This document shows, one piece after another, positions 1 through 64,000 of a DNA stretch of 64,000 nucleotides. The stretch comes from Agrococcus carbonis (GTDB taxonomy: Bacteria > Actinomycetota > Actinomycetes > Actinomycetales > Microbacteriaceae), in contig NZ_LT629734.1 in the NCBI RefSeq assembly GCF_900104705.1, forward strand, positions 2,108,001 to 2,172,000. Direction: 5' to 3'. A program made the position numbers and the translations under genes. Numbering within the stretch: the stretch's first letter is position 1; each line of letters opens with the position of its first letter. Under the pieces are notes generated by a model. That model did no database searches. It saw nothing but the letters and a program-made list of their open reading frames with translations, and was not told the origin of the DNA.

Positions 1-1053
1 CTTGTCGAACACGTGGAGGTGCGTGGGGTCGGGGGTGATGTAGACGGTGTCGCCGGCGGTCGCGTGGTTGCGGCCGTCGACGCGCGCGACGATGTCGACG
101 CGCTTGCCCTCGACGTCGGCGTGGCCGTAGAGGTAGCCGTCGGCGCCGAGCTCCTCGACGAGGTCGACCTCGACGGGCAGGCCGTCGCCCTGCTCGGCGA
201 CCGAGACGTCCTCGGGGCGCACGCCCACGATGAGGCCGTCCTTGACCGCGGCGAGCTGCTCGCGCGAGATCGGCACGAGGTGGTCGCCGAAGTGCACGCC
301 CTGGTCGCTCACCTTGAGCTCCATGAGGTTCATCGCAGGGCTTCCGATGAATCCGGCGACGAAGACGTTCGCGGGGGAGCCGTAGAGCTCGCGCGGCGTG
401 CCCACCTGCTGCAGCACGCCATCCTTCAGCACGGCGATCCGGTCGCCCATGGTGAGCGCCTCGGTCTGGTCGTGCGTGACGTAGACGGTCGTGACGCCGA
501 GGCGGCGCTGCAGGGAGGCGATCTGCGTGCGCGTCTGCACGCGCAGCTTGGCGTCGAGGTTCGACAGCGGCTCGTCCATGAGGAACACCTGCGGCTGGCG
601 CACGATCGCACGGCCCATCGCGACGCGCTGGCGCTGACCGCCCGAGAGCGCCTTGGGCTTGCGCGCGAGGTAGGGCTCGAGGTCGAGCAGCTTCGCTGCC
701 TCCTCGACGCGCTTGGCCCGCTCCTCCTTGGCGACGCCTGCGATCTTGAGCGCGAAGCCCATGTTCTCGGCGACCGTCATGTGCGGGTAGAGCGCGTAGT
801 TCTGGAACACCATCGCGATGTCGCGGTCCTTCGGCGGCATGTCGGTGACGTCGCGGTCGCCGATGAGGATGCTGCCGTCGTTGACCTCCTCGAGGCCCGC
901 GAGCATGCGCAGGGTGGTCGACTTGCCGCAGCCCGAGGGGCCGACGAGCACCAGGAACTCGCCGTCGGCGATCTCGAGGTCGATCTGGTCGACCGCGGGG
1001 CGGGTGCTCCCGGGGTAGACGCGGGAGGCCTTGTCGAACGTGACAGACGCCAT
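1..1053 (-). CDS. Sugar ABC transporter ATP-binding protein, MsmX/UgpC type (3' end outside window)
   Basis: This is the ATPase subunit of a carbohydrate importer; MsmX/UgpC proteins power several sugar or glycerol-phosphate permeases from the cytoplasmic face. The 351 visible codons show Walker A GPSGCGKST near residue 40, the Q-loop VFQNYALYPHM, the signature LSGGQRQRVAMGRA, Walker B VFLMDEPLSNLDAKL and the switch THDQ. A C-terminal regulatory (TOBE-type) domain follows, containing GVRPEDV. The gene runs off the left edge in its last domain. ATG at 1053 follows a GGAAGGAAAGAG ribosome site. No permease or binding protein is visible, so the substrate cannot be assigned; an orphan multi-permease ATPase is likely. 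Confidence 0.93.
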   Translation of the reverse strand, partial: MASVTFDKASRVYPGSTRPAVDQIDLEIADGEFLVLVGPSGCGKSTTLRMLAGLEEVNDGSILIGDRDVTDMPPKDRDIAMVFQNYALYPHMTVAENMGFALKIAGVAKEERAKRVEEAAKLLDLEPYLARKPKALSGGQRQRVAMGRAIVRQPQVFLMDEPLSNLDAKLRVQTRTQIASLQRRLGVTTVYVTHDQTEALTMGDRIAVLKDGVLQQVGTPRELYGSPANVFVAGFIGSPAMNLMELKVSDQGVHFGDHLVPISREQLAAVKDGLIVGVRPEDVSVAEQGDGLPVEVDLVEELGADGYLYGHADVEGKRVDIVARVDGRNHATAGDTVYITPDPTHLHVFDK

Positions 1054-1224
1054 TGTCTCTTTCCTTCCACCGGCAGGCACGTGCCGGACGATCCGTTGTG
1101 TCAGGACGGGCGGCTGCGCCCGCAGCCACATCATCGCACGTCCGCCGGGCGGTACCCTTGCAGATGGCGTGTGACCCGATCGCGCCGCATGCCGGAGACC
1201 CGGCCGACCCCAGGTGAAGGACGC

Positions 1225-2142
1225 ATGAGCGACAAGCTGACGAAGAACGAGCGGCGTGCGCAGGCGCGCGAGCAGGCCCGCAAGATGCAGGAGGAGCGCC
1301 GCCGCAAGGAGCGCCTCAAGAAGGGCCTGACCGTCGGCGGCATCATCGTCGCCGCCGTCGCCGTGGTCGCGATCGTCGCGCTCGTCATCGTCAACAGCAT
1401 TCGCCCCGCGGGCCCCGGCCCCGAGAACATGGCGTCGAACGGCATCGTCATCGGCCAGGACTTCGTCGCAGAGCGCACCGCCGCGACGCCCGCCGACGGC
1501 GAGCCGACGCCCACCGAGCAGCGCGACGACGTCATCCAGATCGAGGTCTACCTCGACTACATGTGCCCCGCGTGCAAGGCGTTCGAGGACGCCAACGGCC
1601 CCGTGCTCGAGCAGCTCGTCACCAGCGGCGCCGCGACGGTCGAGATCCACCCCATCTCGATCCTCGACCGAGCCTCGCTCGGCACGAAGTACTCGACCCG
1701 CGCCGCCTCGGCCGCCGCGTGCGTCGCGGAGTACGCGCCCGACAGCTTCTGGGACTTCAACACCGCGATGTACGCCGCCCAGCCCGCCGAGAACACCGCG
1801 GGCCTCTCGAACGAGGAGATCGTGGGCGTCGTCGAGAGCGTCGGCATCGACACCTCGGGCGGCCTCGCCGACTGCATCACCGAGGGCCGCTTCATGGGCT
1901 GGGCCGAGGACGCCACCGTGCTCGCCGGCACCGAGCCGCTCCCCGGCACCGACGGCGTGATGGCCAACCGCACGCCCACGGTCATCGTCAACGGCCAGCT
2001 CTACCCGGGCTCGGGCGCCGACGCCGCGGGCTTCCAGGCGTTCGTGACCTCGGTCGCCGGCCAGGGCGGCGAGAGCGAGGCGCCCGCCGAGAGCGAGGCG
2101 CCGGCCGAGTCCGAGACCCCGGCACCCTCCGACGAGGGCTGA
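1225..2142 (+). CDS. Membrane-anchored DsbA-family thioredoxin-fold protein
   Basis: A 305-residue protein with a charged cytoplasmic N-terminus (about residues 1-33, rich in K/R/E), one membrane segment (about 34-57) and an extracytoplasmic thioredoxin-like domain with active site C114-P-A-C117. A cis-proline loop (RTPTVIVNG) lies near residue 250 and the tail is an acidic PAESE repeat. The architecture matches actinobacterial DsbA/DsbG-like oxidoreductases that form or isomerise disulfides in exported proteins. ATG at 1225 follows AAGGA; the reading frame is open far upstream, but that part is antisense to the ABC ATPase. A TACCCT box at 1153-1158 may be its promoter. It overlaps the next gene as TGATG, so the two thiol proteins are probably co-translated. 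Confidence 0.9.
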   Translation: MSDKLTKNERRAQAREQARKMQEERRRKERLKKGLTVGGIIVAAVAVVAIVALVIVNSIRPAGPGPENMASNGIVIGQDFVAERTAATPADGEPTPTEQRDDVIQIEVYLDYMCPACKAFEDANGPVLEQLVTSGAATVEIHPISILDRASLGTKYSTRAASAAACVAEYAPDSFWDFNTAMYAAQPAENTAGLSNEEIVGVVESVGIDTSGGLADCITEGRFMGWAEDATVLAGTEPLPGTDGVMANRTPTVIVNGQLYPGSGADAAGFQAFVTSVAGQGGESEAPAESEAPAESETPAPSDEG

Positions 2143-3149
2143 TGCGGCGAGCCGCCCGGCCGGTCGGCGCAGCGCTCGTCGCGCTCGCGCTGCTGGCCGG
2201 GTGCGCCGCCGAGCCGCCGCCGCCGATCACGACGATCGGTGAGCTCGGGGCCGCCTACCTCGACGCCGGGGGCGGATGCGGCGAGCTCGTCGAGCAGTAC
2301 CGCGCGTCGGAGGACGACCCGGTCGTCGCCGCGTGCGGCACCGACACCGAGCTCGTGCTCGCCGCCGACGCCGACCAGGCGCTCGCGATCGCGACCGAGC
2401 GCCAGCTGCAGGAGCAGACGGTGCTCGTCTCCGGCCGCTGGCTCATCCGCGACCCCGACGTCGAGCAGCTGCAGCAGCGCCTCGGCGGCGAGATCGTCAC
2501 GCTCGCGCCCGCCGACGGACCGGCGAACATGGCCGACGCGATCGCCTTCGACGCCGGCGGGGTCGTGCCCGCGGAGCCCGTGCCGGCCGACGGCGAGCCC
2601 GCCGAGCGTGCTGCGCCGGCCGACGCATCCGCCCACGACGTGCTCGTCGTCGTCGACGCGCAGTGCGAGTACTGCGACCGGCTGCTCGGCGCGAGCGGCG
2701 ACCTGCTGACCGAGCTCGCCGATAGCGGCCAGGCGCGGGTCGCCTACCTGCCGGTGTCGCTCGGCGACGCGATCGGCAACGGCTTCGCCTCGACGCTCGG
2801 CGCGAACGCGCTCGCGTGCGTCGCCGACGCGGAGCCCGACGCCTACCGCGGCTTCCAGTCGGCGCTGCTGTCGCACCTGCAGCAGGCGGCGTTCGACGCG
2901 ACCGAGATCGCCGGCCTCGCCGCCGAGCACGTCTCGGGCGACGCGCAGGCCGAGGTGGGCGACTGCATCCAGACCGCGCGCTTCGCGTGGTGGGTGCGGC
3001 AGGCGACGGTGCGCGCGATCGACGAGCCGCTGCAGGGCGTCGAGCCGCTGCGCGGCGTGCCGACGGTGATCGTCGACGGCGCCACCTTCGCGGGCGACGT
3101 GGGCGATGCGGATGCGCTCGCGGCGTTCGTCGACGAGCAGACGCCGTAG
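2142..3149 (+). CDS. Thioredoxin-fold lipoprotein (DsbA-like)
   Basis: A 335-residue predicted lipoprotein: the signal peptide ends in the lipobox LLAGC (Cys near residue 20). The C-terminal half is a thioredoxin-like domain with a C-E-Y-C motif around residue 170 and a cis-Pro segment RGVPTVIVDG. The N-terminal half (about residues 25-150) has no motif I recognise. The start codon shares one base with the upstream stop. The two consecutive thiol proteins differ in anchoring (transmembrane versus lipid) and in the CxxC dipeptide, which suggests complementary oxidase and reductase/isomerase roles; that division of labour is inference. Confidence 0.85.
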   Translation: MRRAARPVGAALVALALLAGCAAEPPPPITTIGELGAAYLDAGGGCGELVEQYRASEDDPVVAACGTDTELVLAADADQALAIATERQLQEQTVLVSGRWLIRDPDVEQLQQRLGGEIVTLAPADGPANMADAIAFDAGGVVPAEPVPADGEPAERAAPADASAHDVLVVVDAQCEYCDRLLGASGDLLTELADSGQARVAYLPVSLGDAIGNGFASTLGANALACVADAEPDAYRGFQSALLSHLQQAAFDATEIAGLAAEHVSGDAQAEVGDCIQTARFAWWVRQATVRAIDEPLQGVEPLRGVPTVIVDGATFAGDVGDADALAAFVDEQTP

Positions 3150-3226
3150 GCAGCGCCCGCCGCGGCGAGCCGAGCCGGGCCGGTCGACGGCAGCATCGCT
3201 GCCGAGGGGATCGACCTGGGCGGCGA

Positions 3227-3267
3227 GGTCTCGCGACGCGAGCGGCTGCGCCGCGCGCTCCTCGACC
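3227..3267. repeat. REP-like intergenic element (single copy)
   Basis: The segment begins GGTCTCGCGACGCG and ends GCGCTCCTCGACC. The same imperfect inverted sequence recurs near 43.3-43.5 kb and inside the CydDC gene near 53.3-54.5 kb. It lies in the 3150-3321 gap together with a smaller GCAACGCGACT / GCGTCGCATTGC inverted pair (about 3291-3313). Confidence 0.7.
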
Positions 3268-3321
3268 TTGCGGCCTCCGGGCGCAACGCGACTGCGTCGC
3301 ATTGCGTCCTCCGGCCGCAAG

Positions 3322-3393
3322 AGCCCCCTGTCGGGATTGAACCGACGACCTACGCTTTACAAGAGCGTTGCTCTACCACTGAGCTAAGGAGGC
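3322..3393 (-). tRNA. tRNA-Thr (anticodon TGT)
   Basis: A cloverleaf of 72 nt on the minus strand. The acceptor stem GCCTCCT pairs with AGGGGGC (one G-T pair), the D-arm is GCTC...GAGC, and the anticodon loop CTTGTAA gives anticodon TGT. The T-arm contains GGTTCAATCC. CCA is not encoded. Confidence 0.95.
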
Positions 3394-3448
3394 GGGCCCC
3401 GCCGACGCGATGGTCTCCGGGTGCGCCAGGCCATTCTAGGCTTGACCG

Positions 3449-3973
3449 GTGAGTCGATTGCGCGTCTGGCACCCCGAGCGCGACGCGGCAGCCGTGCTCG
3501 CCGCGTTCGCCGCATCCGCAGACCTGCACCGGCAGGCGCCGCCGCTCGCGACCCTGGGCGACGCGCAGCGCTACCTCGAGGTGATCGCCGAGGAGGCGCT
3601 CGCGATCGACGTCGACGGCGAGGCGGTCGGATGCGTCATGGCCGCCGACCGCGATGCGCGGCACGGGACGGCGTGGATGTCGTACTGGCTCGCGCCCGCC
3701 GCGCGCGGCGCGGGGCTCGCGAGCCGCGCCCTCGACACGCTCTCGCGGCAGCTCTTCGCCGATGGCCTGCACCGGCTCGAACTCGGTGCGCGCGCGAACA
3801 ACCCCGCATCGATCGCGGTCGCCGAGCGCGCCGGCTACGTGCACGAGGGCGTCGAGCGCGAGCGGCTGCGCTACGTCGACGACGGGGGTCGCCCGGAGCG
3901 CTTCGACGTCGTGCGGCTCGCCCGCCTCGCGAGCGACCCGGCGCCGCGGCTCGACCCGCTGGAGAACGCATGA
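3449..3973 (+). CDS. GNAT-family N-acetyltransferase
   Basis: A 174-residue acetyl-CoA-dependent acetyltransferase of the RimJ/RimL-like type. The acetyl-CoA site region YWLAPAARGAGLASRALDTL (about residues 72-91) and the motif B segment LELGARANNPASIAVAERAGY (about 110-130) are clear. The acceptor substrate is unknown. The GTG start is exactly 6 nt after a TAGGCT box (3437-3442), so the mRNA is probably leaderless. It overlaps the following transporter gene as ATGA. Confidence 0.87.
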   Translation: MSRLRVWHPERDAAAVLAAFAASADLHRQAPPLATLGDAQRYLEVIAEEALAIDVDGEAVGCVMAADRDARHGTAWMSYWLAPAARGAGLASRALDTLSRQLFADGLHRLELGARANNPASIAVAERAGYVHEGVERERLRYVDDGGRPERFDVVRLARLASDPAPRLDPLENA

Positions 3974-4899
3974 GCGCGTTCTGGTGGCTGCTCACGGCCG
4001 TCGCCGCCGGCGCGGGGCTCGCGGTGCAGAGCCGCATCAACGGCGAGCTCGGCGCGCGGCTCGAGCACGGCATGCTCGCCGCGCTCATCTCGTTCGGCGT
4101 CGGCCTCGCGCTGCTCGGGGTGCTGCTCGCGGTGTGGCCGGGCGCACGCGCGGGCGTCGCGCGCCTCGTGCGGGTGATCCGCGACGGCTCGATGCCGTGG
4201 TGGTACGCGACGACGGGCCTGCTCGGCGCGTTCCTCGTCGCGACGCAGGGCGTCGTGGTCGGCACGACCGGCGTCGCGCTCTACACGGTCGGCGTTGTCG
4301 CGGGGCAGACCGCGAGCGGGCTCGCCGTCGACCGGGCGGGGTTCGGCGGCCTCGCCAAGAAGCCGATCACGCCGCAGCGGGTGCTCGGGGCGCTCCTCGC
4401 GCTCGCAGCGGTGGGCATCGCGCTCGCCGGCGCGGGCGAGCTGCAGGGCGCGTGGCTCATCGTGCTGCCGTTCGTCGCGGGCCTCCTGCAGTCGGTGCAG
4501 CAGGCGTTCGGCGGGCTCGTGCAGCGGCACGCGCGCTCAGCGATCGCGCAGACCGTCTCGAACTTCCTCGTCGGCACCGTCGCGCTCGCCCTCTTCGTCG
4601 GCGTCCAGGCGCTCGCGGGCATGTCGGCGCAGCCGCTGCCCGTGGAACCCTGGCTCTACGTCGGAGGCGTGCTCGGCATCCTCTTCATCGCGCTCATGTC
4701 GGTCGCGGTGCATCACCTCGGCGTGCTGACGATGGGCCTCGGCGTCATCTGCGGCCAGGTCGTCACGTCGCTGCTGCTCGACCTGCTCGTGCCCGCAGGC
4801 CACCCGGTGACGGTGTGGTCGGTCGTCGGCGCGCTGCTGACGATCGCGGCGGTCGCGGTCTCGGCGATCCGCCGCCCGCGCGTCAGCCCTCGGGCGTGA
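3970..4899 (+). CDS. YdcZ/DUF606-family DMT-superfamily transporter
   Basis: A 309-residue protein with about ten hydrophobic segments, made of two repeated EamA-like halves. The opening ([20 protein letters not shown]) and the motif SRINGELG are typical of the YdcZ/DUF606 branch of the drug/metabolite transporter superfamily. The substrate is unknown. It is coupled to the acetyltransferase by an ATGA overlap, hinting that the pair modifies and exports one compound (inference). Its 3' end overlaps the convergent msrB gene by 17 bases. Confidence 0.88.
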
Positions 4900-5284
4900 A
4901 GGTGAGCGCGACCGAGTTCATGCAGTAGCGGTCGCCCGTGGGCGTCTGGGGCGCGTCGTCGAAGATGTGGCCCAGGTGGCTGCCGCACTTCGCGCAGCGC
5001 ACCTCGGTGCGCACCATGCCGAGCGAGCGGTCCTCGACCAGCTCGACGGCGTCGTCGCGCACCGTCTCGTAGAAGCTCGGCCAGCCGCAGCCGGCGTCGA
5101 ACTTCGTCTCGTCGCGGAACAGCTCGTTGCCGCACGCGCCGCACGAGTAGACGCCCTGGCGCTGCTCGTCGAGCAGCGCGCCCGTCCACGGTCGCTCGGT
5201 GCCGGCCTCGCGCAGCACCTTGAAGGCTGCGGGGTCGAGGATCTCGCGCCACTCGGCGTCGGTGCGCTGGATGCGATCGGTCAT
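4883..5284 (-). CDS. msrB: Peptide-methionine (R)-S-oxide reductase MsrB
   Basis: A 133-residue MsrB that reduces R-methionine sulfoxide in oxidised proteins with thioredoxin as the usual electron donor. The zinc-binding pairs C48/C51 (SCGAC) and C97/C100 (CAKC) are present. The catalytic C121 lies in RYCMNS, and the fold signature GCGWPSF starts near residue 65. It is a free-standing single domain without MsrA. The ATG is 6 nt after TAGGCT (5291-5296, reverse strand); the intervening GGAGGC would also serve as a ribosome site. Confidence 0.97.
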
Positions 5285-5388
5285 GCCTCCAGCCTACGAC
5301 CGCCGGGCCGCTGCGCGCCTGGGAGGAGCGGCATCCGGCGCGCGTTTCGCGACGAGCGGATCATGCGCGCCGCCGTAGGATCGGACGC

Positions 5389-5721
5389 ATGCCGACCGAG
5401 CCTCGACCCCGCCCCGCGGGGAGCGCCGACGAGGCCGCCGCGCAGGCGTTCGCCGAGGCGGCGGGCGATGCGCGGGCGACGGATGCGTCGGCGCACGACG
5501 ACCTCCAGGCGGCGCGCGAGGAGCGCATCCGCCGCGTGCTCGACTTCGAGGCCGGCTGGCTGAGCCACGGGGGCGCGAAGGCGCGCGCGATCCGCGCAGA
5601 GTTCGGCTGGACGACCACCCGCTACTACCAGGTGCTCGACGGGCTGCTGGAGTCGCCCGAGGCGGTGCGGCACGACCCGATGCTCGTGCGCCGCCTGCTG
5701 CGGCTGCGCGAGGCGCGATGA
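5389..5721 (+). CDS. DUF3263 domain protein
   Basis: A 110-residue protein whose C-terminal two thirds match the actinobacterial DUF3263 family ([24 protein letters not shown] segment from residue 45, then [15 protein letters not shown]). The pattern suggests a small helix-turn-helix-like fold, but the family has no established function. The N-terminal 40 residues are Ala/Asp-rich and low complexity. The ATG is 6 nt after TAGGAT (5376-5381), so it is probably leaderless. It overlaps the next gene by ATGA; in actinobacteria DUF3263 and LytR_C genes are commonly neighbours. Confidence 0.85.
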
Positions 5722-6266
5722 GGCCCACGCAGCGCGTCGGCGCGCACCGCTCGACGTCCTCCGGCGGCTGGCCCCGCTGGGCGATCCTGCTCGCCGGCCT
5801 CGCCGTCGCGATCGTGCTCGCCGCGGCCGGTCTCTTCGCCCTCGACACGCTGCGCCCGCAGGCGCCGCCGCCCGCCGAGACGCAGGCGCCCGAGGTCGTC
5901 GACGACCCCGCGGCGATCGACCCGTCGCTCGACGCGTCGATCACCGTGCTGAACTCCTCGGGCGAGCGGCGGTTCGCCGCCGCCGTCGGGCAGGCGCTCG
6001 CCGATGAGGGCTGGGACGTCATCGCCACGAGCGTGAGCACCCCGGCCGACACGACGGTCGTCTGGTTCGACAGCGAGGACCTCGCCCCGGTCGCCCGCGG
6101 CCTCGTCGCCAGGCTCGGCGTCGGTGAGGCACAGCTCTCCGAGGGACGGCTCTCGGGCACGCCGATCACGATCGTGCTCGGCCCGGATGCGGTCGGCACG
6201 GCCCCGAGCGTCGAGCCGCACGAGAGCATGCTGCCGGACCCGTCGCAGACCGTTCCCGCCCCCTGA
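5718..6266 (+). CDS. LytR C-terminal domain (LytR_C) membrane protein
   Basis: A 182-residue protein with a short basic N-terminus, one membrane segment (about residues 23-46), a Pro/Ala linker and an extracytoplasmic LytR_C domain starting around residue 74 ([19 protein letters not shown]). LytR_C is found as a tail of LytR-CpsA-Psr cell-wall ligases, but here it stands alone without the catalytic LCP domain. A cell-wall role is inferred. It is translationally coupled to the DUF3263 gene and ends about 50 nt before the heat-shock promoter region. Confidence 0.83.
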
Positions 6267-6318
6267 GCCGGGCGCGCAGGCGCTCGCGGGGCGCGGCGCC
6301 GCCCGCCAGGCTGAGCGG

Positions 6319-6345
6319 CTTGCACTCGCCCGCCCCGAGTGCCAG
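6319..6345 (+). promoter_or_regulatory. CIRCE operator 1 (HrcA site)
   Basis: CTTGCACTC, a 9-nt spacer, then GAGTGCCAG. Each half matches the CIRCE consensus (TTAGCACTC-N9-GAGTGCTAA) at 7 of 9 positions. TTGCAC within the left arm (6320-6325) could also be the -35 box, with CAGACT (6343-6348) as a weak -10 at 17-nt spacing. Confidence 0.88.
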
Positions 6346-6353
6346 ACTTGGGA

Positions 6354-6380
6354 TTGGCACTCCCACCGATGGAGTGCCAG
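6354..6380 (+). promoter_or_regulatory. CIRCE operator 2 (HrcA site)
   Basis: TTGGCACTC, a 9-nt spacer, then GAGTGCCAG. The left half matches the consensus at 8 of 9 positions. It starts 35 nt after operator 1 and lies in the likely 5' leader of groEL, so two HrcA dimers may bind promoter and leader together. Confidence 0.92.
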
Positions 6381-6384
6381 TTGA

Positions 6385-8034
<1,650 letters not shown>

Positions 8035-8037
<3 letters not shown>

Positions 8038-8085
8038 TGCCGCAGCGCTCAGGTCCGCCTCGCGGACCTGAGCGCGGAGGCATCA
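8035..8085 (+). terminator. Hairpin terminator after groEL
   Basis: A perfect 14-bp stem (8045-8058 with 8062-8075, 3-nt loop) is extended outward by TGATGCC / GGCATCA arms that begin at the groEL stop codon. There is no T-run, as is usual for very GC-rich actinobacteria. Confidence 0.75.
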
Positions 8086-8086
8086 G

Positions 8087-8123
8087 GGTCGAGTAGGCGG
8101 CCGACGGCCGCCGTACCGAGACC
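8087..8123. repeat. REP-like element, GTCGAGTAGG type
   Basis: It starts GGTCGAGTAGGCG and ends CGTACCGAGACC. This is the same family as the copies inside the CydDC gene (53.2-53.6 kb), with a different central GC stem. Confidence 0.7.
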
Positions 8124-8139
8124 CAGGAGCTCCACAGCA

Positions 8140-8172
8140 CGAAGGGCCCCAGCGCGATGCTGGGGCCCTTCG
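8140..8172. terminator. Bidirectional hairpin terminator
   Basis: A 14-bp perfect stem, CGAAGGGCCCCAGC with GCTGGGGCCCTTCG and a 5-nt loop, lies between the convergent groEL and WXG100 genes. GAAGGG/CCCTTC at the base gives a short A/T-containing flank on both strands. Confidence 0.8.
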
Positions 8173-8184
8173 GCGTGCCCGGAT

Positions 8185-8221
8185 GGTCTCGATGCGCCCG
8201 ACTCCGTCGGGCTACTCGACC
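8185..8221. repeat. REP-like element, inverse orientation
   Basis: It starts GGTCTCGATGCGCCC and ends GGGCTACTCGACC, the reverse orientation of the element at 8087-8123. The two REP-like copies flank the hairpin at 8140-8172. Confidence 0.68.
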
Positions 8222-8262
8222 AGCGTGGGAGCGGCGCGCGCTCCTCGACCGGCGGGACGGGC

Positions 8263-8553
8263 TTACGCCGCGAACATGCGCAGGTTGCCCTGCTCGACCT
8301 CGTCGTAGGTGCGGCCCGCGTGCGCGAGCGCCTCGTTGATGGCCGCGAGCGACTCCTCCACGCGGAGCTGCGTGGCGCGCCAGTCCTGCACGACGCCCTG
8401 GAAGGCGACGGAGGCCTGGCCGCTCCACGAGTCCTGCAGCGCCTGCAGCTGGCTGTGCATCGCGGTCACCTCGGACTGCACGCGGCTCGCGGTGCCCCGC
8501 ACCGCGACGTGCGCGCCGTGGATGGCGTCGGCGTCGACGACGTACCTGCTCAT
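8263..8553 (-). CDS. WXG100-family (ESAT-6-like) protein
   Basis: A 96-residue helical-hairpin protein with the W-S-G turn in DSWSGQAS near residue 43 and a C-terminal helix containing YDEVEQGN, which fits the YxxxD/E type VII export signal. Such proteins are secreted by ESX/type VII systems or act as partners of larger LXG/WXG effectors. No ESX component or second WXG100 gene lies nearby, so the export machinery must be elsewhere. GAGGGG lies about 6 nt before the ATG. Confidence 0.9.
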   Translation of the reverse strand: MSRYVVDADAIHGAHVAVRGTASRVQSEVTAMHSQLQALQDSWSGQASVAFQGVVQDWRATQLRVEESLAAINEALAHAGRTYDEVEQGNLRMFAA

Positions 8554-8615
8554 GATCCCCTCGTTCCTGCGCGGCGCATCCGCGCTCGTGCGCAGACGGT
8601 AGGGGAAGCGGCGGA

Positions 8616-10226
8616 TCAGCCGCGGCGGTGCGAGGCGACCTGTGGATCGCCGCTCGTCGTCGACACCGACTCGGGCCGCAGCCGACGGCTGAGCGCCATG
8701 ACCGACTCGTCGTCGGCGAGCGGGATGGCGATGCGGAACGTCGCGCCGCCGCCCGGTGTCTCGACGACGTCGAGCCGGCCCGAGTGCGCCCGCACGATGC
8801 CCTGCACGATCGCGAGCCCGAGGCCCGTGCCGCCCGTGTCGCGCGCGCGGGACTCATCGGCGCGGAAGAAGCGCTCGAAGACCCGCTTGCGCAGCTCCGG
8901 CGGGATGCCCTCGCCGTGGTCGATCACGTGCATCACGGCCTCGCGCCGCTGCACCGAGACGCCGACGCCGAGCTCGAGCGGCGTGCCGTCGGGCGTGTAG
9001 CGGGTGGCGTTGCCGATGAGGTTCGAGAGCAGCTGCCGCAGCGCGTGCTCGTCGCCCTGCACGATCGCGGGCGGCGTGAGCGGCGGCGGCGTGAAGACGC
9101 CGGAGCCCTGCGGGGTCGGGACGGCCGCGCCCGCCACGGGAGCGAGCGCATCCGCGTCGATCGCCAGTACGGTCACCGGGCGGTCGGGCGAGCTCACGCG
9201 CGTGTCGCTCGCGGCGTCGTTGACGAGCGGCACGAGGTCGAGCGGCTGCAGGTCGAGCGGGCGACGCTCGTCGAGCCGCGCGAGCAGCAGCAGGTCCTCG
9301 ACGAGGCGGCCCATGCGCTTGGCCTCGCCCTCGATGCGCTCCATCGCGTTCTTGACGTCCTCGGGCTTCGAGATCGCGCCCATGCGGTAGAGCTCGGCGT
9401 AGCCGCGCACGGCGACGAGCGGCGTGCGCAGCTCGTGGCTCGCGTCGCCGACGAACTGCCGCATGCGCGCGACCGACTCGTCGCGCTGCTCGATCGCGGC
9501 CTCGATGCGATCGAGCATCGTGTTGAGCGAGAGCTGCAGCGAGCCCACCTCGGTGCGCGGGTGCTCGCCCGTGAGCCGGGTGTCGTAGTCGCCGTCGGCG
9601 AAGCGCTGCGCCTCGGCCGCGGTCTTGCGCAGCCCCCGCAAGGTCGAGACGGCGAGGATGCGCGTGAGGGCCGCGCCGAGCACGGTCGCGAGCACCGAGA
9701 AGCCGGCGAAGACGAGCGTGAAGGTCGCCGTCGCGGACTCGGTCGCCGAGAGGTCGACTGCGACGACCGAGATGAGCAGCTCGCCGGTGCCCTGCACCGT
9801 GCTCGGCGCGACGATCGTGCGCCAGCGCGTCTGCCGGTCGATCGAGAGCAGCGTGAAGGCGCCGTCCTCCTCGGCGACCGTCGCGATCGACAGGCCGCTG
9901 AGGTCGGGGTTCATGGCGCTCGGCAGCTTGTTGTCGCACAGCATGGTGCCCGCGGCATCCGCGACGCCCAGGTAGTACGTGTTGGGCATGCGCTGCGCGA
10001 GGTCGCACTGCTCGGGGGAGTCCGAGCGCGTGACCTCCTCGCTCGTGAAGGCGCGCATCGCCTGCTCGAGCTCGCGGTCGACCTCGGCGGTCTGCGCGTC
10101 GCGGATGATCGACAGCGTGCCGACGCCCGCGAGCGCGAGCCCGAGCATCATGACGACGACGATGAGCGCCGTGATCCGCCCGGCCAGCGACATGCGGCCG
10201 AGCAGGCGGGCCATGGCCGCGCGCAC
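8616..10226 (-). CDS. Two-component sensor histidine kinase (HAMP-HisKA-HATPase)
   Basis: A 536-residue membrane kinase. A first membrane segment lies at about 17-40, then an extracytoplasmic sensor of about 140 residues containing two cysteines, a second membrane segment near 180-200, and a HAMP linker. The HisKA H-box is FVGDASHELRTPL and the HATPase has N-box NLIGNATRYTPDG and G-boxes DHGEGIP and GTGLGLAIV. The GTG start at 10226 directly abuts the response-regulator stop; an internal ATG at 10214 is possible. The family resembles the PhoR/TrcS group of actinobacteria; the signal is unknown. The tail is Ser/Arg-rich. Confidence 0.93.
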   Translation of the reverse strand: MRAAMARLLGRMSLAGRITALIVVVMMLGLALAGVGTLSIIRDAQTAEVDRELEQAMRAFTSEEVTRSDSPEQCDLAQRMPNTYYLGVADAAGTMLCDNKLPSAMNPDLSGLSIATVAEEDGAFTLLSIDRQTRWRTIVAPSTVQGTGELLISVVAVDLSATESATATFTLVFAGFSVLATVLGAALTRILAVSTLRGLRKTAAEAQRFADGDYDTRLTGEHPRTEVGSLQLSLNTMLDRIEAAIEQRDESVARMRQFVGDASHELRTPLVAVRGYAELYRMGAISKPEDVKNAMERIEGEAKRMGRLVEDLLLLARLDERRPLDLQPLDLVPLVNDAASDTRVSSPDRPVTVLAIDADALAPVAGAAVPTPQGSGVFTPPPLTPPAIVQGDEHALRQLLSNLIGNATRYTPDGTPLELGVGVSVQRREAVMHVIDHGEGIPPELRKRVFERFFRADESRARDTGGTGLGLAIVQGIVRAHSGRLDVVETPGGGATFRIAIPLADDESVMALSRRLRPESVSTTSGDPQVASHRRG

Positions 10227-10919
10227 CTACTTCGGCGACTTCAGCATGTAGCCGAATCCGCGCTTGGTCACGATCATCGGCTCCTCGACGCGATCGTCGA
10301 TCTTGCGGCGGAGGTAGGAGATGTAGGACTCGACGATGCCCACGTCGCCGTTGAAGTCGTACTCCCACACGTGGTCGAGGATCTGCGCCTTCGAGAGCAC
10401 GCGGTTGGCGTTGAGCATGAGGTAGCGCAGCAGCTTGAACTCGGTGGGGGAGAGCTCGATCTCCTCGCCCGCGACGCTCACCTCGTGCGTGTCCTGGTTC
10501 ATCGAGAGCTCGCCGACGTCGATCGTGGCGTCGTCGGTCTCGGCCATCGTGCGGCGGAGGATCGCCTTGATGCGGGCGATGATCTCGTCGAGCGAGAACG
10601 GCTTCGTCACGTAGTCGTCGCCGCCGACGGTGAGGCCCGTGATCTTGTCCTCGGTGTCGTCCTTCGCGGTGAGGAACAAGATGGGCGAGGCGAACCCGGA
10701 TGCGCGGAGGCGCTTGGTGACGCCGAAGCCGCTGATGTCGGGGAGCATCACGTCGAGCAGGATGAGGTCGGGCTCGTCCTCGAGCACGGCCGAGATGGCG
10801 GCGGCGCCGTTGGCGACCGCCCGCACGTCGAAGCCGCCGAACCGGAGGCTCGTCGTCAGCAGGTCGCGGATGTGGGGCTCGTCGTCGACGACGAGGATCT
10901 TGGCGCTGGGCTCAGTCAT
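10227..10919 (-). CDS. OmpR/PhoP-family response regulator
   Basis: A 230-residue regulator with an N-terminal receiver and C-terminal winged helix. In the receiver, the acidic pocket DDE lies near residue 13, the phospho-acceptor Asp in LILLDVMLPDISG near 57, the switch residue in FLTAKD, and the conserved Lys in VTKPFS. The DNA-binding domain contains LSPTEFKLLRYLMLN and the winged motif SYISYLRRKID. The wing region resembles mycobacterial PhoP. ATG at 10919 follows GGAGCC. It is cotranscribed with the kinase gene just downstream. Confidence 0.95.
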   Translation of the reverse strand: MTEPSAKILVVDDEPHIRDLLTTSLRFGGFDVRAVANGAAAISAVLEDEPDLILLDVMLPDISGFGVTKRLRASGFASPILFLTAKDDTEDKITGLTVGGDDYVTKPFSLDEIIARIKAILRRTMAETDDATIDVGELSMNQDTHEVSVAGEEIELSPTEFKLLRYLMLNANRVLSKAQILDHVWEYDFNGDVGIVESYISYLRRKIDDRVEEPMIVTKRGFGYMLKSPK

Positions 10920-10972
10920 GGCTCCAGTCTCTGGTGGTGCGCTGTGCGTTTCCTGAACGCGAGCGGAACGCG

Positions 10973-12625
10973 TCAGGCCGTGGCGCGGTCGGCGACGCCG
11001 AGCTCGTGCTCGTCGAGGATCGTGTAGGCGTAGCCCTGCTCGGCGAGGAAGCGCTGGCGGCCGAGCGCGAACTCCTGGTCGACGGTATCGCGCGCGACGA
11101 TCGTGTAGAAGCTCGCCGTGCGGCCGCCCTTCGGCCGCAGCAGTCGGCCGAGGCGCTGCGCCTCCTCCTGCCGCGAGCCGAACGAGCCCGACACCTGCAC
11201 CGCGAGCGACGCATCCGGCAGGTCGACCGAGAAGTTCGCGACCTTCGAGACGACGAGCACGCGCTCGGTGCCCTCGCGGAACGCCTGGAACAGCTCCTGC
11301 CGCTCGGCCACAGGCGTCTCGCCGGTGAGCAGGGGAGCGCCGAGCGCGGCCGAGAGCTCGTCGAGCTGGTCGAGGTACTGCCCGATCACGAGCGTCGGCT
11401 CGTCGGGGTGCTGCGCGAGCACGCGGCGCACCGTCTCGATCTTGCGCGGGCTCGAGGCGGCGATGCGGTAGCGGTCGCGGTCGCCCGAGGCGGCGTACTC
11501 GAGCCGCTCGTCCTCGTCCAGGTCGATGCGCACCTCGAAGCACTCGGCCGGCGCGATGAAGCCCTGCTGCTCGATCTCCTTCCACGGCGCGTCGAAGCGC
11601 TTCGGGCCGATGAGGCTGAAGACGTCCGACTCGCGGCCGTCCTCGCGCACGAGCGTCGCGGTGAGGCCGAGGCGGCGGCGCGCCTGCAGGTCGGCGGTGA
11701 GCTTGAACACCGGCGCGGGCAGCAGGTGCACCTCGTCGTAGACGATGAGGCCCCAGTCGAGCGCGTCGAGCACGCCGAGGTGCGCGTACTCGCCGCCGCG
11801 CTTGACGGTGAGGATCTGGTAGGTCGCGATCGTGACCGGCTTGATCTCCTTCGTCTGCCCGGAGTACTCGCCGATGTCGTCCTCGGTGAGGCTCGTGCGG
11901 GCGAGCAGCTCGGCGCGCCACTGGCGCGCCGAGACCGTGTTGGTGACGAGGATGAGCGTCGTCGTGTCGGTCGCGGCCATCGCGCCGGCTCCGACGATGG
12001 TCTTCCCGGCGCCGCACGGCAGCACGACGACGCCCGAGCCGGCGGCGGCGAAGTGGGCCACCGCATCCGCCTGGTACGGCCGCATCGACCAGCCGTCCTC
12101 CTCGAGGTCGATCTCGAGCGGCGTGCCGGGCGTGTAGCCCGCGAGGTCCTCGGCGGGCCAGCCGAGCTTCACGAGCTCCTGCTTGAGCTCCCCGCGCGCC
12201 CAGTCGACGACGCGGATGCCGTCGGCCGCGGGGCCGGCGAGCAGCGGCTGGATCTTCTTCGACCGCCGCACCTCCTCGAGCACGGGGCGGTCGTCGCTGC
12301 GCAGCACGAGGCCCTCGTCGTCGCGCTCGATGACGAGGCGGCCGTACCGGCCGATGGTCTCGCGGATGTCCTGGGCCACGCCGGTCGGGACGGGGAACTT
12401 CGCGTGCCGGTCGAGCGTCGCGATGATCTCGTCGGCCGTGTGGCCCGCGGCGCGCGCGTTCCACAGGCCGAGCCGCGTCACGCGGTAGGTGTGGATGTGC
12501 TCGGGGGCGCGCTCGAGCTCGGCGAACACCTGCAGCGACTGGCGCGCCGCGGTCGCGTCGGGATGCGCGACCTCGAGCAGCACCGTGCGGTCGGACTGCA
12601 CGATCAGCGGGCCGGGAAGAGTCAT
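10973..12625 (-). CDS. XPB/Ssl2-type DNA helicase
   Basis: A 550-residue superfamily 2 3'-5' DNA helicase of the bacterial XPB (Rv0861c-like) type. An N-terminal damage-recognition-like region spans about residues 1-180. Walker A is PCGAGKT near 202, the DEAD-like box is DEVH, motif III is TATLVRED, and motif VI is QRLGRLLRP. It probably unwinds DNA in repair. About 85 nt separate it from the DRD-domain gene upstream, as in mycobacteria where the XPB gene sits beside Rv0862c. A TACGCT box lies 8 nt ahead of the ATG, so it may also have its own near-leaderless promoter. Confidence 0.95.
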   Translation of the reverse strand: MTLPGPLIVQSDRTVLLEVAHPDATAARQSLQVFAELERAPEHIHTYRVTRLGLWNARAAGHTADEIIATLDRHAKFPVPTGVAQDIRETIGRYGRLVIERDDEGLVLRSDDRPVLEEVRRSKKIQPLLAGPAADGIRVVDWARGELKQELVKLGWPAEDLAGYTPGTPLEIDLEEDGWSMRPYQADAVAHFAAAGSGVVVLPCGAGKTIVGAGAMAATDTTTLILVTNTVSARQWRAELLARTSLTEDDIGEYSGQTKEIKPVTIATYQILTVKRGGEYAHLGVLDALDWGLIVYDEVHLLPAPVFKLTADLQARRRLGLTATLVREDGRESDVFSLIGPKRFDAPWKEIEQQGFIAPAECFEVRIDLDEDERLEYAASGDRDRYRIAASSPRKIETVRRVLAQHPDEPTLVIGQYLDQLDELSAALGAPLLTGETPVAERQELFQAFREGTERVLVVSKVANFSVDLPDASLAVQVSGSFGSRQEEAQRLGRLLRPKGGRTASFYTIVARDTVDQEFALGRQRFLAEQGYAYTILDEHELGVADRATA

Positions 12626-12712
12626 AGCGTTCCAGCGTACCCCTCGAGCGGCGGCGCGGGCACGGGTGCGGGCACGGGCTCGGGTGCGCCGCGCGGCTCG
12701 CGCGGGCCGGGC

Positions 12713-14356
12713 TCAGGTCGCGACGCCGAGGCCCGCGACCTTCGTGATGGCGCTGAGCGGCAGGGTGCGCTCGATGTCGCGGCGGGCGTCGCGGGCGCGC
12801 AGTCGGCCGTTCGCGACGGCGAGCGGCACGAGCTCGACGTCGACGGGCTCGTCGCCGGTCGCGACCGTGAGCCGCACGGGCACGCGCTCGCGGATCGCGC
12901 CCTGGAGCTGCCGCTCGAGCCACGCGCGCTCCTGGTCGCCGACCTCGAAGCCCGCGTCGCGCAGCCGCGCCACGAGCCGGTGGCGCTCGCGCACGGGCCG
13001 CGGCGCGCGCTCGGGCGCGCGCAGCACGAGCTCGCCCTCGTCGTCCTCGAGCACCGCGGGGTAGCGCTCCTCGAGCAGCGCCTGCAGCGCCTCCTCGGCG
13101 CTCGTGCGGAAGGTGACGCGATGCGGGCCGGTCTGCCGCGGGCCGGCGCTCACGAGCGCGCGGTCGACCGCGATCGTGCGGATGACCTGCTCGTCGTCGC
13201 TGCGCGCCTGCGACCGCGCGCCGCCCTCGGCGATCGGGTCGACGGGCCGCACGCGCAGCGAGCCGAACTTCGCGGCCGTCTCGCGCACGAGGTACGCGAC
13301 CGGCTGCGGCAGCCCGGTGAGCGACGCCTCGGTGAGGAAGGCGAGCACGTCGTCGACGTCGTCGCCGGCGGCGAGCCCGGCGGCGACGGACTGCCGCGTG
13401 AAGCGCCAGTGCGATGCGATCCCGGCCCGCTCGACGCGCGCGATGCGCCGCAGCCGCGCTTCGACCGCGGCCTCGAGCGGCCCCGGCGCGACCGCCGAGA
13501 GGTCGGGCTGCAGGTAGACGGATGCGGTGGCCGGGGGTACGTGGGCCGCGAGCGCCGCGCGCGCGGCGTCGGGCCGCTCCCGCAGGTCGACCGCGAGCGT
13601 CGTGGGGGCGCCGCGGTCGGCGAGCCCGAGCCGCTGCGCCTGCCGGTGCTGGCGCTGCCGCACCGCGAGCGCGGCGGCGTCGGCGAGCGGGAACTGCGCG
13701 CGCGGTTCGGCGGCGACCGCCGCGTGGTCGGGGGTCGCGGCGAGCCACGCCTCGGCGAGCGCCGACCAGCGCTCGGGCACGGGGGCGGCGAGCCAAGCAT
13801 CGGCGTCGACGGTCGCGCGCAGGCGCCCGTCGCTGCGGTCGAGCAGGCCCGCGAGCAGCGCCGGCTCGAGCCGCTCCTCGAGCTCGGCGGGGTCGGCGTC
13901 GACGGCGGCGGCGAGCTCGCGCCCCGTCGCGGCCGGCAGCTGCGCGCGGCTGCGCAGCACGATGGGAGCGTCGGCGACGCGGTGCACGAGCTCCGAGACC
14001 TTGATCGCCTCGTCGATCGCCGTCTGCGGCGCCGTCGGGCTCTCGATCGGCTCGGCCTGCGGTGCGTCGACGACCTCGGCCGCAGCGGCGAGGGCGCGCA
14101 CCCGGGGCAGCGCCGCGCCGTCGACGCCGAGCAGGAGCGCGTCGAGCCGCGGCGTCGACTCGCCGCGGGCGAGTGCGGCGAGCTCGGACGCCGTGCGCCA
14201 CCGGAGCGCGGCCGCGATCGACGCATCCGTCACGAGGTGCTCGGCGAGGTCGAAGGTCGAGCCGAGCTGCGCCGGCGCCTGCCGCTCGACGACCAGCAGG
14301 TCGAGCGCGTCGTCCGGCATCGCCTGGATGCGGGCTGCGAGCTCGACCACGTCCAT
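12713..14356 (-). CDS. Helicase-associated (XPB partner, Helicase_C_3/DRD-like) protein
   Basis: A 547-residue protein matching the actinobacterial family encoded next to XPB. The C-terminal 130 residues contain VTFRTSAEEALQALLEERYP and a beta-rich tail (VRLTVATGDEPVDVELVPL) typical of the helicase-associated domain. The rest is helical and Ala/Asp-rich, with no nuclease or ATPase motif visible. A role as a loading or specificity partner of XPB is inferred from conserved adjacency. ATG at 14356 shares one base with the upstream stop, so it is coupled to the small membrane protein. The frame is open further upstream, but that part overlaps other genes. Confidence 0.83.
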   Translation of the reverse strand: MDVVELAARIQAMPDDALDLLVVERQAPAQLGSTFDLAEHLVTDASIAAALRWRTASELAALARGESTPRLDALLLGVDGAALPRVRALAAAAEVVDAPQAEPIESPTAPQTAIDEAIKVSELVHRVADAPIVLRSRAQLPAATGRELAAAVDADPAELEERLEPALLAGLLDRSDGRLRATVDADAWLAAPVPERWSALAEAWLAATPDHAAVAAEPRAQFPLADAAALAVRQRQHRQAQRLGLADRGAPTTLAVDLRERPDAARAALAAHVPPATASVYLQPDLSAVAPGPLEAAVEARLRRIARVERAGIASHWRFTRQSVAAGLAAGDDVDDVLAFLTEASLTGLPQPVAYLVRETAAKFGSLRVRPVDPIAEGGARSQARSDDEQVIRTIAVDRALVSAGPRQTGPHRVTFRTSAEEALQALLEERYPAVLEDDEGELVLRAPERAPRPVRERHRLVARLRDAGFEVGDQERAWLERQLQGAIRERVPVRLTVATGDEPVDVELVPLAVANGRLRARDARRDIERTLPLSAITKVAGLGVAT

Positions 14357-14667
14357 CAGCGCCGGCGGGCCTTGCCGGAGGCGCTGAGCACGACGAGCGC
14401 GACGACGCAGACGATCATGACCGGCAGCGCGACGAGCGGCAGCCAGTACGCCCACTGCCACAGCACGCCCGCGAAGAACGGGTTGCCGTCGCGGAATGCG
14501 ACGTGCGCGAGCGTGGCGGCGAAGCCGAGCACGGCGATCGCCCCGAAGACGACCACGAGCACGGCGAGGACGCGCTCGACGGCCTCGCGCACCGGGCGCG
14601 GCTCGGGCGCGCCGACCTGCGCCCGCTTCCTGGGGCGCTGCGTCGGGTTGCTGCTGGCCTTCGGCAT
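14356..14667 (-). CDS. Small two-TM membrane protein
   Basis: A 103-residue protein with a basic N-terminus (residues 1-30), membrane segments at about 33-55 and 72-95, and a short basic tail ending KARRR. I do not recognise a named family. ATG at 14667 follows TATCCT by exactly 6 nt (14674-14679, reverse strand), so it is probably leaderless and heads the three-gene unit with the DRD protein and XPB. Confidence 0.78.
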   Translation of the reverse strand: MPKASSNPTQRPRKRAQVGAPEPRPVREAVERVLAVLVVVFGAIAVLGFAATLAHVAFRDGNPFFAGVLWQWAYWLPLVALPVMIVCVVALVVLSASGKARRR

Positions 14668-14761
14668 CCGCCCAGGATATCGCGGGCACGGGGCGCGCGC
14701 CGACGTCGCTACGCTGGGGCGAGCGGCAGCACGCCGCCTGGATCTGCAGCGGGAGGGTGTC

Positions 14762-15136
14762 ATGCCGACGGGCAGGGTGAAGTTCTTCGACGAGGCCAAG
14801 GGCTTCGGCTTCATCGCCGGTGACGACGGCGGCGAGGTGTTCCTGCACGCGTCGGCGGTGCCCGAGGGCGTGCACGTCAAGCCCGGCGCGAAGGTCGAGT
14901 ACGGCGTGGCCGACGGCCGCCGCGGCCCGCAGGCGCTCTCGCTGCGCCTCATCGGGCCGAGCGCCGTGAAGGCCGCGCGCCGCGACACCGAGGACATGGC
15001 GATCATCGTCGAGGACCTCGTGCGCCTGCTCGACACGATCGGCAACGACCTGCGTCGCGGCCGCTACCCGAGCGCCGCGCACGGATCGACCGTCGCGCAG
15101 ATGCTGCGGAGGGTCGCCGATGACCTCGACGCCTGA
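14762..15136 (+). CDS. Cold-shock protein with C-terminal extension
   Basis: A 124-residue protein. Residues 1-65 are a cold-shock domain with RNP1 GFGFI and RNP2 VFLHAS, which binds single-stranded nucleic acid as an RNA chaperone. The remaining 60 residues (DTEDMAIIVEDLVRLL...) form a predicted helical tail absent from the usual 65-70-residue CspA. The start follows GGGAGG. A TACGCT box at about 14709-14714 gives a leader of some 40 nt. The last 17 bases overlap the DUF3027 gene. Confidence 0.93.
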   Translation: MPTGRVKFFDEAKGFGFIAGDDGGEVFLHASAVPEGVHVKPGAKVEYGVADGRRGPQALSLRLIGPSAVKAARRDTEDMAIIVEDLVRLLDTIGNDLRRGRYPSAAHGSTVAQMLRRVADDLDA

Positions 15137-15956
15137 GCACGAGCAGCGGCACGAGCACGCGCACGAGCACCGTCACGCCGAGCCCGACGACGTCGACGCC
15201 TCGGTCGAGCGCGTCGACCCCGCTGCGGTCGCCGCGCACGTGACCGACCCGCGGTCGGTGCCGTCCCCGTCCGAGGCGCCGGCCGAGCCGGTGGCGGATG
15301 CGTCGGCCGAGCCGAGCGGAGAGGTCGCCGACGAGACGGTCACGACGGGCACCGCTGCGCCCGCGTCGAAGGCCGACACCGAGCCCGAGCCCGCCCCCGA
15401 GGCGGCGGCCCCCGCGCCGCAGCCCGAGCCCACGACGCCGACGCTCGAGGAGCTCGAGCTCGCGCTCGCGGCCCTCGACGAGGTCGCCCCGAAGGGCGCC
15501 GTCGGCGAGGTGCGGGACGCGCTGCTCGAGCCGGGCCGCGGCCCCGCGCAGGTCGTCGCCATCCGCCACGCGTCGACGCTCGCCGGATACCCCGACTGGA
15601 GCTGGACCGTGCTGCTCTCGCGCGGGCTCGAGGGCGGCCCGACCGTGCTCGAGGTGGCGCTGCTGCCGGGCGAGACGTCGCTGCTCGCTCCCGCGTGGGT
15701 GCCGTGGGCCGATCGGCTCGCCGACTACCTCGCGGCCAAGGAGGCCGCCGGTGCCGACGACGACGAGCTCGAGGGTGAGGACGACGAGCTCGAGTCCGAT
15801 CTCGAGGAGGACCTCGAGGACGACTTCGACGACGACTTCGACGTCGAGGCCGCGGCCTGGGACGACGAGGCGGGCGAGCCGGACGTCGACGGCGAGGGGC
15901 TCGAGGCTGTCGCCGACGGACCCGAGGCCGACGCCGAGCCCGACGACGCGCGCTGA
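15120..15956 (+). CDS. DUF3027-family acidic protein
   Basis: A 278-residue protein. The N-terminus is His/Glu-rich (residues 1-25), followed by a Pro/Ala/Glu low-complexity stretch to about 105. The core domain of about 110 residues carries GYPDWSWTVLLSRG and LLPGETSLLAPAWVPWADRL, the DUF3027 signature. The C-terminus is a strongly acidic run of Asp/Glu (about 200-245). The function is unknown; adjacency to a cold-shock gene is common for this family. It is co-translated with the csp gene, overlapping it by 17 bases. Confidence 0.83.
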   Translation: MTSTPEHEQRHEHAHEHRHAEPDDVDASVERVDPAAVAAHVTDPRSVPSPSEAPAEPVADASAEPSGEVADETVTTGTAAPASKADTEPEPAPEAAAPAPQPEPTTPTLEELELALAALDEVAPKGAVGEVRDALLEPGRGPAQVVAIRHASTLAGYPDWSWTVLLSRGLEGGPTVLEVALLPGETSLLAPAWVPWADRLADYLAAKEAAGADDDELEGEDDELESDLEEDLEDDFDDDFDVEAAAWDDEAGEPDVDGEGLEAVADGPEADAEPDDAR

Positions 15957-15981
15957 CGCCGCATCCACCCGCCCCTGACGC

Positions 15982-16007
15982 CGTGCTCGGGCGCGCGCCC
16001 GAGCACG
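15982..16007. terminator. 26-bp perfect palindrome, bidirectional terminator
   Basis: CGTGCTCGGGCGC is followed directly by its reverse complement. It can form a 10-11-bp stem with a GCGC loop and lies midway between the convergent DUF3027 and serC genes. Confidence 0.7.
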
Positions 16008-16035
16008 CCCGCGTCGCAGCGCGCCGCGGCCCGGC

Positions 16036-17148
<1,113 letters not shown>

Positions 17149-17207
17149 TTAGGAGCGCGCCGCAATAGGGTGGAGCAGCGGACGCGCGGCAGGAGAGGGA
17201 GGTGCGG

Positions 17208-17879
17208 ATGACCGATCTCGTCGACACGACAGAGATGTACCTCCGCACGATCCTCGACCTCGAGGAGGAGGGCATCGTGCCGCTGCGGGCTCGCATCTCC
17301 GAGCGCCTGAACCACTCCGGCCCGACCGTCTCGCAGACCATCGCGCGCATGGAGCGCGACGGCCTCGTCATCGTCGGCGCCGACCGCCACCTCGAGCTCA
17401 CCGAGGAGGGGCGCGCCCTCGCCACTCGCGTGCTGCGCAAGCATCGCCTTGCCGAGCGGCTGCTCGCCGACGTCATCGGGCTCGACTGGAGCCTCGTGCA
17501 CGACGAGGCGTGCCGCTGGGAGCACGTCATGAGCGAGCAGGTCGAGCGCCGGCTGCTCGCGCTGCTCGGCAACCCGACCGAGTCGCCCTACGGCACGCCG
17601 ATCCCCGGGCTCGAGGAGCTCGGCCTGCAGCCCGCCGCGCCGTTCCTCCACGGGGTCGTCCCGGCGACGGATGCGCGGGGCGCGCGGGTCGTCCGGCGGC
17701 TGGGGGAACCCATCCAGTTCGACGTCGAGGGGCTCGCCGAGCTCCAGGCGGCGGGCGTCGTGCCCGGCGCGCTCGTCGAGGTGACGGAGGCGGCCGGACG
17801 CATCCGCCTCGCCGTCGCGGGCAACGGCGCGATCGACCTGCCGCTCGAGCTCGCGCAGCACATCTACCTCGACGCCTGA
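17208..17879 (+). CDS. DtxR/IdeR-family iron-dependent repressor
   Basis: A 223-residue metal-dependent repressor that uses Fe(II) (or Mn(II)) to bind DNA and control iron genes. Starting at ATG 17208 puts the metal ligands in exact DtxR register: M10, C102, E105 and H106 for the primary site; H79, E83 and H98 for the ancillary site. The N-terminal winged helix contains SGPTVSQTIARMERDGL; an SH3-like domain spans about 150-223. An in-frame GTG at 17202 overlaps the GGAGG ribosome site, so ATG is preferred. A TAGGGT box lies at 17166-17171. With all ligands intact it is probably the global iron regulator. Confidence 0.95.
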   Translation: MTDLVDTTEMYLRTILDLEEEGIVPLRARISERLNHSGPTVSQTIARMERDGLVIVGADRHLELTEEGRALATRVLRKHRLAERLLADVIGLDWSLVHDEACRWEHVMSEQVERRLLALLGNPTESPYGTPIPGLEELGLQPAAPFLHGVVPATDARGARVVRRLGEPIQFDVEGLAELQAAGVVPGALVEVTEAAGRIRLAVAGNGAIDLPLELAQHIYLDA

Positions 17880-17954
17880 CGCTGCGCGAGGAGCCCGCGC
17901 GTTCAGGGTTCGTGGAGGCGGCGTGCAGGCTCGCCGGTACCCTGCGCGCCGATT

Positions 17955-17970
17955 GTGACGGATTGGTAAC
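17955..17970 (+). promoter_or_regulatory. Direct repeat GTGAC-N6-GTAAC (MtrA-like site)
   Basis: GTGAC and GTAAC are spaced 11 nt start to start, ahead of TAGTC (17978-17982) and 80 nt before the NlpC/P60 gene. The same arrangement occurs at 18828-18854 and 32752-32778, each upstream of a cell-wall hydrolase. Actinobacterial MtrA is known to control such genes through GTnAC direct repeats; the assignment here is inference. Confidence 0.6.
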
Positions 17971-18049
17971 GGTGGGTTAGTCTCCCCGGGTCAGCCCTGC
18001 ACCTCGCGGTGCGGGGGCTTGCACGAAGTCCTGGGGGAACACCGTTCTG

Positions 18050-18814
18050 ATGAAGCAGCACTCGACGGCCGTGGCCGTCCCGACGAGCCACGCCCGCCCG
18101 GCTGTCGGCCGCATGCGCCAGGGCGCCAAGAGCATCGGCGTCGTCTGCATCGCCGCGGCGCTCGTGGGCGCGCTCTCGCTGCCCGCCGCGGCCTTCTCGC
18201 CGCAGGGCGAGCAGTTCTCGCAGCAGGAGCTCGCGAGCGTCGTCGCGGAGAACTCGCAGACCGTCACGGTCGCGACCGACGCTCGCGTCGAGGCGATCGG
18301 CCGCGACGGCATCTCCGGCACGACCGCCGAGGAGCTCGAGGCGGCGCGCGCTGAGGCCCGCGAGGCGGAGGAGCAGCGCCAGAGCGAGCTCGCCGCGGCC
18401 CGCGAGCAGGTGGCGGCGAACGCTGCCGGCGCGCCCGCCGCCGCGGCACCTGTCAGCATCCCGGCCAACAGCGGCATCGTGGGCATCGCCCAGTCGCAGC
18501 TCGGCGCTCCCTACGTGTGGGGCGGCTCGAGCCCGTCGACCGGCTTCGACTGCTCAGGCTTCACGATGTGGGTCTACGGCCAGGCCGGCCACTACCTCCC
18601 GCACTCGTCGAACGCGCAGGCGGGCTACGGCACGCCGGTGCCCGCGTCGCAGGTCGCGGCAGGCGACCTGCTGGTGTGGAGCGGGCACGTCGGCATCCAC
18701 GTCGGCGGAGACCGGATCATCCACGCCGCGACGAGCGGCAAGCCCGTGAAGTACTCGAGCTATTCGGCGATGGTCGCCGCCTTCGGCACCCCCGAGGTGC
18801 GGCGCTTCGGCTGA
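18050..18814 (+). CDS. Secreted NlpC/P60 peptidoglycan endopeptidase
   Basis: A 254-residue exported hydrolase. Signal peptide or membrane segment at about residues 28-48 ending PAAAFS; an Ala/Glu-rich helical region (90-125) predicted as coiled coil; NlpC/P60 domain from about 142. The catalytic Cys is in FDCSGF and the catalytic His in HVGIHVGGDRIIHA. Family members cut the D-Glu-diaminoacid bond of stem peptides. GGGGA lies 11 nt before the ATG. The leader also contains a CCCTGCACC/GGTGCGGGG hairpin (about 17994-18017). It is the first of two neighbouring hydrolase genes with similar promoters. Confidence 0.93.
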   Translation: MKQHSTAVAVPTSHARPAVGRMRQGAKSIGVVCIAAALVGALSLPAAAFSPQGEQFSQQELASVVAENSQTVTVATDARVEAIGRDGISGTTAEELEAARAEAREAEEQRQSELAAAREQVAANAAGAPAAAAPVSIPANSGIVGIAQSQLGAPYVWGGSSPSTGFDCSGFTMWVYGQAGHYLPHSSNAQAGYGTPVPASQVAAGDLLVWSGHVGIHVGGDRIIHAATSGKPVKYSSYSAMVAAFGTPEVRRFG

Positions 18815-18827
18815 GCCTGAGCGCCTG

Positions 18828-18854
18828 GTGACAAACCGATAACGATTTGGTAAC
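18828..18854 (+). promoter_or_regulatory. Triple direct repeat GTGAC-N6-ATAAC-N6-GTAAC (MtrA-like site)
   Basis: Three pentamers repeat every 11 nt, followed two bases later by TAGTC (18856-18860). It sits 61 nt before the second NlpC/P60 gene. This is the most complete of the three copies in the window. Confidence 0.65.
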
Positions 18855-18914
18855 GTAGTCCCCTGTGCCGCCCCGGCGGTGCGACAACGATCACGAACTT
18901 TGGAGCATGAACCA

Positions 18915-19676
18915 GTGACGACTTCTACCGAGATGACCGGCATGGAGCCCGATGGCGGCAAGCGCTTCTCGCGCGCCACCATCGTGCGCAACGCTCGTCG
19001 GGTCGGCGTGATCGCCGTCGCCGCCGCGTTCGCCACCCCGCTCGCGCTGCCGGCCTTCGCATCCGGCGCCGACCAGGGGAGCGAGGAGTCGCTGTCGGCG
19101 CTCGTCGCGCGCGACGCGCAGACGGTCTCCGGCGTCGTGACCGCCGGCGAGAGCGGCCTCACCGAGGCGCGCCTCGAGATCCAGGCGACCACGCCCGAGG
19201 AGCTGCAGGCGATCCGCTCCGAGCTGCAGGCCGCGGCCGAGGCCGAGGCCGAGCGCCAGCAGGAGGAGGCAGCGGCAGCCGCCGCCTCGCGCGGCACCGC
19301 GGGCACCGGAGGCGGCGCGGACGCCGCGTCGTCGGCCGCACCGGCCGGCGCGTCGGGCAGCGTCATCGCCGACGCCGCGCTCGCCCAGGTGGGCGTCAGT
19401 CAGGACTGCGTCGCGCTCGTGCGCCGCGCGATCGCGGCAGCCGGCCTCACGTACACCGGCATGAACAACCTGTCGAGCCTGGGGCCGCAGATCCCCAGGT
19501 CGCAGGCCTCGCCCGGCGACATCATCTACTACGCCAACGGCGGCACCGGCCGCGCGCACATCGGGATCTACATCGGCGGCGATCGCGCGGTGCACGGCGG
19601 CTGGTCGGGCTACAACACCGTCGTGGCCGGCGTGGACATCGGCGGCTCGACGCCGATCTTCTACGACGTCACGTGA
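18915..19676 (+). CDS. Secreted NlpC/P60-type cell-wall hydrolase
   Basis: A 253-residue exported protein. GTG 18915 is chosen because GGAG lies 9 nt upstream and the earlier ATG at 18907 is out of frame. An export signal spans about residues 29-50 (AAAFATPLALPAFAS). A Glu/Ala/Gln-rich helical segment covers about 85-120. The catalytic domain follows from about 150, with Cys in SQDCVALV and His in HIGIYIGGDRAVHGG. The domain is a divergent NlpC/P60: the usual DCSGF is DCVALV. It shares N-terminal design and promoter repeats with the preceding gene, and probably arose by old duplication plus divergence. Confidence 0.88.
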   Translation: MTTSTEMTGMEPDGGKRFSRATIVRNARRVGVIAVAAAFATPLALPAFASGADQGSEESLSALVARDAQTVSGVVTAGESGLTEARLEIQATTPEELQAIRSELQAAAEAEAERQQEEAAAAAASRGTAGTGGGADAASSAAPAGASGSVIADAALAQVGVSQDCVALVRRAIAAAGLTYTGMNNLSSLGPQIPRSQASPGDIIYYANGGTGRAHIGIYIGGDRAVHGGWSGYNTVVAGVDIGGSTPIFYDVT

Positions 19677-19695
19677 GCTGAGCCTCGCACGCGAG

Positions 19696-19723
19696 GCGCC
19701 CGCCCCTGATCGGGGGCGGGCGC
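19696..19723 (+). terminator. Hairpin terminator
   Basis: GCGCCCGCCCC pairs with GGGGCGGGCGC (11 bp, 6-nt loop), 20 nt after the NlpC/P60 stop and before tRNA-Arg. Confidence 0.82.
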
Positions 19724-19759
19724 TCCGCATAGGGCGCGCGGGTAGACTCGTCGCGCCTG

Positions 19760-19831
19760 GCCTCTGTAGCTCAATGGAAGAGCATCTCCGTCCTAAGGAG
19801 CTGGTTGGGGGTTCGAGTCCCTCCAGGGGCA
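19760..19831 (+). tRNA. tRNA-Arg (anticodon CCT)
   Basis: A 72-nt cloverleaf. Acceptor GCCTCTG pairs with CAGGGGC, D-arm GCTC...GAGC, anticodon loop GTCCTAA (CCT at 19792-19794), T-arm GGTTCGAGTCC. The top pair of the anticodon stem is a T-C mismatch. CCA is not encoded. The copper island begins right after it. Confidence 0.94.
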
Positions 19832-19941
19832 CTAGCCCAGAACGGGCACTGCTTCCTCGCGGGTCATGGGGCAGCAGGGCCGTTCGACTTTCCTGGAAGT
19901 CCAACCAGGTGGCCAAGGTGATCGCCAGATACGGTGTCCGT

Positions 19942-20367
19942 ATGGCGCCCAGCAACAAGAAGCAGCGCGATCGCGGTGTCGATGCGGATGCGCTGACTGT
20001 GGTCGTCTGCCGTGGCGGCGACTGCGGCAGTCGAGCGAAGCATCCTGACGTCGATCACGTCGGGCTGCTGCGTCAGATGAGGGACAGGATCGGGGGCTCA
20101 GCCCGGGTCGCGCCGAGCAAGTGCTTGGAGGCCTGTGAGCACTCGAACGTCGTCGTGGTGGTGCCAGGCGCCCGCGATGGCGAGCAGGTGTGGGTCGGCG
20201 GTGTGAACGACCGCGAATTGAACACCGCGCTCAGCGATTTCGTGCGAGCAGGTGGGCCCGGCGTTGCCATGCTGCCGATCGAGCTCGAACTGCAGCAGTT
20301 CCGTGCCTCGCGCCGAAGCCGCCAGGAGCTGGATGTCGAGCGCTCGACGACTGGCCGTCGCGGGTGA
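19942..20367 (+). CDS. (2Fe-2S) ferredoxin domain protein (thioredoxin-like)
   Basis: A 141-residue protein. After a basic N-terminus, residues 18-110 form a thioredoxin-like [2Fe-2S] ferredoxin domain with cysteines in CRGGDC and in KCLEAC, the four expected cluster ligands, followed by the beta-strand VVVVVPG. The C-terminal 30 residues are Arg/Glu-rich and variable. It could donate electrons or sense redox or metal stress; the partner is unknown. ATG 19942 is chosen over a frame that is open back into the tRNA; GTG 19918 is an alternative. Confidence 0.8.
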   Translation: MAPSNKKQRDRGVDADALTVVVCRGGDCGSRAKHPDVDHVGLLRQMRDRIGGSARVAPSKCLEACEHSNVVVVVPGARDGEQVWVGGVNDRELNTALSDFVRAGGPGVAMLPIELELQQFRASRRSRQELDVERSTTGRRG

Positions 20368-20457
20368 AGTCCGAGTATCAGGTCTCGTCCAGCCGGGCGG
20401 TCTCGAGCCGGATGCACCCGTGGTGGACGTCATCCGCATCCAACCGAGACGGGGAGC

Positions 20458-20661
20458 GTGGCGAAGAGATCGACGTGCGAGTCCCCTCGAGGACACCCCC
20501 TTCGGCGCATCGAAGCGTGCTTCGAATGCGCGCAGACGTGCACTGCGTGCGCCGACGAGTGTGAGCAGCACGCGCAGATGCACGAGCCGTGCCGAGTGTG
20601 CGCGGAGGCGTGCCGGCGGTGTGAGCGTGCATGCGCCGACCTTCTCGCCATCCTGGGGTGA
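20458..20661 (+). pseudogene. Internally deleted four-helix-bundle copper-binding protein (DUF326)
   Basis: A 67-residue ORF of which residues 17-67 are Cys/His-rich (ACFECAQTCTACADECEQ, then MHEPCRVCAEACRRCERAC). DUF326 copper-storage-like proteins are normally about 110-140 residues with four Cys-lined helices. Here the first helix motif (ACFDCAQTCTACAD type) runs directly into the last part (CERHAQMHEHCRVCAEACRRC type). The middle two helices appear lost, probably by recombination between similar Cys motifs. The reading frame stays intact, so a short metal-binding peptide could still be made. The GTG start and weak ribosome site are doubtful. Confidence 0.62.
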
Positions 20662-20850
20662 ACGCGCATCGCGAGACGCCGCATCTTCTTGACCACACCT
20701 GTGCCGCCCTGATCGGTTGTGCTCGAAGGGCCACCTCGAGCATGCATGGCGCCTAGGACCAAGAGCTCGCACAGGGAATGCCGCACAACCTCAGGGCAAG
20801 GCGCCCGCCAGGAGCCGTGCCGCGCGCTGCGCCAGCGGTAGACTGGTGGA

Positions 20851-21273
20851 GTGGGAACGGGGGCATCCATGCGCGCGCTCAGCAGCAGACCAGCTGGCGC
20901 CGCTCCCCGTGCGCGGATCCTGCTCGCATTGGTGCTGGCCGTGGCCGGCGTGCTGGTCGGTCTGCTCGGCATGCACGTGCTGGGCGGCGGCACTCACGCC
21001 GCTCACGATGCTGCCCCCGCAGAGTCCGTCTCGCATTCGATGGGTGAAGATCAGACGCCGGCCGTCGGGCACTGCGGCGATACCGGGTGCGACGAGCTCG
21101 GGCTGATGGCGGTGAGCTGCGTCCTGGCGCTCTTGGCGCTCACGTCGCTGCTGCCGGCCTCCCCAGCGCGGTGGTTCCTGCGAACGATCGCGCCACCGAC
21201 CCGCTCCTTCGCACTCCCCGCGCAGTTCGTACCCACGCCTTCCCTCATCTCGCTCTCGATCAGTCGGACTTGA
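20851..21273 (+). CDS. DUF6153-like small membrane protein
   Basis: A 140-residue protein with a membrane segment at about 22-45 (ILLALVLAVAGVLVGLLGMH). A His/Met-containing loop follows (HAAHDAAPAESVSHSMGED and a C-G-D-T-G-C pair), then a second hydrophobic segment (84-107) and a tail ending with a PTPSLISLSISRT-like sequence. This layout matches DUF6153 proteins found beside actinobacterial copper genes; their function is unknown. GTG 20851 is exactly 6 nt after TAGACT (20839-20844), favouring it over the in-frame ATG at 20869. Confidence 0.72.
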   Translation: MGTGASMRALSSRPAGAAPRARILLALVLAVAGVLVGLLGMHVLGGGTHAAHDAAPAESVSHSMGEDQTPAVGHCGDTGCDELGLMAVSCVLALLALTSLLPASPARWFLRTIAPPTRSFALPAQFVPTPSLISLSISRT

Positions 21274-21348
21274 TGGAGCCGGCGCGGCTCGTCACGGCAG
21301 CCGCAACTCGGTTACCCATAGATCCTGACTGACAGAGAGAAGTACACC

Positions 21349-21978
21349 ATGTATGCACCCAAGCGCGCGCTCGCAGCGAGCGCGCTCACGATCGCCCTCG
21401 CTCTCACCGGCTGCTCCGCCGCATCTGAGCCCGCCACGAACCCTACGGCGTCAAGCAGCCCGACGGAGAACGGCAGCGGAAGCGAGCAAGCGACAGATTT
21501 CAACCAGGACGATGTGATGTTCGCGATGAACATGATCGTTCATCACCAGCAGGCCATCGAGATGGCCGACACGCTGCTGGCCAAGTCCGACGTCGATGAG
21601 CGTGTCTCCGATCTCGCGGAGCGCATCAGGGAGGCGCAGCAGCCGGAGATCGAGCGCATGAACTCGATGCTGGAGGCCTGGGGCGAAGAGCCCATGGACT
21701 CCATGGGGGGCATGGACCATGAGGGCATGGACCATGGATCCGGCATGGGCGGCATGATGTCGGAGGCCGACATGGAGGCGCTCGAGGAAGCGCCGGGACC
21801 GGAGGCGTCGCGGCTGTTCCTGGAGCAGATGATCGTGCACCACGACGGCGCCGTGGAGATGGCGCAGGCCGAGGTGGACGCAGGCGAGAACGCCGACGCT
21901 GTCGAGCTTGCAGAGCGCATCATGAGCGACCAGACGACCGAGATCGCCGAGATGGAGGCGCTGCTGGACGAGCTGTGA
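21349..21978 (+). CDS. DUF305 lipoprotein, His/Met-rich
   Basis: A 209-residue predicted lipoprotein with lipobox LTGC (Cys about 22). The DUF305 ferritin-like helical domain has two MIVHH motifs (NMIVHHQQAIEMAD near 62 and QMIVHHDGAVEMAQ near 162), each giving paired histidines. A Met/His-rich loop (SMGGMDHEGMDHGSGMGGMM) between them is suited to binding copper. DUF305 proteins are frequently linked to periplasmic copper handling. GAGAGAAG precedes the ATG. Confidence 0.9.
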   Translation: MYAPKRALAASALTIALALTGCSAASEPATNPTASSSPTENGSGSEQATDFNQDDVMFAMNMIVHHQQAIEMADTLLAKSDVDERVSDLAERIREAQQPEIERMNSMLEAWGEEPMDSMGGMDHEGMDHGSGMGGMMSEADMEALEEAPGPEASRLFLEQMIVHHDGAVEMAQAEVDAGENADAVELAERIMSDQTTEIAEMEALLDEL

Positions 21979-22084
21979 CGACCTGGCGTGGGGCGGCCGT
22001 CGCTGCGCCCCACGCCGATCGCCGCCGCAGCGATCCGCTGCGAGCGCTCCCCGCCATCAGCCACTGCATCGAGAAGAACGGTCT

Positions 22085-22942
22085 ATGCACATCCTTCGAA
22101 CACCCCGCTCCCGGCGGTTCGCCGCGACCTCTGCGCTCTCGGCCACGGTCCTGCTCGTCGCCACGGGGTGCGCACCCGCAGGCGCGACCGCGGCATCGCT
22201 CACGACGGACAACCACATCCACCAGCTCGTGCCGAGTGACGACGGGCAATCGTTGCTCGTCGGCACCCACAACGGCCTGTTCTCCGTCGACCTCGAGTCT
22301 GGCGACGTCGCGGGTCCAGTGGGCGAGCACGTCATCGATCTCATGGGCTTGACCCGCGCTGATGACCGACTGCTCGCTTCGGGCCATCCGGGGGCGTCGG
22401 GTCCCCAGCACCTGGAGGGACCGAACCTCGGTCTCATCCAGAGCCTCGATGGCGGAGAGACATGGGACTCTGTATCGCTCGAGGGGATCGCCGACTTCCA
22501 CGCGCTCACCTACGACCCGGCCGCGGGCGCGGTGATCGGGGCCCACGCGGGCCAGATGCTCATCAGCGACGACATGGGCACGTCGTGGCGTGAGGGCGCG
22601 GCCGCTGATCCGTTCGATCTGCTCGCCACGACCGACGGGCTGCTGATGACGAGCATCACCGGCCTGAGCATCAGCACCGACGGCGGTGAGAGCTTCCAGG
22701 CGGACGAGGATGCTCCTCCGCTCGTGCTGCTCGCCGGTGGCGACGATGCGAGTGTCGGCGTCGCCCTGGATAGCACGGTGTGGCATTTAGAACCCGGCGG
22801 GGAGTGGGTGCCGGTGGGCACGACGCCTGAGCAGATCCACGCGCTGACGCTCCTCCCGAGCGGGGACCTGATCGTCGCGACGGAGTCCGGGCTGCAGCGC
22901 AGCAGTGATCTCGGCCAGAGTTGGCAGCCTCTCGTCTCCTGA
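22085..22942 (+). CDS. Secreted BNR-repeat (sialidase-like beta-propeller) protein
   Basis: A 285-residue predicted lipoprotein (lipobox region VATGCAPAG, Cys near 29). It has several BNR/Asp-box repeats (SLDGGETW, SDDMGTSW, STDGGESF, SSDLGQSW), implying a beta-propeller. The family occurs next to copper-resistance and DUF305 genes in actinobacteria and is often annotated as an F510_1955-type glycosylhydrolase. No catalytic triad of true sialidases is evident, so an enzymatic role is doubtful. About 105 nt separate it from the DUF305 gene with no terminator, suggesting one transcript. Confidence 0.8.
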   Translation: MHILRTPRSRRFAATSALSATVLLVATGCAPAGATAASLTTDNHIHQLVPSDDGQSLLVGTHNGLFSVDLESGDVAGPVGEHVIDLMGLTRADDRLLASGHPGASGPQHLEGPNLGLIQSLDGGETWDSVSLEGIADFHALTYDPAAGAVIGAHAGQMLISDDMGTSWREGAAADPFDLLATTDGLLMTSITGLSISTDGGESFQADEDAPPLVLLAGGDDASVGVALDSTVWHLEPGGEWVPVGTTPEQIHALTLLPSGDLIVATESGLQRSSDLGQSWQPLVS

Positions 22943-22965
22943 CGCCTGCAAGTGTCGGAGTCGGG

Positions 22966-23390
22966 TCATCGGCGGCCCGCGAGACCAGCCTTGATGGCGA
23001 AGATCTCGCGGGCCGCCGACAGGCCGACCGCACCGGTCGCGCGCCCGCCGTCACAGAAGGTCGTGACGATGCTGCCTTCACGCGAGTGGGACGTGTCGGC
23101 GACCGCAGTCCGTGACGGTTCCCTGCGTCGCGATCACCACATCCGACCGCAGCTCGCTGCCGTCGTCGAGCCTCACGTTCGTTTGCGAGCCAGACGGTTG
23201 CAGCGCGACCACGGCTCGTCCGATGCGGACATCGACGTGCGCTGCGTGCAGACCGCGGAGCCGCGTCGCGATCGGGCGTCCGAGTGCGTGCGTGAGCGGC
23301 GCGTCCGATCGTGCGACCAGGTGCAGCTCGGCTCCTGCCGACGCGCAAAAGCTGACTCCATCGCCTCATCGCGCTCGACTCCTCTCTTGA
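22966..23390 (-). pseudogene. Decayed FAD-dependent (ferredoxin-NAD) reductase fragment
   Basis: Conceptual translation of the minus strand shows an oxidoreductase remnant. One frame, about 23375-23115, reads GVSFCASAGAELHLVARSD, then GRPIATRLRGLHAAHVDVRIG and LDDGSELRSDVVIATQG, the NAD-domain pattern of ferredoxin reductases. A second frame, about 23100-22966, reads SIVTTFCDGGRATGAVGLSA and AREIFAIKAGLAGRR-stop, the usual C-terminal end. The N-terminal FAD domain, the segment between the two pieces and a single frame are all missing. The intact relative at 45236-46420 shows the same order. This accounts for most of the 527-nt gap before copZ. Confidence 0.62.
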
Positions 23391-23428
23391 CCGCGTACCC
23401 GGCTCGGTATATCGTCGAGCCAAGACTA

Positions 23429-23445
23429 ATACCCCCCGGGGGTAT
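23429..23445 (+). promoter_or_regulatory. CsoR-type copper operator
   Basis: ATACCCCC, one central C, then GGGGGTAT: perfect 8-bp arms. This is the G-tract inverted repeat typical of CsoR operators. It lies 24 nt before the copZ start and most probably covers the promoter of the copZ-to-csoR operon. Confidence 0.87.
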
Positions 23446-23469
23446 CTGCTCTAGCGAGAGGGAGTCACC

Positions 23470-23682
23470 ATGACCATCACCGAGTTCCAGGTCACCGGCA
23501 TGAGCTGCGGCCACTGCGAGGTGGCGATCCGCGGTGAGGTCGAGCAGGTCGAGGGTGTCCAAAGTGTCGAGGTGAGCGCGCAGACCGGTCGATTGGTGGT
23601 CACAGGATCGCAGCCCATCGACGACGCCGCCATCCTCGCCGCCGTCGACGAGGCTGGATACGAGGCGGCACCGCTCCGATGA
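23470..23682 (+). CDS. copZ: Copper chaperone CopZ (HMA domain)
   Basis: A 70-residue single heavy-metal-associated domain that carries Cu(I) in the cytoplasm and passes it to CopA or CsoR. The metal site is GMSCGHC (Cys 13 and Cys 16), and the C-terminal loop EAGYEA is typical. A GAGAGGGAG ribosome site precedes the ATG. It is the first gene after the CsoR operator and overlaps the next gene by ATGA. Confidence 0.96.
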   Translation: MTITEFQVTGMSCGHCEVAIRGEVEQVEGVQSVEVSAQTGRLVVTGSQPIDDAAILAAVDEAGYEAAPLR

Positions 23683-24656
23683 GCACGGCTGCCCGCTTGG
23701 GCATCTACGGCGCTGGCCTCGTGCTCGCCTTCGGCGGCACGTTCGCCATCGCCAATGCGGTGGTCCCCGATGACGCTGCAGCCACATGGTCGCAGCGCGA
23801 CATGGCCGATCACCGCGGGTCGGCCGCCGGCGAGGTGACCCCGTCGCAATCCGCGCAACATGAGGAGGATGACGTGATGGGAGTGTCCCTCGCTCGATCG
23901 GGCTTCGCGATCGGACCGATCGAGGCTCCCGCTGCGGCGGGCGAGACGAGCGCGCTCTCGTTCCAGATCCTCGATCGCGACGGCGAGCCGGTGACCGGGT
24001 TTGACACCGCCCACGGCAAGGACCTGCACCTCATCACGGTCCGCGCCGATGGCACCGAGTACAGGCACGTGCATCCCGAGCTCGACCCGGGGACGGGGAC
24101 GTGGTCGATGCCGTGGACCTGGGATGCCGCTGGCAGCTACAGGGTGTATGCCGACTTCACCGCTGCTGACGGCACAGCCGTCACGCTCTCCCGCATGATC
24201 GACGTGACCGGCGACTTCGAGCCACGACCCGCGGCGGGTGTCAGCCAGCGCGACAGCGTCAGCGGCTTCGACGTGACGATCAGCGGCGAGCTGGAGGCGG
24301 GTGGGGCAAGTGAACTGACAGTCGACGTCACCCGGGATGGTGAGCCGGTCACCGAGCTGCAGCCGTACCTCGGCGCCTTCGGTCACCTGGTCGCGCTCCG
24401 CCAGGGCGACCTCGCCTACCTGCACGTGCATGCGCACGGCGACGAGCCGCAGGCTGGTGACCTCGCCGGTCCCGAGGTGGCGTTCACCGCGGAGACCCCG
24501 ACTGCGGGCCGATACCTGCTGTACCTCGACTTCCGGGTCGACGGGCAGGTGCACACCGCGCAGTTCGTGCTCGACGCGTCGCCCCGCGAGGGGGGCGCCG
24601 GCGGCACAGACGAGCCGGCCGAGACCGAGGACGAAGCGGACCACGACGGTCACTGA
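23679..24656 (+). CDS. Exported copper-operon protein of unknown function
   Basis: A 325-residue protein with one N-terminal membrane segment (about residues 7-29), then a large extracytoplasmic part of beta-rich, Ig-like character. It contains repeated His patterns: GKDLHLITVR, YRHVHPELD, FGHLVALRQGDLAYLHVHAHG. The two halves (about 85-180 and 195-305) look similar, each with an H-x-x-x-V/L-R segment and a YxxYxDF motif (YRVYADF, YLLYLDF), so an internal duplication is likely. The tail is acidic and ends DHDGH. It sits between copZ and copA, so periplasmic copper binding or delivery is inferred. Confidence 0.78.
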   Translation: MSTAARLGIYGAGLVLAFGGTFAIANAVVPDDAAATWSQRDMADHRGSAAGEVTPSQSAQHEEDDVMGVSLARSGFAIGPIEAPAAAGETSALSFQILDRDGEPVTGFDTAHGKDLHLITVRADGTEYRHVHPELDPGTGTWSMPWTWDAAGSYRVYADFTAADGTAVTLSRMIDVTGDFEPRPAAGVSQRDSVSGFDVTISGELEAGGASELTVDVTRDGEPVTELQPYLGAFGHLVALRQGDLAYLHVHAHGDEPQAGDLAGPEVAFTAETPTAGRYLLYLDFRVDGQVHTAQFVLDASPREGGAGGTDEPAETEDEADHDGH

Positions 24657-24704
24657 CCAGCAACGACGCCCGGATGCGCCTGGCGCACGGACGAGGGGAC
24701 GATC

Positions 24705-27029
24705 ATGACTGAATTGCAGCCGCCGCCCGCGGCTTCCAGCGTGGAGCTGGAGATCGGCGGGATGACGTGCGCATCGTGCGCGATGCGCATCGAGAAGAAG
24801 CTCAACAAGCTCGACGGCGTCACCGCCACGGTGAACTACGCGACCGAGAAGGCCAGCGTCTCGGCACCCGCAGACTTCGATGCCGCGCTGCTGATCGCAG
24901 AGGTTGAGACGACCGGTTACACCGCAGCACTTCCCGCCCCGGAGCATCCCTCTGCGGCGGACGAGGGCGAAGCGCCGGATGCGGAGCTGGTGAGTCTGCG
25001 GCACCGGCTGGTCGCGTCCGTCGTGCTCACAGTCCCCGTCATCGCCATGGCGATGGCGCCTGTACTGCAGTTCACCTACTGGCAGTGGCTCTCGCTCGCG
25101 CTTGCCGCGCCGGTCATCGTCTGGGGAGCGTGGCCGTTCCACAAGGCTGCGTGGACGAACCTCCGTCACGGGGCCGCGACGATGGACACGCTCATCTCGA
25201 TGGGCACGAGCGCGGCGCTGCTGTGGTCGCTCTACGCCCTGTTCTTCGGCACCGCCGGGGTGCCGGGCATGACGCACCCGTTCGAGATCACCATCGCGCC
25301 GAGCGACGGCGCCGCGAACATCTACCTGGAGGTCGGCGCCGGGGTGACGATGTTCATCCTGGCCGGCCGCTACTTCGAGAAGCGATCCAAGCGACAGGCC
25401 GGCGCGGCGCTGCGCGCGCTGCTCGAACTCGGCGCGAAGGACGTCGCAGTGCTGCGCGACGGCGCCGAGATCCGCATCCCGACCAAGGACCTCGCCGTCG
25501 GTGACGAGTTCGTGGTGCGCCCCGGCGAGAAGATCGCGACGGACGGCACCGTCATTGCCGGCACGTCTGCCGTCGACGTCTCCATGCTCACCGGCGAATC
25601 GGTACCGGTCGAGGTTGCTGAAGGCGATGCCGTCACCGGGGCCACCGTCAACGCCGGCGGCCGCCTCGTCGTGCGCGCAACGCGCGTCGGCTCCGACACG
25701 CAGCTGGCCCAGATGGCCAAGCTTGTGGAGGACGCGCAGTCGGGCAAGGCCGAGGTGCAACGACTGGCCGACACGATCTCGGGCATCTTCGTGCCGATCG
25801 TGATCGTCATCGCCGTCGGCGCGCTCGGCGCCTGGCTCGGCGCAGGCTTCCCCGCCGCCGCCGCGTTCACCGCGGCCGTGGCCGTGCTCATCATCGCCTG
25901 CCCCTGCGCGCTCGGCCTCGCGACGCCCACCGCGCTCCTCGTGGGGACGGGTCGCGGCGCGCAGATGGGGATCCTCATCAAGGGTCCGGAAGTGCTCGAG
26001 TCCACACGCCGCATCGACACCATCGTGCTCGACAAGACGGGCACCGTCACCGCCGGCAAGATGACGCTGGCCGACGTGCACACCGCCGTGGGCACTGACC
26101 GGACCGAGCTGCTCCGTCTAGGCGGTGCCCTGGAGGACGCTTCCGAGCACCCGATCGCCCAAGCCGTCGCGAAGGCCGCCACGCAGGAGCTCGGCACACT
26201 GCCTACTCCGGAGCACTTCACGAACATCGAGGGCAAGGGCGTGCAGGGCGTCGTCGAGGGGCACGCAGTGATCGTCGGCCGAGCCTCGCTGCTGGCCGAC
26301 TGGTCCTTGGACCTGCCCGCCGAGCTCGCCGACGCGAAGGCCGCTGCCGAGCAGCAGGGGAAGACCGCGATCGCCGTCGGGTGGGACGGGCACGCGCGCG
26401 GCGTGCTGGTCGTCGCCGACACCATCAAGCCGACGAGCGCTGCTGCCGTGGCGCAGTTCAAGCGACTCGGGCTCAAGCCCGTCCTGCTCACCGGCGACAA
26501 CCAGGCGGTCGCGGAGCAGATCGCCGCCGAGGTCGGCATCACTGACGTGATCGCTGAGGTGCTGCCGCAGGACAAGGTCGACGTCATCACAGGACTGCAG
26601 CGCGAGGGCAAGGCCGTTGCGATGGTCGGCGATGGTGTCAACGATGCGGCCGCGCTGGCTCAAGCCGATCTCGGACTCGCGATGGGCACCGGCACGGATG
26701 TCGCGATCGAGGCTTCCGACCTCACGCTCGTCCGCGGCGACCTGCGCAGCGCCGCCGATGCCATCCGGCTCTCCCGCAAGACGCTCCGCACCATCAAGGG
26801 CAACCTGTTCTGGGCGTTCGCCTACAACGTCGCCGCGATCCCGCTGGCGGCACTCGGCCTGCTCAACCCCATGCTCGCCGGCGCGGCGATGGCGTTCTCC
26901 AGCGTCTTCGTCGTCGGCAACAGCCTCCGCCTCCGCAGCTTCAGAAGCGAGGCGGTGGATCCCGCACCGACCGTCACGACCGCGCCGCGACCTGCCACAC
27001 GGTCAGCAGCAGTCGACACCCACCACTGA
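24705..27029 (+). CDS. copA: Copper-exporting P1B-type ATPase CopA
   Basis: A 774-residue Cu(I) pump. One N-terminal HMA domain (GGMTCASC near residue 18), then eight membrane helices. The actuator contains TGES, the ion-binding helix the CPC motif ([15 protein letters not shown]), the phosphorylation site is DKTGT, the nucleotide domain has the SEHP motif, and the hinge is [14 protein letters not shown]. The C-terminal pair YN in FAYN and MAFSS completes the Cu(I) site. It exports cytoplasmic copper delivered by CopZ. The C-terminus is short and unstructured. A GAGGGGAC ribosome site lies 6 nt before the ATG. Confidence 0.97.
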
Positions 27030-27042
27030 GAGGATCACCCAT

Positions 27043-27366
27043 ATGCCCGAGACCATCGGTAACCACGACCACCACGAGCACCAGGAGGATCACAGCCACA
27101 GCCACAGTGCCGACCACAGCCACAGTGCCGACCACAGCCACAGCGCCGGCCACGGCCACAGCCACAGCCACAGCGCCGATGGGCACGACGTGCCTGCGGA
27201 TGACATCGCTGAGTGCCCTGTGATGGTGGGCAGCACCATCCTCAAGGCAGACGCCGAGGCCGCCGGTCTCGTGCGCGACTACGAGGGCACTCGCTACTAC
27301 CTGTGCTGCGCCGCCTGCGGACCCCTGTTCGACGCCGAGCCCGCGAAGTACGTTTCCGCAGCCTGA
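27043..27366 (+). CDS. His-rich YHS/TRASH-like metal-binding protein
   Basis: A 107-residue protein. The first 50 residues are a His repeat (units of HSHS-A-D/G and DHSHSA), caused by an in-frame repeat of CACAGCCACAGTGCCGAC at about 27091-27178. The C-terminal part is a YHS/TRASH-type domain with C-P-V-M-V-G near residue 60 and YYLCCAACGPLFDAEPAKY, giving three further Cys. No signal peptide is apparent, so it is probably a cytoplasmic copper or other metal buffer. It lies between the two ATPase genes, 13 nt after copA. Confidence 0.85.
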   Translation: MPETIGNHDHHEHQEDHSHSHSADHSHSADHSHSAGHGHSHSHSADGHDVPADDIAECPVMVGSTILKADAEAAGLVRDYEGTRYYLCCAACGPLFDAEPAKYVSAA

Positions 27367-27433
27367 GCCGCACCGTGCCGGACATGTCGTCACGAGGTCC
27401 GGCGCGGTCGCCCCGGATGAGAGAGGATGGGAC

Positions 27434-29623
27434 ATGACCGACCCGCGAGAGCAGGGAAGCAACGATGCGGAACCTCAGCAGGTTCACTTGCACCACGAGT
27501 CAGCGGACGCGCACGACCGCATGGGTGGTCACGCAGCCGTAGCGACGAACGGCGTCGCCACAGCCGACGGTCACCGCGATCACACGTCGCACGATGGGCA
27601 CACCGGTGAGGAGGACGGTGGCCACGGCGGTCATGCCGGCCATGGCGACCACGTCGGGCACTTCCGTCGACTGTTCTGGATCATGCTGGCCCTGGCGATC
27701 CCGACCGTCGCGCTCTCGGACATGTTCGCCATGATCCTCGGCTACACGCTGCCGGACATCCCCGGCTTGGACTGGGTCTCCCCGGTGCTCGGCACAGTGA
27801 TGTACGTGTGGGGCGGCAAGCCGTTCCTGACCGGCGCAGTGGGCGAGATGCGGGCGCGCAAGCCCGGCATGATGCTGCTCATCGGGCTTGCGATCACTGT
27901 CGCCTTCATCGCCTCGTGGGGTGCCAGTCTCGGACTGCTGCATCACGAGCTCGACTTCTGGTGGGAGCTCGCGCTCCTGATCGTGATCATGCTGCTCGGG
28001 CACTGGATCGAGATGCGCTCGCTCGCCCAGACCACCAGCGCGCTGGACTCGCTCGCCGCTCTGCTCCCTGATGAGGCCGAGCGCGTGGAAGGCGACAGCG
28101 TCGTCACGGTCAGGCCTGTCGACCTTGCCGTCGGAGATGTCGTCGTCGTACGTCCCGGCGGAAGCGTGCCCGCCGACGGCAGCATCGTCGATGGGCGTGC
28201 TGCCATGGACGAATCCATGGTGACCGGAGAATCGCAGACGGTCACGCGCACGGTCGGCGAGTCCGTCACAGCCGGCACCGTCGCCACCGACTCGGGCCTG
28301 CGTATCGAGGTGACTGCAACCGGTGACGACACCGCCCTCGCGGGCATCCAGCGGTTGGTCACGGATGCGCAGAACTCTTCCTCCCGAGCGCAACGCCTCG
28401 CCGACACCGCCGCCGGATGGTTGTTCTGGTTCGCGCTCGCCGCGGCCGCGATCACCGCGATCGTCTGGTCGCTCGTGGACCTTCCTGACGCAGCAGTCAT
28501 CCGCACCATCACCGTGCTCGTCATCGCCTGCCCCCACGCGCTCGGCCTTGCCATTCCACTTGTGGTCTCCATCGCGACGGAACGTGCCGCCCGCGGCGGC
28601 GTGCTCGTCAAGGATCGCCTCGCGCTCGAGAGCATGCGCACCGTGGACACCGTCCTGTTCGACAAGACCGGCACCCTGACCAAGGGTGAGCCGACGGTGA
28701 CCGACATCGCCGTCGTCGACGGACATGAGCCCGATCACGTGCTTGCCCTGGCCGCGGCGGCTGAGTCCGACAGCGAGCACCCGCTCGCCAAAGCGATCGT
28801 CAGGGCAGCCGAGGCCAAAGATCTCACCGTCCCGCGCAGCCGTGACTTCTCCTCGTCCCCGGCGGTCGGAGTCACCGCGACCGTCGACGGCACGATCGTT
28901 CGCGTCGGCGGCCCGCACCTGCTGACCGAGGAGCGCGCGGAAGAGCTGGATGCCGCGGACCAGTGGCGCACTGATGGGGCGATCATCCTCCACGTCGTGC
29001 AGGACGGCAACGTCATCGGCGCGCTCAAGCTCGCCGATGAGATCCGTGCTGAGTCGCGCGAAGCGATCGAGGCGCTGCACGCGCGTCACGCGCAGGTCGT
29101 CATGATCACAGGGGACGCGGAAGCAGTGGCGCGCTCGGTCGCTGAGGAACTCGGCATCGACCGGTACTTCGCCGGCGTGCGCCCGGAAGACAAAGCCGCG
29201 AAGGTGCAGCAGCTGCAGCACGAGGGCAGGAAGGTCGCGATGGTCGGCGACGGCGTCAACGACGCCCCGGCTCTGGCCCAGGCGGATGTCGGGCTCGCGA
29301 TCGGCGCTGGCACGGATGTCGCGATCGCATCCGCTGGCGTCATCCTCGCGAGCGACGACCCGCGGTCTGTGCTCTCGGTGATCGAGCTCTCCCGGGCTGC
29401 GTATCGAAAGATGAAGCAGAACCTCTGGTGGGCAGCAGGCTACAACCTGCTCTCCGTGCCGCTGGCTGCGGGAGTCCTTGCACCGGTCGGGTTCGTGCTG
29501 CCGATGTCCGTCGGGGCGATCCTGATGTCGCTCTCCACCATCGTCGTGGCGCTGAACGCGCAGCTGCTCCGTCGCCTCGACCTGCGGCCCGAGGCGATGG
29601 CCCGTGCCATCCTTCATCAATGA
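27434..29623 (+). CDS. copB: P1B-type ATPase CopB (CPH type)
   Basis: A 729-residue metal ATPase with a His-rich N-terminus (residues 17-76, no HMA domain) and the CPH ion-binding motif (VIACPHALGLAIPLV) in place of CPC. It also has TGES, DKTGT, a SEHP motif and GDGVNDAPALAQAD. CPH pumps (CopB, P1B-3) are associated with Cu(II)/Cu(I) export. The pairing with a CPC pump in one operon suggests division by oxidation state or by flux. A GAGAGGATGG ribosome site precedes the ATG; the stop overlaps an alternative start of csoR. Confidence 0.95.
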   Translation: MTDPREQGSNDAEPQQVHLHHESADAHDRMGGHAAVATNGVATADGHRDHTSHDGHTGEEDGGHGGHAGHGDHVGHFRRLFWIMLALAIPTVALSDMFAMILGYTLPDIPGLDWVSPVLGTVMYVWGGKPFLTGAVGEMRARKPGMMLLIGLAITVAFIASWGASLGLLHHELDFWWELALLIVIMLLGHWIEMRSLAQTTSALDSLAALLPDEAERVEGDSVVTVRPVDLAVGDVVVVRPGGSVPADGSIVDGRAAMDESMVTGESQTVTRTVGESVTAGTVATDSGLRIEVTATGDDTALAGIQRLVTDAQNSSSRAQRLADTAAGWLFWFALAAAAITAIVWSLVDLPDAAVIRTITVLVIACPHALGLAIPLVVSIATERAARGGVLVKDRLALESMRTVDTVLFDKTGTLTKGEPTVTDIAVVDGHEPDHVLALAAAAESDSEHPLAKAIVRAAEAKDLTVPRSRDFSSSPAVGVTATVDGTIVRVGGPHLLTEERAEELDAADQWRTDGAIILHVVQDGNVIGALKLADEIRAESREAIEALHARHAQVVMITGDAEAVARSVAEELGIDRYFAGVRPEDKAAKVQQLQHEGRKVAMVGDGVNDAPALAQADVGLAIGAGTDVAIASAGVILASDDPRSVLSVIELSRAAYRKMKQNLWWAAGYNLLSVPLAAGVLAPVGFVLPMSVGAILMSLSTIVVALNAQLLRRLDLRPEAMARAILHQ

Positions 29624-29646
29624 GCGCACTCGGACCGGAGGACATC

Positions 29647-29955
29647 ATGAGCACAACGACGGCGGAGACGGCCTGCGAGCACGGCTACATCACCGACAAG
29701 ACCCGGTATTTCTCCCGGCTCCGCCGGATCGAGGGTCAGGCACGCGGGATCCAGCGCATGGTGGACGAGGAGCAGTACTGCATCGACATCCTCACGCAGA
29801 TCTCCGCTCTGACGGGCGCGCTGCAGAACGTCGCTGTCGGATCGCTCGAGGATCACCTGCGTCACTGCGTCGCCGACGCCGCCCGTACCGGCGGCGACGT
29901 CGCCGAGGAGAAGATCCGAGAGGCCTCGCAAGCGATTGGTCGGCTCATCCGCTGA
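29647..29955 (+). CDS. csoR: Copper-sensing repressor CsoR
   Basis: A 102-residue all-helical repressor. The Cu(I) ligands of CsoR are conserved: Cys in EEQYCIDIL, and His plus Cys in HLRHC. The basic N-terminal patch RLRRIEGQARGIQRM is the DNA-binding face. Without copper it should hold the operator at 23429-23445; copper releases it, so it represses its own operon. ATG 29647 follows GGAGG with good spacing. A longer in-frame start at 29620 overlaps the copB stop (ATGA). Confidence 0.95.
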   Translation: MSTTTAETACEHGYITDKTRYFSRLRRIEGQARGIQRMVDEEQYCIDILTQISALTGALQNVAVGSLEDHLRHCVADAARTGGDVAEEKIREASQAIGRLIR

Positions 29956-30055
29956 TGGCTCGTCGGCTCCGGGACGCCGACGACAGCCGCTCGCCGCAGC
30001 GGGGATCGGTGGTGAGGCGGGTGTCGTCCGGGCCGTCTGCTCTGCGGCCCGATGG

Positions 30056-30310
30056 CTACTTCACGAGGCGGTCGAGCAGGAACGTCCCTTCACGCCGACA
30101 GGGCTCTCCCAGCACGGCGCCAGAGTGCGAGGCGAGCCCGTTGCTGCTCGCCAGCGCGGTGAAGATGGCTCGTTGTCCCTCGAGGCCGAGCGTCTCGGTC
30201 TTGCCATCGGTCCACGCGGGCACGATCGACTCCAGGATCTCGGGGCTCGTCTCGGCCAGCCAGTGCTCCGCGCTGAAGGTGTCGTCAGCAGTTCGTGTGG
30301 CGCGCGCCGG
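30056..30310 (-). pseudogene. Truncated gene remnant at the island's right border
   Basis: The minus-strand frame ending at 30056 encodes about 80 residues with natural-looking composition: AEHWLAETSPEILESIVPAW, then EGQRAIFTALASSNGLASHS and a tail TFLLDRLVK-stop. Upstream the frame continues only into low-complexity sequence belonging to the femAB promoter region, with no plausible start. I do not recognise the family. It is best read as the C-terminal end of a gene cut at the junction. No other feature is apparent in 29956-30422. Confidence 0.45.
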
Positions 30311-30422
30311 CCGACCACCGGTGCCTGCGCCGGTACCATCGATAGCGGTGCCGTGAGCACCGCATCCACTCACCGCATCCACTCCCCAGACCCACCCCCA
30401 GACGCACCCAGAGAGCGAGCGC

Positions 30423-31490
30423 ATGAGCAGCACCGCCGCCAGCGAGCCGAAGCCCGCGAAGGCCACCGACGGCGCCGCCTGGGACGCGCAGGTGCTCGAG
30501 GGGCAGAGCCGCGCGCACTACATGCAGTCGGATGCGTGGGCCCGCACGCGCGAGGAGAGCCCCTGGAAGGCGCTGCGCGACGTCGTCACCGTGCCGACGG
30601 CGGGCGGGGGCAGCCGCGAGCTGCCGATCCAGCTCTTCGAGCGCAGCGCGCCGCTCGCGGGCCGCATCCTGTTCCTGCCGCGCGTCTCCGGCATCGACGC
30701 CGCCGCGGTCGACGCGATCACGGCGCGAGCGAAGGCCTACCCGAAGCGCTGGCTCGGGCTCAAGATGGAGACGTTCCAGGCCGAGGACCCCGAGCTCATC
30801 GCCGCCTTCGAGCGGAACGGCTGGGTGCCCGCCGCGTCGAGCCAGTACCAGCACGCGGTCGCCGTCGACCTGACGGGCTCGCTCGACGAGGTCGCGGCCC
30901 GCTTCAAGAAGCGCGCCCGCAACTCCTACCGTGCGGCCGAGAACAAGTTCGGCGTGACGGTGCACAAGACGGAGATGACGCCCGAGAACGAGGCGGAGAT
31001 GCACCGCCTCATCGGCGAGACGAAGGTGCGCTCGGGCGGCTACTTCCGCCACCCCGAGTACTTCCAGCGCATCTGGGACGTCTACAAGACCGTCGGGCAG
31101 GGCTACTTCTACGTCGCCGAGTACGAGGGCGAGGTGCAGTCGATGGCGTTCGTCATCCGCTTCGGCGACACCGCCTGGTACAAGGACGCGGGCAGCATCC
31201 GCGAGAACGCGAAGATCTTCGCGCCCTACCTCATGCAGTGGAAGATCATGCAGGATCTCCACGCCGACGGCGTCACGCTCTACGAGCTCGCGAACATCCC
31301 CGACCCGGCCGAGTGGGAGACGAGCGACATCAAGGGGCTCTACACGTTCAAGACGGCGTGGGCGCCCGAGCCGGTCAAGTACATGCCGACGTACGAGCTG
31401 CCGCTCGGCCGCGGCTTCGCGCTGTGGCACAAGGCGGGCCGCTGGCTGCGCGCCGTCTACACGCGGCGCACCGGCGACGCCTGGTACTGA
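30423..31490 (+). CDS. FemAB-family peptidoglycan bridge aminoacyltransferase
   Basis: A 355-residue member of the FemA/FemB/FmhB family, which uses aminoacyl-tRNA to add interpeptide-bridge residues to lipid II. It has two GNAT-like halves. Key family segments are a basic helix FKKRARNSYRAAENKFGV near residue 160, then GQGYFYVAEYEGEVQSMAFV and WYKDAGSIRENAKIFAPYLMQ, and the C-terminal GLYTFKTAWAPEPV. The GC bias returns to that of the core genome here. The GAGAG before the ATG is a weak ribosome site. The added amino acid cannot be predicted from sequence alone. Confidence 0.9.
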   Translation: MSSTAASEPKPAKATDGAAWDAQVLEGQSRAHYMQSDAWARTREESPWKALRDVVTVPTAGGGSRELPIQLFERSAPLAGRILFLPRVSGIDAAAVDAITARAKAYPKRWLGLKMETFQAEDPELIAAFERNGWVPAASSQYQHAVAVDLTGSLDEVAARFKKRARNSYRAAENKFGVTVHKTEMTPENEAEMHRLIGETKVRSGGYFRHPEYFQRIWDVYKTVGQGYFYVAEYEGEVQSMAFVIRFGDTAWYKDAGSIRENAKIFAPYLMQWKIMQDLHADGVTLYELANIPDPAEWETSDIKGLYTFKTAWAPEPVKYMPTYELPLGRGFALWHKAGRWLRAVYTRRTGDAWY

Positions 31491-31549
31491 GCCGCGCTGC
31501 GCCGCCCAGGCGACGGCCCGCCTCGCGCGGGCCGGGCTGGGGCGGGGGC

Positions 31550-31665
31550 GTGGTCACGACGCGCCGTCGCGGGCGGGCGTGGTCACGACGCGCCGTGGCC
31601 CGTGCGGAGGGTGGTCACGACACGCCGCACCCGGCGCGGCCGACGCGGCGTGTCGTGACCACCCT
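31550..31665. repeat. GTGGTCACGACRCGCCG repeat cluster with 21-bp inverted repeat
   Basis: Three direct copies of GTGGTCACGACRCGCCG (31550-31566, 31579-31595, 31611-31627) and one inverted copy (31646-31662). The last direct and the inverted copy form a perfect 21-bp stem (31608-31628 with 31645-31665, 16-nt loop). Lying between convergent genes, it should act as a bidirectional terminator. Confidence 0.8.
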
Positions 31666-31694
31666 CACCACCCTCGCGCCTGCCGCCCTCGCGC

Positions 31695-32618
31695 TCAGTA
31701 GGCGGGCTCGAGGCGCATCTGGCGCGTCTGCAGCCACAGCAGCGGGTCGAACGAGACGTAGTCGCTGTTCTTCAGCTCGAGGTGCAGGTGCGGGCCGGTC
31801 GAGCGGCCGCTGCTGCCGAGCTGCCCGATGACGGTCGTCACGTCGACCACCTGGCCGACCTCGACCTGGATCGAGCCGGGCAGCATGTGGCCGTACCAGG
31901 ACTGCACGAACTGGCCGTCGACGTTGTGGTCGATGAAGACCGAGTAGCCGCCGCCGCCCGGGTTGTCGCCGTAGAACACCTCGGAGACGACGCCGTTCGC
32001 GATCGGGCGGATGGGCTGACCCGATGCGAGCGGGAAGTCGGTGCCGCCGTGGAAGCCGCCGGAGCGGTAGCCGAACCCGCTCGAGACGGGCAGCTGCGCG
32101 ACGTCGGGGAACGGCGTCTGCACCACCGAGGTCTCGAGCATCGACCACGTGCGCGGGAAGGCCGGCGAGCCGCCGTAGGACGAGCCGCGGGGCTCGCTGT
32201 TCGCGACGGCCTGCAGCTCGGCGAGCCGCTCGGGCGACAGCGCGCCGTCGGCGACCGGCGGCGCGACGGGCTCGGGCGGCGCCTCGTGCACGACGATGTC
32301 GTCGCGCACGAACGCCGTGGCCGACTCCGCGCCGTGCGGCTCGAGCTGCTGCGGGTCGAGCGCCTGCGCCTCCGGCTCGAGCATCGCGATCTCGGGATGC
32401 AGCTCGTCCGTCACCTGCACGGCGGCGGCGGGCAGCGAGGGCACGAGCACGAGGGTCGCGGTCAGCAGCAGCGACGCGCCCGCGGTGACCTTCCGCACGA
32501 GCCGTCTCGTGCCGGCGGCGGCTGCGGGGGCCGGCAGCGCGCCCTGGGCGAGGGCGCGGCCGGCGTCGGCGGAGCGGCGGGTGCGGGCAGGGCGGGCGGA
32601 TCGGATCGGGTAGCGCAT
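31695..32618 (-). CDS. Secreted M23 (LytM) family metallopeptidase
   Basis: A 307-residue exported protein. Basic N-terminus, membrane/signal segment at about residues 42-66 (ASLLLTATLVLVPSLPAAA), a Pro/Glu linker, and a C-terminal LytM domain from about 180. The zinc ligands appear as GGFHGGTDFP and GPHLHLEL, both motifs intact, so it should be an active peptidoglycan endopeptidase. An open frame extends to 32702, but MRYPIRSARPARTRRS at 32618 begins a more plausible N-terminus. A GTGAC-N6-ATAAC repeat about 145 nt upstream links it to the NlpC/P60 genes. Confidence 0.9.
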   Translation of the reverse strand: MRYPIRSARPARTRRSADAGRALAQGALPAPAAAAGTRRLVRKVTAGASLLLTATLVLVPSLPAAAVQVTDELHPEIAMLEPEAQALDPQQLEPHGAESATAFVRDDIVVHEAPPEPVAPPVADGALSPERLAELQAVANSEPRGSSYGGSPAFPRTWSMLETSVVQTPFPDVAQLPVSSGFGYRSGGFHGGTDFPLASGQPIRPIANGVVSEVFYGDNPGGGGYSVFIDHNVDGQFVQSWYGHMLPGSIQVEVGQVVDVTTVIGQLGSSGRSTGPHLHLELKNSDYVSFDPLLWLQTRQMRLEPAY

Positions 32619-32751
32619 CACGCGGGAGATGGTCCTCAGTGTCGGGTCTGGGTCTTGCGGGCCTCGGGCGCGACCCCGACCAGCGCACGAGCGTCCGAGC
32701 ACCTTCCCGCGGCGCGGGAGCGGGGTGCGCTCACGGCACGTCCAGCCATCA

Positions 32752-32778
32752 AAGGTAACAACGTTATAACGATGTCAC
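32752..32778 (-). promoter_or_regulatory. Direct repeat GTGAC-N6-ATAAC (MtrA-like site)
   Basis: On the minus strand GTGAC (32778-32774) and ATAAC (32767-32763) are 11 nt apart; a third pentamer position is degenerate. Because the core GTTATAAC is palindromic, the plus strand also reads GTAAC-N6-ATAAC (32755-32770). It sits in the divergent region between the M23 gene and the large helicase-like gene. Confidence 0.55.
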
Positions 32779-32907
32779 AAGGGTGAGGGCGGGATGCGGT
32801 GGCCCGCCGAGGGCGCGATCCGGCCCGCGCGCGGGGTCGGCGCGCGATTCTGCGCCTGCCCGCAGTGTCACCCGGCCCGGCGCGCAGAGCGCGGCTATCG
32901 TGACTGC

Positions 32908-35900
32908 GTGCGCGAAGAAGAGATCGAGATCCAGGCCGACACGCCCGTCGACCCTGCGGCGCGCGACACCCGCGAGCTCGACGCGGACGAGCCGGTGACC
33001 GGCGACGCCCACCCGTCGAGCGCCCCCGGTCCCGACCGTTCGCTCACCGCGCCCTCGGTCCCCGCGCCCGAGCCGCAGCCGGCCAAGCGCGAGGGCGAGT
33101 GGGAGGCGTGGGCGGAGGCGCTGCGCCGCGTCGGCGGACGCAGCCCCCTGACCGACTTCATCGACACGACCGCGACGCGCATCGAGCTCTCCACGACGCA
33201 TCCCGGCGGGCTCGCGCAGTTCATCACCGGCCGCCCGACGGCCCTCTCGAGCCTCATCCGCGACGACCTGGCGCTGCGCGCCGCGCGCGGCGCCGCCGCC
33301 GCGATCGCCTCGAAGGGCGTCGAGCTCGCCGCCGCCCGCTCGATCGACGCCGTGCACCTCGGCATCGGCATGGCCCGCTTCCCGCACACGGGCCGCGACG
33401 GCGCGGTGCGCGAGATCTACGGGCCCGTGCTGCTGCGCCCGCTCGTCGTGCGCCGCCGCGGCCGCGACTTCGAGCTGCAGCTGCTCGGCCGTCCCTTCGT
33501 CAACCCAAGGCTCGCGAGCCTGCTGCGCGGCCACCACGGCGTGCGGCTCGACGAGCGCCAGCTGGTCGAGCTCGGCTCCGGCGAGGGCACGTTCACCCCC
33601 AACGCGGTGCTCGACGCGCTGCGGCAGGCCGCGGCGCACGTGCCGGGCTTCACCGTCGAGGCGCGGCTCCTCGCGTCGACCTTCGCCGACGTGGGCGAGC
33701 CGATGGCCGCCGACCTGCAGCAGCAGGAGCACGACGTGCTGGATGCGGTGCGCGGCGACGAGCAGGCGGCCTGGCGGCTGCGCGAGGGCCGCAGTGGCAT
33801 CGACGAGACGCCGCAGGACGAGCGCGATCCCGAGATCGACCGGCTCGTGCTCGACGCCGACGGCGAGCAGGACGCGGTGATCGCCGAGGCCGCCGCCGGC
33901 AACTCGCTCGTCGTCGAGGCGCTGCCCGGCACGGGCCTCACGCAGACGCTCGTGAACGTCATCGCGGCGCTCGTGGGCGACGACAAGCGCGTGCTCGTCG
34001 TGAGCCCCCGCCGCGCGACGCTCCGCGACATCGCCGACCGGCTCGCCGCGACGAAGCTCGAGGCGCTCGCGGTCTCCGAGGCGACGCTGCGCCGCGACCT
34101 CATCGCGGCGATCCGCCGGATCGAGGGCAGCGCGCGCCCCGACACCGCCGAGATCGACGAGGCGATGCTGCGCCTGCGGAAGGTGCTGCTCGACTACCGC
34201 GCCGCCCTGCAGCGCGTCGACCCCGAGCTGCACGTGAGCGTGCTCGACGCGCTCAAGGAGCTCAGCCGCCTCTCGATGCTGCCGACGCCGCCGTCGACCC
34301 GCGCGCGGCTCAGCGAGGAGGCCACGCGCCGGCTCGCGACCGACCGCCCGCGCGTCGCCGCGACGATGCGGAAGGCCGCCCAGCTCGGGCAGTTCCGCTA
34401 CGGCCCGAGCGACACCCCCTGGTACGGGGCGTCCTTCGAGACGAGCGCCGACGCATCCGCCGCCTTCGAGGATGCGAAGGCGCTCGCCGACGGCGACCTG
34501 CAGGCGCTGCTGAAGCAGGCGAAGGAGGTCGTGGGCGCCACGAAGCTGCGGCCCGCCGCGACGCTCGCCGAGCTCGGCATCCAGGTGGCGCTGCTCACCG
34601 ACGTGCGCGCGACGCTCGACGTGATGACGCCGGCGATCTACGACCGGCCGCTCGGCGAGCTCATCACCGCGACCGGCCCGCGCCGCGAGGCGCTGCAGTC
34701 GCTCGGCGCGATGCAGCGGCGGCGCCTCAAGAAGCTCGCCGAGGAGTACGTGCGGCCCGGCGCTCACGTGCCCGACCTGCACGACGTGCTCACCGCCGCG
34801 CAGCAGCAGCGGCGGCTCTGGGCGCGGTTCGCCCCCGACGGCTCGATCCCGACCGTGCCCGCGGGCCTCGCGGCGCTCGACGCGCGCCTGCGCGACGTCG
34901 TGCGGCGCCTCGACCACCTCGATGCGGCGCTGCGTCCCGACGTGCGCAGCGTCGACCTGTCGCCCGCCGACCTCACCGAGCGGGTGGCCGAGCTCGCCGC
35001 GCCGAGCGATGCGCTGCAGAACATCCAGGAGCGGGCCGAGCTCATGGCGTCGATCGAGCGCCTCGAGCTCGACGCGCTGCTGACCGACCTCGCCGACCGG
35101 CACGTCGCCGACGACCAGGTCGAGCACGAGCTCGACCTCGCGTGGTGGCAGTCGGCGCTGCAGTCGATGCTCGGCCGCGAGCGCGCGCTGCTGCGCGGCA
35201 ACACCGAGGTGCTGCGCCGCCTCGAGCAGGACTTCGCGCTCGTCGACGAGGCGCACGTCGACGCCTCGAGCGCGCGCCTCGCGCACCAGATCGCCCAGCA
35301 GTGGCGACTCGCCGTCGACGACCACCAGGGCGAGGCGGATGCCCTGCGGCGCCTCATCAAGGCCGGTCCCGTCGACGCCGACGAGCTGCAGCGCGTCGCC
35401 GGGCACCTCACCCGCTCGCTCGCGCCCGTGTGGCTCGCGTCGCCGTACGACCTGCACCGGGTGCCCAAGCGCATCCCCTTCGACGCCGTGCTGATCGCCG
35501 ACGCGGGGGCGATCACGATCGCCGAGGCCGCGGGCGCGATCAGCCGCGCGCGCCAGGTGATCGCGGTCGGCGACTCGGCGACGCAGACCCCGGCGCCCTT
35601 CGACGTCGGCATCTCGGCGCTCGGCATCCGCCCGAGCGAGGAGCTCGCGACGCCCGACGAGCTGCACGCCGAGTCGGCGCTCTCGCGGCTCGGCGCCGTG
35701 CTGCCGAAGCTGCACCTGACCCGCTCGTACCGCACGGGCGGCGCCGACCTCGTGACCGCCGTGAACGAGCGCTTCTACGAGGGCCGCATCGACGCGCTGC
35801 CGTGGGCGGGCGCCTACCTCGGCCACGCGTCGCTCACCGCCTCGGTCGTCCAGGGCGCCTACGGGCTGCCCGAGCAGGGCGCCGCGACGGTCGAGAGCCC

Positions 35901-36678
35901 CGACGCCGAGGTCGATCGGGTCGTGCAGCTCGTCGCGCAGCACGCGCGCACGCGCCCGCACGACTCGCTCATGGTCGTCACCGCCAACGAGAAGCACGAG
36001 GTGCGGGTGCAGCAGGCCGTCATGGCGGCGCTCGCCTCGAACTCGTCGCTCACCGACTTCGTGGTCGCTGACCGCGACGAGCAGTTCGTGATCGTCGACG
36101 TGACGCACGCGAGCGCGCTCAGCCGCGACCGGGTCATCTTCTCGGTCGGCTACGGCCACACGAGGCACGGCCGCAACGTCGACTTCGGCACGCTCGGCCA
36201 GCCCGGCGGTGAGCGCCTGCTCGCCGTGGCGATGACCCGCGCGCGCAAGTCGCTGCACATCGTCACCTCCTTCGACGCCGCGAACCTCGACCCCGAGCGC
36301 CTCGACCACGGCGCGGCGCAGCTGCGCGAGATCCTGCTCGACGCGGCCTCGGAGGGCCCGCCCAAGTCGTTCTTCGGCGGCGACCCGCTCATGGTCGACC
36401 TCGCGACGCGCCTGCGCCGCCGCGGCCTGCGCGCCGACGTCTCCTACGACGGGCAGCTGCCGCTCGTGGTCGCGAACGGCGGCATCTGCGCGGCGATCGA
36501 GGCCGACCACGACGACGGCGACCGCACGCTGCGCGAGGCGCTGCGCCTGCGCCCCGAGGTGCTGCGCCGCTTCGGCTGGCACACGATGCGCGTGCACGCC
36601 TTCGAGCTCTTCACCGACCCCGAGGGCGTGGCCGACCGCATCGCCGAGCTCGTCGGGGCGGATGCGTCGCGGTCATGA
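32908..36678 (+). CDS. Large SF1 helicase-like protein with degenerate ATPase motifs
   Basis: A 1256-residue protein with the layout of a UPF1-like superfamily 1 helicase. The N-terminal 330 residues are unassigned, with an acidic start. The Walker A region reads VVEALPGTGLTQTL: Leu344 stands where the catalytic Lys belongs. The Walker B region reads VLIADAGAI (864-866) where helicases have VDEA. The following GDSATQTP replaces GDxxQLPP. Motif IV-like RSYRTGG and motif VI VAMTRARKSLHIV (near 1108) are kept. It may bind nucleic acid without ATP-driven unwinding. The GTG start is 6 nt after TATCGT (32896-32901). It is coupled to the next gene by ATGA. Confidence 0.78.
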   Translation: MREEEIEIQADTPVDPAARDTRELDADEPVTGDAHPSSAPGPDRSLTAPSVPAPEPQPAKREGEWEAWAEALRRVGGRSPLTDFIDTTATRIELSTTHPGGLAQFITGRPTALSSLIRDDLALRAARGAAAAIASKGVELAAARSIDAVHLGIGMARFPHTGRDGAVREIYGPVLLRPLVVRRRGRDFELQLLGRPFVNPRLASLLRGHHGVRLDERQLVELGSGEGTFTPNAVLDALRQAAAHVPGFTVEARLLASTFADVGEPMAADLQQQEHDVLDAVRGDEQAAWRLREGRSGIDETPQDERDPEIDRLVLDADGEQDAVIAEAAAGNSLVVEALPGTGLTQTLVNVIAALVGDDKRVLVVSPRRATLRDIADRLAATKLEALAVSEATLRRDLIAAIRRIEGSARPDTAEIDEAMLRLRKVLLDYRAALQRVDPELHVSVLDALKELSRLSMLPTPPSTRARLSEEATRRLATDRPRVAATMRKAAQLGQFRYGPSDTPWYGASFETSADASAAFEDAKALADGDLQALLKQAKEVVGATKLRPAATLAELGIQVALLTDVRATLDVMTPAIYDRPLGELITATGPRREALQSLGAMQRRRLKKLAEEYVRPGAHVPDLHDVLTAAQQQRRLWARFAPDGSIPTVPAGLAALDARLRDVVRRLDHLDAALRPDVRSVDLSPADLTERVAELAAPSDALQNIQERAELMASIERLELDALLTDLADRHVADDQVEHELDLAWWQSALQSMLGRERALLRGNTEVLRRLEQDFALVDEAHVDASSARLAHQIAQQWRLAVDDHQGEADALRRLIKAGPVDADELQRVAGHLTRSLAPVWLASPYDLHRVPKRIPFDAVLIADAGAITIAEAAGAISRARQVIAVGDSATQTPAPFDVGISALGIRPSEELATPDELHAESALSRLGAVLPKLHLTRSYRTGGADLVTAVNERFYEGRIDALPWAGAYLGHASLTASVVQGAYGLPEQGAATVESPDAEVDRVVQLVAQHARTRPHDSLMVVTANEKHEVRVQQAVMAALASNSSLTDFVVADRDEQFVIVDVTHASALSRDRVIFSVGYGHTRHGRNVDFGTLGQPGGERLLAVAMTRARKSLHIVTSFDAANLDPERLDHGAAQLREILLDAASEGPPKSFFGGDPLMVDLATRLRRRGLRADVSYDGQLPLVVANGGICAAIEADHDDGDRTLREALRLRPEVLRRFGWHTMRVHAFELFTDPEGVADRIAELVGADASRS

Positions 36679-37040
36679 CCGCTGACGGCCCGGCCGAGCG
36701 CGGGGCTGGCACGGCCGACGAGCCGGAGGCTGCCGCCGCTGGGGGCGCTGCCGCTGCCGCTGGTGGCATGGAGGCCGCCGAGTCCGCTGCCGCCGCTCGC
36801 GGCCCTGCCGGTGGCGCTGATGGCGCCGAGGCCGCGGAGCCCGCTGCGGCCGCCGGGCGTGAGCCGGGTGCGCCGGCCGACGAGCCCGAGCCGACTCCTC
36901 CGCTCGTCATCCGCAAGCGCGGGCGGCGCGTGACGACCGAGCCGCCGCCCGGCTACACCGCCGAACCGGCGCTCGAGCGGCAGCAGTCGAGCGAGAACGA
37001 CGCCCGCTTGCGGGGCGACGTCCCGCCGCACTGGGGCTGA
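36675..37040 (+). CDS. Small Ala/Glu-rich protein coupled to the helicase-like gene
   Basis: A 121-residue protein. Residues 1-70 are Ala/Gly/Glu low complexity with many GCC/GCT codons. The C-terminal 45 residues look conserved in character: PPLVIRKRGRRVTTEPPPGY, then SSENDARLRGDVPPHWG at the very end. The start overlaps the helicase-like stop by four bases (ATGA), implying linked synthesis. Function unknown; the invariant-looking tail could be a docking peptide for the large protein (inference). Confidence 0.72.
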   Translation: MTADGPAERGAGTADEPEAAAAGGAAAAAGGMEAAESAAAARGPAGGADGAEAAEPAAAAGREPGAPADEPEPTPPLVIRKRGRRVTTEPPPGYTAEPALERQQSSENDARLRGDVPPHWG

Positions 37041-37065
37041 CGCATCCGCCCGCGGGCAGGCCGCG

Positions 37066-37476
37066 TCAGAGGCGCGGCGTGCTGCCGGGCGCGGCCGGCC
37101 CGGGTGCCTGCTGCGCGCGCAGCAGCTCGCGGATGTCGTGCAGGATGTCGACGTCCGTCTCGACCGGCTCGTCGGGCTGGATGCCCTTGCGGCGGTCGTT
37201 GACCTCCTTGAGCTTCGCCATCGGGAAGATGAGCGCGAAGTAGACGACCGCGGCGACGATCAGGAAGTTGATGATCGCCGCGAGCAGCAGGCCGATCTTG
37301 AACGGACCGACCGTCGCGTCGGCGAGGTCGTCGGCGTCGAACGCCATCGCGATGAGCGGATCGATGATCGCCTCGGTGAACGCGGCGATGATCGCCGCGA
37401 ACGCCGTGCCGATCACGACCGCCACGGCCAGCTCGATCACGTTGCCCTGCATCAGGAACTTCTTGAAGCCCTCCAT
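37066..37476 (-). CDS. mscL: Large-conductance mechanosensitive channel MscL
   Basis: A 136-residue MscL that opens under membrane tension to release solutes in hypo-osmotic shock. The N-terminal amphipathic helix is MEGFKKFLMQGNVIELAVAV, TM1 has VVIGTAFAAII, TM2 lies around residues 70-92, and the tail is charged (KLKEVNDRRKG). ATG 37476 follows GGAGGG with 8-nt spacing; a longer frame to 37539 adds a non-family N-terminus and is rejected. Confidence 0.96.
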   Translation of the reverse strand: MEGFKKFLMQGNVIELAVAVVIGTAFAAIIAAFTEAIIDPLIAMAFDADDLADATVGPFKIGLLLAAIINFLIVAAVVYFALIFPMAKLKEVNDRRKGIQPDEPVETDVDILHDIRELLRAQQAPGPAAPGSTPRL

Positions 37477-37516
37477 CGGGCCCTCCTTCGGTGTGCCGGG
37501 TGCAGCGCGATCCCGA

Positions 37517-37789
37517 TCAGGCGGTCGCGCCGCCTCCACTGGTCGTGGAGCTCTTGGCGGCGGGCTGGGAGCCGCTGGCAGCGGGAGCGGATGCGCTGCC
37601 GGCCCCCGACGCGCTGCGCGAGTCGGTGCGGTAGAAGCCCGAGCCGTTGAACGTCACGCCGACCGTGCCGTACTGCTTGCGCAGCGCGCCGCCGCAGGCG
37701 TCGCAGACGGTGAGGGCCGGCTCGTCGAAGCCCTGGCGGGCGTCGAAGGCGTGGCCGCAAGCGGTGCAGGCGTAGGCGTAGACGGGCAC
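37517..37789 (-). CDS. FmdB-family zinc-ribbon protein
   Basis: A 90-residue protein. The FmdB-type zinc ribbon has C8-x2-C11 in YACTACGHAFD and a second pair in VCDACGGALRKQYG. The motif GTVGVTFNGSGFYRTD is highly typical. The C-terminal 35 residues are a Ser/Ala/Gly-rich tail. A role in regulation has been proposed for FmdB relatives but is not established here. It stops 40 nt upstream of mscL and starts 3 nt after the cyclo-ligase stop, so the three form one minus-strand unit. Confidence 0.9.
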   Translation of the reverse strand: MPVYAYACTACGHAFDARQGFDEPALTVCDACGGALRKQYGTVGVTFNGSGFYRTDSRSASGAGSASAPAASGSQPAAKSSTTSGGGATA

Positions 37790-37792
37790 GTG

Positions 37793-38392
37793 TCAGCTCC
37801 TGGTGGCGAGGGGGTGGATCCCGGACGGCGTGACGACGCCGTCGACGGGCTGGTCGTAGCCCGCATGGGGGACGCTGTCGAACAGCTCCTCGTCATGCAC
37901 CACGGCGTAGACCGGTGGACATTCTCTCATGGCGGCGATCGTCTTGTCGAAGAATCCGCGGCCGCCGCCGAGCCGTGAGCCGTCGCGGCCGGCCGCCGTC
38001 GCGGGGATGAGCATGAGGTCGACCGACTCGAGCTCGGTGGGCGGGAGCGCGTCGCTCGTGGGCTCCGGCATGCCGAGCGTGGCCTCGATCGTCTCGGTGC
38101 CGTCGTGCTCGGCCCAGTCGAGGAGCCCGTCGGGGCGGATGACCGGCAGCAGCACGCGGATGCCCTGCTCGGCCGCCCAGGCGAGGTAGCCGCGGGTGTC
38201 GGGCTCGTCGGGCGTCGAGAGGTAGGCCGACACGGTGCGGGCGCCGAGCTCGGTCGTGAGCCGCTCGAGGTTCGCGGTGAGCTGCGCCGAGCGCTCGGCC
38301 GACCATCCGGGGCCGCGCTCGGCCCGCTCGCTGCGCAGCCGCCGGCGCAGCGCTCGCTTGGCATCCTCGATCGCCGCCTCGTCGTCGCTCAC
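37793..38392 (-). CDS. 5-formyltetrahydrofolate cyclo-ligase
   Basis: A 199-residue enzyme that converts 5-formyl-THF to 5,10-methenyl-THF with ATP, returning folate to the one-carbon pool. Family marks are the N-terminal basic helix KRALRRRLRSER, substrate loop AYLSTPDEPDT, and ATP/Mg motif GSRLGGGRGFFDKTIA (near residue 132). The C-terminal VHDEELFDSVPHAGYDQPVD and VVTPSG complete the match. The GTG at 38392 follows TAGATT with a 7-nt gap, probably leaderless. The very long open frame upstream is antisense to the LLM-FAD gene and is not real. Confidence 0.94.
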   Translation of the reverse strand: MSDDEAAIEDAKRALRRRLRSERAERGPGWSAERSAQLTANLERLTTELGARTVSAYLSTPDEPDTRGYLAWAAEQGIRVLLPVIRPDGLLDWAEHDGTETIEATLGMPEPTSDALPPTELESVDLMLIPATAAGRDGSRLGGGRGFFDKTIAAMRECPPVYAVVHDEELFDSVPHAGYDQPVDGVVTPSGIHPLATRS

Positions 38393-38572
38393 GGCCCCGA
38401 ATCTAGCGGACCCCTGCAGAGCGGACCCCCTGCACGGCGAGCGGACCCGCGCTCGGAGGCCCGCTCGGCGCACGCCCGTCGGCTCGAGGCGGGCGCTGCG
38501 GCCTCCGCGCGGCCGAGCGGCGGCGGACGAGCCCGCGGAATGCCGGATGCGGCGGCGGGGGTTGCACCTGTC

Positions 38573-40834
38573 ATGGACTACGGCCACCCGATCGAGTTCG
38601 GCGTCTTCATCACCCCGACGAACCAGGAGCCGCACGCGCCCGTGCGGCTCGCTCAGGCGGCCGAGACGGCGGGCTTCGACCTGGCGACCTTCCAGGACCA
38701 CCCCTACCAGCCGGCGTTCCACGACACGTGGACGCTGCTGACGTGGGTCGCGGCGCAGACCAGCACGATCCGCATCGGCCCGAACGTCGCGAACGTGCCG
38801 CTGCGACAGCCGGCGGTGCTCGCGCGCAGCGCCGCGAGCCTCGACCTGCTCTCGGGCGGCCGGCTCGAGCTCGGCCTCGGCGCAGGCGGCTTCTGGGACG
38901 CGATCGAGGCGATGGGCGGCGAGCGGCTCACGCCCGGCCAGGGCGTCGACGCGCTCGCCGAGGCGATCGCCATCATCCGCGCCCTCTGGAGCACCGGCGA
39001 GCGAGGGGGCGCCCGCGTGGACGGGCAGCACCACCGCGTGGCCGGGGCCAAGCGCGGGCCCCGCCCCGCGCATCCGATCCCCCTCCACATCGGCGCGTAC
39101 AAGCCGCGCATGCTGCGCCTCACGGGGCGGCTCGGCGACGGCTGGCTGCCGAGCCTGGGCTACCTGCAGCCCGGCGACCTCGCGCGCGGCAGCGCCGCGA
39201 TCGACGAGGCGGCGGCACGGGCGGGCCGCGAGCCCCACGAGATCCGGCGGCTGCTGAACATCGGCGGCGTCTTCGCCGACCCGGCGAAGACGGCGCAGCT
39301 GGTCGACCTCGCGCTCGAGCACGGCACGAGCACCTTCATCGTCGCGACCGACGACCCGGGCACCATGCAGCGCTTCATGGCCGAGGTGGCGCCGGCGGTG
39401 CGCGAGCAGGTCGCGACAGCGCGGCGCGAGCGCGGCACGGACACCGCGCCCCGTCCGTCGGCGGCGTCGCTCGCGCTGCGCGCCGAGGGCATCGACTACG
39501 ACGCGGTGCCCGAGAGCCTGCGCGGCACCGCCGTCGAACCCGGCTCCTGGGCCTACCCCGACCGCCGCAGCACCTACCTGCGCGGTGGCGAGCCCGGCAT
39601 CATCCTGCGGCCCACCGGCCCGGCGCAGGTGGCGGATGCGCTCGCCTACGCCCGCTCGCAGGGCGCGGCCGCGGGGCGGGTGGTGCTGGGCATCCGCTCG
39701 GGCGGCCACGGCATCTCGGGGCGCTCGACCAACGTCGGCGGCATCGTGATCGACCTCGGTGCGCTCGACCGCATCGACGTGGTGGATGCGTCGCGGCGAC
39801 TCGTGCGCATCGGCGCCGGCGCGACGTGGGGCGAGGTGGCGCGGGTGCTCGACGAGCACGGCTGGGCGATCTCTTCCGGCGACTTCGGCGGCGTGGGCGT
39901 CGGCGGGCTCGCCACCGCAGGCGGAGTCGGCTTCCTCGGCCGCGAGCACGGGCTCACCATCGACCACCTCGAGGCGGTCGACGTCGTGCTCGCCGACGGC
40001 TCGCTCGTGCGGGCGAGCGCCGACGAGCACCCCGAGCTGTTCTGGGGGATGCGCGGCGCCGGCGCCAACCTGGGCGTCGCCGTCGCGTTCGAGATGGTCG
40101 CGCAGCCGGTGGGGGAGATCGGCTTCGCGCAGCTCGCGTTCGATGCGAGCGAGACGGCCGACTTCCTCGAGCGCTGGGGCGCGGCGACCGAGGCGAGCGA
40201 GCGCGTCGTGACGCCCTTCCTGCTGCTGGGCCGCGACCAGCCGGGGCGGACGAGGGTCGCGCAGGCGATGATCGCGGTCGACGCATCCAACCCCGAGACC
40301 ATCGTCGAGCACCTGCAGCCGTTCGCGATGGTCGCGCCGCTCGTGGGCCAGCAGGTCGTGCGCACGCGCTACGCGGGCGTGATCGACAACGCGCCCGGCG
40401 GTGCGCACCAGGGGCAGGGCGAGCCGACGACGCGCTCGGCGCTGCTCGGCGCGATGACCCCGGAGGTCGCGAGGGGGCTCGCGCGGTTCCTCGACGCGGG
40501 CACCCACTACTTCTTCCAGATCCGGGCGATGGGCGGGGCGATCGGCGACGTGCCGCCGGATGCGACGGCGTTCGCGCACCGCGACGCGCAGTACTCCGTC
40601 ATCGCGTTCGGCATGGACCGCACGCGCCTCGACGCCGCGTGGGACACGCTCGTCGCGCCCCACGCATCCGGCCTCTACCTCTCGTTCGAGACCGACCCGC
40701 GGCCGGGCCGCCTCGAGGACGCGTTCCCGCCCGCGACGCTCGCGCGGCTGCGGGCGCTCAAGGCCGAGGTGGATCCCGAGAACCTCTTGCGCGACAACTT
40801 CAGCGTCGTCGCCGATGACGCGCTCTCGGCGTAG
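38573..40834 (+). CDS. Fusion: LLM flavin oxidoreductase + FAD-linked (BBE-type) oxidase
   Basis: A 753-residue bifunctional protein. Residues 1-285 are a luciferase-like (FMN/F420) monooxygenase domain (FGVFITPTN, ATFQDHPYQPAFHD, GRLELGLGAGGFWDAIEAMGG, RLGDGWLPSLGY). Residues about 310-753 are a PCMH FAD-binding domain (ILRPTGPAQVADALAYAR, GIRSGGHGISGRSTNVGGI, GVGVGGLATAGGVGFLGREH) with a C-terminal BBE domain ending PENLLRDNF. The His in SGGHG could bind FAD covalently. The usual second Cys before VGVGG is absent (SSGDFGGVGVGGL), so bicovalent flavinylation is unlikely. Substrate unknown. The 38393-38572 gap holds short GCGGACCC repeats. Confidence 0.9.
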   Translation: MDYGHPIEFGVFITPTNQEPHAPVRLAQAAETAGFDLATFQDHPYQPAFHDTWTLLTWVAAQTSTIRIGPNVANVPLRQPAVLARSAASLDLLSGGRLELGLGAGGFWDAIEAMGGERLTPGQGVDALAEAIAIIRALWSTGERGGARVDGQHHRVAGAKRGPRPAHPIPLHIGAYKPRMLRLTGRLGDGWLPSLGYLQPGDLARGSAAIDEAAARAGREPHEIRRLLNIGGVFADPAKTAQLVDLALEHGTSTFIVATDDPGTMQRFMAEVAPAVREQVATARRERGTDTAPRPSAASLALRAEGIDYDAVPESLRGTAVEPGSWAYPDRRSTYLRGGEPGIILRPTGPAQVADALAYARSQGAAAGRVVLGIRSGGHGISGRSTNVGGIVIDLGALDRIDVVDASRRLVRIGAGATWGEVARVLDEHGWAISSGDFGGVGVGGLATAGGVGFLGREHGLTIDHLEAVDVVLADGSLVRASADEHPELFWGMRGAGANLGVAVAFEMVAQPVGEIGFAQLAFDASETADFLERWGAATEASERVVTPFLLLGRDQPGRTRVAQAMIAVDASNPETIVEHLQPFAMVAPLVGQQVVRTRYAGVIDNAPGGAHQGQGEPTTRSALLGAMTPEVARGLARFLDAGTHYFFQIRAMGGAIGDVPPDATAFAHRDAQYSVIAFGMDRTRLDAAWDTLVAPHASGLYLSFETDPRPGRLEDAFPPATLARLRALKAEVDPENLLRDNFSVVADDALSA

Positions 40835-40883
40835 GGCGGCGACCGCGCCTCGGGCGGGGCTGGGCCGGGTCTAGCATCTGGCC

Positions 40884-41300
40884 ATGCCCCGACCTGAGGA
40901 CAACTGGCACTCGCGCCACAAGGACGATCGCACGTTCGGCCAGCGGGCCGCCGACGTGCTGCGCAACGGCATGGGCTCGTGGACCTTCATCGGCGTGTTC
41001 CTGCTGCTCATGGTCGCGTGGATGGTGCTCAACGAGCGGTGGGTCGGCTGGGATCCGTTCCCGTTCATCCTGCTCAACCTCATGCTGAGCCTGCTCGCGG
41101 GACTGCAGGGGGCGATCCTGCTGATCTCGGCGAAGCGGCAGGACGCCATCTCCGCCGCGCTCGCGCAGCACGACTTCGAGACCGACGTCGCGGCCGAGGA
41201 GGAGATCGCGCGGCTGATGGAGATCAACCGGCAGCAGCTCGCGCTCATCGAGCAGCTCGTCGCGGCGCAGGCGGAGCGCGATCGGGCCGCCGACGGCTGA
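40884..41300 (+). CDS. DUF1003 membrane protein
   Basis: A 138-residue protein. Two membrane helices (about 33-53 and 62-83) contain the DUF1003 signature GSWTFIGVFLLLMVAWMVLN and PFPFILLNLMLSLLAGLQG, then ILLISAKRQ. The C-terminal 50 residues form a helical, charged cytoplasmic tail. Function is not established. The ATG is 6 nt after TAGCAT (40872-40877), so it is predicted leaderless. Confidence 0.92.
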   Translation: MPRPEDNWHSRHKDDRTFGQRAADVLRNGMGSWTFIGVFLLLMVAWMVLNERWVGWDPFPFILLNLMLSLLAGLQGAILLISAKRQDAISAALAQHDFETDVAAEEEIARLMEINRQQLALIEQLVAAQAERDRAADG

Positions 41301-41340
41301 CGCGCGCGCGTCCACATCGCAGCCGTCGTAGGCTCGCACT

Positions 41341-42000
41341 GTGTTCGACAGCGCCCCGCGGCTCACCCATGGCGCCGTCACCGTGCGCGGCATCAAGCTG
41401 CGCGACGCGCGGGTGCTCGAGGCGGAGCTCGTCGCGAACCGCCCGTGGCTCGAGCGCTGGGAGGCGACGCTGCCGGGCACGCGCCCGAGCGGCCGCTTCG
41501 ACACGCGCTCGTCGATCCGTTCGCTGCTCGAGGCCGACCGGGAGGGCTCGGGGCTCGCGTTCGCGATCGAGGTCGACGGCGAGTTCGCCGGGCAGCTGAA
41601 CGTCGCCAACATCTCCGGCGGCGCGCTGGCCTCCTCGACGCTCGGCTACTGGATCGCGCGCCGGTTCGCCGGCCGCGGCGCCACGACGACCGCCGTCGCG
41701 CTCGTCGCCGACCACCTCTTGCTCGCGCGCGGCCTGCACCGGGTCGAGGTGTGCATCCGCCCCGAGAACCTCGCGAGCCTGCGCGTGGTCGAGAAGCTCG
41801 GCTTCCGCTACGAGGGGTGCCGCCGCCGCTACATCCACATCGACGGCGACTGGCGCGACCACCTGTGCTTCGCGCTCGTGCGCGAGGAGCTGACCGAGCC
41901 GCTGCTCGACCGCTGGCTCGGCGGCCGGGTGCCGGAGTTCGACCGCTCGGTGTACCCGGTGCCGATCGGCGGCGACCCCCGAGGTGCGACTTCCACCTGA
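41341..42000 (+). CDS. RimJ/RimL-type GNAT acetyltransferase
   Basis: A 219-residue acetyltransferase. The acetyl-CoA region is YWIARRFAGRGATTTAVALV (about 101-120), followed by LHRVEVCIRPENLASLRVVE and KLGFRYEGCRRRYIHIDGDW. Conserved actinobacterial order is galU, moeA/glp, rimJ, glpR (Rv0993-Rv0996 in M. tuberculosis). Only the rimJ and glpR counterparts occur here. A divisome or ribosomal protein target is possible but unproven. The GTG start is 6 nt after TAGGCT (41329-41334), predicted leaderless. Confidence 0.87.
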   Translation: MFDSAPRLTHGAVTVRGIKLRDARVLEAELVANRPWLERWEATLPGTRPSGRFDTRSSIRSLLEADREGSGLAFAIEVDGEFAGQLNVANISGGALASSTLGYWIARRFAGRGATTTAVALVADHLLLARGLHRVEVCIRPENLASLRVVEKLGFRYEGCRRRYIHIDGDWRDHLCFALVREELTEPLLDRWLGGRVPEFDRSVYPVPIGGDPRGATST

Positions 42001-42062
42001 GGGTGAACGAACCGCCGCGCGCCCTCGCGGCACCGCGCTCGATCGCCACTACCGTGCAGGGC

Positions 42063-43256
42063 ATGCCAGAGTTCGCAGGTCTCGGGACGAGCGTCGTCCT
42101 CGTCATCGCCGTCGTGCTCTGGGTCGCATACCTGGTGCCCGTGTGGACCCGCAAGCGGGAGTACCTCGCGACCGAGCGCAACGCCATCCGGCTGCAGCAG
42201 ACGCTGCGCATCATGGCCGAGTCGGCCGAGGCGCCCGAGGAGGTGCAGCTCGAGGCCGACGCCCGCACGATCGCGGTGCAGCAGAAGGCGGTGGCCAAGG
42301 AGGCGCGGCTCAAGCAGGCGATGGAGCACGCGAAGGCCGTCGCCCGCGCCCGCGAGCTCGACGAGCAGATCAAGGCGGTCGAGCGCGAGGTGCGCGCGGC
42401 CGTGAAGTCGAGCGTGTCGCGCGCGCAGCGCCTGCGCCGCACGAGGCTCGCGTGCTTCGCGCTCGTGCTGCTCGGCGTCGCGGCGCTCGCGGCCGGGGCG
42501 CTCGTGGCGGGCCTGCAGGTGCTGCTCGCGCTCGGCGCCGCCGTCGCCGTGCTTGGCGTCGTGGGGCTCGTCGCCGTCAACGCTTCGGCGGTGCGGATGC
42601 GTCGGGTCGCGGCCGCGACCGCGCCGCGCGTGCGCGACCTGGTCGAGGCGCGCGCGGTCGCCGCCCAGGCCGTCGCGTCGGAGGCCCGCGTCGCCGAGCA
42701 GATCGTCGCGCGGCAGGCGCTGCGCACCGAGGACGTGCTCGAGTCGCGCTCGTGGACGCCCCAGCCGGTGCCCGAGCAGCGGCTGCGCGCCGAGTACCAG
42801 CCGAGCGCGAGCGACGAGCTGCTGCGCCGGGCGCGCGAGCGCCTCGCCGAGGACCGCCGTGCGATCTCGGGCCCGCTCGCGCGCGTCACGCCGCTCGAGC
42901 CGACCTTCGACGACCTCGTCGAGGGGGAGCGCGCGGCGTCGAGCGGCACCGATCGCCGGCTCGCGCCGACCGCCCCCGCGCTGCCCGTGCGGGAGGTCGA
43001 GCTCGCTCCGGCACCCGCCGACCGCGCGCCGCAGGTCGAGCCCGCCGCGCGCTACGAGCAGGCGGTCGCCGCAGCGCACGCCCTCGACGTCACTCGAGCA
43101 GATGCGCCGCTCGAGACGCAGACCGACGAGCACATGATCATCGCCGGCGCCGGCACGGCTCCCGCCGCCGGCTCGAAGTTCGCCTCGATGGGCCTCGTCG
43201 ACGACGACCTCGGCGGCATGGACGTGCACGAGGCGTTCCTGCGCCGCGTCGGCTGA
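42063..43256 (+). CDS. GlpR/SepX-like divisome membrane protein
   Basis: A 397-residue protein: an N-terminal membrane helix (about 8-26, VVLVIAVVLWVAYLVPVW) and a long charged cytoplasmic stretch (30-120, predicted coiled coil, rich in Ala/Glu/Arg). Two more membrane helices follow (about 127-170), then a long helical/disordered tail ending MDVHEAFLRRVG. This architecture, and its place after rimJ, match the actinobacterial receptor for the gephyrin-like Glp protein (GlpR; SepX in Streptomyces), which links the divisome to the membrane. A TACCGT box lies 7 nt before the ATG. Identity rests on architecture and synteny. Confidence 0.7.
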   Translation: MPEFAGLGTSVVLVIAVVLWVAYLVPVWTRKREYLATERNAIRLQQTLRIMAESAEAPEEVQLEADARTIAVQQKAVAKEARLKQAMEHAKAVARARELDEQIKAVEREVRAAVKSSVSRAQRLRRTRLACFALVLLGVAALAAGALVAGLQVLLALGAAVAVLGVVGLVAVNASAVRMRRVAAATAPRVRDLVEARAVAAQAVASEARVAEQIVARQALRTEDVLESRSWTPQPVPEQRLRAEYQPSASDELLRRARERLAEDRRAISGPLARVTPLEPTFDDLVEGERAASSGTDRRLAPTAPALPVREVELAPAPADRAPQVEPAARYEQAVAAAHALDVTRADAPLETQTDEHMIIAGAGTAPAAGSKFASMGLVDDDLGGMDVHEAFLRRVG

Positions 43257-43267
43257 GCGTCCCCCGC

Positions 43268-43534
43268 AGGTCGAGGAGCGCTCGGCCGCAGGCCGAACGC
43301 GTCGCCCCTCCGCAGGTCGAGGACCGCGCGGCGCAGCCGCTCGCGTCACGAGACCGCATCCACTCCCGTCGCCGCCCCATCGGCGCAGCCGCTCGCGTCA
43401 CCTGCGTAGGTCGAGGAGCGCGCGGCGCAGCCGCTCGCGTCACCTCCGTAGGTCGAGGAGCGCGCGGCGCAGCCGCTCGCGTCACCTGCGTAGGTCGAGG
43501 AGCGCGCGGCGCAGCCGCTCGCGTCACGAGACCG
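43268..43534. repeat. Tandem REP-like array, 42-bp units
   Basis: Three nearly identical 42-bp units beginning AGGTCGAGGAGCGCGCGG start at 43408, 43450 and 43492. Two diverged copies start at 43268 and 43314, and a partial GCAGCCGCTCGCGTCACGAGACC-type end lies near 43333-43355. The array fills most of the 342-nt gap between the GlpR-like gene and tRNA-Ala. No spacer-like unique sequence occurs between units. Confidence 0.85.
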
Positions 43535-43598
43535 GAACCACCCAGCCCCGGCCCCGATTTCGCACATCGCCGCGGTGTCCGATAGCATTGCTCGGTCC

Positions 43599-43674
43599 GG
43601 GCCCGTGGCGCAGTTGGTAGCGCGTCTCGTTCGCAATGAGAAGGTCGGGGGTTCGATTCCCCCCGGGTCCACCA
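43599..43674 (+). tRNA. tRNA-Ala (anticodon CGC)
   Basis: Acceptor GGGCCCG pairs with CGGGTCC (one G-T); anticodon loop TTCGCAA gives CGC; T-arm GGTTCGATTCC. Discriminator A at 43671 and CCA encoded at 43672-43674. Confidence 0.94.
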
Positions 43675-43676
43675 CA

Positions 43677-43704
43677 GGAAGCCCCGCCATCCGGCGGGGC
43701 TTCC
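43677..43704 (+). terminator. Hairpin terminator after tRNA-Ala
   Basis: GGAAGCCCCGCC pairs with GGCGGGGCTTCC (12 bp, ATCC loop), directly after the encoded CCA. A TTCCGTC tail follows. Confidence 0.85.
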
Positions 43705-43793
43705 GTCGTCTCGCGGGCGGGCGCGGTCGCCTCCTCGCCGGCGGCGTCTTCGACTCGCTCGCTTGTGCCGTCGCGGCCCGCCGGATGCGGGCG

Positions 43794-45119
43794 TCAGCCG
43801 CGGCGCTCGGCCCCGAGGTCGTCGAGCTCGGCGTCGTGCGCAGCCGCGCCCGCGCCCGCCGCCGACCTGGCTCCGGCAGCGGCGCGCTCGGCCGCCGCGG
43901 GGCCGGCCGGCCCGTGCTCGCCCGCGTCGTGCTCGCCCGCGTCGTGCTCGACCGTGTCCCGCAGCCGCGGCGACCACAGCAGCGCGAGCAGCGAGAGCGC
44001 GGCGCACACCGCCCAGGCCGTCAGCGCGGCGGGCACGACGCCGGTCGTGTCGCCGATCCATCCGATCAGCAGCACGACACCCGCGGCGGCGACGTAGGTG
44101 ACGCCCGCGAAGAGCGAGGCGAGCGCACCCTGGCGTGCCGGGCTCGTGTCGCGGGTGAGCGCGACGAGCGACATGCGGTGCGCCGTGCCGACGCCGGCGC
44201 CGAGCAGCGCGAAGCCGACGAGCGCGAGCCACGCGAAGTCGAACGCGACGGCGCCGCCGATGCACGCGATGCCCGTAGCGATCGCGACGAGCCCGCTCGC
44301 CCACGGCGCGTGGCGCGTGAGGGGCGCCGAGGCGAACTGCGCGAGCGCGCAGGCGACGAGCATCGTGATCGGGCCCCACGCCTGCACGGCGGGCTGACCC
44401 AGCTCGTTGAAGATCGTCGCGGCGAGCACGGTGCCGATGCTCACCGAGATCCACGCGATCGAGCCCGTCACGATCATCCGCAGGGCACGGCGGTCGATCC
44501 GCAGCGTCGCGGGCTCCCCGGCGACCACCGCGAGGGATGCGCGGTTCTGCGCCCGCCGCATCCGCAGCACGACGCCGCCGGCGAGGAGCAGCAGCGCGAG
44601 CGCGGCCGCGTGCGCGATCGAGAACACGGCGGGAGCGGCCGTCTCGAGGGTGCTCACGAGCAGCTGCGCGCTGCCGGCGCCGAGCACGGCGCCCACGCTG
44701 TTGCCGGTCGCGGTGACCGCGCGCCCCGGCGCGCCGATCGCGGCGACCATGAGGGCGGATGCGGCGCCGGTGCCGAGCCCCGTCGACAGGCCCGCGAGGG
44801 CGCGGCCGATGAGGATGCTCGACTCGGTGCCGAGCAGCACCGCGACGTCGCACGCGAGCATCGCCGCGAGGCTCGCGAGCAGCAGGGGAGCGGCGAACCG
44901 CGACCAGCGCGGCCGCGCGAGCACCGCGAGCACGACCGCGAACACCGCGATGTACAGGCTGAAGGTCAGGGAGAGCACCGAGGGAGGCATGCCGAGCTCG
45001 TCGCGGAAGATCGGCAGCATCGGGTAGGCGGAGTTCGTGCCCGCGAGCAGCATGGCGAACGACGCCGCGGCGAACGCGGCCTGCGCCATCGCCAGGCGCC
45101 GGCTCCCGGAGTGGCCCAT
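43794..45119 (-). CDS. Major facilitator superfamily transporter
   Basis: A 441-residue MFS protein with about 12 membrane helices. The first half contains a loop RPRWSRFAAPLLLASLAAMLA, a degenerate form of MFS motif A, and ILIGRALAGLSTGLGTGAAS. The C-terminal 60 residues are an Ala/Glu/His-rich tail (EHDAGEHDAGEHG). Substrate unknown; drug-efflux-like relatives are most similar in pattern. ATG 45119 is exactly 6 nt after TAGATT (45126-45131, reverse strand), predicted leaderless. Confidence 0.88.
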   Translation of the reverse strand: MGHSGSRRLAMAQAAFAAASFAMLLAGTNSAYPMLPIFRDELGMPPSVLSLTFSLYIAVFAVVLAVLARPRWSRFAAPLLLASLAAMLACDVAVLLGTESSILIGRALAGLSTGLGTGAASALMVAAIGAPGRAVTATGNSVGAVLGAGSAQLLVSTLETAAPAVFSIAHAAALALLLLAGGVVLRMRRAQNRASLAVVAGEPATLRIDRRALRMIVTGSIAWISVSIGTVLAATIFNELGQPAVQAWGPITMLVACALAQFASAPLTRHAPWASGLVAIATGIACIGGAVAFDFAWLALVGFALLGAGVGTAHRMSLVALTRDTSPARQGALASLFAGVTYVAAAGVVLLIGWIGDTTGVVPAALTAWAVCAALSLLALLWSPRLRDTVEHDAGEHDAGEHGPAGPAAAERAAAGARSAAGAGAAAHDAELDDLGAERRG

Positions 45120-45206
45120 CGGGCCAATCTAGCCGGTGTCAGACAAGCGCTCGGGGCCCGGGTGCGAGCGGCGCGCCGTCGGCCTCGCGCCCCCGGATGC
45201 TGCGGC

Positions 45207-45258
45207 GGCTCACCGCACCGCCGCGCTGCGCCGGCTCATCGCACCGCCGCGCTGCGCC
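45207..45258. repeat. 26-bp tandem duplication at the end of the reductase gene
   Basis: Two 26-bp units (GGCTCAYCGCACCGCCGCGC...) start at 45207 and 45233, differing at one base. The reductase stop codon (45236-45238) lies inside the second unit. Confidence 0.8.
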
Positions 45259-46420
45259 GGCTGCCGACGCTCTCGCGGATCGTCGCGGAGGCGTCCCAGT
45301 CGTTGACGTGCATCGCGGCGACGACCTCGTCGCCCCGCACCCAGAACGCGTGGAACGCGTCGCCGGCGAGCGCATCCGTCGACCCCTCGATGTCGACGCG
45401 GTCGTAGCCGGCGGGGCCGGGGTTGCCCCAGTACTCCATGCCGAGGTCGTACTGGTCGGTGAAGAAGTAGGGGAGGCGGCGGTAGGGCTCGTCGCCGCCG
45501 AGCAGCACGGCGGCCGCGGCCTTCGCCTGGCGCTTGGCGGTGTCCCAGTGCTCGACGCGGATGCGTCGGCCGAGCACGGGGTGGTCGTGCGCTGCGATGT
45601 CGCCGATCGCGAGGATGCGCGGGTCGGAGGTGCGGAGCGTCGCGTCGACCGCGACGCCGCCGCCCTCCTCGCGGGCGGCCATCGCGAGGCCCGCCTGCTC
45701 AGCGAGCTCGATCTGCGGGGTCACGCCGATCGCGGCGATGCGCACGTCGGCGCCCCGCAGGTCGTCGGGGGTTACCTGGGTGCTCAGGCGCAGGTCGACG
45801 CCGTGGCCGCGGTGCAGCTCGGCGAAGACGGTCGCGACCTCCGGGCCGAGCACGCGCTGGAGGGGGAGCGCGGCGGTCTCGAAGACCGTCACCTCGGCGC
45901 CGGCCGTGCGGGCGGCGGCGGCGACCTCGAGGCCGATCCAGCCGGCGCCGACGATCGCGACCTTCGTGCCCTCGGCGAAGGCCTCCTTGAGCCGCGTGCT
46001 GTCCCCGACGGTGCGCAGCGTCACGAAGTCGTCGACGCCCTCCATGCGGAGGGACCGCGGGGCGGCGCCGGTCGCGAGCAGCAGCTGGTCGTAGGGCACG
46101 TCCTCCTCGGCGGTGCCTTCGCCACCGGCGGCGTCGGTGGCGGATGCGGTACGCACGACCCGTCGGTCGCGGTCGATCGCGGTGGCGCGCGTGCCGAGCC
46201 GCAAGGAGACGTCATGCTCGGCGTACCAGGGCTCGGGGTGCACGAGCGCCTCGTCGAACGGCTGCGTGCCGAGCAGGTAGCCCTTCGACAGCGGCGGCCG
46301 CTCATACGGCGGCGTCGCCTCGGCGCCGATGAGCGTGAGCGGGCCGTCGTAGCCCTGCTGGCGGAGCGCGGTGGCGGCGGTCGCCCCCGCGAGCCCCGCC
46401 CCGATGATCACGATGCCCAT
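45236..46420 (-). CDS. FAD-dependent ferredoxin-NAD(P) reductase
   Basis: A 394-residue flavoprotein of the ferredoxin/putidaredoxin reductase type, which passes electrons from NAD(P)H to a ferredoxin. FAD site VIIGAGLAGATAATALR at the N-terminus, RPPLSKGYL near residue 42, NAD site VAIVGAGWIGLEVAAAAR near 150, and second FAD motif ILAIGDIAAHDHP near 270. The C-terminal reductase domain contains YFFTDQYDLGMEYWG. No ferredoxin or P450 is adjacent. The decayed fragment at 22966-23390 is a relative. Confidence 0.93.
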   Translation of the reverse strand: MGIVIIGAGLAGATAATALRQQGYDGPLTLIGAEATPPYERPPLSKGYLLGTQPFDEALVHPEPWYAEHDVSLRLGTRATAIDRDRRVVRTASATDAAGGEGTAEEDVPYDQLLLATGAAPRSLRMEGVDDFVTLRTVGDSTRLKEAFAEGTKVAIVGAGWIGLEVAAAARTAGAEVTVFETAALPLQRVLGPEVATVFAELHRGHGVDLRLSTQVTPDDLRGADVRIAAIGVTPQIELAEQAGLAMAAREEGGGVAVDATLRTSDPRILAIGDIAAHDHPVLGRRIRVEHWDTAKRQAKAAAAVLLGGDEPYRRLPYFFTDQYDLGMEYWGNPGPAGYDRVDIEGSTDALAGDAFHAFWVRGDEVVAAMHVNDWDASATIRESVGSRRSAAVR

Positions 46421-46560
46421 GATGTGGCCCTTCGTCGAGACCGCTGGTGCTCGACAGTAGACACCCGATCGATTCTTTCGTCAAGGATCGTGTCTGTTAG
46501 AAGCCGACGCGAGAAGGGGCCTCGCAGCCGTGCCGGAAGCGCCGCCGGGCGGTGGTCGCG

Positions 46561-46944
46561 TCAGCTGAGCAGCGGCAGCAGCGAGAGCGCGAAGCCGACG
46601 GCGCCGACGACGCAGAGGATGCCGCCCACGAGCAGGAGCATGCGCGGCATCGCGGGCGGGTGCAGGCGCACGCGGCGCGCATCGCGCGAGCTCACCAGGG
46701 CCTCGTGCTCTCCGGCCCGCAGGTGCGCCTCGGCGCCGCGCAGCCTGCGCTCGTGGAACTCACCGCCGGTGTACCAGCGGGCGACGGCCCCGCGCGGCCC
46801 GGGCGCGACCACGATCGAGACGGGCAGCCATGCGCCGTCGCGGTGCCGCATCCACCACCCCATGAGCAGCAGCGGGATGCCCATGCCGAGGCCGACCCAC
46901 GAGAGGAGCTCGCCGATGCCGGCGGCGGAGTCGAGCGGCGTCAC
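46561..46944 (-). CDS. Small membrane protein of unknown function
   Basis: A 127-residue protein with hydrophobic helices at about 13-31 (LLSWVGLGMGIPLLLMGWWM) and 103-125. Between them lies a basic beta-rich loop (WLPVSIVVAPGPRGAVARWY, EFHERRLRGAE) resembling DUF3592-type proteins. The GTG start is 6 nt after TACCGT (46951-46956, reverse strand), predicted leaderless and divergent from the next gene. Confidence 0.65.
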   Translation of the reverse strand: MTPLDSAAGIGELLSWVGLGMGIPLLLMGWWMRHRDGAWLPVSIVVAPGPRGAVARWYTGGEFHERRLRGAEAHLRAGEHEALVSSRDARRVRLHPPAMPRMLLLVGGILCVVGAVGFALSLLPLLS

Positions 46945-46980
46945 CGCTCAACGGTAGCGGCGGTGGGGCATCATGGCCGC

Positions 46981-47196
46981 ATGGCTGCGCGATACGAGGT
47001 GGGCGACCACGTGAGCTGGAACTCGGAGGCGGGGCGGATCCGCGGGCGCGTGACGAAGGTGCACACGCGCGACTTCGAGTTCAAGGGGCGCACGCGGCAC
47101 GCGAGCGAGGACGAGCCGCAGTACGAGCTCGAGAGCGACAAGACGGGAGCGGCCGCGGCGCACAAGGGCTCGGCGCTGACGCGCTTGCGCTCCTGA
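46981..47196 (+). CDS. DUF2945 / hypervirulence-associated TUDOR-like protein
   Basis: A 71-residue small basic protein. The pattern YEVGDHVSWNSEAGRIRGRV, then V-T-K-V-H-T and YELESDKTGAAAAHKGSAL, matches DUF2945 (HVA1/TUDOR) proteins. Its ligand and function are unknown. An ATG at 46972 is an alternative start. Confidence 0.85.
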   Translation: MAARYEVGDHVSWNSEAGRIRGRVTKVHTRDFEFKGRTRHASEDEPQYELESDKTGAAAAHKGSALTRLRS

Positions 47197-47210
47197 GCCG
47201 CGGTCGTCGC

Positions 47211-47273
47211 CGCAGAGTTGCGGCGAGTCGCGTGTTCGAGCGTCGAACGGACGCGACTCGCCGCAACTCTGCG
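47211..47273. terminator. Long perfect hairpin (23-bp stem), terminator-like
   Basis: CGCAGAGTTGCGGCGAGTCG... (47211-47233) is the exact reverse complement of 47251-47273. The loop itself contains GTTCGA/TCGAAC. It separates the DUF2945 gene from the convergent cydB stop (47278) and can serve both strands. Confidence 0.82.
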
Positions 47274-47277
47274 TCCG

Positions 47278-48336
47278 CTACGCCCGCGGCGCCGCCGCGT
47301 CGCGATCCCGCAGGATCGCCGGCAGCACGATGTGCGCCTCGGGGATCATGCCGGGCGTGACGCGCTTGCGGAAGACCCAGTAGCTCCACGACTGGTAGCC
47401 GATGATGATCGGCAGGCTGATGGCCGTGATGGTCGTCATGACCCCGAGCGTGTAGGTGCCGCTCGCGGCGTTCATGAGCGTGAGGTCGAACGCCGGGTCG
47501 ATCGTCGAGGGCAGCACCTTCGGGAACATGCCCGCGAAGACGGCCGCGACGCCGAACACCCCGAACGCGGCGTAGCCGATGAACGCCCGCCCCTCCGAGC
47601 GGCGGCGCGCCTGCATCCAGCCGTACGCCCCGCCGACGACCGCGAGCCCCACGAGGGTCCACGACAGCAGTGTGCCGCCGTGCTCGAGCTGCACCCACAC
47701 CGCCCAGATCGCGGCCGGCACGAGGCACAGCGGCGCCCAGCGGGCGGCGAAGTCGGCCGAGCGCTCGCGCACCGCGCCGTCGGCCTTGAGGCCGAGGAAC
47801 GTCGCCGAGTGGGCGAGCGCGTACCCCACGACCGCGAGCCCGCCGACGATCGCCGGCCACCCGAGCCACACGAACGGCCCGCCGACGCGGTCGCCGTTGT
47901 CGTCGATCGGCAGCCCGAGCGAGGTGAGCGCGAGCATCGCGCCGACGCAGAACGCCGCGATGAGCGAGCCGACGCCGATGCCCGCCGTCCAGAGGCCTCG
48001 CCAGCGGGCGGTGTGCACCTTGCCGCGCCACTCGATCGAGACCGCGCGCAGGATGAGCCCGACGAGCGCGATCGTGAGCGGCACGTAGAGCACCGAGAAG
48101 AGCGAGGCGTACCACGCGGGGAAGGCCGCGAAGGTGCCGGCGCCGGCGGTGATGAGCCATACCTCGTTGCCGTCCCAGACGGGGCCGATGGTGTTGAGCA
48201 TCACGCGGCGCTCGCGCTCGTCGCGGGTCGCGAAGAGCATGCGGATGCCGACGCCGAGGTCGAATCCCTCGAGCAGCAGGTAGCCGATCCACAGGACGGC
48301 GATGAAGACGAACCAGGTGATCGCGAGCGGTTCCAT
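47278..48336 (-). CDS. cydB: Cytochrome bd oxidase subunit II (CydB)
   Basis: A 352-residue membrane subunit of cytochrome bd quinol oxidase, a high-affinity, non-proton-pumping terminal oxidase. Signature segments are the N-terminal WIGYLLLEGFDLGVGIRML and TIGPVWDGNEVWLITAGAGT, and the C-terminal PTIDPAFDLT-like segment followed by LGVMTTITAISLPII. About 8-9 membrane helices. It starts 14 nt after the cydA stop, so the two form one transcript. Confidence 0.97.
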   Translation of the reverse strand: MEPLAITWFVFIAVLWIGYLLLEGFDLGVGIRMLFATRDERERRVMLNTIGPVWDGNEVWLITAGAGTFAAFPAWYASLFSVLYVPLTIALVGLILRAVSIEWRGKVHTARWRGLWTAGIGVGSLIAAFCVGAMLALTSLGLPIDDNGDRVGGPFVWLGWPAIVGGLAVVGYALAHSATFLGLKADGAVRERSADFAARWAPLCLVPAAIWAVWVQLEHGGTLLSWTLVGLAVVGGAYGWMQARRRSEGRAFIGYAAFGVFGVAAVFAGMFPKVLPSTIDPAFDLTLMNAASGTYTLGVMTTITAISLPIIIGYQSWSYWVFRKRVTPGMIPEAHIVLPAILRDRDAAAPRA

Positions 48337-48350
48337 GGTCACTCCTCGAA

Positions 48351-49952
48351 TCAGTACGCGAACGCGAGCACGTCGTCGCGCCGGTCGTCGGGTCGGTCGG
48401 ATGCGTCGTGGTCGTCGCCCGCGCCGTCGTCCGGCGCGTGCGGGGCCAGCTCGGGCATCGCGCTCGCGACGCCCCCTCGCACGTACTTCGCGAGCAGGAA
48501 GAGCTCGACCACCATGAGCACCGCGTAGACGCCCGTGAGCGCGATGACCGAGAACAGCAGCTCGCCGGCGCTCACGCCGGGGGAGACGGCGGCGGCCGTG
48601 AACATGAACACGCCGTCGATGCCGGAGGGGTCGGGGTTGGGCGCGACGACGAACGGCTGGCGGCCGATCTCGGTGAAGATCCAGCCCGCGATGTTGCCGG
48701 CGAAGGGCGCGAGGATGCCGAGGATCGCGAGGCGCATGATCCAGGGCGAGGTCGGCACCGTGCCGCGGCGTGTGAGCCACAGCGCCACGACCGCGCCGAA
48801 GGCGGTGATCGCGCCGAGGCCGATCATGAGGCGGAAGCCCCAGTAGGTCACCCACATCGGCGGCACGTAGTTGACCTCGGTGCCCGCGAACGAGCCGTAG
48901 AGCTCGTCGTCGGGGATCGTCTCGCCGTACTGGTCGACGTAGTGCGGCTCGAGGTCGGTGATGCCGGGCATGTCGGCGCCCCACTCGCCGGTGCCGAGGA
49001 AGCCGAGCACGCCCGGGATCTCGATGAGCGTGATGACGTCGCGGCAGTCGGTCGAGCCCGGGTCGCCGATCGAGAGCACCGAGAACGCCGAGCCCGTGTG
49101 GCACGCGGCCTCGGCGGAGGCCATCTTCATCGGCTGCTGCTCGTACATGAGCTTGCCCTGCCAGTCGCCCGTGATGCCGGTGCCGCCGAAGGCGACGATC
49201 GCGAGCACCGCGCCGAACCGCAGCGACCAGAGCCACACGCCGTGGTCGGCCTTGTCGCGGCCCGCGACCGACGGTGCCTCTCCGATGACGACGCGACCCG
49301 ACGCATCCGTCGTGTCGATGCCGTCGTGGCGGCGCCGCCACAGGTGGTACCAGCTGATGCCGATGAGGAACATGCCGGCGACGATGAGCGAGCCGAAGAT
49401 CGTGTGCGTGAAGGCGGCGAGCGCGGTGTTGTTGGTGAGCACGGCCCACAGGTCGACCATGACGGGGCGGCCGTCGACGAGCTCGACGCCGACGGGGTGC
49501 TGCATCCACGAGTTCGCGACGATGATGAAGTACGCCGAGAACCACGAGCCGATCACCGCGCAGTAGAGCGCGGCGAGGTGCAGGCCCTTGCGCAGGCGCC
49601 CCCAGCCGAAGATCCAGATGCCGATGAAGGTCGACTCGGCGAAGAACGCGAGCAGGCCCTCGAGCGCGAGCGGGGCGCCGAAGACGTCGCCGACGAAGCG
49701 CGAGTACTCGCTCCACGCCATGCCGAACTGGAACTCCTGCACGAGGCCCGTCGCGACGCCGAGGATGAAGTTGATCAGGTAGAGCTTGCCCCAGAACTTC
49801 ACCATCCGGAGGAACTTCTCGTCGCCGGTGCGCACCCAGATGGTCTGCATGACGACGATGGCCATGCCGAGGCCGAGCGTGAGCGGCACGAGCATGAAGT
49901 GGTAGACGGTCGTGATGCCGAACTGCCACCTGGCGATGTCGAGGGCTTCCAC
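48351..49952 (-). CDS. cydA: Cytochrome bd oxidase subunit I (CydA)
   Basis: A 533-residue heme-bearing subunit. The axial His18 of heme b595 lies in TVYHFMLVPLTLG. The helices containing ANSWMQHPVG and THTIFGSLIVAG, and the quinol-site loop around MKMASAEA, are present. GRQPF replaces the more common GRQPW. The Q-loop is short, as in most non-enterobacterial enzymes. The tail is Asp/His-rich. GTG 49952 follows GGAGG. The promoter region holds three BlaI-like operators (49965-50023). Confidence 0.97.
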   Translation of the reverse strand: MEALDIARWQFGITTVYHFMLVPLTLGLGMAIVVMQTIWVRTGDEKFLRMVKFWGKLYLINFILGVATGLVQEFQFGMAWSEYSRFVGDVFGAPLALEGLLAFFAESTFIGIWIFGWGRLRKGLHLAALYCAVIGSWFSAYFIIVANSWMQHPVGVELVDGRPVMVDLWAVLTNNTALAAFTHTIFGSLIVAGMFLIGISWYHLWRRRHDGIDTTDASGRVVIGEAPSVAGRDKADHGVWLWSLRFGAVLAIVAFGGTGITGDWQGKLMYEQQPMKMASAEAACHTGSAFSVLSIGDPGSTDCRDVITLIEIPGVLGFLGTGEWGADMPGITDLEPHYVDQYGETIPDDELYGSFAGTEVNYVPPMWVTYWGFRLMIGLGAITAFGAVVALWLTRRGTVPTSPWIMRLAILGILAPFAGNIAGWIFTEIGRQPFVVAPNPDPSGIDGVFMFTAAAVSPGVSAGELLFSVIALTGVYAVLMVVELFLLAKYVRGGVASAMPELAPHAPDDGAGDDHDASDRPDDRRDDVLAFAY

Positions 49953-49964
49953 TCCGCGGCCTCC

Positions 49965-50023
49965 TTCTACGGCGCGTAGAACTGTTTCTACTCAGCATAG
50001 AAGAACTTCGACGGTTTGTAGAA
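49965..50023. promoter_or_regulatory. Three phased TTCTAC-N5-GTAGAA operators (BlaI-like)
   Basis: Inverted repeats at 49965-49981 (perfect), 49986-50002 (TTCTAC/ATAGAA) and 50007-50023 (TTCGAC/GTAGAA). All have a 5-nt spacer and start exactly 21 nt apart. They cover a cydA promoter (TTCTAC -35 at 50018-50023 and TATGCT -10 at 49994-49999 on the minus strand, 18-nt spacer). The third also covers the -35 of a divergent promoter with TACGAT at 50031-50036. TCTAC/GTAGA cores resemble BlaI/MecI operators. Confidence 0.8.
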
Positions 50024-50113
50024 CCCCGTGTACGATCGGGGTGTGTCGGATGCGCGGGTCGCGTCCGGCAGGATCGTGACCGGTCGGTCGGGGACCGGCG
50101 GAGGAGGCGCAGC

Positions 50114-50479
50114 ATGGGGACGCTCGGCGAGCTGGAGCGCGCGGTGATGGACGCCGTGTGGGATGCCGCCGCGCCCGTGAGCGCCTATGACGTGCAGGCG
50201 CAGCTCGCCGAGGCGGGGCGCGACCTCGCCGCGACGACGCTGCTGACCGTGCTCTCGCGCCTCGAGAAGAAGGGCTTCGTCGCCTCCGATCGCGCGGTGC
50301 GGCCCTACCGCTACGCGGCCGTCGCCTCGCGCGCCGACCACGTGGCCGAGCTCATGCACGAGGTGCTGCACGAGTCGCACGACCGCTCGGCCGTGCTCGA
50401 GCGCTTCGTCGGCAGCGTGTCCGCCGAGGACGCGGCGGTGCTGCGCGAGCTGCTGCGCACGGCGGGCAGCCGGGGCTGA
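50114..50479 (+). CDS. BlaI/MecI/CopY-family transcriptional repressor
   Basis: A 121-residue winged-helix repressor: MGTLGELERAVMDAVW opening, recognition region AATTLLTVLSRLEKKGFV (about residues 40-57), wing YRYAAVASRADHV, and a C-terminal dimerisation helix where BlaI is cut by its protease. GGAGGAGG precedes the ATG. It is followed 2 nt later by an M56 protease gene, the standard BlaI-BlaR pairing. Divergence from cydA with shared operators suggests it controls the oxidase and itself. A 34-codon out-of-frame ORF (50043-50147) overlaps its start. Confidence 0.93.
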   Translation: MGTLGELERAVMDAVWDAAAPVSAYDVQAQLAEAGRDLAATTLLTVLSRLEKKGFVASDRAVRPYRYAAVASRADHVAELMHEVLHESHDRSAVLERFVGSVSAEDAAVLRELLRTAGSRG

Positions 50480-50481
50480 TC

Positions 50482-51303
50482 GTGCCGGGCGGGGCGGCGG
50501 CCGGGCTGGAGGGCGCGCTCGTCATCCCCCATGGCGCGGTCGTGTGGGGCGCCGCCATGCTGTGGCTCGTCTCAGTGCTGCTCGCATGGCCGGTGCCGGT
50601 GTGGCTCGCGCGTGCCGCGTGGCCCGCCCGGGCCCCCGTGGTGGCGCTGCTCGTGTGGCAGGGCGTCGGGCTCGCCGGTGGGCTCTCGATGATCGGCGCG
50701 CTCGCGCTCTCCGGGCTCGCGCTCGCGCCAGGGCTGTCGGGCAGCGCCGGGCAGCTGTGGGCGCTCGTCCCGGCGATCGCCTTCGCCGCCTACCTGCTCG
50801 TGCACCTCGCGGTCACGATCGTGCAGGTCACGAGGCAGCGCCGGCGCCACCTGGCCCTGCTCGACCTGCTGTCGTCACCGCATCCGACCCGCGCGCGCAC
50901 GCGCGTGCTCGACGACGCGGTGCCCGTCGCCTACTGCCTGCCGCGCGGCGCGGGCTCGGTGACCGTGCTCTCGCAGGGGCTGCTCGACCGGCTCGACCCC
51001 GACGAGCTCGTCGCCGTGATCGCGCACGAGCGCGCGCACGTCGAGCAGCGGCACGACCTGCTGCTGCTCGCGTTCCGCGCCTGGCGGGCGGCGCTGCCGT
51101 GGTTCCCGATCGCCGCGCTCGCCGATGCCGAGGTCGCGGCGCTCGTCGAGATGCTCGCCGACGACCACGCCCGCCGCGAGGTGCGGGACGAGGTGCTCGC
51201 GCGGGCGATCCTGCACGTGGGCGCGAGCGGGGTGCCGGGCGCCGAGGTCGAGATGGCCGGGTCGACGCGGGGGAGCGACCGCTTCAAGCGGCTCGTCGCG
51301 TAG
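50482..51303 (+). CDS. M56-family membrane metalloprotease (BlaR/MecR-like, no sensor domain)
   Basis: A 273-residue protein with about three N-terminal membrane helices (roughly 15-37, 48-72, 85-112) and a zinc protease domain. The HEXXH motif appears as AHERAH (near residue 180), and a downstream EMLADDHARREV supplies the third ligand region. Unlike BlaR1 (about 580 residues), there is no penicillin-binding sensor domain, so the inducing signal is unknown. GTG 50482 begins 2 nt after the blaI stop. It probably cleaves the BlaI partner to relieve repression. Confidence 0.9.
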   Translation: MPGGAAAGLEGALVIPHGAVVWGAAMLWLVSVLLAWPVPVWLARAAWPARAPVVALLVWQGVGLAGGLSMIGALALSGLALAPGLSGSAGQLWALVPAIAFAAYLLVHLAVTIVQVTRQRRRHLALLDLLSSPHPTRARTRVLDDAVPVAYCLPRGAGSVTVLSQGLLDRLDPDELVAVIAHERAHVEQRHDLLLLAFRAWRAALPWFPIAALADAEVAALVEMLADDHARREVRDEVLARAILHVGASGVPGAEVEMAGSTRGSDRFKRLVA

Positions 51304-51504
51304 CGCTCGTCTGCGCGTTCGCCCGCCGGTCGGGCGCTGTTCGGCCGCTGCGGCTTGGCTGACGGTGGTCGGGCCAGCCGTTCGTCGACCGGCGGAGGGG
51401 CCGCTCGAGCCCGCCGGGCGGCCCCGGGGCCTCAGGACCGGTTGACGAGCGAGCGGCTTCGGCCTCGGGCGGTCGGCGTCGGGCGGTCGCCGGCTGCGGT
51501 TCGA

Positions 51505-54500
51505 TCAGGGGAGGCGCACGAGGGCGTCGCCGGGCTCGCGGTCGGCGGCGCGGTGCGAGACGAGGATCACCGCGCGATCGGCGGTGGCGGCTCGCACGTC
51601 GGCCATCATGACGGATGCGGTGGGCGCGTCGAGGTGCGCCGTCGGCTCGTCGAGCAGGATGAGCTCGGCACGCGTCAGCAGCGCTCGCGCGACGGCGAGG
51701 CGCTGGCGCTCGCCCCCGGAGAGCGCCGAGCCGCCGGCGCCCACCCGCGTGTCGAGGCCCTCGGCGAGCGTGCCGAGCAGCGGCGCGAGCCCCGCTTGCG
51801 CGAGCGCGTCGCGCATCGTCGCCTCGTCGGGGGCATCGGCGCGGGAGCGGGCGAGCAGCAGGTTGCCGCGCAGGGTCGAGTCGAAGACGTAGGCGTCCTG
51901 CGGGCACCAGGCGACGGTCGAGCGCCAGGCGCGCTCGTCGAGGTCGGTGAGCGGGCGGCGCTCCTCGGAGGCGTCTCGAGATGACGCGATGTGTGCGTTC
52001 CGCGGCGCCGAATGCGCGCTTCGAGCCCGGTCGCGCGGGTATCCGGCATCGCGGCCACCCTCGGCGAGGATCGCGCCGCGCTCGAGCGGCAACGCTCCCA
52101 TGACGGCCGACAGGATCGTCGACTTGCCCGAGCCAGAGGGGCCGTCGAGCACGAGCCAGCGGCGCGCCTCGGCGCGGCCGGAGACGCCCGCGACCGCGGG
52201 GCGCTCGGCGCCGGGGTAGCGCACCGCCACGTCGGCCAGCTCGACTGCCGTCACGGGCGCCGGGGGCGGGGCGTCGCCCCACGCGGGGGCGGGCGCGGGC
52301 CGCAGCACCGGTCCGAGCCGGCCCAGCAGCGCGCGCATCGCCGGCACGCGGTGCACCGCGGCGACGAGATCGGTGAGCGGCTCGAGCAAGGCGAGTGCGA
52401 GCAGCGCGATGACCGACGCGCCCTCGCCCGAGAGCTCCGGCGCAAGGGCGGGCACGAGCACCGCGAGGGCGGTCACGGCGACCGTGACGACCGCCGTGCC
52501 GAGGCCCGCCGACCATGCCGCACGGCGCTCGGCGAGGGCGAGGCGATCGGCCGCGTCGTCGAGCTGCCCGAGCGCGACGCCCGCGACGCCGTTGCCCCGC
52601 AGGTCGAGCGCCGCCGACGCGAGGGCGGCGGTGCCGCGCACCATGTCGCTGCGTGCGGCGACGCGCGCCGCTGCCGCGCCGCGCTCCGAGACGATCGCGA
52701 GGGCGGCGCCGGCGGCGGTCGCGAGGATCAGGGTCGCGAGCACGACGGCCAGCAGCTGCGGCGCGACGAGCGCGGTCGTGATGCCGGTGCCGGCGATCAC
52801 GAGCACACCCACGCCGATCGGCGGCAGCACGCGCGGCAGCTGGTCGCGCAGGTCGTCGGCGAGCGTGACGAGGTAGTCGAGCGGCGCGCCGCCCTCGAGC
52901 AGCCGCCGCGACCCTGCGCCGCGCGCGGCGATCGCGCGCCATAGCCGCAGCCGCAGCCCGTCGACGGCGCGGAATGCCGCGTCGTGCGTCAGCAGCCGCT
53001 CGGCGTAGCGCCCCACCGAGCGGAAGATGCCGAACGCGCGCACCCCCACGATCGCGACGAGCAGCACCATGATGTGCTCCTCGATGCTCGCGCGCACGAT
53101 GAGCCAGCCCGACACCGCGGTGAGCGCGAGCCCGAAGCCGACGGCGAGCGCCGCCATCGCGATCGAGGCGGCCCAGCGGATGCGGTGCCCGCGCAGGAGG
53201 GCGCGGAGCGTGAGGCGGCCACCCGCCGGTCGAGTAGGCGCCGGAGGCGCCGTATCGAGACCCGCCGTCGACGAGGCAGCCGCCCCCTCCGCTGGTCGAG
53301 TAGGCGCCGGAGGCGCCGTATCGAGACCCGGGCCGTTCGCCGCTGCGAGGGTCTCGTGACGCGTGCGGCCTTCGCCCGCGCGCTCCTCGACCGACGAGGG
53401 GACGTCCTCCGCTGGTCGAGTAGGCGCCGGAGGCGCCGTATCGAGACCCGCCGTCGACGAGGCAGCCGCCCCCTCCGCTGGTCGAGTAGGCGCCGGAGGC
53501 GCCGTATCGAGACCCGGGCCGTTCGCCGCTGCGAGGGTCTCGTGACGCGAGCGGCCTTCGGCCGCGCGCTCCTCGACCGACGAGGGGGCCTCTTCCGCTG
53601 GTCGAGTAGGCGCCGCAGGCGCCGTATCGAGACCTACCGCTGCCGTCTCGATACGCGCGCTTCGCGCGCTACTCGACGAGCGTGCTGGGGCGCCGGCTGC
53701 GAGGGTCTCGTGACGCGGGGGGCCTTCGGCCGCGCGCTCCTCGACCGACGAGGGGGCGGTACCGACGCGCAGGGTCATCGTCGCGAGGGCGGTCGTCTCG
53801 GGCTCGTGGCTCGCGAGCACCACGACGCGGCCAGGCGCCCTGCGGAGGATCGCCGCGCGCACGCGATCGGCCGACTCGCGGTCGAGGTGCGCGGTCGGCT
53901 CGTCGAGCACGAGCACGCGCGCGCCGGCGTCGGCGCGGGCGAGCGCGCGGGCGACCGCGAGCCGGCGCTGCTCGCCGGGGCTGAGCTCGGGCACCGCCGC
54001 ATCGGCGACGTGGCCGAGCCCCAGCTCCTCGAGCGCCGCGATCGGATCGGCGCCGTACAGCGCGAGCTCGTCGCGCGGCGTGTCCGCGAAGGCGCGCGGG
54101 GCCTGCGGGGCCCAGCCCACCGCATCCGCCCCCGTGCCGACGACGCTGCCGCCGACGTGCGCGTCGGCGGGCAGAGCGCCCGTCAGGGCGGCGAGCAGCG
54201 TCGACTTGCCCGCGCCCGAGGGGCCGGCGACCGAGACGATCCCCTCGAGGTCGGCGCTGATGCCCGCGAGGGTGGGGGTGTCGCGGCCGGCGTAGTGGAC
54301 GGTGAGGTCGGTGAGGCGGATGCGGGGGGTAGCGGTGGGGGTCTCGTGACGCGTGCCGCCTTCGGCGGCGCGCTCCTCGACCGACGAGGGGACGGTGGCG
54401 GCGGTGGGGGTCTCGTGACGCGTGCCGCCTTCGGCGGCGCGCTCCTCGACCGACGAGGGGACGGTGGCGGCGCCGGGGGTCTCGTGACGCGTGCCGCCTT

Positions 54501-55590
54501 CGGCGGCGCGCTCCTCGACCGACGGGCTGGCCGTGCGGACGTCCGCGCGCGCCGGCCGGCGCAGGATCTCCTGCGCGCGCTCGAGCGCCGCGAGGCCGTC
54601 CTGCGAGGCGTGGAAGGCGGTGCCGACCTGGCGCAGCGCGCTGTAGGCCTCGGGCGCGAGGATGAGCGCGAGGAGCGCCGGCTCGAGCTCCATCGTGCCG
54701 TTCAGCAGCCGCAGGCCCAGGAAGACCGCGACGATCGCGACCGAGATCGTCGCGACGAGCTCGAGCGCGAGCGCCGAGAGGAACGCCCAGCGCAGCGTCT
54801 CCTGCGTGCGCTCGCGGTAGCCGCGCTGCAGCTGCTCGAGGGCGGCCGCCTGCTCGTCGACCCGGCCGAGCCCGACGAGCACCGGCAGGCCGCGCGCGAG
54901 CTCGGCGAGGTGGTCGGCGAGCCGCGTGAGCGCCGAGAGCGCCTCGTCGGTGCGCTGCTGCGTGTGCTTGCCGATGAGCACCATGAAGAAGGGGATGAGC
55001 GGCACGGTGAGCACGATGATGACGGCGCTCAGCCAATCTGCGCCGAGCACCCGGATCCCGACGAGCAGCGGCACGACCGCCGCCGCGATCGTCGCCGGCA
55101 GCGACTGCACGTAGTAGTCGTCGAGGTCGTCGAGGCCGTCGCTCGCGAGCACCGCCGTGCCGCCGCCCGCGACGTCGCCGTCGGCGAGCTGCCGCCACAG
55201 CCGCCCGCGGATCGAGCGCTTCACGCCGATCGCGATGCGCCGCGCCGCGACCGACGTGCCCCACTCGGCGCCGGCGCGCAGCACCGCGCCCGCGAGCCCC
55301 AGCACGACGATCAGCCGCGTGGTCTCGGCCGAGAGGTCGCCGGCCGTGAGCGCCGCGATCCCGCGGGCGACGGCCTCGGCGACGAGCACGAGCCCCGCCG
55401 CGCGGAGCGCCGCGAGGAGCCCCAGCAGGTAGACCTGCGACCGCGGCACGGGCCCGAGCGCCGGGCGGCGGAAGCCGGGTGCGGATGCGGTGCGCTCGGC
55501 CTCGATGACCCAGGGATCGACCGAGCGCGCGGGCCCCTCCGGGGCCGCCTCGCGCTCCTTCGGGGTGCTGTCGGCCGGTCGCGCGCTCAC
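51505..55590 (-). CDS. cydDC: Fused CydD-CydC ABC exporter with repeat-derived linkers
   Basis: A 1361-residue single chain carrying both halves of the heterodimeric exporter needed for cytochrome bd assembly (thiol export in the periplasm direction). CydD half: membrane domain about 50-340, nucleotide domain 430-600 (Walker A GPSGAGKST, signature LSPGEQRRLAVARAL, Walker B VLVLDEPTAHLD). CydC half: membrane domain about 795-1080, nucleotide domain 1120-1361 (GPSGSGKST, LSGGERQRLAVARALL). Linkers at about 353-416 and 610-787 are made of tandem repeats. GTG 55590 follows GGGAGG. Most relatives encode CydD and CydC separately. Confidence 0.93.
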   Translation of the reverse strand: MSARPADSTPKEREAAPEGPARSVDPWVIEAERTASAPGFRRPALGPVPRSQVYLLGLLAALRAAGLVLVAEAVARGIAALTAGDLSAETTRLIVVLGLAGAVLRAGAEWGTSVAARRIAIGVKRSIRGRLWRQLADGDVAGGGTAVLASDGLDDLDDYYVQSLPATIAAAVVPLLVGIRVLGADWLSAVIIVLTVPLIPFFMVLIGKHTQQRTDEALSALTRLADHLAELARGLPVLVGLGRVDEQAAALEQLQRGYRERTQETLRWAFLSALALELVATISVAIVAVFLGLRLLNGTMELEPALLALILAPEAYSALRQVGTAFHASQDGLAALERAQEILRRPARADVRTASPSVEERAAEGGTRHETPGAATVPSSVEERAAEGGTRHETPTAATVPSSVEERAAEGGTRHETPTATPRIRLTDLTVHYAGRDTPTLAGISADLEGIVSVAGPSGAGKSTLLAALTGALPADAHVGGSVVGTGADAVGWAPQAPRAFADTPRDELALYGADPIAALEELGLGHVADAAVPELSPGEQRRLAVARALARADAGARVLVLDEPTAHLDRESADRVRAAILRRAPGRVVVLASHEPETTALATMTLRVGTAPSSVEERAAEGPPRHETLAAGAPARSSSSARSARIETAAVGLDTAPAAPTRPAEEAPSSVEERAAEGRSRHETLAAANGPGLDTAPPAPTRPAEGAAASSTAGLDTAPPAPTRPAEDVPSSVEERAGEGRTRHETLAAANGPGLDTAPPAPTRPAEGAAASSTAGLDTAPPAPTRPAGGRLTLRALLRGHRIRWAASIAMAALAVGFGLALTAVSGWLIVRASIEEHIMVLLVAIVGVRAFGIFRSVGRYAERLLTHDAAFRAVDGLRLRLWRAIAARGAGSRRLLEGGAPLDYLVTLADDLRDQLPRVLPPIGVGVLVIAGTGITTALVAPQLLAVVLATLILATAAGAALAIVSERGAAAARVAARSDMVRGTAALASAALDLRGNGVAGVALGQLDDAADRLALAERRAAWSAGLGTAVVTVAVTALAVLVPALAPELSGEGASVIALLALALLEPLTDLVAAVHRVPAMRALLGRLGPVLRPAPAPAWGDAPPPAPVTAVELADVAVRYPGAERPAVAGVSGRAEARRWLVLDGPSGSGKSTILSAVMGALPLERGAILAEGGRDAGYPRDRARSAHSAPRNAHIASSRDASEERRPLTDLDERAWRSTVAWCPQDAYVFDSTLRGNLLLARSRADAPDEATMRDALAQAGLAPLLGTLAEGLDTRVGAGGSALSGGERQRLAVARALLTRAELILLDEPTAHLDAPTASVMMADVRAATADRAVILVSHRAADREPGDALVRLP
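53228..53758 (-). repeat. Tandem 186-bp repeats inside cydDC (REP-derived)
   Basis: Units start at 53228, 53414 and 53600, exactly 186 bp (62 codons) apart; the third is diverged and shorter. Each unit contains two GGTCGAGTAGGCGCC-type elements and one GGGTCTCGTGACGCG-to-CTCCTCGACC element. They encode GLDTAPPAPTRPAEG and SSVEERAAEG-R-RHETLAA segments in the CydD-CydC linker. Confidence 0.9.
54341..54535 (-). repeat. Tandem 69-bp repeats inside cydDC (REP-derived)
   Basis: Three units start at 54341, 54410 and 54479, exactly 69 bp (23 codons) apart. They encode SSVEERAAEGGTRHETPTAA-type peptides between the CydD membrane domain and its nucleotide domain. Confidence 0.9.
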
Positions 55591-55716
55591 CCGTCCATCC
55601 TCCCAGACCGGCACCGGCGCGCCGCGGGCGTCCGCTGCGAGCGCACACCTCAGGAGACGCCGAGATCTCGCGTCGTCGGGTCGCGGCGACGGCGACCTCG
55701 GCCGTAGCCTCGCCCC

Positions 55717-56376
55717 ATGCCGGAGCCGTCGCCACCCCGAGACGCGGATGCGTCGGGCGACGACGCGGTGTTCCGGATCCTGACCGTGTGCTCCGGCAAC
55801 CTGTGCCGCTCGCCGCTCGCCGAGCAGCTGCTCCGGGCCCGGCTGTCGTCGCCCGAGTGGCGGGACCTCGCGGCGGTGGAGGTTGCGAGCGCGGGGACGG
55901 TCGCCCGGGACGGCGAGCCGATGGATGCGCGCGCCGCGGGCGAGGCCGACCGGCTCGGCCTCCGCGACGCGGGCGTGCACCGCACGCGCCGGCTGCGCGC
56001 GGAGCACGTCGAGCGCGCCGACCTCGTCGTCGCCATGGCGCAGGAGCACCGCGCCGCGTGCGCGCGGCTCGTGCCGTCGGCGACGCGGCGGACGTTCACG
56101 CTCCCGGAGCTCGCGGCGATCCTCACGTCGCTCGCTCGCGCCGACGCCCCGCCGCTCGAGCAGGCGACCGGCGCGGGCGGTGCGGCGCGGCTGCGCGCCG
56201 TCGTCTCGGCGGCGGGCGTCGAGCGGGGCATGATGCCGCCGTGGCAGGGCGACGAGCTCGACATCGCCGACCCCTTCCGCCGCGGTCGGCTCGCCCACCG
56301 GAGGACCGCTCGAGCGGTCGACGGCCACGTCGCCGTCGTCGCGGAGCGCCTCAGGGAACTCGCGCAGAGACGCTGA
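55717..56376 (+). CDS. Low-molecular-weight protein-tyrosine phosphatase
   Basis: A 219-residue LMW-PTP. The P-loop C25-x5-R31 is VCSGNLCRSPLAE; SAGT near residue 58 and the D-P loop in LDIADPFRR near 190 complete the active site. It is longer than the usual 140-160 residues because of an insert between about 125 and 180 and a short N-terminal extension. It probably dephosphorylates the adjacent BY-kinase to control polysaccharide chain length. The ATG is 6 nt after TAGCCT (55705-55710), predicted leaderless. Confidence 0.93.
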   Translation: MPEPSPPRDADASGDDAVFRILTVCSGNLCRSPLAEQLLRARLSSPEWRDLAAVEVASAGTVARDGEPMDARAAGEADRLGLRDAGVHRTRRLRAEHVERADLVVAMAQEHRAACARLVPSATRRTFTLPELAAILTSLARADAPPLEQATGAGGAARLRAVVSAAGVERGMMPPWQGDELDIADPFRRGRLAHRRTARAVDGHVAVVAERLRELAQRR

Positions 56377-56455
56377 GCCAACCCTTCGTCGGCGCCGACG
56401 CTCGGCGTGCCACGATGACCCTGCGTGCGTCACGGCCGACGCGCCAACCCATGCG

Positions 56456-57922
56456 ATGGGGGTCACGTTGGAGCTCAGGGATTTCGCTCGCCTGCTCAGG
56501 AAGTACTGGGCGCTGCTCATCGTGGCGACGCTCCTCGGCGTGGGCGCCGGCTGGCTCGCGGCGCTGCTGCAGCCGCCGACCTACACCGCGTCGACGCGGG
56601 TCTTCGTCTCGGTGCGCTCCGGCGAGACCGCGTCCGACCTCGCGCAGGGCAGCAGCTACACGGAGTCGAGGGTCGCGAGCTACGCGAGCCTCGCGAACTC
56701 GCAGCGCGTGCTCGACGACGTCATCGCCCAGCTCGAGCTCGGCACCGACTACTGGACCCTCGCCGAGCACGTGGAGGCCACGATCGTGCCGGACACGACG
56801 GTGATCGACATCACCGCATCCGACGGGGACGCGGTGCGCGCGGTGGCGCTCGCGGACGCGACGGCGGCGAGCCTCTCGACGACCGTGAGCGAGATCGAGT
56901 CGCGGCCGGGCCTGTCGAGCCCCGTGCAGCTCGCCGTCGTGCAGGCGGCTCGGCCCCCCGAGGCGCCGACGACCCCGCGCCCCGCGCTCTACATGACCCT
57001 CGCGGGCCTGCTCGGACTCGCGCTCGCGGCGGTCATCGCCGTGCTCCGCGACGCGCTCGACACGCGCATCCACGCCGAGCGGGATCTGCGGGACATCACG
57101 ACGGCGCCGCTGCTGGGCGCCATCGGGCTCGACCCCAAGGCCAAGCAGCGGCCCCTCGTGATGCGCGCCGACCCCCACAGCATGCGCGCGGAGTCCTTCC
57201 GGGCACTGCGCACGAGCCTGCGCTTCGTCGGCATCGACGAGCGCGCGCGGACGTTCGTGGTCACCTCGCCCCTCCCGGGCATGGCGAAGAGCACGACGAC
57301 GGCCAACCTCGGCCTCGCGCTCGCCGACGCGGGGCAGCGCGTCATCGTCGTCGACGCCGACCTTCGCAAGCCCAAGATCGCCGAGTACCTCAACCTCGAG
57401 GGCAGCGTCGGCCTGACCGACGTGCTCATCGGCTCCGCCCGGCTCCCCGACGTCGTGCAGCAGTGGGGCGACACGTGCCTCAGCGTGCTGCCGGCGGGGC
57501 AGATCCCGCCGAACCCGTCCGAGATGCTCAGCTCGAAGGCGATGAGCGCGCTGCTCGACCGCCTGCGGCACGACTACGACTGCGTCCTGGTCGATTCGCC
57601 GCCGCTGCTGCCGGTCACGGATGCGGCGGTCATCGCCGAGCAGGTCGACGCGGCGCTGATGGTCGTCTCGGTGCGCCGCACGAAGAAGCACCAGCTCGAG
57701 CTCGCGCTGCGTCGGCTCAGCACCGTGGATGCGCGGGTCGGGGGCATCGTGTTCACGATGGTGCCGCTGCGCGAGGCCGAGGTGTACGGCTACGGCAGCT
57801 ACGGCGCAGCCGCGTCGCCGACGCCGCCGGCGGCGGCATCGGACGAGCCGGCTGCCCGTGGCAGCGAGCCCGCAGAGTCGGCCGACCCGGCCGAGCCGGT
57901 CGGCCGCAGCGCGGCGTCGTGA
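56456..57922 (+). CDS. Wzz/BY-kinase polysaccharide co-polymerase
   Basis: A 488-residue bacterial tyrosine autokinase fused to a chain-length domain. Membrane helices at about 19-38 and 178-200 flank the extracytoplasmic Wzz domain. The cytoplasmic kinase has Walker A PLPGMAKSTTTANLG, Walker A' VIVVDADLRKP, Walker B CVLVDSPPLLPVTDA, and a short tyrosine cluster EVYGYGSYG. It controls length and export of exopolysaccharide with the neighbouring phosphatase. The Pro/Ala/Glu-rich tail overlaps the convergent polymerase gene by 124 bases. An open frame also runs upstream without a better start. Confidence 0.94.
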   Translation: MGVTLELRDFARLLRKYWALLIVATLLGVGAGWLAALLQPPTYTASTRVFVSVRSGETASDLAQGSSYTESRVASYASLANSQRVLDDVIAQLELGTDYWTLAEHVEATIVPDTTVIDITASDGDAVRAVALADATAASLSTTVSEIESRPGLSSPVQLAVVQAARPPEAPTTPRPALYMTLAGLLGLALAAVIAVLRDALDTRIHAERDLRDITTAPLLGAIGLDPKAKQRPLVMRADPHSMRAESFRALRTSLRFVGIDERARTFVVTSPLPGMAKSTTTANLGLALADAGQRVIVVDADLRKPKIAEYLNLEGSVGLTDVLIGSARLPDVVQQWGDTCLSVLPAGQIPPNPSEMLSSKAMSALLDRLRHDYDCVLVDSPPLLPVTDAAVIAEQVDAALMVVSVRRTKKHQLELALRRLSTVDARVGGIVFTMVPLREAEVYGYGSYGAAASPTPPAAASDEPAARGSEPAESADPAEPVGRSAAS

Positions 57923-59250
57923 CGCTGCCCGTCGCCTGAGACCAGCACGGTGTTGACGGCGCCGAGCGCGAGCGCGATCGCCCACATGTGGCCGGGGGCC
58001 TGGAGATAGGGGTTCGAGGCGTTGGCGACGAGCATCGCGATCGCTCCGGTCGCCGTCACGATGAGCACGGGCGCGGCGGACGGGTCGAGGAGCGCGGCCC
58101 GGCGGAGGGCCGCGACGGCGCAGCAGGCGGCGATGCACAGCAGCACGATGCCGAGCGCGCCGACCTGGAACGCGAGCAGGTGGTACTGCAGCTCGAACTC
58201 CCACGGCCGCTCGAGGTTGCGCGCGTAGCCGCTCTCGAGCACGGCGCCGAAGCCGTGGCCGAAGAGGGGGCGCTGCGCGGCCTCGTCGAGCAGGATGCGG
58301 CTCTGGTCGGTGCGCACGGCGACGCCGACCGCGCCCTGATCCGGGCTGAAGAAGTCGGCGAGCGCCCGCAGCGCCCGCTGGACCGCGGCCTGCTCGAGCA
58401 CGCGGGGCGCGAGGATCGCCGCGGCAGGCACCGCGAGGATGCCCGTGACCGCGACCCACCGCGGCACGCGCGCGCGCCGCCCGGTCGCCGTGAGCATCCG
58501 CAGGGCCGCGACGATGAGCGGCGTCAGCAGCACGGTGAGGATGATGGCGCGGCGGCCGCCCAGCATGACGGCGGCGATCGCGCTCGCGCCCGCGGCGAGC
58601 CGGAGCGCCACGCCCGGCAGCCACGGATGCGCGCCGACGAGCAGCGACGCGGTCCACATGGGCGCGGCGGCCGCGAGCGTCGAGAGCCCGTAGAGGCGGA
58701 TGACGGTCGCGGGCCCGGTGCCGTCGAAGCCCGCGCCGCTCTCCTCGAGGAGGACCGGCGGGATGACCGACGGCAGGATGCCTGCCTGAGCGCCGACGTA
58801 GAGCACGATGAAGGCCGAGAGCGCGATCGTCGCCCACGCGGCCGCGAGCATCGTGAGCCGCAGCAGCGGCGCGCGCAGGGCGACCGCCCACAGGCCGAAC
58901 GCGACGGGGCCGGCGACCCAGGTGATGAGGGCGTAGGCCCAGCCCGGGTTGTCGATGCCCACGACGCTGCCGAGCGCGACGACCATCGCGAACAGGGCGA
59001 TGCACGGCACGAGCAGCGGGGAGACCCGGCGGCGGTGCGCCATCGCGAGCCCTGCCGCCGTGAGGCCCAGCACGCCCAGGACCGGGATCAGCACCTCGTT
59101 CGATCCGACCGGTCGCAGCATGAGGTAGATGAGGCACAGCGTGACGACGACGCCGCCGAAGGTGGCCCGCGAGCGGCTGCCGGGCTCGGGCGCCGCGTGC
59201 CCGCCGCCCGCGACCGCCGGATGCTCGCGCACGCGCTCAGCGAACCGCAT
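57799..59250 (-). CDS. O-antigen ligase/polymerase (Wzy/WaaL-like) membrane protein
   Basis: A 483-residue protein with about 11-12 membrane helices and a periplasmic loop around residues 290-345. The family feature RPLFGHGFGAVLESGY lies near residue 325 and LGGRRAIILTVLL near 235. It probably polymerises or ligates the repeat unit made by the neighbouring glycosyltransferases. Its start overlaps the upstream glycosyltransferase stop by 14 bases. The C-terminal 50 residues (GSAGSADSAGSLPRAAGS) are low complexity and overlap the Wzz gene end. Confidence 0.87.
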   Translation of the reverse strand: MRFAERVREHPAVAGGGHAAPEPGSRSRATFGGVVVTLCLIYLMLRPVGSNEVLIPVLGVLGLTAAGLAMAHRRRVSPLLVPCIALFAMVVALGSVVGIDNPGWAYALITWVAGPVAFGLWAVALRAPLLRLTMLAAAWATIALSAFIVLYVGAQAGILPSVIPPVLLEESGAGFDGTGPATVIRLYGLSTLAAAAPMWTASLLVGAHPWLPGVALRLAAGASAIAAVMLGGRRAIILTVLLTPLIVAALRMLTATGRRARVPRWVAVTGILAVPAAAILAPRVLEQAAVQRALRALADFFSPDQGAVGVAVRTDQSRILLDEAAQRPLFGHGFGAVLESGYARNLERPWEFELQYHLLAFQVGALGIVLLCIAACCAVAALRRAALLDPSAAPVLIVTATGAIAMLVANASNPYLQAPGHMWAIALALGAVNTVLVSGDGQRHDAALRPTGSAGSADSAGSLPRAAGSSDAAAGGVGDAAAP

Positions 59251-60286
59251 CGGCGACTCCGACCGCGCTCCGCCACGCCGTGCTCCACGCAGCGAACGAG
59301 TAGTGCTCGTCGATCGCCCGGCGCGCTCGCGCGCCCAGCCGCTCCGCCTCCACGGGCGAGAGCCGCGCCATCGCGACGAGCGCTTCGCTCCAATCCTGTG
59401 GCGACGTCGGCGCGAACCCGCCCGCGCGCGCGAGCGCCTGCGCGTTCGCGCCGACCGGGCTGCCCACCATCGGCAGCGCGGAGGCGCCGTACTGCAGCAG
59501 CTTGTAGGCGCACTTGCCGAGCGACCACGGCTCGTCGGTGAGCGGCATGATGCCGAAGTCGGCGGCCGCGAGCTCGGCGGCGTAGGTGGCCTCGTGCCAG
59601 TCGACGCGGTCGACGATCGCGTCGATGGCGCCGAGCGACGCGCGGCCGGCGCTCACGACGGTCAGCCGCATCCCCGTCGCCTCGTGCGCGGTCAGCAGCG
59701 GCTGCGCGATCGAGCGCAGGTAGGGCTCCGTGCTGGGCGAGCCGAGCCAGATCGCTCGGGGTGCGCCGGCGCGCTCGTACGTCGTCTTGCGGGTGTAGCG
59801 ATCCGGCTCGACGCAGCTCGGCACGACCACGACGTGCGATGCGTGCCGAGCGGCCGCCTCGGCGAGCCAGTCGTTGCCGGCGATCACGGTGTCCGCCGCC
59901 TCGACCGCGCGCCGCCACTGGCGGTGCGGGGCGAAGAGGCGCCCCGCGAGGTCGTGCCGCGGCAGCTGGATGGCGTCGTCGAAGTCGTACACGCCATGGT
60001 CGGCGGCGGCGAGCAGCCGTGCCTCGACGCCGCCGCGGCTGAAGGGCGACGCGCGCCGCGACATGACGAGCGTGCTGCCGGGCACGTCGCGGACGAGCGC
60101 GCGGAGCCCGGCTTCGGCGCGCAGCACCGCGCGCGGCTCGGCGGCGATCGAGCCGAGCCGGTTGTCGCGCCCGCCGAGGTAGGTGTGGGATGCGTGCGGG
60201 ATCCCGAGGTGCGCGAGCCAGTCGAACAGCCGCACGCGGGCGCTGCTGCCGGCCGGCCCGTAGGAGGAGACGGTGACGAGCGGCAT
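59237..60286 (-). CDS. Glycosyltransferase (GT4-like)
   Basis: A 349-residue predicted cytoplasmic glycosyltransferase of the GT-B fold: N-terminal SSARVRLFDWLAHLGIPHAS, an acceptor-side loop FDDAIQLP, hinge VVVVPSCVEPDRYT, and C-terminal FGIMPLTDEPWSLGKCAYKLLQ followed by GSPVGANAQ, typical of the nucleotide-sugar site. The sugar and acceptor are unknown. ATG 60286 shares one base with the upstream flippase stop. A longer open frame upstream is antisense or shadow. Confidence 0.86.
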   Translation of the reverse strand: MPLVTVSSYGPAGSSARVRLFDWLAHLGIPHASHTYLGGRDNRLGSIAAEPRAVLRAEAGLRALVRDVPGSTLVMSRRASPFSRGGVEARLLAAADHGVYDFDDAIQLPRHDLAGRLFAPHRQWRRAVEAADTVIAGNDWLAEAAARHASHVVVVPSCVEPDRYTRKTTYERAGAPRAIWLGSPSTEPYLRSIAQPLLTAHEATGMRLTVVSAGRASLGAIDAIVDRVDWHEATYAAELAAADFGIMPLTDEPWSLGKCAYKLLQYGASALPMVGSPVGANAQALARAGGFAPTSPQDWSEALVAMARLSPVEAERLGARARRAIDEHYSFAAWSTAWRSAVGVADAVR

Positions 60287-61446
60287 CAGCGGCTCGCTCT
60301 CGTGCGGCGCGCGTGGAGCGAGAGCTCGAGCAGCAGGATGGCGGCCGCGAGCGCGATCGCGAGCGCGAAGCCCCACAGCGCCGCGGAGAGGCCGCCGATC
60401 GCCGCGCCGCCCAGCGGGCCCGCGGCGGCGAGCGCGAGGGACGCGACGCGGGTGCGCAGCAGGGCCCGCCCCGGGAGGTGGATCCGGGCGGCGAGGTAGT
60501 AGAAGTGTGCGGGCAGCGCGCTCGCGACGAGGAGCGCGACCGGCGCGAGGTGGGGGAGCAGCGCGTGCAGCACGCTCCCCGGCATGAGGCCGAGTGCGTC
60601 GATGACGAGCAGCGCGCCGACGACGGCGCCCGCGACCGCGGCTCCGGCCCCCACCGAGAGCGCGAAGGCGCGCGCGCCGACGAGCGGATCGATGCCCCAG
60701 CGGGTCATGAGCGGTCGCAGCGGGCCGAGCAGGAGGAGCGACGGCGACGTCATGCTCTGCGCCGCGCGGTACACGCCGTAGCCCCCGAGTCCGAGCGGAC
60801 CGGCGAGGAGCGCCGGGACGGCGATCGACCCGGCGTCGAGCAGCAGCGACTCCGTCAGCAGCACGCGGACGTCGGCGCCGTGGCGAGCGAGCCAGCCGCG
60901 GAGCCTGAGGCGTCGCCACGGGACGCGCTGTGAGAGCAGGATGCCGGCGAGGTTGCCGGCGAGCCAGGCCGCGGCGACAGCCTCGAGCGGCTGCAGCGCG
61001 GTCGTCGCGAGCGCCCAGCTCGCGACCGTCACGGCCGTCGCCGTGAGGTCCGGCGCGGTGAGGTGGCGCCCGTCGTGCTCGGCGGCCGCGACGTAGCGGG
61101 CGCCCGCGCGGTAGGCGGCGAGCACGGCAGCGGCACCGAGCGCCCACATCGCCCACGGCGCGCCGATCACCGCGAGCACCGCGGCGAGCACGGCGGCGCC
61201 CGAGACGACGAGCGCGAGGAGCGCGCCGCAGTACGCCGCCCATGGCGCCCGGTCGGCGTCGTCGCCGCGCGCCCACGGCTCCGAGACGATCGAGAGGCTC
61301 AGCGACAGCATCCACGCGAAGGCGAGGTAGACGAGCCCGAAGGCGCCGTAGTCGTGCGGCGCGAGCGTGAGCACGGCGATCACCTGGATGGCGAGCTGCT
61401 GCACCGCCATCGCGATGTACGCGACGACGAGCCCGCGGCGCGTCAT
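60286..61446 (-). CDS. Polysaccharide flippase-like membrane protein (Wzx/MATE type)
   Basis: A 386-residue protein with about 11 membrane helices. Early residues (VLTLAPHDYGAFGLVYLAFA) match the start of Wzx-like exporters, as does GGYGVYRAAQSMTSPSLLLL near residue 210. It probably flips the lipid-linked repeat unit. Coupled to the glycosyltransferase downstream. ATG 61446 has only a weak ribosome site; in-frame upstream GTG codons near 61500 are possible. Confidence 0.8.
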   Translation of the reverse strand: MTRRGLVVAYIAMAVQQLAIQVIAVLTLAPHDYGAFGLVYLAFAWMLSLSLSIVSEPWARGDDADRAPWAAYCGALLALVVSGAAVLAAVLAVIGAPWAMWALGAAAVLAAYRAGARYVAAAEHDGRHLTAPDLTATAVTVASWALATTALQPLEAVAAAWLAGNLAGILLSQRVPWRRLRLRGWLARHGADVRVLLTESLLLDAGSIAVPALLAGPLGLGGYGVYRAAQSMTSPSLLLLGPLRPLMTRWGIDPLVGARAFALSVGAGAAVAGAVVGALLVIDALGLMPGSVLHALLPHLAPVALLVASALPAHFYYLAARIHLPGRALLRTRVASLALAAAGPLGGAAIGGLSAALWGFALAIALAAAILLLELSLHARRTRASR

Positions 61447-61571
61447 CGACGGGCCGCGCTGGTGGCCTGGCGAGTGGGCCGCTCGAGCGGGCACGGCCCC
61501 GCCCGGCCCGCCCGCGGCGCGCGCATGGGCGGGCACCGATGCGCCGCCGGCCGCGCTCTGCGCCGCCACGG

Positions 61572-62759
61572 TCAGGATCCTTCGGCTCGCGCCGGCACGG
61601 TGGGTGCGGCGGATGCGGGCGGTGCGGCGGGTGCGGGCCGTGCGGCGGATGTGGGCGGTGCGGCGGATGCGGGCGGTGCGGCGGATGCGGGCAGTGGCGC
61701 GACGCGGTCGACGAACGCGAGGATCTCGTCGGCCGCGCGGGTGTACGACAGCAGCGCGGGGTCGGGGAGATCCTCGCCGCGCGTGCGCGCGGCGTCGAGC
61801 ACCGCATCCGCGAGCGCCTCGATGTCGCCCTCGGGCGCGGTGCGCGTGCCCGGCACGTCGCGCACGCCCTTGACGTCGAAGCCGGCCGTCGGGATGCCCA
61901 TGGCGACCGCCTCGAGGGCGACGCGGGGCAGCCCCTCCCACCGGGAGGTCTGCACGAGCGCGTGCGCGCGCGCGAAGTGCGGCCGCGGGTCGACGTAGCC
62001 GGGGAAGCGCACCGGCAGGGCGCTGCCGACGCGATCGCGCAGCGGCGCCCAGCGCGCTCCCTCGCCGAGCATGTCGAGCTCGACCGGTACGCCCCGCGCG
62101 AGCAGCGCCTCGACGAGCGCCACAGCGGCCTCGGGCTGCTTCCGCGCCGTGAACTCGCCGCACCACACGAGGCGCAGGGGCTCCCCGGGCCGCCACGCCT
62201 CGCGGGGCTCCCGGGCGTAGCGGGCGACGTCGAGCCCGACGCCGCCCGGCAGGCGCACGCGCGGCACGTGCGGGGCGCGATCGGCGAACCACTCCTCGTC
62301 GGCGTCGTTGATGCAGATCACGCCGGCGCTCCGGTGCAGCAGGACGCGCTCCGCCGCGCGGAAGGGCGCGTCGCGCAGCCGCGAGCCGTTCCAGTGGAGG
62401 CCGTGGCAGAAGTAGACGACCGGGACGGGCAACGCCACGATGCGGCTGAGCGCCGACGCCGTCGCGGTGCTCGTGATGACGACGTCGAGCCGGTCGCGCA
62501 GCACCCACGCTCGCAGCGCCCTCGGCGCGCGCACGTTCGCGATCCGCGGCGCGCGCGTCATCCCGTCGATCACCCGCTGCTCGGCGAACCGCCGCGACCG
62601 GTCGCCGGCGGCGGTGCTGACGCGCACCCCGGCGCGCGTCCAGTGCTCGACGATCTCGGGGAAGAACGCGTCGAGCGTCGAGCCGACCGAGGTCAGCAGC
62701 CCGATCGACCGCGTCGCTCCCCGTGCGCCGTCGCTCGTGCGGGGGATCCCGGCGGTCAT
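61572..62759 (-). CDS. Glycosyltransferase family 4 with repetitive C-terminus
   Basis: A 395-residue GT-B glycosyltransferase. N-terminal domain TSVGSTLDAFFPEIVEHWTR, acceptor loop YFCHGLHWNG, and the GT4 nucleotide-sugar motif in TSRWEGLPRVALEAVAMGIP with the EX7E glutamates. The last 40 residues are PASAAP repeats coded by five 18-bp units (61604-61693). The start overlaps the upstream aminotransferase stop by ATGA. A 125-nt gap without an obvious promoter separates it from the flippase. Confidence 0.93.
   Translation of the reverse strand: MTAGIPRTSDGARGATRSIGLLTSVGSTLDAFFPEIVEHWTRAGVRVSTAAGDRSRRFAEQRVIDGMTRAPRIANVRAPRALRAWVLRDRLDVVITSTATASALSRIVALPVPVVYFCHGLHWNGSRLRDAPFRAAERVLLHRSAGVICINDADEEWFADRAPHVPRVRLPGGVGLDVARYAREPREAWRPGEPLRLVWCGEFTARKQPEAAVALVEALLARGVPVELDMLGEGARWAPLRDRVGSALPVRFPGYVDPRPHFARAHALVQTSRWEGLPRVALEAVAMGIPTAGFDVKGVRDVPGTRTAPEGDIEALADAVLDAARTRGEDLPDPALLSYTRAADEILAFVDRVAPLPASAAPPASAAPPTSAARPAPAAPPASAAPTVPARAEGS
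61604..61693 (-). repeat. 18-bp minisatellite (5 units) in a glycosyltransferase gene
   Basis: Five tandem 18-bp units of the form GTGCGGCGGRTGCGGGCG start at 61604, 61622, 61640, 61658 and 61676, with one to three base differences. They encode Pro-Ala-Ser-Ala-Ala-Pro-like hexapeptides. Confidence 0.9.
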
Positions 62760-63901
62760 GCGTGCGCTCCCGTCGCGTGGTGCGCGAGCGCGGCGCTCAG
62801 CGCGTCGAGCACGCGATCGACCGCGGCGTCGTCGAGCGCCGAGCCGCTCGGCAGCGCGAGGCCGCGGGAGAAGAGCCGGTCGGCCGCCCCCGAGAGGAAC
62901 GCGCGCCGGCCGCGGAAGGCGGGCTGCCGGTGCATCGGCTTCCAGAGCGGGCGCGCCTCGATGCCGCGCCGGTCGAGCGCCTCGGCGAGCGCCGTCGGCG
63001 TCGGGCCCGCGGCGTCGAGCAGGATCGCGGTGAGCCAGCAGTTGTCCTCGGCGTCGCCCTCGCCCTGGAAGAGCGCGATGCCCGGCGCCTCGGCCACGAA
63101 CGCCCGGTAGCGCTCGCGGATCGCCCGGCGCCGCGCGATCATCGCGTCGAGCCGCGCGAGCTGTGCGCGGCCCATCGCGGCGAGCAGGTTCGAGAGGCGG
63201 TAGTTGAACCCGATCTCGGCGTGCTCGTAGTGCCTCGCGGGCTCGCGCGCCTGCGTCGCGAGGTGCCGCGCGCGGGCGATGAGCGCTGCGTCGTCCGAGA
63301 GCAGCATGCCGCCGCCCGAGGTCGTGGCGATCTTGTTGCCGTTGAAGGAGAAGACGGATGCGTCGGCGAGCGACCCGGCGCGTCGGCCCCCGTGCGAGGC
63401 GCCGAGCGACTCGGCGGCGTCGGAGAGCACCGCCAGGCCGAAGCGGCGGGCGATCGGCAGGATCGCCGAGTAGTCGGCCGCGCGGCCCAGCAGGTCGACC
63501 GGCACGATCGCGGCGACGTCGACGCCGTCGCGCTGCAGCTCGCGGAGCGCCGCCTCGAGCAGGGTGGGGTCGAGGTTGCCCGTGACTGGGTCGCAGTCGA
63601 CGAAGACCGGCTCGGCGCCGGTGTAGCAGATGGCGTTCGCGGTCGCGGCGAAGGTCATCGTCGACGTCACGACGGCGGTGCCGGGCCGCGCGCCCATGCC
63701 GAGCAGCCCGAGGTGCAGCGCCGCCGTGCCCGACGCCAGGGCGACGGCGTGCGCGACGCCGACGCGGTCGGCGAGCTCGCGCTCGAAGGCGTCGACGTCG
63801 GGCCCGAGCGGGGCGATCCAGCCCGAGTCGAACGCCGCGACGATCGCCGCCAGCTCGGCGGCGCCCACGTCGGGCGCGGAGAGGTGGATGCGCTCGCTCA
63901 T
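62756..63901 (-). CDS. DegT/DnrJ/EryC1 sugar aminotransferase
   Basis: A 381-residue PLP-dependent aminotransferase acting on keto-deoxy nucleotide sugars (PglE/ArnB-like). ASGTAALHLGLLGMG near residue 57, STMTFAATANAI near 80, and the PLP Lys in FSFNGNKIATTSGGGML near 190. FNYRLSNLLAAMGRAQL near 230 is a strong family mark. It implies an amino-deoxy sugar in the polysaccharide. ATG 63901 overlaps the stop of the preceding partial gene (ATGA). Confidence 0.95.
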   Translation of the reverse strand: MSERIHLSAPDVGAAELAAIVAAFDSGWIAPLGPDVDAFERELADRVGVAHAVALASGTAALHLGLLGMGARPGTAVVTSTMTFAATANAICYTGAEPVFVDCDPVTGNLDPTLLEAALRELQRDGVDVAAIVPVDLLGRAADYSAILPIARRFGLAVLSDAAESLGASHGGRRAGSLADASVFSFNGNKIATTSGGGMLLSDDAALIARARHLATQAREPARHYEHAEIGFNYRLSNLLAAMGRAQLARLDAMIARRRAIRERYRAFVAEAPGIALFQGEGDAEDNCWLTAILLDAAGPTPTALAEALDRRGIEARPLWKPMHRQPAFRGRRAFLSGAADRLFSRGLALPSGSALDDAAVDRVLDALSAALAHHATGAHA

Positions 63902-64000
63902 CGCGCGGCCCGGTTCGGCTGGCCGAGGGAGACCGGCGCGTGCTCGACGGGCGCGTGCTCGACGAGCGCCGGCTGTGTCGGCCGACGGCTGGGCGGCGGC
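63898..64000 (-). CDS. C-terminal end of the preceding polysaccharide-locus gene (partial)
   Basis: The minus-strand frame ending at 63898 overlaps the aminotransferase start by ATGA and encodes 33 visible residues: a Pro/Arg-rich stretch, a duplicated VEHAP, then VSLGQPNRAAR. Too short to identify. In PglCDE-type loci the neighbour is often a sugar phosphate transferase or acetyltransferase, but the visible tail shows neither. Confidence 0.6.
   Translation of the reverse strand, partial: PPPSRRPTQPALVEHAPVEHAPVSLGQPNRAAR

Follow-up and report, generated by a model that had tools for sequence, protein, structure and literature searches.

A divergent BlaI-M56 gene pair as a probable self-regulating switch of cytochrome bd in Agrococcus carbonis

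Three 17-bp palindromes of the type TTC(T/G)AC-N5-(G/A)TAGAA occupy positions 49965-50023 of the 64,000-nucleotide stretch of Agrococcus carbonis DNA analysed here (the window), between the cytochrome bd genes cydAB and a divergently oriented gene pair for a BlaI-like repressor and an M56-type membrane metalloprotease. The palindromes and the divergon are very likely functional, and with a rough probability of 0.7, BlaI and M56 form a divergent, self-regulating switch acting on cydAB and on their own operon. The observed basis of this reading consists of the sites, which are unique in the genome, conserved, and positioned at cydA, together with the fixed pairing of the two genes, the intact protease motif, and the sensor-less BlaR1-like core of the protease. 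The features of the region are as follows, with coordinates in the window.

47278..48348, minus strand: cydB, cytochrome bd subunit II; start approximate; TIGR00203, 250.7 bits
48351..49952, minus strand: cydA, cytochrome bd subunit I; GTG start; PF01654 (Cyt_bd_oxida_I), 486.8 bits
49960..49966, minus strand: cydA ribosome-binding site AAGGAGG, by eye; 2-nt overlap with operator 1
49965..49981, no strand: operator 1, TTCTACGGCGCGTAGAA; perfect, TTCTAC and GTAGAA around GGCGC; ends at the cydA ribosome-binding site
49986..50002, no strand: operator 2, TTCTACTCAGCATAGAA; one mismatch; holds the putative cydA −10
49994..49999, minus strand: putative cydA −10, TATGCT, by eye; 18-nt spacer to TTCTAC at 50023-50018 (putative −35)
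50007..50023, no strand: operator 3, TTCGACGGTTTGTAGAA; one mismatch; half-sites are the putative −35 of blaI (plus strand) and of cydA (minus strand), by eye
50031..50036, plus strand: putative blaI −10, TACGAT, by eye; 18-nt spacer to TTCGAC at 50007-50012 (putative −35)
50114..50479, plus strand: BlaI-like repressor; 121 aa, cysteine-free; PF03965 (Penicillinase_R), 86.6 bits
50482..51303, plus strand: membrane metalloprotease of the M56/BlaR1 type; 273 aa with a HERAH motif; lacks a sensor domain and a C-terminal TM helix
51505..55617, minus strand: cydDC fusion (CydD, then CydC); start approximate; beyond M56 and convergent with it; a neighbour outside the divergon

The starts of the palindromes at 49965, 49986, and 50007 are exactly 21 bp apart, and all centres comprise 5 nt. 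This agrees with the earlier note, which had described three TTCTAC-N5-GTAGAA repeats, but only one of the three operators, site 1, is a perfect copy of this pattern, and sites 2 and 3 deviate from it by one mismatch each. A scan of the window allowing up to 3 mismatches yielded 11 matches versus 1.61 expected, a number reached by 0 of 100 shuffled sequences. Across the single-contig genome of 2,773,210 bp, the only places with no more than 1 mismatch were these three operators. When 2 mismatches were allowed, 43 places were found versus 97 for the reversed pattern, indicating that weak sites in the Agrococcus genome carry no meaning. A search for other targets in this genome with 21 query proteins from relatives, which covered about 1.2 kb around each of the 40 other places with up to 2 mismatches (39 stretches), gave no tblastn match at an E value of 1e-4. 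Site 1 was also flagged as an RNA hairpin on the plus strand by a terminator scan; sequestration of the cydA ribosome-binding site by this hairpin is unlikely because its arm on the cydA mRNA shares just two bases with AAGGAGG.

It is plausible that site 3 provides the −35 in both directions and that sites 2 and 3 cover the cydA promoter. The single mismatch of site 2 creates the TATGCT on the cydA strand, and TAGG-T is found at the position of the putative blaI −10 in four loci (L006, L008, L009, and L010). The proposed overlap of the operators with the −10 and −35 of cydA and the −35 of blaI is plausible by eye, and GCATAGAA is present in 9 of the 14 loci of the genus that were read, including the one in the window, but a strict sigma-70 promoter scan found no promoter in the region, so that all promoter assignments were made by eye. 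The cydDC fusion had been placed downstream of cydAB. It is located on the same strand as cydAB but beyond the M56 gene, which means upstream and separate, and the best site between 55400 and 55900 has 5 mismatches; lacking an operator site, cydDC was rejected as a part of the BlaI target. Between its CydD and CydC parts (53216-53757, minus strand), DNA repeats are present within the open frame, namely, five of 47 nt, three of 62 nt, and a 186-nt tandem pair, and these encode a repetitive linker (SSVEERAAEG..RHET).

The BlaI-like protein is the sole PF03965 match in the Agrococcus genome, and with residues 4-115 aligned at 86.6 bits versus a cut-off of 22.6, the domain is full length. Residue F98, at a putative cleavage site that would place Phe at P1', is invariant in 20 of 20 BlaI proteins and aligned to the LNF of MecI. 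A C-terminal cysteine motif marks the CopY/TcrY copper repressors. CopY_TcrY (TIGR02698) was the best NCBIfam match of BlaI, with a sub-threshold 33.6 bits versus the equivalog cut-off of 121.95, and the protein contains zero cysteines. In the M56 protein, an HExxH gluzincin protease is combined with TM1-3 as in BlaR1 and MecR1, the match to BlaR1 being confined to TM1-3 plus the protease; of the Pfam matches of the protease, M48 was above and M56 below the cut-off. The protein of L169 was left out of the M56 alignment. No Pfam match to a C-terminal extracytoplasmic penicillin-binding sensor was found in the 273 aa, and a fourth TM helix is absent, which bears out the earlier statement that this protease has no such sensor. 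Since no TM helix follows the protease in this clade, a C-terminal extracytoplasmic domain is not expected. Classical sensing of the cell wall or of beta-lactams, with respiration being controlled only incidentally, would fit the membership in this family and the fact that blaC is also under the control of M. tuberculosis BlaI (accessible part of PMC5473688); the missing match to a penicillin-binding domain and the missing TM helix after the protease in the clade argue against it, and this explanation is very improbable.

Conservation of the locus was evaluated in 60 genomes, the Agrococcus genome and those of 59 relatives. BlaI was present in 29 of these genomes (E value of 1e-10) and CydA in 55 (E value of 1e-20). 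All 19 relatives with the CydA type of the window (more than 500 bits) also possess BlaI, with the two on different contigs in G005. Within the genus, BlaI was found in 14 of 14 genomes with this CydA type but in none of the 9 that have another type of CydA, with relatedness ignored in this comparison. The cytochrome bd of these nine genus members (G001, G007, G008, G009, G011, G013, G017, G021, and G023) is a different one, its CydA having at most about 57% identity, and their genomes gave no BlaI match at an E value of 1e-10, which suggests replacement of the whole module.

A TTCTAC-type site with no more than 1 mismatch was present in 21 of 25 cydA-blaI intergenic regions that were read; the region of L022 has no operator, and L029 to L031 have TACTAC- or TACGAC-type sites as judged by eye. 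All 14 genus loci read have a first site, the counterpart of operator 1, with no more than 1 mismatch; operator 2 is decayed in L011 and has no in-register counterpart in L026 and L027. A scan of contigs with a BlaI alignment profile gave at least 593 stretches, at least 577 of them in relatives. Among the best 80 of these at least 593 BlaI loci, M56 was present in 80, a divergent cydA in 77, and the operator in 78; L212 has no operator, and L166 was not judged. The genera represented comprise, among others, Agrococcus, Microbacterium, Kocuria, Arthrobacter, Brevibacterium, and Dietzia. Loss of the repeats despite a retained gene order, named beforehand as the observation that would speak against control of cydAB by BlaI, was confined to L022 and L212. 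With synteny and operators conserved, the comparison supports this control.

Direct sensing of a small ligand by BlaI, as copper is sensed by CopY, with M56 as a mere modulator, would agree with the best NCBIfam match and with G117 and G179, which have an operator at cydA and BlaI elsewhere. The M56 gene beside BlaI in all of the best 80 loci and the missing cysteine in the window BlaI make such sensing improbable. The earlier note had interpreted the spacing of the operators as helical phasing. The exact 21/21 register is shared by 10 of the 14 loci read from the genus (with the middle site decayed in L011; the exceptions are L012, L016, L026, and L027) and by some Microbacterium, but distances elsewhere are 17 bp (Brevibacterium), 21-26 bp, or 40-62 bp, with a further site up to 190 bp away. 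Several sites per promoter are common and the 21-bp phasing is clade-specific, and helical phasing as a general feature was rejected because the spacing varies across relatives.

The connection of the sites with cydA can also be evaluated independently of BlaI. A CydA search covering 69 genomes from the class, that of the window included, gave 35 matches at an E value of 1e-40, and 40 cydA loci of 32 of these genomes were analysed, comprising all matching genomes outside the order plus G037 and omitting the Agrococcus genome, G041, G053, and the second locus of G452. BlaI and M56 adjoin cydA in 5 of these 40 loci. Sites with no more than 1 mismatch to TTCTAC-, TACTAC-, or TACGAC-type palindromes were present in 11 loci and absent from 29. 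Their 20 start positions, of which some overlap, all fall within 150 bp upstream of a cydA (6,000 bp in total; this limit was set after the loci had been read), versus 0 in 340,765 bp elsewhere, and the reversed control gave 0 and 5, respectively. Sites were found in 5 of 5 loci with a local BlaI versus 6 of 35 without (p = 7e-4). In all four cydA loci analysed from family f22 (L254, L255, L259, and L278), TACTAC-N5-GTCGTA-type sites precede cydA by 31-61 bp and no local BlaI is present, which is consistent with a distant BlaI.

When the search started from the pattern instead, the strict tandem arrangement was found in 85 of 398 family genomes, and the reversed control was 0 among the matches listed. 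The genome of the window is not one of these 85 because two of its sites are imperfect. The 30 tandem loci listed were located at cydA in 21 cases (19 with BlaI and M56), between BlaI-M56 and PCuAC in 8 cases (genus g80), and in 1 case at a YcnI-like gene followed by CopC, the YcnI-like gene being assigned by eye with no Pfam or NCBIfam match. Two loci of genus g93 (L043 and L044) have tandem operators at cydA and BlaI outside the locus but elsewhere in the genome. Single exact sites in 44 genomes, many of which were picked for their tandem matches, numbered 114 versus 28 for the reversed pattern, so that part of the lone sites may be due to chance. Exact sites were present in 34 of these genomes, all 34 with BlaI; of the 10 without sites, 2 have BlaI. 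Use of the palindromes by another regulator, with BlaI as a bystander, could account for G042, which possesses BlaI but not the motif. This is extremely improbable, given that exact sites occur only in the BlaI-bearing ones of the 44 genomes examined and that the sites stay with BlaI where cydA is absent (L193, L201, genus g80, and L121).

Exact sites outside the cyd loci already read were followed up in 40 further loci, with the exception of a contig-end copy in G216. Seven of these were cyd loci (cydA by tblastn) and two BlaI-M56 loci without cydA (L111 and L121). In G356, L121 contains BlaI-M56 with one operator and no adjoining cydA, and L122, on another contig, cydA with two operators. 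In 20 of the other 31 loci, the site is beside energy or copper genes: flavohemoglobin (5 loci), ATP synthase (3), pta-ackA (3), a nitrite-reductase-like operon with YceI (2), ctaC-ctaD (2), YcnI-like/CopC (2), hemQ-hemH (1), YceI/ccdA (1), and pyrophosphatase (1). These identities came from Pfam on representatives and tblastn for the remainder, and the grouping was made after the genes had been seen and without a formal null; no such link was seen in 11 of the 31 (L097, L098, L103, L114, L115, L119, L124, L125, L126, L129, and L133). The firmer point is that hmp sites recur in four genera and those at ctaC and atpB in two each; pta-ackA sites were limited to one genus. The sites at genes for NO detoxification, ATP synthase, the aa3 oxidase, acetate, and copper perhaps represent an energy regulon of which one target is left in Agrococcus.

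In genus g80 (L045 to L052, genomes of 1.6-1.8 Mb), BlaI-M56 with the same operators faces the PCuAC copper chaperone and not cydA in 8 of 8 loci, followed in L048 by a Dyp-type peroxidase. In L123 (G291, genome of 1.4 Mb), tandem operators precede YcnI-like and CopC genes, and a convergent BlaI-M56 pair is located just beyond. The same wiring of BlaI and operators could respond to copper shortage, by which the copper-dependent aa3 oxidase would be exchanged for the copper-free bd and copper delivery would go up. This is the best-supported specific candidate for the signal: tandem sites are at copper genes in three small-genome genera, including the eight loci with PCuAC; a YcnI-like gene, assigned by eye, occurs with CopC in L053/L112 and in L123, which has BlaI-M56 beside CopC; ctaC-ctaD sites exist in two genera; and copper starvation of M. 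tuberculosis disables aa3 while bd sustains respiration (accessible part of PMC12140626). Most of the other targets (hmp, ATP synthase, pta-ackA, and ppa) are, however, not copper genes, BlaI is cysteine-free, and 0 of the 40 weak sites in the Agrococcus genome are at copper query genes. Copper shortage as the signal is rather unlikely.

For the switch on cydAB and blaI-M56, the preferred reading, we infer the following sequence of events. BlaI dimers would occupy the three operators and with them the −10 and −35 of cydA, the edge of its ribosome-binding site, and the −35 of blaI, and bound BlaI would repress, rather than activate, both cydAB and blaI-M56. A membrane signal, probably respiratory or energy-related, would cause the M56 zinc protease to cut BlaI near the invariant F98, and the cleavage would lift the repression, so that the copper-free cytochrome bd may take over oxygen reduction; the induced blaI-M56 would reset the switch. 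More tentatively, and at somewhat under even odds, BlaI-M56 of actinomycetes may be mainly a respiratory or energy-state circuit and not an antibiotic one. The sensor-less protease would read the respiratory chain and destroy BlaI, aa3 would be swapped for bd, and ATP synthase, NO defence, acetate, heme, and copper genes would be retuned, with the circuit shrunk to cydAB in Agrococcus; the M56 protein would end near the BlaR1 self-cut Ser283-Phe284, as if pre-processed. The switch on cytochrome bd would link an antibiotic-resistance circuit that is among the best known to the choice of the terminal oxidase in many actinomycetes. Harmless one-target systems such as those of Agrococcus and Arthrobacter are suited to asking which signal a BlaR-type protease without a sensor responds to, and the answer would matter for the mycobacterial bd oxidase, too.

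In the accessible parts of the open-licence literature, neither the cydA-BlaI-M56 divergon nor its wider regulon was found to be described; "BlaI" is absent from PMC8125079 and PMC7719681, PMC11561320 names blaI with no mention of bd alongside in its accessible part, and the blaI matches in that of PMC10581053 were blaIII. BlaI at a bd promoter has a precedent in M. tuberculosis: PMC5473688 states, with reference to Sala et al. 2009, that BlaI of this species binds at the promoters of cytochrome bd and of ATP synthase and that the mycobacterial BlaR has no sensor. A gel shift was reported at the promoter of Rv1303, which is co-transcribed with the ATP synthase genes (PMC12565901), and the regulator of the atp operon is named as BlaI (PMC5874750). 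The dedicated compact BlaI-M56 switch on cytochrome bd would be the novel part.

The Agrococcus pair resembles BlaI (Rv1846c) and BlaR (Rv1845c) of M. tuberculosis in the combination of BlaI with a sensor-less BlaR. The profile of the BlaI proteins compared here matches PDB 2g9w, which we take to be Rv1846c, at 3.4e-37. M. tuberculosis BlaI has a wider regulon that includes blaC, and its gene presumably does not adjoin cydA, whereas Agrococcus has a dedicated divergon with one target cluster; the absence of the last TM helix from the Agrococcus M56 protein is presumably a further difference. BlaI-BlaR1 and MecI-MecR1 of S. aureus share with the Agrococcus locus the divergent layout, the repressor with a membrane metalloprotease, the Phe of the putative cleavage site, and the BlaR1-like fold of TM1-3 plus protease, but the Agrococcus protease is sensor-less and the target is an oxidase instead of a beta-lactamase or PBP2a. 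CopY of lactic acid bacteria belongs to the same repressor family, as reflected in the sub-threshold TIGR02698 match, but in contrast to CopY, the Agrococcus BlaI is cysteine-free and paired with a protease.
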